NCBI GenBank assembly: GCA_011620145.1
Contig: WOZT01000047.1
Location: forward strand, 1 to 15,013
Reading direction: 5' to 3'
Origin: Gammaproteobacteria bacterium
GTDB taxonomy: Bacteria > Pseudomonadota > Gammaproteobacteria > UBA5335
DNA length: 15,013 bases
Each line of letters opens with the position of its first letter. Within the stretch, counting starts at the first letter, position 1. Both the position numbers and the translations under genes were made by a program. Positions 1-15,013 of this stretch are shown here, piece by piece. The notes under the pieces were generated by a model. That model saw nothing but the letters and a program-made list of their open reading frames with translations. It was not told where the DNA came from and searched no databases.

Positions 1-52
1 TCGTTTCGATGTGGCCATACATGGAGTAATAGAGCACGAGAATCTTGGCCAT
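1..52 (-). CDS. wrbA: WrbA-type NAD(P)H:quinone oxidoreductase, N-terminal fragment cut by window edge
   Basis: Reading the minus strand from the ATG at 52 gives MAKILVLYYSMYGHIET before the window ends. This is the hallmark start of WrbA, a flavodoxin-like FMN protein that reduces quinones by two electrons. The LYYSMYGH segment is the beginning of the phosphate-binding loop for FMN. An AAGGAG ribosome site lies 6 bases before the ATG. The gene is divergent from the LysR-type regulator at 202, so that regulator may control it; this is inference from layout only. Only 17 codons are visible, so the rest of the protein cannot be judged. Confidence 0.85.
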   Translation of the reverse strand, partial: MAKILVLYYSMYGHIET

Positions 53-178
53 GACGGACTCCTTGGAAAGTGAAACAGGCGTTTTGCAACCGCCAGAAAA
101 CAGTCGGGACAAAGGCCGCGACATGAGGGCCACCTTAAACCCCATTGAGGCGGGGATAAATGACAAAATAGCAAAAAG

Positions 179-200
179 ATTGTTCTTTTTATGGAACGAT
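179..200. promoter_or_regulatory. Inverted repeat over the lysR start, possible autoregulatory site
   Basis: ATTGTTC (179-185) and GAACGAT (194-200) form an inverted repeat with one mismatch, 8 bases apart, ending one base before the LysR-family start codon. Interrupted dyads of this size in the divergent control region are typical of LysR-type binding sites. The site covers the ribosome-binding region (GGAA, 193-196), so binding could block expression of the regulator itself. The intergenic space shared with wrbA is 53-201. The assignment is inference from symmetry and position. Confidence 0.3.
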
Positions 201-201
201 A

Positions 202-1095
202 ATGCGCGATCTGAACGACATGGCCCTATTCGCCCTGGTGGTGGAGACCGGCAGCTTTACCGCCGCCGCTGCCCGGGCCGGATTGCCCAAGTCCACCGTC
301 AGCCGCCGGCTGGCGCGCCTGGAGGAGCGGCTGGGCGTGCGGCTGATCGAACGCAGCACGCGCCGGCTGCGTGTCACCGAGGCGGGTGAGGCCTACCTGG
401 CGCATTGTCAACGCATCCTGGAGGAAGCCGATCGCGCCGAGCAGACCGTGCAGGCCCTGCTGGGCGCGCCGCGCGGGCCATTGCGGCTGACGGCTTCGGT
501 CTCGGTCGGGCAATGCCTGCTGGCGCCGGAGCTGGGGCTTTTTCTGGCGCGCTATCCGGATATTGAGGTGCACCTGGAACTGACTAACCGGCGCGTGGAT
601 CTCTTGGCCGAGCAGTTCGATCTGGCCCTGCGCATCGGGCCGCTGGAGGATACCCGCCTGGTTGCCCGCACCCTGGGCGATACCCGGCTGCGGCTGTGCG
701 CCAGCCCCAATTACCTCGCCCGCGCCGGCGTGCCGGAAACCCCGGCGGATCTGGCGCGTCACGCCACGCTGGCCATGCGGGATGTGGCCCTGCGCACGGA
801 CCGCTGGACGCTGATCGGTCCAGACGGGATTAGCCGGCCATCGTTGCGGCCGCGTGCGGTGGTCAACGATTTCATGATCCTGCATCAATTGGCGTTGGCA
901 GGACAGGGCATCGTTTGCCTGCCGACCTTCGTGGGTGGGGAGGATCTCGCCGCTGGACGGCTGGTGCCGGTACTGCCGGCGTGGACGGGGCCGGGCAAGC
1001 CGCTGAGCGCGGTCTATCCCAGCGCGCGCGGGGCGACACCCAAGCTGCGCGCCTTGCTGGAGCATCTTGCCCAGACCCTGCCGGCGCGGCTCTAG
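202..1095 (+). CDS. LysR-family transcriptional regulator
   Basis: This 297-residue protein has the normal LysR length. Residues 1-60 form the winged helix-turn-helix, with the family pattern FTAAAARAGLPKSTVSRRLARLEERLGVRLIERSTRRLRVTEAG. Residues from about 88 onward form the effector-binding domain with two alpha/beta subdomains. It is cytoplasmic and would bind a small co-inducer and act on a neighbouring promoter. The divergent partner is wrbA, so a quinone- or oxidant-linked role is a reasonable guess, but the effector is not readable. The start at 202 is chosen because the helix-turn-helix begins within a few residues of it; the ribosome site (GGAA) is weak. Its stop codon overlaps the stop of the convergent yiiM gene through a shared CTAG (1092-1095). 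Confidence 0.9.
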   Translation: MRDLNDMALFALVVETGSFTAAAARAGLPKSTVSRRLARLEERLGVRLIERSTRRLRVTEAGEAYLAHCQRILEEADRAEQTVQALLGAPRGPLRLTASVSVGQCLLAPELGLFLARYPDIEVHLELTNRRVDLLAEQFDLALRIGPLEDTRLVARTLGDTRLRLCASPNYLARAGVPETPADLARHATLAMRDVALRTDRWTLIGPDGISRPSLRPRAVVNDFMILHQLALAGQGIVCLPTFVGGEDLAAGRLVPVLPAWTGPGKPLSAVYPSARGATPKLRALLEHLAQTLPARL

Positions 1096-1766
1096 CGGCC
1101 CGCACGCTCGAGCAGGCGCTGGCGGTCCTGCAAGCGGTTCCGCCAGGCGGGCGCCAGGACATCGAGCTGGCCCGCCTGCGCCAGGGCGGTCGGATCGGGC
1201 GCCGCGCTGATCGTGAGTTGCCACAGCCGGGCGATGGACATGCGCGCCGGATGATGCTGCACAAGCCGGAGCGGTGCGTTTGCCGCTACCGGTCCCGACT
1301 GGATGACGCGGCACAGCCAGCCCGAGCCGCGCCCGGTCTGCACGATGCGTTTGGACAGGTCCGGCAGTTCCAGGTGCTGGCTCAGTTTCCAGCAGGGCGT
1401 GCGCGGCTGGCTGATCTCGAGAATCGCCTCGCCGAGTTGCCAACGGTCCCCGACACAGGCCTCGGCTTCATCGATTCCCTCGCAACAGAGGTTTTCCCCG
1501 AAGGCGCCGGGGACGAAATCATCCGCACGGCGGGGATAGATCCCTGCCCAGTGCCGGTAGGCTGCGAGCGGATAGACGCATACCGCCCGTTCCGGACCGC
1601 CGTGCTGGCGGGTGTCCGCCTGGAGATCGCCGGCAAAGCCCAGCCGCCCCAGCATGAGCTCGTCACTGACGGACTGCTTGGCGATGCCGCTGAAATGGCC
1701 TTCGGGCAGCAGGATGCGGCCGCCCACGAAGGGGCCATGCCAGCGTATCGTCTCCCCCGAGGTCAT
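1092..1766 (-). CDS. yiiM: MOSC-domain protein of the YiiM family
   Basis: This 224-residue protein has the length of E. coli YiiM and matches it along most of its sequence: HGGPERAVCVYP at about residues 55-66, FGENL at 89-93 and QPRTPCWKL at 120-128. C125 is the conserved cysteine of the MOSC fold. The C-terminal 50 residues correspond to the small helical domain that follows MOSC in YiiM. MOSC proteins of this group are molybdenum-cofactor dependent and detoxify N-hydroxylated compounds such as 6-hydroxylaminopurine; that role is known for the family and only inferred here. The ATG at 1766 is chosen because it overlaps the stop of the upstream gene as ATGA (1763-1766), a sign of translational coupling; the longer reading frame upstream shows no family similarity. 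The C-terminus converges on the LysR-type gene. Confidence 0.88.
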   Translation of the reverse strand: MTSGETIRWHGPFVGGRILLPEGHFSGIAKQSVSDELMLGRLGFAGDLQADTRQHGGPERAVCVYPLAAYRHWAGIYPRRADDFVPGAFGENLCCEGIDEAEACVGDRWQLGEAILEISQPRTPCWKLSQHLELPDLSKRIVQTGRGSGWLCRVIQSGPVAANAPLRLVQHHPARMSIARLWQLTISAAPDPTALAQAGQLDVLAPAWRNRLQDRQRLLERAGR

Positions 1767-2362
1767 GGCGCCGGCGGCACGGGCTCGGCGATGAATCCGA
1801 AATGGGCGGGAACATCCGCCCGGCAGATGGGATGCACTTCCAGAATCCGGTCGCCATCGCGCAGCCCCAAACGCGCAGGGTCTCCTGCCATCAGCTGGGC
1901 CAAGGCATCCGTGAAGTCGGCATCGGACAGGGGCCGGCCCGAAGGATCGCAAAAGGCGGGGCTGTAGCCCACCAGGTCCCGGTCATCCAGCAGCCCCACC
2001 CCGAGCGGAGTGCCCAGCAGCAGGTTGCCTTCTTCATCCACCCAGGCGCTGCGCAGCTCGCTTAACGTCGTCCCGGTGTGGGTGCTCAGTGCGCCGGGGC
2101 TGCCGGGCGCATGATCGGCGCGGCAGTGCAGGATCCAGGGGGTGTAGGCCAGGCTGACGTAGACCTTCTGCGGCCCGTTCTGGAACAGCCAGGCACCGGA
2201 TTCATCGGCCAGGTAATTGCGGTTGATGAACGCGATGGTGCGGGCATGGCGCAGCGGCCGGCCCTCCAGCAGCCAATCGCCGCGCCGATCCAGCGCCAGC
2301 CAGCCATAGGCGGCCGGTACATTGGGCCATTTGCGTAATGCGTTCTGGACGCTCTCATCCAT
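1763..2362 (-). CDS. Conserved protein of unknown function, coupled to yiiM
   Basis: This 199-residue soluble protein has no signal peptide and no membrane segment. I recognise the style of a widespread proteobacterial family of unknown function with RKWPNVPAAYGWL near the N-terminus, then FINRNYL, WLFQNGPQKVYVSLAYTPWIL and a WVDEEGNLLL stretch, but I cannot give a reliable family number. The FQNGPQ and YTPWIL blocks look like the conserved core. The start at 2362 is preferred over an in-frame ATG at 2368 because GGGAG sits 6 bases before 2362, whereas it directly abuts 2368. The gene overlaps yiiM by four bases, so the two are co-translated. The hairpin-rich element at 2382-2533 lies immediately upstream and may carry or disturb its promoter. 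Confidence 0.8.
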   Translation of the reverse strand: MDESVQNALRKWPNVPAAYGWLALDRRGDWLLEGRPLRHARTIAFINRNYLADESGAWLFQNGPQKVYVSLAYTPWILHCRADHAPGSPGALSTHTGTTLSELRSAWVDEEGNLLLGTPLGVGLLDDRDLVGYSPAFCDPSGRPLSDADFTDALAQLMAGDPARLGLRDGDRILEVHPICRADVPAHFGFIAEPVPPAP

Positions 2363-2377
2363 GGTCATCTCCCGGAT

Positions 2378-2537
2378 CTAAGAACGCGCTGAATAAATCC
2401 ATCCTGGATTTCTCAGCGCTCGCCATCGGAAAAGCGTGGTTTTCCGATGGCGCCCAAGATCAGCGGCTTACAGCCGCTGATCTTGGGCGCGCGTCCCTGC
2501 GCTGTGGGAAGCGCTGAATACTTCAGCGTTTCCCTAA
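2378..2537. mobile_element. Hairpin-rich MITE-like element with CTAA target duplications
   Basis: A 152-bp core (2382-2533) is bounded by direct CTAA repeats at 2378-2381 and 2534-2537, which fit the YTAR target duplication of IS5-subgroup elements. The ends are imperfect inverted repeats sharing CGCTGAA: GAACGCGCTGAA inward from the left and GGAAACGCTGAA inward from the right, 9 of 12 positions equal. The core is almost entirely made of stem-loops: 2386-2419 (outer GCGCTGA/TCAGCGC, inner AAATCCA/TGGATTT), 2421-2452 (13-bp stem), 2452-2488 (16-bp perfect stem) and 2506-2534 (13-bp stem with one G-T pair). There is no coding capacity. It separates fadH from the next minus-strand operon and could also act as a terminator for fadH. 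Confidence 0.6.
2452..2488. terminator. Perfect 16-bp stem-loop, possible transcription stop downstream of fadH
   Basis: GCCCAAGATCAGCGGC (2452-2467) and its exact reverse complement (2473-2488) are separated by TTACA. Together with the 13-bp stem at 2421-2452 it forms the centre of the hairpin-rich element. It lies about 110 bases past the fadH stop on the minus strand. There is no clear U-tract, so intrinsic termination is uncertain; mRNA 3'-end protection is the alternative. Confidence 0.35.
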
Positions 2538-2600
2538 ACAGGCGTGGCAGACCTGATGGCGGGGATTTGCCGGCCTGTATGCATCCGACCTGATTGCCGT

Positions 2601-5005
<2,405 letters not shown>

Positions 5006-5422
5006 ATGAAAATTCTCTATCAAGCAACCGCAACCGCCAGCGGTGGACGCGACGGCACGGTGAAAAGCAGCAATGGGGTCCTGGATCTCAAGCTTGCCAT
5101 CCCCAAGGAAATGGGCGGTCCCGGTGGCGCGGTGCCCAATCCCGAGATGCTGTTCGCGGCAGGCTATGCCGCCTGTTTCGATAGCGCGCTGCAACATGTC
5201 GCCCGGCAGAAGAAACTCAAGCCCGGCGCCACTCAGGTGCAGGCAACGGTAGGCATTGGCGCGAACGAGGCCGGTGGCTTCGCGCTCGCGGTCACCCTGG
5301 AGGTGACGATTCCTGGTCTGCCGCGTGATGAAGCCCAGGCATTGCTGGAGGCCGCCCATCAGGTCTGCCCCTATTCCAATGCTGTGCGGGGAAATGTGCC
5401 GGTGGAGCTGAAACTGGTTTGA
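5006..5422 (+). CDS. ohr: Organic hydroperoxide resistance protein (Ohr/OsmC family)
   Basis: This 138-residue cytoplasmic thiol peroxidase reduces fatty acid and other organic hydroperoxides, using lipoylated proteins as electron donors in characterised members. Catalytic residues are in place: R15 in GGRDG, E47 in NPEMLF, peroxidatic C57 in AACFDSAL and resolving C121 in VCPYSNAVRGN. These spacings match the Arg-Glu-Cys-Cys set of Xylella Ohr. The two-cysteine Ohr subfamily rather than OsmC proper is indicated by the short length and the CPYSNAVRGN ending. The start at 5006 is chosen over the in-frame ATG at 4994 because GAGG lies 6-7 bases before it and family proteins start with MKxLY. 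It heads an operon with the peroxidase, the aldo-keto reductase and ohrR. Confidence 0.95.
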   Translation: MKILYQATATASGGRDGTVKSSNGVLDLKLAIPKEMGGPGGAVPNPEMLFAAGYAACFDSALQHVARQKKLKPGATQVQATVGIGANEAGGFALAVTLEVTIPGLPRDEAQALLEAAHQVCPYSNAVRGNVPVELKLV

Positions 5423-5487
5423 TCCACCTATGCGCGTCCCCTTCGTTCACGGCGAGGGGATGTCATCACGATACCGGAGGGTTTGTC

Positions 5488-6003
5488 ATGAATCCCTTTT
5501 ATCAGTTATCCGCCAACACGCTGCATGGGCAGCCCGTGGCCATGCAGCAGTACCAAGGCAAGGTGCTGCTGGTGGTCAACACCGCCAGCCAGTGCGGCTT
5601 GACGCCGCAGTATCAGGATCTCCAGCAGTTGCATGACGAGTACGCCGATCAGGGCTTGGTGGTGCTGGGTTTTCCCTGTAATCAGTTTCGCCAGCAGGAG
5701 CCGGGTGATGCGGAGGCGATCGGCAGCTTTTGTGAGCTGAATTATGGCGTGCGCTTTCCCATGTTCGACAAAGTCGAAGTCAATGGCCCGGGCGCACATC
5801 CGATTTTCCGGTATCTGCGTGAACAATTGCCGGGCTGGTTCGGCTCTGCCATCAAATGGAATTTCACCAAATTCCTGATTGGTCGTGACGGTGTGCCTAT
5901 TCGCCGCTTTGCACCGATCACCCGCAAGGCAAAAATGGCGCCTGCAATCCAGCGGGCGCTGACGGCACCTGCGGAATGGGTCGACACGAAGACTTCTTCA
6001 TGA
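5488..6003 (+). CDS. Glutathione peroxidase family protein, cysteine type
   Basis: This is a 171-residue thioredoxin-fold peroxidase. NTASQCG places the peroxidatic Cys at 36; the rest of the catalytic set is Q70 (in FRQQEPG) and W124-N125 (in IKWNFTKF). C82 in SFCELNYGV sits where yeast Gpx3 has its resolving cysteine (C36/C82), so thioredoxin rather than glutathione is the likely reductant; this is inference from homologues. The C64 of the FPCNQF block is also kept. There is no signal peptide, so it is cytoplasmic. The start at 5488 follows a strong GGAGGG; the longer frame from 5419 lacks family resemblance. It lies 65 bases after ohr and 19 bases before the aldo-keto reductase, consistent with a peroxide-defence operon. 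Confidence 0.93.
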   Translation: MNPFYQLSANTLHGQPVAMQQYQGKVLLVVNTASQCGLTPQYQDLQQLHDEYADQGLVVLGFPCNQFRQQEPGDAEAIGSFCELNYGVRFPMFDKVEVNGPGAHPIFRYLREQLPGWFGSAIKWNFTKFLIGRDGVPIRRFAPITRKAKMAPAIQRALTAPAEWVDTKTSS

Positions 6004-6022
6004 TTCTCAGGAGGGTAACACC

Positions 6023-7051
6023 ATGAACTATCGGCAACTGGGTCATTCCGGCCTGTTGGTGTCAGAGCTTTGTCTGGGCGCCATGAGCTTCGGTAAACAG
6101 GGTTATTGGGAGGTGGTCGGCGGCCTGGGGGATGCCGAGGCCCAGCGGCTGATCGACATGGCGCTGGACGCCGGCATCAATTTCTTCGACACAGCGGATG
6201 TCTACTCCTATGGGCAGTCGGAGGAGATTCTTGGACGTGCCCTCAAGGCGCGGCGTCACGAGGTGGTGCTGGCCACCAAGGTGCGAGGCCGCATGAGTCC
6301 TGAGATCAACGACGTGGGGCTGAGCCGTCATCACCTGATACGGAGCTGCGAGACCAGTCTGCAGCGGCTGGGGACCGATTACATTGATCTCTACATCGTG
6401 CACAGCTTCGATTTCGTCACCCCGCTTGAGGAGACGCTGTCAACACTGAACGATCTGGTGCGGCAGGGGAAGGTGCGATATCTCGGCTGCTCCAATTTTG
6501 CCGCCTGGCAGTTGATGAAAGCGCTTGCGCTGGCCGAGAAGCATCATTGGGAGAAGTTCGTCTCGCTCCAGGCGCTCTATTCTCTGGTGGCCCGCGATGT
6601 CGAAACCGAACTGGTGCCGCTGTGCCAGGATCAGCGACTCGGTCTGACGCCCTGGTCACCGCTTGCAGGCGGCTTTTTGACGGGCAAGTTCCGCCGTGGC
6701 GAAAAGGGCCCGGCCGACGCCCGTCGCAGCAAGGAGCAACACAACTTCATTCAGGTGGATGAAGACAAGGGCTTCCGAATTCTGGACGAAGTGCAGCGCA
6801 TTGCGCAGGCGCGCGGGGTGAGTGTTGCTCAGGTGGCGCTCAATTATCTGTTGCGCAAACCGGCAGTGAGCGCTGTGCTGGTGGGCGCCACCAAGCCGGA
6901 GCAGTTGCAGGACAACCTCAAGGCCACCAGTTGGACCCTTGAGGAAGCGGAAGTAAAGGCGCTCGACGCCGTCAGCCAACCCGGGCGCCCCTATCCGCAC
7001 TGGATGCTGGATTACACGCGCATGGATCGCATGTCGTCGCGAATGATGTGA
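6023..7051 (+). CDS. Aldo-keto reductase
   Basis: This 342-residue (alpha/beta)8-barrel NADPH-dependent oxidoreductase has the catalytic tetrad D56 and Y61 (FFDTADVYSYG), K86 (LATKV) and H127 (YIVHSFD). The nucleotide-binding end carries LVGATKPEQLQDNL at about 292-305. The N-terminal MNYRQLGHSGLLVSELCLGAMSFG is typical of the bacterial general-stress group. The substrate is not readable; in a peroxide-defence operon it probably reduces aldehydes from lipid peroxidation, which is inference. An AGGAGG ribosome site is close to the ATG. It is followed after 40 bases by ohrR. Confidence 0.93.
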   Translation: MNYRQLGHSGLLVSELCLGAMSFGKQGYWEVVGGLGDAEAQRLIDMALDAGINFFDTADVYSYGQSEEILGRALKARRHEVVLATKVRGRMSPEINDVGLSRHHLIRSCETSLQRLGTDYIDLYIVHSFDFVTPLEETLSTLNDLVRQGKVRYLGCSNFAAWQLMKALALAEKHHWEKFVSLQALYSLVARDVETELVPLCQDQRLGLTPWSPLAGGFLTGKFRRGEKGPADARRSKEQHNFIQVDEDKGFRILDEVQRIAQARGVSVAQVALNYLLRKPAVSAVLVGATKPEQLQDNLKATSWTLEEAEVKALDAVSQPGRPYPHWMLDYTRMDRMSSRMM

Positions 7052-7091
7052 GGTCATCGCACAATTCAGCTACGACCTCCATGAGGCCATT

Positions 7092-7607
7092 GTGAGAGAC
7101 GAGATGAAGGGAAAGCGCACAACGCAGACAGATCCGAGCGATCTGGCCTCAAGCAGCGGGAAAGCTCATACAGTCGTGTTGGATGCCCAGTTGTGTTTTC
7201 CGCTCTATGCCGCGTCAAGGCTGCTGACACGGCAATACCAGCCGCTGCTGGAACGGTTCGGCCTGACCTATCCGCAATATGTGGTGCTGATGGTGTTATG
7301 GGAGCGCGCACCCCGCACGGTTGGCGAGATTGGCGAACGGGCATTGCTCAATTCCAATACGCTGACGCCCTTGCTCAAGCGGCTCGAAGCGCAGGGTTTG
7401 ATCCGCCGCCAGCGCGCGGTGAGTGACGAGCGGGTGGTGGAAGTCCATCTCACCGAGCGCGGCGAGCTGCTGCAGGCGGAATGCGCCTGCGTCCAACATG
7501 CGTTACGTGAGCAGATTGCCATGGCTCCGGAAAAGCTCGTTGCACTTAAGGCGGGGCTGGACGAGTTTCTGGGGCATCTGCGCCGCTTGGAAAACATTGC
7601 CGATTAA
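7092..7607 (+). CDS. ohrR: OhrR-type MarR-family peroxide-sensing repressor
   Basis: This 171-residue winged-helix protein has [26 protein letters not shown] near its N-terminus. C35, Y39 and Y49 have exactly the spacing of the sensing Cys and its two hydrogen-bonding Tyr residues in Bacillus OhrR (C15, Y19, Y29). The HTH/wing region is at about 75-125 ([42 protein letters not shown]). C131 and C133 near the C-terminal dimer helix could be the resolving thiol of a two-Cys OhrR. Oxidation by organic hydroperoxide would release DNA. It is last in the ohr operon, so it likely represses its own transcription. The GTG at 7092 has TGAGG 5 bases upstream; the ATG at 7104 is an alternative start. Confidence 0.93.
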
Positions 7608-7665
7608 TCCGCTATTTCTTGCGCGAAGTAGCCATGTCCTGAATGCGACACAGGCCATCGGTCTC

Positions 7666-8063
7666 GTGTTTACCCTGTTTGCTGGATCAACTGGAGTACC
7701 GATCGGCCCGTAACGGCGCCGATAGCTTGGCCTGGGACGCGCTTGCATGGGTTGGCCAGGACCGTGCAACCCACTCTGGCTGGGAAGTGAGGGATACGCG
7801 AACGGAGGCGGCAGGGGGCGAAAGTGATCGCCTGGATGCGTACTTTGGTCGCCTCATCTCGCCCTATTGGGATCTTTTGGTCGGCGTGGGGTATCAGCGT
7901 CGATATGGATCTGCGTTTGCGCTATGAGGTTTGGCGCGAGTTTGCGCCCTATATTGGCCTATCGTGGTCACCTGGCGTTGTGGGCACCGCAGATCTGGCG
8001 CGCACCGAGGAGACGCCCATTGAAGACTGGTCGTTGCTGACTGGGGTACGGCTATGGTTTTGA
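7666..8063 (+). pseudogene. copB: Remnant of copper resistance outer-membrane protein CopB/PcoB, frameshifted and internally deleted
   Basis: CopB-like segments are readable but scattered over three frames: LLDQLEYRSARNGADSLAWDALAW (7679-7752), then NPLWLGSEG in a second frame (7768-7794), then ESDRLDAYFGRLISPYWDLLVGV back in the first frame (7817-7885), then SVDMDLRLRYEVWREF and the C-terminus APYIGLSW to VRLWF in the third frame (about 7896-8063). Between the third and fourth pieces some 70 residues of the usual barrel are missing. The signal peptide and the Met/His-rich N-terminal half are also absent. The ending VRLWF followed by a stop is the normal outer-membrane beta-barrel terminus of CopB. 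It was presumably a copper-exporting or copper-sequestering barrel and is now dead. It stands between ohrR and the copper monooxygenase cluster. Confidence 0.82.
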
Positions 8064-8140
8064 ACCAATGGCATCTAACTCATTGTTTTTATTTTTTGAA
8101 TTTCGCAATGAGGCGGATTGATAAACTGGATGGAAGCCGG

Positions 8141-8154
8141 TTGACTTTGATCAA
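8141..8154. promoter_or_regulatory. FNR/ANR-like dyad
   Basis: TTGACTTTGATCAA matches the FNR consensus TTGAT-N4-ATCAA at nine of ten defined positions. It lies about 410 bases before pmoA, far for direct control of that start, so it would need an upstream promoter in the leader. Chance occurrence is possible. Confidence 0.25.
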
Positions 8155-8507
8155 GAGGTTTTTGGGCCTGACGCAATAGACCCAAAGTGTTTGATTTTAA
8201 TTGGGTATTGGCGCGACCTATGAGTTGGCCGGGCCGCTTTCGCTGATTTTTGCTTGAACAGCCGTTCAGGGATTGTGCCCACCTGCCGATTCAATTACAT
8301 TTGTGCGCCTGAAGGTTCGGGCCTTCGAACTGTGGCAGTAAATGATGACCGCCTCTTTTAGATTGACGAATACAATGATGTCCGCGTGAACGGTCGGTTG
8401 GGATCCATGCTTTTGCATGGGCGCATACCGTAGACTGTTGAGCATGGGTTGTTAGGCGATGCGGGGAAATTCGGGCTAACGGACTGACCGGGCAGCGCGT
8501 TTTGCGC

Positions 8508-8536
8508 TTGGTGATTGGGAAGTCCCGACTTATTTT
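8508..8536 (+). promoter_or_regulatory. Possible sigma-70 promoter for the pmoA-led cluster
   Basis: TTGGTG (8508-8513), a 17-base spacer and TATTTT (8531-8536) resemble -35 and -10 boxes, giving a start about 18 bases before the pmoA ATG. A dyad AAGTC-CC-GACTT (8520-8531) lies in the spacer and touches the -10 box, where an operator would act. The boxes are only partial matches. Confidence 0.3.
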
Positions 8537-8560
8537 TGAGGCAACAGGGAGTGAAGTGCG

Positions 8561-9358
8561 ATGAGTACGGTCAGTGGTGCATACGGTAAGGGCGGCACCC
8601 CGGATACAACGACCCGTCCGACAAAGTCGGCGGTGCGCAATGTCCAGGAGCAGATGGCAGCGTGGAAGAATGTTGATTACACCTTGATCCCGATCTTTTC
8701 GATCCTGATCGGCGGCGTGACGGTGTTCCTGATCGCGCTCACGGTCGGGGACTGGGACTACTGGGCGGACTGGCGTGATCGCCGCTGGTGGCCGTTGGTG
8801 ACGCCGTTTTCGCTCATCATTCCTGCGGCGATTTTCAACTATTTCTTCTGGAAGCGTTTCCGCCTGCCCATCGGGGCAACCGCCATGATCCTGGGCTATA
8901 TGTTCGGCGTGTGGGTCAGCCGGTACATGAACTTCCATATCTTTGCTAATTTCCCGATGAACTTTGTTTCGCCTTCGACTTTCATTGGCATGGGACTCCT
9001 GCTCGATTGCACCTTGGCGCTGAGCCGCAGTTTCTTTCTCACCGGCTTGGTGGGTGCGTTCCTGTTCGCCATCGTGCTCTATCCGCTGAACTGGGTGACC
9101 ATGGCACCCTTCCATGTGCCCGTGGAGTACAACGGCTTCCTGGTGACGGTGGCTGACCTGATGGGGTATCAGTACATCCGCACGGCGATGCCCGAGTACG
9201 TCCGCATCATCGAAAGATCAACGCTCCGGACTTTTGGTGAAGCGGTGACGCCGTTGACGGCCTTCTTTGCGGGCTTTGTCACTTTGCTGAACTACTACCT
9301 GTGGGTGTGGATCGGCTCGATTCTGACCCAGAATCGCTGGCTGACCCGGCTGATTTGA
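8561..9358 (+). CDS. pmoA: Copper membrane monooxygenase subunit A (PmoA/AmoA-like)
   Basis: This 265-residue polytopic inner-membrane protein aligns over its length with Methylococcus PmoA (247 residues), plus about 18 extra N-terminal residues. Signatures: GDWDYWADWRDRRWW (63-77), VTP after it, FPMNFVSPS (131-139), HVPVEYNG (185-192) and GYQYIRTAMPEYVRIIERSTLRTFG (202-226). E212 corresponds to E195 of Methylococcus PmoA, reported near the zinc/copper site shared with PmoC. The HVPVEYNG form groups it with Pmo, gammaproteobacterial Amo and hydrocarbon enzymes rather than with betaproteobacterial AmoA. Several positions differ from classical PmoA (FLVTVADLMGYQ where PmoA has MLMSIADIQGYN), suggesting a separate clade. 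The substrate is unknown. An AGGGAG ribosome site precedes the ATG by 9 bases. No pmoC lies upstream, and pmoB follows after 107 bases. Confidence 0.95.
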   Translation: MSTVSGAYGKGGTPDTTTRPTKSAVRNVQEQMAAWKNVDYTLIPIFSILIGGVTVFLIALTVGDWDYWADWRDRRWWPLVTPFSLIIPAAIFNYFFWKRFRLPIGATAMILGYMFGVWVSRYMNFHIFANFPMNFVSPSTFIGMGLLLDCTLALSRSFFLTGLVGAFLFAIVLYPLNWVTMAPFHVPVEYNGFLVTVADLMGYQYIRTAMPEYVRIIERSTLRTFGEAVTPLTAFFAGFVTLLNYYLWVWIGSILTQNRWLTRLI

Positions 9359-9385
9359 TCCATTGGCCATAGGTTTTAACTCGGT

Positions 9386-9461
9386 CTGGGGATTACCCAG
9401 GATTTATTTGGCAAGGACACTGGATCGCGCTCTGCGATTCGTCCATTCGGGGATTACCGAA
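9386..9461 (+). promoter_or_regulatory. Two hairpins sharing the GGGGATTACC repeat before pmoB
   Basis: The 10-mer GGGGATTACC occurs at 9388-9397 and 9449-9458. Each copy is framed by a different short stem: CTGGG/CCCAG (9386-9400) and TTCGG/CCGAA (9446-9461). The GGA-containing loop is thus kept while the stems differ. The second hairpin ends 4 bases before the pmoB start and contains its only plausible Shine-Dalgarno (GGGGA). GGA exposed in a hairpin loop is the recognition pattern of CsrA/RsmA proteins, so translational control of pmoB is possible. This is inference from structure. Confidence 0.4.
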
Positions 9462-9465
9462 CGTC

Positions 9466-10722
9466 ATGAAAACGATGAAACACATCAGGTATGGAAGTTG
9501 GGGGGCCTTGGCCCTCGCCATGTTGCTAACCTTGGTCGGGCCTTTCTATAGCCCTGCCGCCGAGGCACACGGTGAACGTGCTCAGCAGGCCAGCCTGCGC
9601 ATGCGCACCATGCATTGGTTTGACACCGAAATTCAGCCACGCAAAGTGGCGGTAAATGAGACCGTCCACGTGACAGGCCGCTTCATGCCGTCCCAGTGGT
9701 GGCCGGAGCATATTCGCTCGGTGGAAGAATCGGCCTTCATGAACATTGGCGTGCCCGGTCCCGCCTTCCTGCGTATTGATTCACGGGTCAATGGCGTGCC
9801 CATGATCCGTTCCACCCGTTTCCATCTGGGCAAGACCTATGAATACGATGTATTGCTCAAGGCACGGGCGCCTGGCCGTTATCACATTCATCCGGTGATC
9901 AGCGTGGAAGGCGCGGGCCCCATCATTGGGCCGGCTTTCTGGGTTGAGGTGACAGGAGACCAGAAAGATTTCAAACACACTATCACCACCATGACCGGGA
10001 ACGTGATCAATCCCGAAACTTATGCGATGTCGACCATCCTGTGGTGGAACGCGCTGTGGTTTGTGATCGGCATCGCCTGGCTTGCCTGGTGGTTCCGCAA
10101 ACTGCCTGTGATCATGCCGCGCTACATCAAGGTGGAAGAACTGGGTGATGACGCCAACCAGCTGATTACCATTCCGGACATGATCGTGTCGGCGCTGTTC
10201 TTCGGTTTCGTCATGCTGGTCATCGCAGGCGGGTATTTCTGGGCCAACTACCAATACCCCATTACTTCCGTTCTGCAGACTGGCAAGGTTGAAGTGGAAC
10301 CGCTGCCCCAGCCGCCACAGATGGTGGAAGTGGAAGTGAACAAGGCGACCTATCGGATTCCGGGCCGTAGTTTCCAAGTGGAAATGACCGTCACCAACCG
10401 CAGCCCGCGACCGGTTCAGGTCGGCGAGTTCAACGCCGCCAATATCCGGTTCATTAACAATAAGCTGCTCAATGTCAAAGCACAGGAAAAAGACGATCTG
10501 GTGGCCGCCACGGGTCTGCGGGTCGACAATCCGCCAATCCAGCCCGGCGAAACCCGCACGATCACCATTTATGCTGATGATGCGCTGTGGGAAACCTATC
10601 GCCTGACCAGTCTGATCAATGAACCGGATGGTCGGTTTGCCGCATTGCTGATGTTCTTTGACGATCAGGGCACCCGCTATATGCAGGAAATCGGTGGGCC
10701 CATGATTCCTTCCTTTGGCTGA
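9466..10722 (+). CDS. pmoB: Copper membrane monooxygenase subunit B (PmoB/AmoB-like)
   Basis: This 418-residue protein aligns with Methylococcus PmoB (414). Its signal peptide (about 1-34) ends in AEA before H35, so the mature protein would begin with His as in PmoB. The CuB site ligands are kept: H35 plus H140 and H142 in YHIHPV. H50 (TMHWFD) corresponds to H48 of PmoB, while the H72 position is Met (M74). Order: N-terminal cupredoxin (35-170), membrane helices at about 190-210 and 238-258, C-terminal cupredoxin (275-418) with YRIPGRSF, NRSPRPVQVGEF and PGETRTI, and the standard ending PMIPSFG. The soluble domains face the periplasm. The ATG at 9466 is favoured by the signal peptide; M4 (9475) is an alternative. 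Confidence 0.96.
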   Translation: MKTMKHIRYGSWGALALAMLLTLVGPFYSPAAEAHGERAQQASLRMRTMHWFDTEIQPRKVAVNETVHVTGRFMPSQWWPEHIRSVEESAFMNIGVPGPAFLRIDSRVNGVPMIRSTRFHLGKTYEYDVLLKARAPGRYHIHPVISVEGAGPIIGPAFWVEVTGDQKDFKHTITTMTGNVINPETYAMSTILWWNALWFVIGIAWLAWWFRKLPVIMPRYIKVEELGDDANQLITIPDMIVSALFFGFVMLVIAGGYFWANYQYPITSVLQTGKVEVEPLPQPPQMVEVEVNKATYRIPGRSFQVEMTVTNRSPRPVQVGEFNAANIRFINNKLLNVKAQEKDDLVAATGLRVDNPPIQPGETRTITIYADDALWETYRLTSLINEPDGRFAALLMFFDDQGTRYMQEIGGPMIPSFG

Positions 10723-10739
10723 TCATAAAACCTTGCCGG

Positions 10740-10772
10740 GCCGGCGATGTCGAAATGAATGACATCGTCGGC
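10740..10772 (+). promoter_or_regulatory. Strong stem-loop in the pmoB downstream gap
   Basis: GCCGGCGATGTC (10740-10751) pairs with GACATCGTCGGC (10761-10772) through 12 base pairs, one of them G-U, around the loop GAAATGAAT. It begins 18 bases past the pmoB stop. No U-tract follows, so it is more likely a processing or stability element that sets different transcript levels for pmoAB and the downstream genes, or an attenuator, than a simple terminator. Confidence 0.5.
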
Positions 10773-10827
10773 TCAGGTTGGGATCACCAGAAAAATGATT
10801 GATCGAGAGCACATCAAGGAGAACGAG

Positions 10828-11451
10828 ATGTCGCAGTCGAGGGTTTCAACTCTTTGGTCGTTCAGGCTAGGCCCCATAGTCATCCTTTTGCTGTTGATAT
10901 CGGCAAGTGGCGCGGCTTTTGGGCATGGTGGGGTGTCTATCGCAGATGACATGTGTGTGATGCAGGTCGGACCTTACCGAGCCCATTTCACGGGTTATCA
11001 GCCCGAGCGGCGGGCGACGCAAGAGTTCTGTGAAGATATTCCGGAGGTGGGACGGTCGATCTTCGTGATCGACTTCATCAACGATGAATTACGACACATG
11101 GAAACTGATTTTCGAATCATCAAGGATGTCAACAATATCGGCATCCGTGCGAAGTATGAAGATCTCGGCACCAAAGAAGACATTGAACGGGCAACGGTTT
11201 ACTACCGTCCTGCGGAAATTGTCGCCACTGGAACTTTTAATGCGGACCACACCTTTCCGGAACAAGGGCATTTCATTGGTCTGGTGACGGCCCGGAATCC
11301 GGAAACGGGCAAGGAAATCATCTCGGTGTTTCCCTTTGCAGTGGGCATCTTCCACTGGGGCCGCATGCTTGCTCGGATTGGTTTGATCCTGGCTCTGGTA
11401 GGCGGATTGGCAGGATTTTTCATTACCCGCGCTCTTCGCAAGAGCAGGTGA
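10828..11451 (+). CDS. Exported, C-terminally anchored protein of unknown function linked to the copper monooxygenase
   Basis: This is a 207-residue protein whose family I cannot name. Signal peptide: hydrophobic segment 16-30 followed by AFG before H33, so signal peptidase could expose His as the first mature residue, as in PmoB. The periplasmic part is about 33-180, with C43 (DDMCVMQVG) and C68 (EFCEDIPEVG) able to form a disulfide, H53 in YRAHFTGYQPE, and FPEQGHFIGLVTA near 155-170. A single membrane helix at about 183-200 ends in RKSR, giving the topology of a membrane-tethered beta domain. It is not PmoC, which is polytopic and longer, and it lacks a T1 copper motif. The start at 10828 has AAGGA 7 bases upstream; the frame continues upstream to 10759 but overlaps the hairpin region. 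Placement between pmoB and the multicopper oxidase suggests copper delivery, assembly or electron transfer; this is inference. Confidence 0.88.
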   Translation: MSQSRVSTLWSFRLGPIVILLLLISASGAAFGHGGVSIADDMCVMQVGPYRAHFTGYQPERRATQEFCEDIPEVGRSIFVIDFINDELRHMETDFRIIKDVNNIGIRAKYEDLGTKEDIERATVYYRPAEIVATGTFNADHTFPEQGHFIGLVTARNPETGKEIISVFPFAVGIFHWGRMLARIGLILALVGGLAGFFITRALRKSR

Positions 11452-11503
11452 GAGCTGACCGAAATCGCATATTTTCTTCTTCAATAACAGCTATTCGAGG
11501 CCG

Positions 11504-11550
11504 GGGACAGGTCCCATTGATCTGAGACTTCGCCACCCGGCTTGGCGAAG
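11504..11550. promoter_or_regulatory. Two inverted repeats in the gap before the multicopper oxidase
   Basis: GGGAC-AG-GTCCC (11504-11515) and CTTCGCCA-CCCGGCT-TGGCGAAG (11528-11550, 8-bp perfect stem) lie in the 194-base gap between the anchored protein and the oxidase. No U-run follows either, so their role (attenuation, transcript processing or operator) is open. A 17-codon frame starting at 11563 has no ribosome site and was not called. Confidence 0.4.
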
Positions 11551-11645
11551 AGCTCAGTTGTCATGTACAGGCAAATTTCCCGGTGGGGCGGCTGTCGCGG
11601 CTGTCGGTCTGTTTAATCGGTCTCCTTGTGGGAGTCGGCGGTACC

Positions 11646-13481
11646 ATGCAACGACGTATTTTGTGGCTGGCTTTTTTTATCTTGCTATTTTCCGGTGCCT
11701 TGCTGGTTCCCAAGCAATGGTATCCCTTGTCCTGGCAAATCAAGGCATACCAATGGTTTGGTCCCGGTAACTACGAAGCCCCACCAGCCAGTGCGAAGGC
11801 ACCTGAATTGTCGTCCGATACGTATTGCCCGGATGATCCCCAGGGCTGGCGAAAGCAACAAGTTATTGAAGGCGTTGAGATTGCCGCCTCGCCCAACTGT
11901 GTCGCAGATAATCCCTATACCGTGGCTGCATCGGTCAAGGGGACCAACAATGTTTCCCATGCCACACTGATGCAATCGGGGCTGGCTCCCGACGCCGTGG
12001 TCATGGGCCGGGATCTGGATGGCGACGGAGACCCGGACGAGGTCCATATTCGGCTTGAGGTCACGGAGCTCAATGGGGGCTCTCCCGACCGCCAGGATCC
12101 CACAACCCAGTTTGAAATCGCGCCGGGTATTCGCCCTGGCCTATGGGTGTTCTCGCCTAAGTCGGTGGGTATGTCCACCGAAAATTTCGAGTCCATGAGG
12201 GCCAATCTCCTGCTGCGGGCACCCAGTCCGGCGATCCGCGTGGAACAGGGCGACAAGGTTTTAATTACGCTGGAAAACACGCATTACATGCCGCATACCA
12301 TTCATCTCCATGGGGTGGATCATCCCTTCTCGCAAGACCATGGGATGCCGCATGATGAAAACATGTCGGATCACGCGCAACATGATGGGTTGGCCGATGA
12401 CTCGGCCGTTCTTGGCAGTAAAGAGGGTGAAGAAAACGGCGAAGCGGCATCATTGTATGTCGAGAGGATGGGCCCGGCTGCTCCCGGCAATGACGGGGTT
12501 GAAGAAACCAGCGAAATCCCGCACATGCCGGGCCGAAGTCATACGTATGAATTTCAGCCCAGAGTGCCGGGAACCTACTTCTATCATTGCCATGTTCAGC
12601 CCAACGTCCACATCCTCATGGGCTTGCAGGGGATGTTTGTGGTGGAGGAAAACCGCCGCAATAACTGGGTTCAAACGCTCAACATTGGCGCCGGACAGGT
12701 ACGCCATCCCTCCGTCGCGGTGCGGGAAAAGTTTGATCGCGAATATGACCTCCACTACGAAGATATTTATGCAGGTCTGAATAATATTATCCAGAGTCAG
12801 ATCGATCCGCGCTTGATCATCCGCGATGCCCACCGACGTTTCGATATTACGCAGGCCAGACCCAATTATTTCCTGCTCAATGGCCGTTCTTTCCCTTACA
12901 CCTTTCGCGAATCATTGGTAGTGGTCGCACCCAATGAGCGGGTGAAATTGCGCATGCTCAACGGGGGTAGCGAAGGCATCTCAGTGCATACCCACGGTCA
13001 CAAGTTCACAATCACTGATCTTGATGGTATCCCGGTGCCCCCAGCGGCACAGATTACCCGGGATACCGTTTTCATTTCCTCTGCGCAGCGCGCTGATGTC
13101 ACGCTGAATACAACAAACGATGGCTTGCATAGCTATGGTCCCGGAATCTGGCTGATGCATGATCATCGGGAAGCAGCCGTCACCAATGCGGGCATCGGTC
13201 CGGGTGGCAGCATCAATGCCATCGTCTATGAAAATTTTCTGGATGGGGCGGGATTTCCCAAGGTTCAGGGAGTGGATTGGAAAAAATTCTTTACCCCTGA
13301 ATATTACCAGCGGCAGATTCCGGTATGGATGGACTACGACCCTCTGTATCGGCTGGCTGATGCCACAGGCAGCCCCCGTGAAATGATTCGATTCCTGCTG
13401 CTGGGGCTTGTGGGAGGTGCTTGGATTGCGGTGATTATTGCCCTTTTGTGGCGACCGGGTCGGCGGTTGGTGAGAGGGTAA
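11646..13481 (+). CDS. Membrane-anchored multicopper oxidase with T1 copper in the first domain only
   Basis: This is a 611-residue protein. The N-terminal hydrophobic anchor is about 5-21, and the C-terminal membrane helix (about 581-601) is followed by RPGRRLVR. Domain 1: MPHTIHLHG (215-223) supplies a T1 His (H217) and trinuclear ligands H220 and H222; YFYHCHVQPNVH (311-322) supplies C315 and H322 for T1 and H314 and H316 for the cluster. Domain 2: SVHTHGH (446-452) and MHDH (504-507) supply the remaining cluster ligands (H448, H450, H505, H507), but the T1 His and Cys positions are I445 and D506. This is the type C arrangement known from the two-domain blue copper oxidase of Nitrosomonas. 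A DxDxDGDxD calcium-type loop is at 123-131. A His- and acid-rich insertion spans about 226-300. A GTG at 11583 in the same frame would add 21 residues with no ribosome site; the MQRR start fits the anchor better. Confidence 0.92.
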   Translation: MQRRILWLAFFILLFSGALLVPKQWYPLSWQIKAYQWFGPGNYEAPPASAKAPELSSDTYCPDDPQGWRKQQVIEGVEIAASPNCVADNPYTVAASVKGTNNVSHATLMQSGLAPDAVVMGRDLDGDGDPDEVHIRLEVTELNGGSPDRQDPTTQFEIAPGIRPGLWVFSPKSVGMSTENFESMRANLLLRAPSPAIRVEQGDKVLITLENTHYMPHTIHLHGVDHPFSQDHGMPHDENMSDHAQHDGLADDSAVLGSKEGEENGEAASLYVERMGPAAPGNDGVEETSEIPHMPGRSHTYEFQPRVPGTYFYHCHVQPNVHILMGLQGMFVVEENRRNNWVQTLNIGAGQVRHPSVAVREKFDREYDLHYEDIYAGLNNIIQSQIDPRLIIRDAHRRFDITQARPNYFLLNGRSFPYTFRESLVVVAPNERVKLRMLNGGSEGISVHTHGHKFTITDLDGIPVPPAAQITRDTVFISSAQRADVTLNTTNDGLHSYGPGIWLMHDHREAAVTNAGIGPGGSINAIVYENFLDGAGFPKVQGVDWKKFFTPEYYQRQIPVWMDYDPLYRLADATGSPREMIRFLLLGLVGGAWIAVIIALLWRPGRRLVRG

Positions 13482-13485
13482 AGCG

Positions 13486-14181
13486 ATGCGCTTGCGTTAC
13501 CCGACAATGCTGGCGATGTTTGCTCTGAGCGCGATGCTTACTTGGGTGGCGCTAGCGTCCGAGGCAGACAAACCCACTTCCCCGAAAGATCCATCGGGGA
13601 TGGACCACTCGATGCACATGGGTGGCATGGAGATGGACGCTGAAGGCATGGTCATGAACGCGAACGAGGATACGCTGCCGGAGGATTGCAAGGCGATCAG
13701 CAAGGACTATGCCTTCGAAGTGCATGCGGGCACAAAATACGCCGAACCGTATAACGGCACGATTTTCGGCATGAGCCAGCATGAATTTCATGTGGAGCCC
13801 TGTAGTCGGATCACCATCACTTTCATCAATGAAGATGAAGTTCGCCACCAGTTCATGGTGCATCAACTGCCCAAATACCTATATCCACAGGGCATGCTTC
13901 ATATTGAAGCGGCGGGTGGTGCCACCAAGAAAGCCACCTTCATCGTCCCCAGCGACAACCGCACTTATTTGGTCCACTGCGATATGGCCCAGCATATGGA
14001 AAAAGGCATGAAGGGACAGTTGGTAGTCGGGCGCGGCGGTATCGATTTTCCCAGTGTGCCCGGTGTGACCGGCACATTTCGTCGTCAGTGGTACACCGAT
14101 TCGGCAACGCTGCTCGCCGTTTTTGCGGGAGGCCTCGGGATTTCTCTGATCAGCGCGCTGCTGTTCCTGCGCCGGCGTTAA
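13486..14181 (+). CDS. Membrane-anchored cupredoxin with Met/His-rich N-terminal arm
   Basis: This 231-residue protein has a signal peptide (about 1-24), then an arm rich in Met, His and Asp (39-57, MDHSMHMGGMEM and more) of the kind that binds Cu(I)/Cu(II). A cupredoxin domain (about 75-183) carries a complete T1 copper set: H121 (EVRHQFMVH), C165, H170 and M175 in HCDMAQHMEKGM (C-x4-H-x4-M). C68 and C106 may form a disulfide. A membrane helix at about 207-226 ends in LRRRR. It would be a tethered periplasmic one-electron carrier or copper carrier. It begins 4 bases after the multicopper oxidase stop, with GAGAGGG inside the oxidase's end as ribosome site, so the two proteins are made together and probably work as a pair. 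It lacks the CuA-like features I would expect of PmoD. Confidence 0.9.
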   Translation: MRLRYPTMLAMFALSAMLTWVALASEADKPTSPKDPSGMDHSMHMGGMEMDAEGMVMNANEDTLPEDCKAISKDYAFEVHAGTKYAEPYNGTIFGMSQHEFHVEPCSRITITFINEDEVRHQFMVHQLPKYLYPQGMLHIEAAGGATKKATFIVPSDNRTYLVHCDMAQHMEKGMKGQLVVGRGGIDFPSVPGVTGTFRRQWYTDSATLLAVFAGGLGISLISALLFLRRR

Positions 14182-14189
14182 GGACGTCT

Positions 14190-15013
14190 TTATTCCCCTA
14201 TTGCCCGACGGGCAAACGCCACTATTTCCCTGGCCCGATCCGGCCAGTCAAGATGGCTGCCAGGATGGGCGCAATAGCGGGTTTCGCCTCCTTCACGGCA
14301 TCCCGACCAGACGAGACAACTGTTTTCTTCGTGCGGCGTGCTTTCACATTGATTGCATTGCGCCCACCAACGGGCTGCTTCCCGTCCAAATCCGGGAAAC
14401 AGGCGATCGCGATCCCCATGCAGAATCATCACCGGCAAAGGCGCCGGGCAGGATTCCCTGGCCAGATCCTCGCCCCGGATGCCGGCCGCGCTGGGAATGA
14501 TGGCCGCCGGACGCGGTGCGATGTCCGGTAAAAACGCCAGCGCGCTGCTGATCGTCCCCCCATCCGAGTGGCCCGTGTAGATCAAATGATCCAGATCGAT
14601 GCAGTAGGTGCGCGCCACTGCCGGCGCGACCTGGGCCAAGTCCCTAATTACGCGCTGCGTCAGCCCCCGGCTACCGGCATAGGCCACGACGAATCCTGCG
14701 GCGGTAGCCTCATGGGTCAAGCCCGTGAAGCGTTCGTTCAGGGTGGGGCCCAAACCAGCAGGTGCGAATACGACAAGCAAAGGATGGAGGCGGCGCGGAT
14801 CATAGTTTTTCGGGGCGCGGACCCGGATCGGGATCCCGTCGGGGGTGCGCAGTTCGGTGGGGTCGGGATCTTTTGCTCTGGGACCCGCCGGACAAGCCGT
14901 TGGCGCTTCGCCCCCATAGTCATAGGAGGCGGAAAGCAAGGCATCACCCCAGTGCAGATGAGTGATGGCCAGCCAAGCGGGCAGGCCAATGAACAGGCCG
15001 CCCACGACGAGAA
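14190..15013 (-). CDS. Alpha/beta hydrolase, PHB-depolymerase/LpqC-like esterase, 5' end outside window
   Basis: At least 271 residues are visible from a possible GTG at 15005, but the frame is open to the window edge and the hydrophobic start (GGLFIGLPAWLAI) looks like the middle of a signal or anchor, so the true start probably lies beyond. Numbering from 15005, the nucleophile elbow is GHSDGG with S147, the acid is D198 or D200 in HGDRDRLF, and the base is H251 in PGSHLDWP. LLVVFAPAGLGPT (about 76-88) supplies the oxyanion-hole region. The C-terminal third has six Cys residues, suggesting disulfides in an exported protein. Family members hydrolyse polyesters, feruloyl or acetyl esters; the substrate is not readable. 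It is convergent with the cupredoxin gene, stop to stop across 8 bases, and is not part of that cluster. Confidence 0.85.
   Translation of the reverse strand, partial: LVVGGLFIGLPAWLAITHLHWGDALLSASYDYGGEAPTACPAGPRAKDPDPTELRTPDGIPIRVRAPKNYDPRRLHPLLVVFAPAGLGPTLNERFTGLTHEATAAGFVVAYAGSRGLTQRVIRDLAQVAPAVARTYCIDLDHLIYTGHSDGGTISSALAFLPDIAPRPAAIIPSAAGIRGEDLARESCPAPLPVMILHGDRDRLFPGFGREAARWWAQCNQCESTPHEENSCLVWSGCREGGETRYCAHPGSHLDWPDRAREIVAFARRAIGE

Follow-up and report, generated by a model that had tools for sequence, protein, structure and literature searches.

The window, that is, the whole stretch of 15,013 nucleotides that was analysed, contains the A and B genes (AB) of a copper membrane monooxygenase (CuMMO), followed on the same strand by a PmoD homologue (D), a multicopper oxidase and a cupredoxin. 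The features are as follows:

7643..8063, + strand: frame-broken copB remnant (PF05275, E 1.6e-11), an upstream neighbour outside the unit
8184..8560, + strand: region upstream of xmoA, which aligns with the same region of the relative G001
8561..9358, + strand: xmoA (pmoA/amoA-like), 265 aa, PF02461 at 271.7 bits
9466..10722, + strand: xmoB (pmoB/amoB-like), 418 aa, PF04744 at 428 bits, first His and HxH kept
10828..11451, + strand: xmoD, a PmoD homologue, 207 aa, with an alternative ORF start at 10759
11646..13481, + strand: multicopper oxidase (MCO), two-domain-laccase-like, with an ATG at about 11646
13486..14181, + strand: anchored cupredoxin (CUP) with an H..C..H..M pattern, starting 4 bp past the MCO stop
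14190..15005, − strand: convergent hydrolase that bounds the unit downstream; G003 and G004 have a homologue on the corresponding side

The preliminary description of this DNA regarded the upstream copB as dead, and we agree: within 7643-7924, PF05275 is matched over no more than positions 5-80 of its 208, and the rest, judged from the translation, appears in another frame, to about 8063, so the gene is a remnant. The downstream gene, described as an esterase, is plausibly one, since it matched the PHA-depolymerase-like family NF050058 (E 1.6e-8, below the cut-off), with no Pfam match to add to this. The five genes from A to CUP are probably co-transcribed. The sigma-70 scan found 0 sites against 5.0 expected and the terminator scan 9 against 7.0, so the limits of the transcript cannot be drawn from them. 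Sigma-54 sites upstream of the A, C and CAB genes gave no consistent signal in 38 regions, in five of which the best site was matched by fewer than 10 of 100 shuffles, at differing distances.

The A and B genes had been described as pmoA- and pmoB-like, with intact signature motifs and CuB ligands. Their scores are well over the cut-offs of PF02461 (27.5) and PF04744 (22.7), and XmoA contains the PEYVR motif. In the alignment to 3rgb (printed-chain numbering), H35, the first His of XmoB, corresponds to Bath H33, the HxH pair is present as YHIHP, and Bath H48 is retained, with a Met at the position of Bath H72. In NCBIfam, the window B scored 546.1 for AmoB (cut-off 336) and the window A scored 278.2 for AmoA (cut-off 290), A being under both NCBIfam A cut-offs. 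We had considered the AmoB_BACT match as proof of ammonia oxidation, and this was dropped because A is under the matching cut-off. A contig scan with B as the query led to two relatives, and in a plasmid search of 72,556 records the B proteins that turned up, in 5 records, were all distant (below 60% identity).

The statement that no PmoC/AmoC-like gene lies in the window was borne out. The XmoC profile PF04896 found no place on the window's contig (C83). When the AB loci of G000 (the window's own bin) to G004 were searched in six frames, at maximum sensitivity, with an HMM built from 43 C proteins, the best E-value was 0.78, against 1.2e-120 for the positive control. Relatives were surveyed by PF04744 and PF04896 profile searches. 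In all five genomes of the family in which window-type AB was found (G000-G004), it lies on a contig without C; these contigs are 15, 58, 13, 315 and 31 kb long. As a control, the other AB loci that could be assessed all had C upstream (17 of 17). The order A-B-D-MCO-CUP recurs in three other genomes of the genus, the contig of G001 ending inside the last gene. In G004, A-B-D has no adjacent MCO-CUP, which sit on another contig. The more distant genome G018 has C in front of A-B-D-MCO-CUP (a search of the taxonomic order of G018 covered one genome).

An assembly or binning artefact might be suspected because the window's bin is in 300 contigs and appears to be mixed. However, the arrangement is repeated in five genomes, with one AB on the 315-kb contig, and blastn aligned positions 8184-11441 with 9024-12280 of the G001 locus L052 at 79%. 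Because the region upstream of A can be aligned with G001, a misjoin of the assembly immediately before A does not account for the missing C. We consider such an artefact highly improbable, and the C-less AB locus is confirmed as real.

G000-G004 each also carry a second, canonical CAB operon (the type on contig C23). It could be argued that the window AB has lost its C and is itself being lost, while the C23-type CAB serves the cell; the broken copB next to it and the lack of C in the unit would agree with such a decay. Selection speaks against it. The dN/dS of A, B, D and MCO of G000-G003 and of CUP of G000, G002 and G003 was 0.016-0.091 for pairs with unsaturated dS, rough values since many dS exceed 1. 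For A and B it was 0.016-0.076 at dS of at least 0.72, with no stops in four genomes. The window-type A is also more conserved than the C23-type A in all three relatives compared: its identity to G001, G002 and G003 is 97, 92 and 94%, against 94, 86 and 90%. AB is intact and under purifying selection, and we believe that there is very little chance of a decaying leftover.

PmoD homologues are known beside CuMMO genes, and the downstream protein that had been called unknown turned out to be one, matched by the solved PmoD 6cpd at E 7.7e-18, with a hydrophobic C-terminal stretch seen by eye. Like the reported PmoD/AmoD proteins, it adjoins AB and retains two Cys and a His; it differs in having no Met ligand of the CuA site, its motif being Cx9HxnC instead of the Cx7MxHxnC of CuA-site PmoD (PMC6189053). 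The Cx9HxnC class has been reported to bind copper without CuA and to be often near copC (PMC6189053). The tree of D branched without resolution.

The other two downstream proteins had been described as anchored and equipped with copper sites; the alignments uphold the copper sites. MCO matches three Cu-oxidase families (PF07732, PF07731 and PF00394) and aligns to 3g5w at E 4.1e-27. Its HxH, HCH, HxH and HxH motifs are invariant in 28 rows (the window plus 27 picked out of the 120 that were listed), and the motifs of the two-domain type are present. The structure model was poor (pLDDT 56.8), with helices near both ends; an oxidase function is predicted from the motifs. CUP matched Cu-oxidase_2 at E 2e-6, with Cupredoxin_1 under its cut-off. 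In its AlphaFold2 model (pLDDT 79.8), helices 6-23 and 206-230 enclose the strands of a cupredoxin-like fold, which matched cupredoxins and laccases at low TM-scores. Residues H121, C165, H170 and M175 are invariant in 29 rows (the window plus 28 of the 120 that were listed).

The preliminary description proposed that the oxidase/cupredoxin module might take the role of C. AB would then work without C, with PmoD, MCO or the cupredoxin in its place; the unit does lack C, and the module directly follows AB in four genomes of the genus. In contrast, MCO-CUP is unlinked to AB in G331, as is D-MCO-CUP in G146 and G353, and every AB in these three genomes has its C. A module that stands apart from complete CAB operons in three genomes does not replace C. 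In addition, the module follows C-A-B in G018, and G004 has A-B-D without linked MCO-CUP. A C-free enzyme is therefore hardly credible. The module is not universal, since MCO had no match in G005 and G036 and only weak ones in G222. The MCO-CUP pair, which occurs in hydrocarbon-type CuMMO bacteria and in others (G331, G146 and G353), is a candidate electron or copper partner.

The other suggestion, that C is encoded elsewhere, holds as far as the genes are concerned: relatives have window-type AB together with unlinked C. The unlinked C rows in G000, G001, G002, G003 and G004 number 2, 5, 4, 5 and 5, including one fragment in G001 and two in G002, and each of these genomes has more C genes than AB pairs. 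G018 has eight unlinked C genes beside its linked C, and window-type AB without a second B. Counting the family and G018 together, 28 of 32 unlinked C rows contain both metal motifs (D-x3-H-x12-H and N-x3-H-x13-H); the other four are fragments or are cut by contig ends. Intact XmoC was thus found elsewhere in the genome, to be read with caution in the window's own, apparently mixed bin: its C231 and C79 genes may stem from another strain, and the C partner of the window AB cannot be named. C231 had been considered as the partner for its strong conservation and was dropped because of the mixed bin. In the C tree, the linked C of G018, seven other G018 C and ten unlinked family rows form a group of 18 (support 100/97). 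All 30 non-CAB C rows lie on one side of a branch at 43/78 (90/93 with one outgroup), too weak to tie the C231 and C79 types surely to window-type AB. Among 30 scanned neighbour proteins (26 from unlinked-C loci, 4 from AB loci) were acyl-CoA dehydrogenases, acyl-CoA ligases, thiolase, isocitrate lyase, malate synthase, MoeA, RecQ, secretion and other proteins, several having no match; for the unlinked C genes we claim no theme common to these mixed families.

In this study, we think it likely that the window AB belongs to a CuMMO of the gammaproteobacterial hydrocarbon type and that it assembles with a C subunit provided in trans, with a copper/electron module assisting. AB would be expressed together with the PmoD homologue, MCO and the anchored cupredoxin. 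One or several unlinked xmoC genes would provide the C subunit, which would be needed for the membrane metal site and would join A and B in the usual ABC trimer. The three downstream proteins may act at the periplasmic face in copper loading, Cu(I) oxidation or electron transfer. Assembly in trans, the choice of C and the work of the module are inferences.

Alternatively, AB might borrow the C of the canonical CAB operon, while the unlinked C would have other uses, such as a role in stress or exchange with the CAB enzyme. In each of G000-G004 the two AB types occur along with a CAB-type C, and the C23-type C keeps both metal motifs. In G005 (82% complete), three unlinked C rows were found beside a CAB operon, but no window-type AB, so the presence of unlinked C genes does not require this AB. 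However, G018 has window-type AB and no second B, hence its partner must be in its own C set, and eight of its nine C group with unlinked C and not with CAB-type C (100/97, 100/99). We regard borrowing as unlikely. As an extension of C supply in trans, it is conceivable, although we hold it only tentatively, that one AB pair is served by an interchangeable set of scattered C, each under its own control; this reading comes from G018, with a single AB, eight unlinked C and one linked C. If true, C swapping would tune the metal site or the substrate range to conditions, a bacterial counterpart of soil archaea with multiple amoC.

The location of the CuMMO active site, and hence the role of C, is still debated, and a naturally occurring system in which C variants are many and AB few would allow the role of C to be tested by swapping C. 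For the archaeal AMO of Nitrososphaeraceae, Nitrososphaera viennensis has been reported to have single amoA and amoB, several amoC and no conserved operon (PMC10030591). The likeness lies in an AB without C in one unit and several scattered C, one of which may be the main partner; the family here, in contrast, is bacterial with bacterial-type B, keeps AB with PmoD, MCO and cupredoxin, and in G000-G004 has a canonical CAB operon besides. In methanotrophs and ammonia oxidisers, lone pmoC or amoC genes are also described away from the operon, but the operons reported there still hold C, whereas window-type AB has none (PMC6215863, PMC7674155). The pxmABC operon likewise begins with A-B (PMC6215863), but its C is downstream of B, where the window has no C. 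A review described AB with scattered C as an arrangement not occurring in bacteria. Contrary to that review, an uncultured bacterial family has one AB type kept with copper-handling genes, and several C genes scattered elsewhere in the genome.

The substrate is most likely C2-C4 alkanes or alkenes. The Cycloclasticus pHMO and the pMMO-like enzyme of Haliea are gammaproteobacterial CuMMOs tied to short hydrocarbons, and Cycloclasticus also has a PQQ alcohol dehydrogenase and a D gene; the available parts of these accounts do not mention a split C or a linked MCO-cupredoxin (PMC12510462, PMC4036023). Among G000-G005 and G018, Fae, the formaldehyde-activating enzyme of the H4MPT route, was found in none of the seven (it is present in G036), and PQQ alcohol dehydrogenase was over the cut-off in five of them and partial in the other two. 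Hydroxylamine oxidoreductase (PF13447) matched in 0 of 8 genomes, with the controls equally silent. In the A tree, which included no sequence knowingly from Cycloclasticus or Haliea, the window A was separate from the A of G036, G146, G183, G222, G258, G331 and G353 (root placed there, support 98) and fell into a single larger clade together with proteins named Sinimarinibacterium and Solimonas.

The window, which is the whole of contig C83 (15,013 bases), carries five genes of a copper membrane monooxygenase (CuMMO) unit:

8561-9358, + strand, xmoA (A)
9466-10722, + strand, xmoB (B)
10828-11451, + strand, PmoD homologue (xmoD, D)
about 11646-13481, + strand, multicopper oxidase (MCO)
13486-14181, + strand, cupredoxin (CUP)

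From these coordinates, the successive gaps are about 107, 105, 194 and 4 bases, and the genes may be co-transcribed. The unit is flanked 3' by a convergent hydrolase gene and 5' by a copB remnant, which lies at 7643-8063 and is frame-broken. No XmoC was found anywhere on the contig. XmoB was present in 8 of the 144 related genomes searched, including the window's own (G000). The order A-B-D-MCO-CUP was seen in four genomes of one genus (G000-G003), with CUP cut by a contig end in G001; A-B-D stands in G004, which belongs to the same family. G001 and G002, apparently the MAGs behind loci L008 and L009, each enter the count a single time. The five contigs bearing this AB pair (15, 58, 13, 315 and 31 kb in G000-G004) all lack a C gene; a 43-protein C HMM at maximum sensitivity gave a best E of 0.78 at these loci and 1.2e-120 at the positive control locus. 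The strongest cases are G003 (96% complete, 1% contamination) and G004 (99%, 1%). Upstream of A, G001-G003 carry a PQQ-propeller protein and a flavin monooxygenase-like gene (L052 2989-7593, L053 7456-11989, L054 13651-18189), and the window has different genes there.

In the other assessable AB loci, C was immediately upstream in 17 of 17. These comprise six canonical CAB operons of the type on contig C23 (G000-G005), G018 from another family, two loci each of G146 and G353, three of G331, and one each of G036, G258 and G222; additional copies in G146 and G331 were judged by coordinates alone. G183, in which A starts 177 bases from the contig end, was left out of the count. Among 369 genomes drawn across the class, 11 carried XmoB. 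The A-B pair without linked C of the preliminary description was confirmed. In the open-licence text available to us, including parts of PMC9038741 and PMC9213486, we found no bacterial AB locus described as lacking C. The 2.3-Mb genome G353 (100% complete) has two quite different CAB operons (L129 and L130, contigs C1 and C7), one of which is flanked by PmoD-like genes on both sides.

The preliminary description had proposed, as one of two readings, that C is encoded elsewhere and pairs with this AB. At the gene level this was supported, as the relatives carry unlinked C genes, one of which would assemble with AB in trans. PF04896 matches numbered 3, 6, 5, 6, 6 and 4 in G000-G005 and 9 in G018, where one G001 match is 40 codons long, two in G002 are contig-end pieces and one in G005 is cut. 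Each of G000-G005 owes a single C to the C23-type operon, whose B in G002 is divided between two contigs. Of these 39 C rows, 6 are in CAB operons, 1 is linked in G018 and 32 are unlinked. Both metal motifs, D-x3-H-x12-H and N-x3-H-x13-H, were found in 28 of the 32; the remaining four are either fragments or truncated at contig ends. Across three sets of unlinked C, the third of which mixes close paralogues, dN/dS was 0.034-0.146. The C231-type C of G003 matched the solved AmoC 9pxf (E 3.8e-59) and also PmoC chains. The C231 type has a neighbourhood common to G000-G003, and the C79 type adjoins the same gene in all four, being only a piece in G002. G005 has three unlinked C rows, yet the window-type AB was not found in this 82% complete genome. 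For Nitrososphaeraceae archaea, several amoC alongside single amoA and amoB are described in PMC10030591, where the main AmoC of N. viennensis appears to be AmoC6. In G003, two divergent xmoC flank a methyltransferase-like gene, as read from translation (L072 3872-6587; L067 4234-6239), with two acyl-CoA dehydrogenases adjoining; in G001 the similar position has one of the two complete and part of the other.

The window's own bin (1.79 Mb, 300 contigs, 86.5% complete) contains two different AB pairs and three PF04896 C genes:

contig C23, C gene within a full C-A-B operon
contig C79, C gene
edge of contig C231, C gene

Contigs C231, C79 and C70 were 97% identical to G001 over the aligned lengths, compared with 79% for the window (best long stretch), 87% for C23 and 83% for C189. 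The G000-G001 dS was 0.06 and 0.11 for the C231 and C79 C genes versus 0.72-2.22 for the window A, B, D and MCO. The comparison covers the 6 of 300 contigs with a G001 counterpart among the fetched loci; five more fetched contigs had none. Despite an estimated contamination of 0.28%, this bimodal identity points to a probable mixture of two strains or species in the bin, and therefore no C is named here as the partner of the window's AB.

G018 has one XmoB and nine XmoC, one of which precedes A-B-D-MCO-CUP by about 0.8-0.9 kb. This linked C clusters with seven other G018 C and ten unlinked C from the window's family (18 rows, 100/97), separate from the C23-type CAB subunits (6 rows, 100/99). 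G018 B joins the window-type B (90/90). In the A tree, built by a quick method from 84 rows (20 from loci plus 64 of 120 listed proteins), G018 A falls in the same 39-row clade as window A; the C23-type A, with a long branch, belongs to that clade too. The simplest history is an older state C-A-B-D-MCO-CUP, from which C was lost in the window's family, although the reverse may also apply. The ninth G018 C, the C231 type and the C79 type are not surely placed, the grouping of all 30 non-CAB C rows being weak (43/78 in one tree, 90/93 in another).

The alternative suggestion, that the oxidase/cupredoxin module replaces C, was not supported. Aligned with PmoD 6cpd, the third protein keeps the Cys and His of the CuA ligands and lacks the Met; its motif is Cx9HxnC, a class for which copper binding without CuA formation is reported in PMC6189053. 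For the MCO, matches were to 3g5w and 2zwn, which are two-domain oxidases; its H221/H223, H315-C316-H317, H449/H451 and H506/H508 are invariant in 28 rows. The cupredoxin is a predicted beta-sandwich between two helices, whose top structural matches are auracyanin and laccases with low whole-chain TM-scores. At E up to 1e-3, 10 of 12 genomes had MCO matches (weak and partial in G222), with none in G005 and G036. By tblastn, clear homologues (48-57%) stand away from CAB in four genomes, with a cupredoxin next in 4/4 and a PmoD homologue preceding in two:

L150 6565-9537 (G353) and L151 6630-9971 (G146), PmoD-MCO-cupredoxin
L149 6306-9024 (G331) and L148 6059-8710 (G004), MCO-cupredoxin

Thus the module is a recurring but not universal CuMMO companion, joined to AB in the window. 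We would guess that it oxidises or delivers Cu(I), or transfers electrons. The G331 pair adjoins genes resembling, in translation, a nitric-oxide-reductase-type cluster.

Window A stands apart from the A of G036, G146, G183, G222, G258, G331 and G353 (outgroup, support 98), in a 69-row clade with proteins source-named Sinimarinibacterium, Solimonas, Panacagrimonas and Nevskia. Fae was absent in 7 of 7 genomes (G000-G005, G018) by a search positive in G036. PQQ alcohol dehydrogenase was above the cut-off in G001, G003, G004, G005 and G018, with partial matches only in G000 and G002; the HAO search was void, its control being silent. Because of the tree placement, the Fae absence and the PQQ alcohol dehydrogenase, short alkanes or alkenes would fit better than methane as substrate. 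Ethylene-growing Haliea is reported to degrade C2-C3 gases and to carry pMMO-like genes (PMC4036023), and the Cycloclasticus pHMO is tied to short alkanes (PMC12510462). In G018, one unlinked xmoC adjoins an isocitrate-lyase-family gene and another a malate synthase gene (L084 2254-3546, 3844-4662; L090 4096-4980, 5471-7627); these glyoxylate-route neighbours, possibly there by chance, suggest C2 metabolism.
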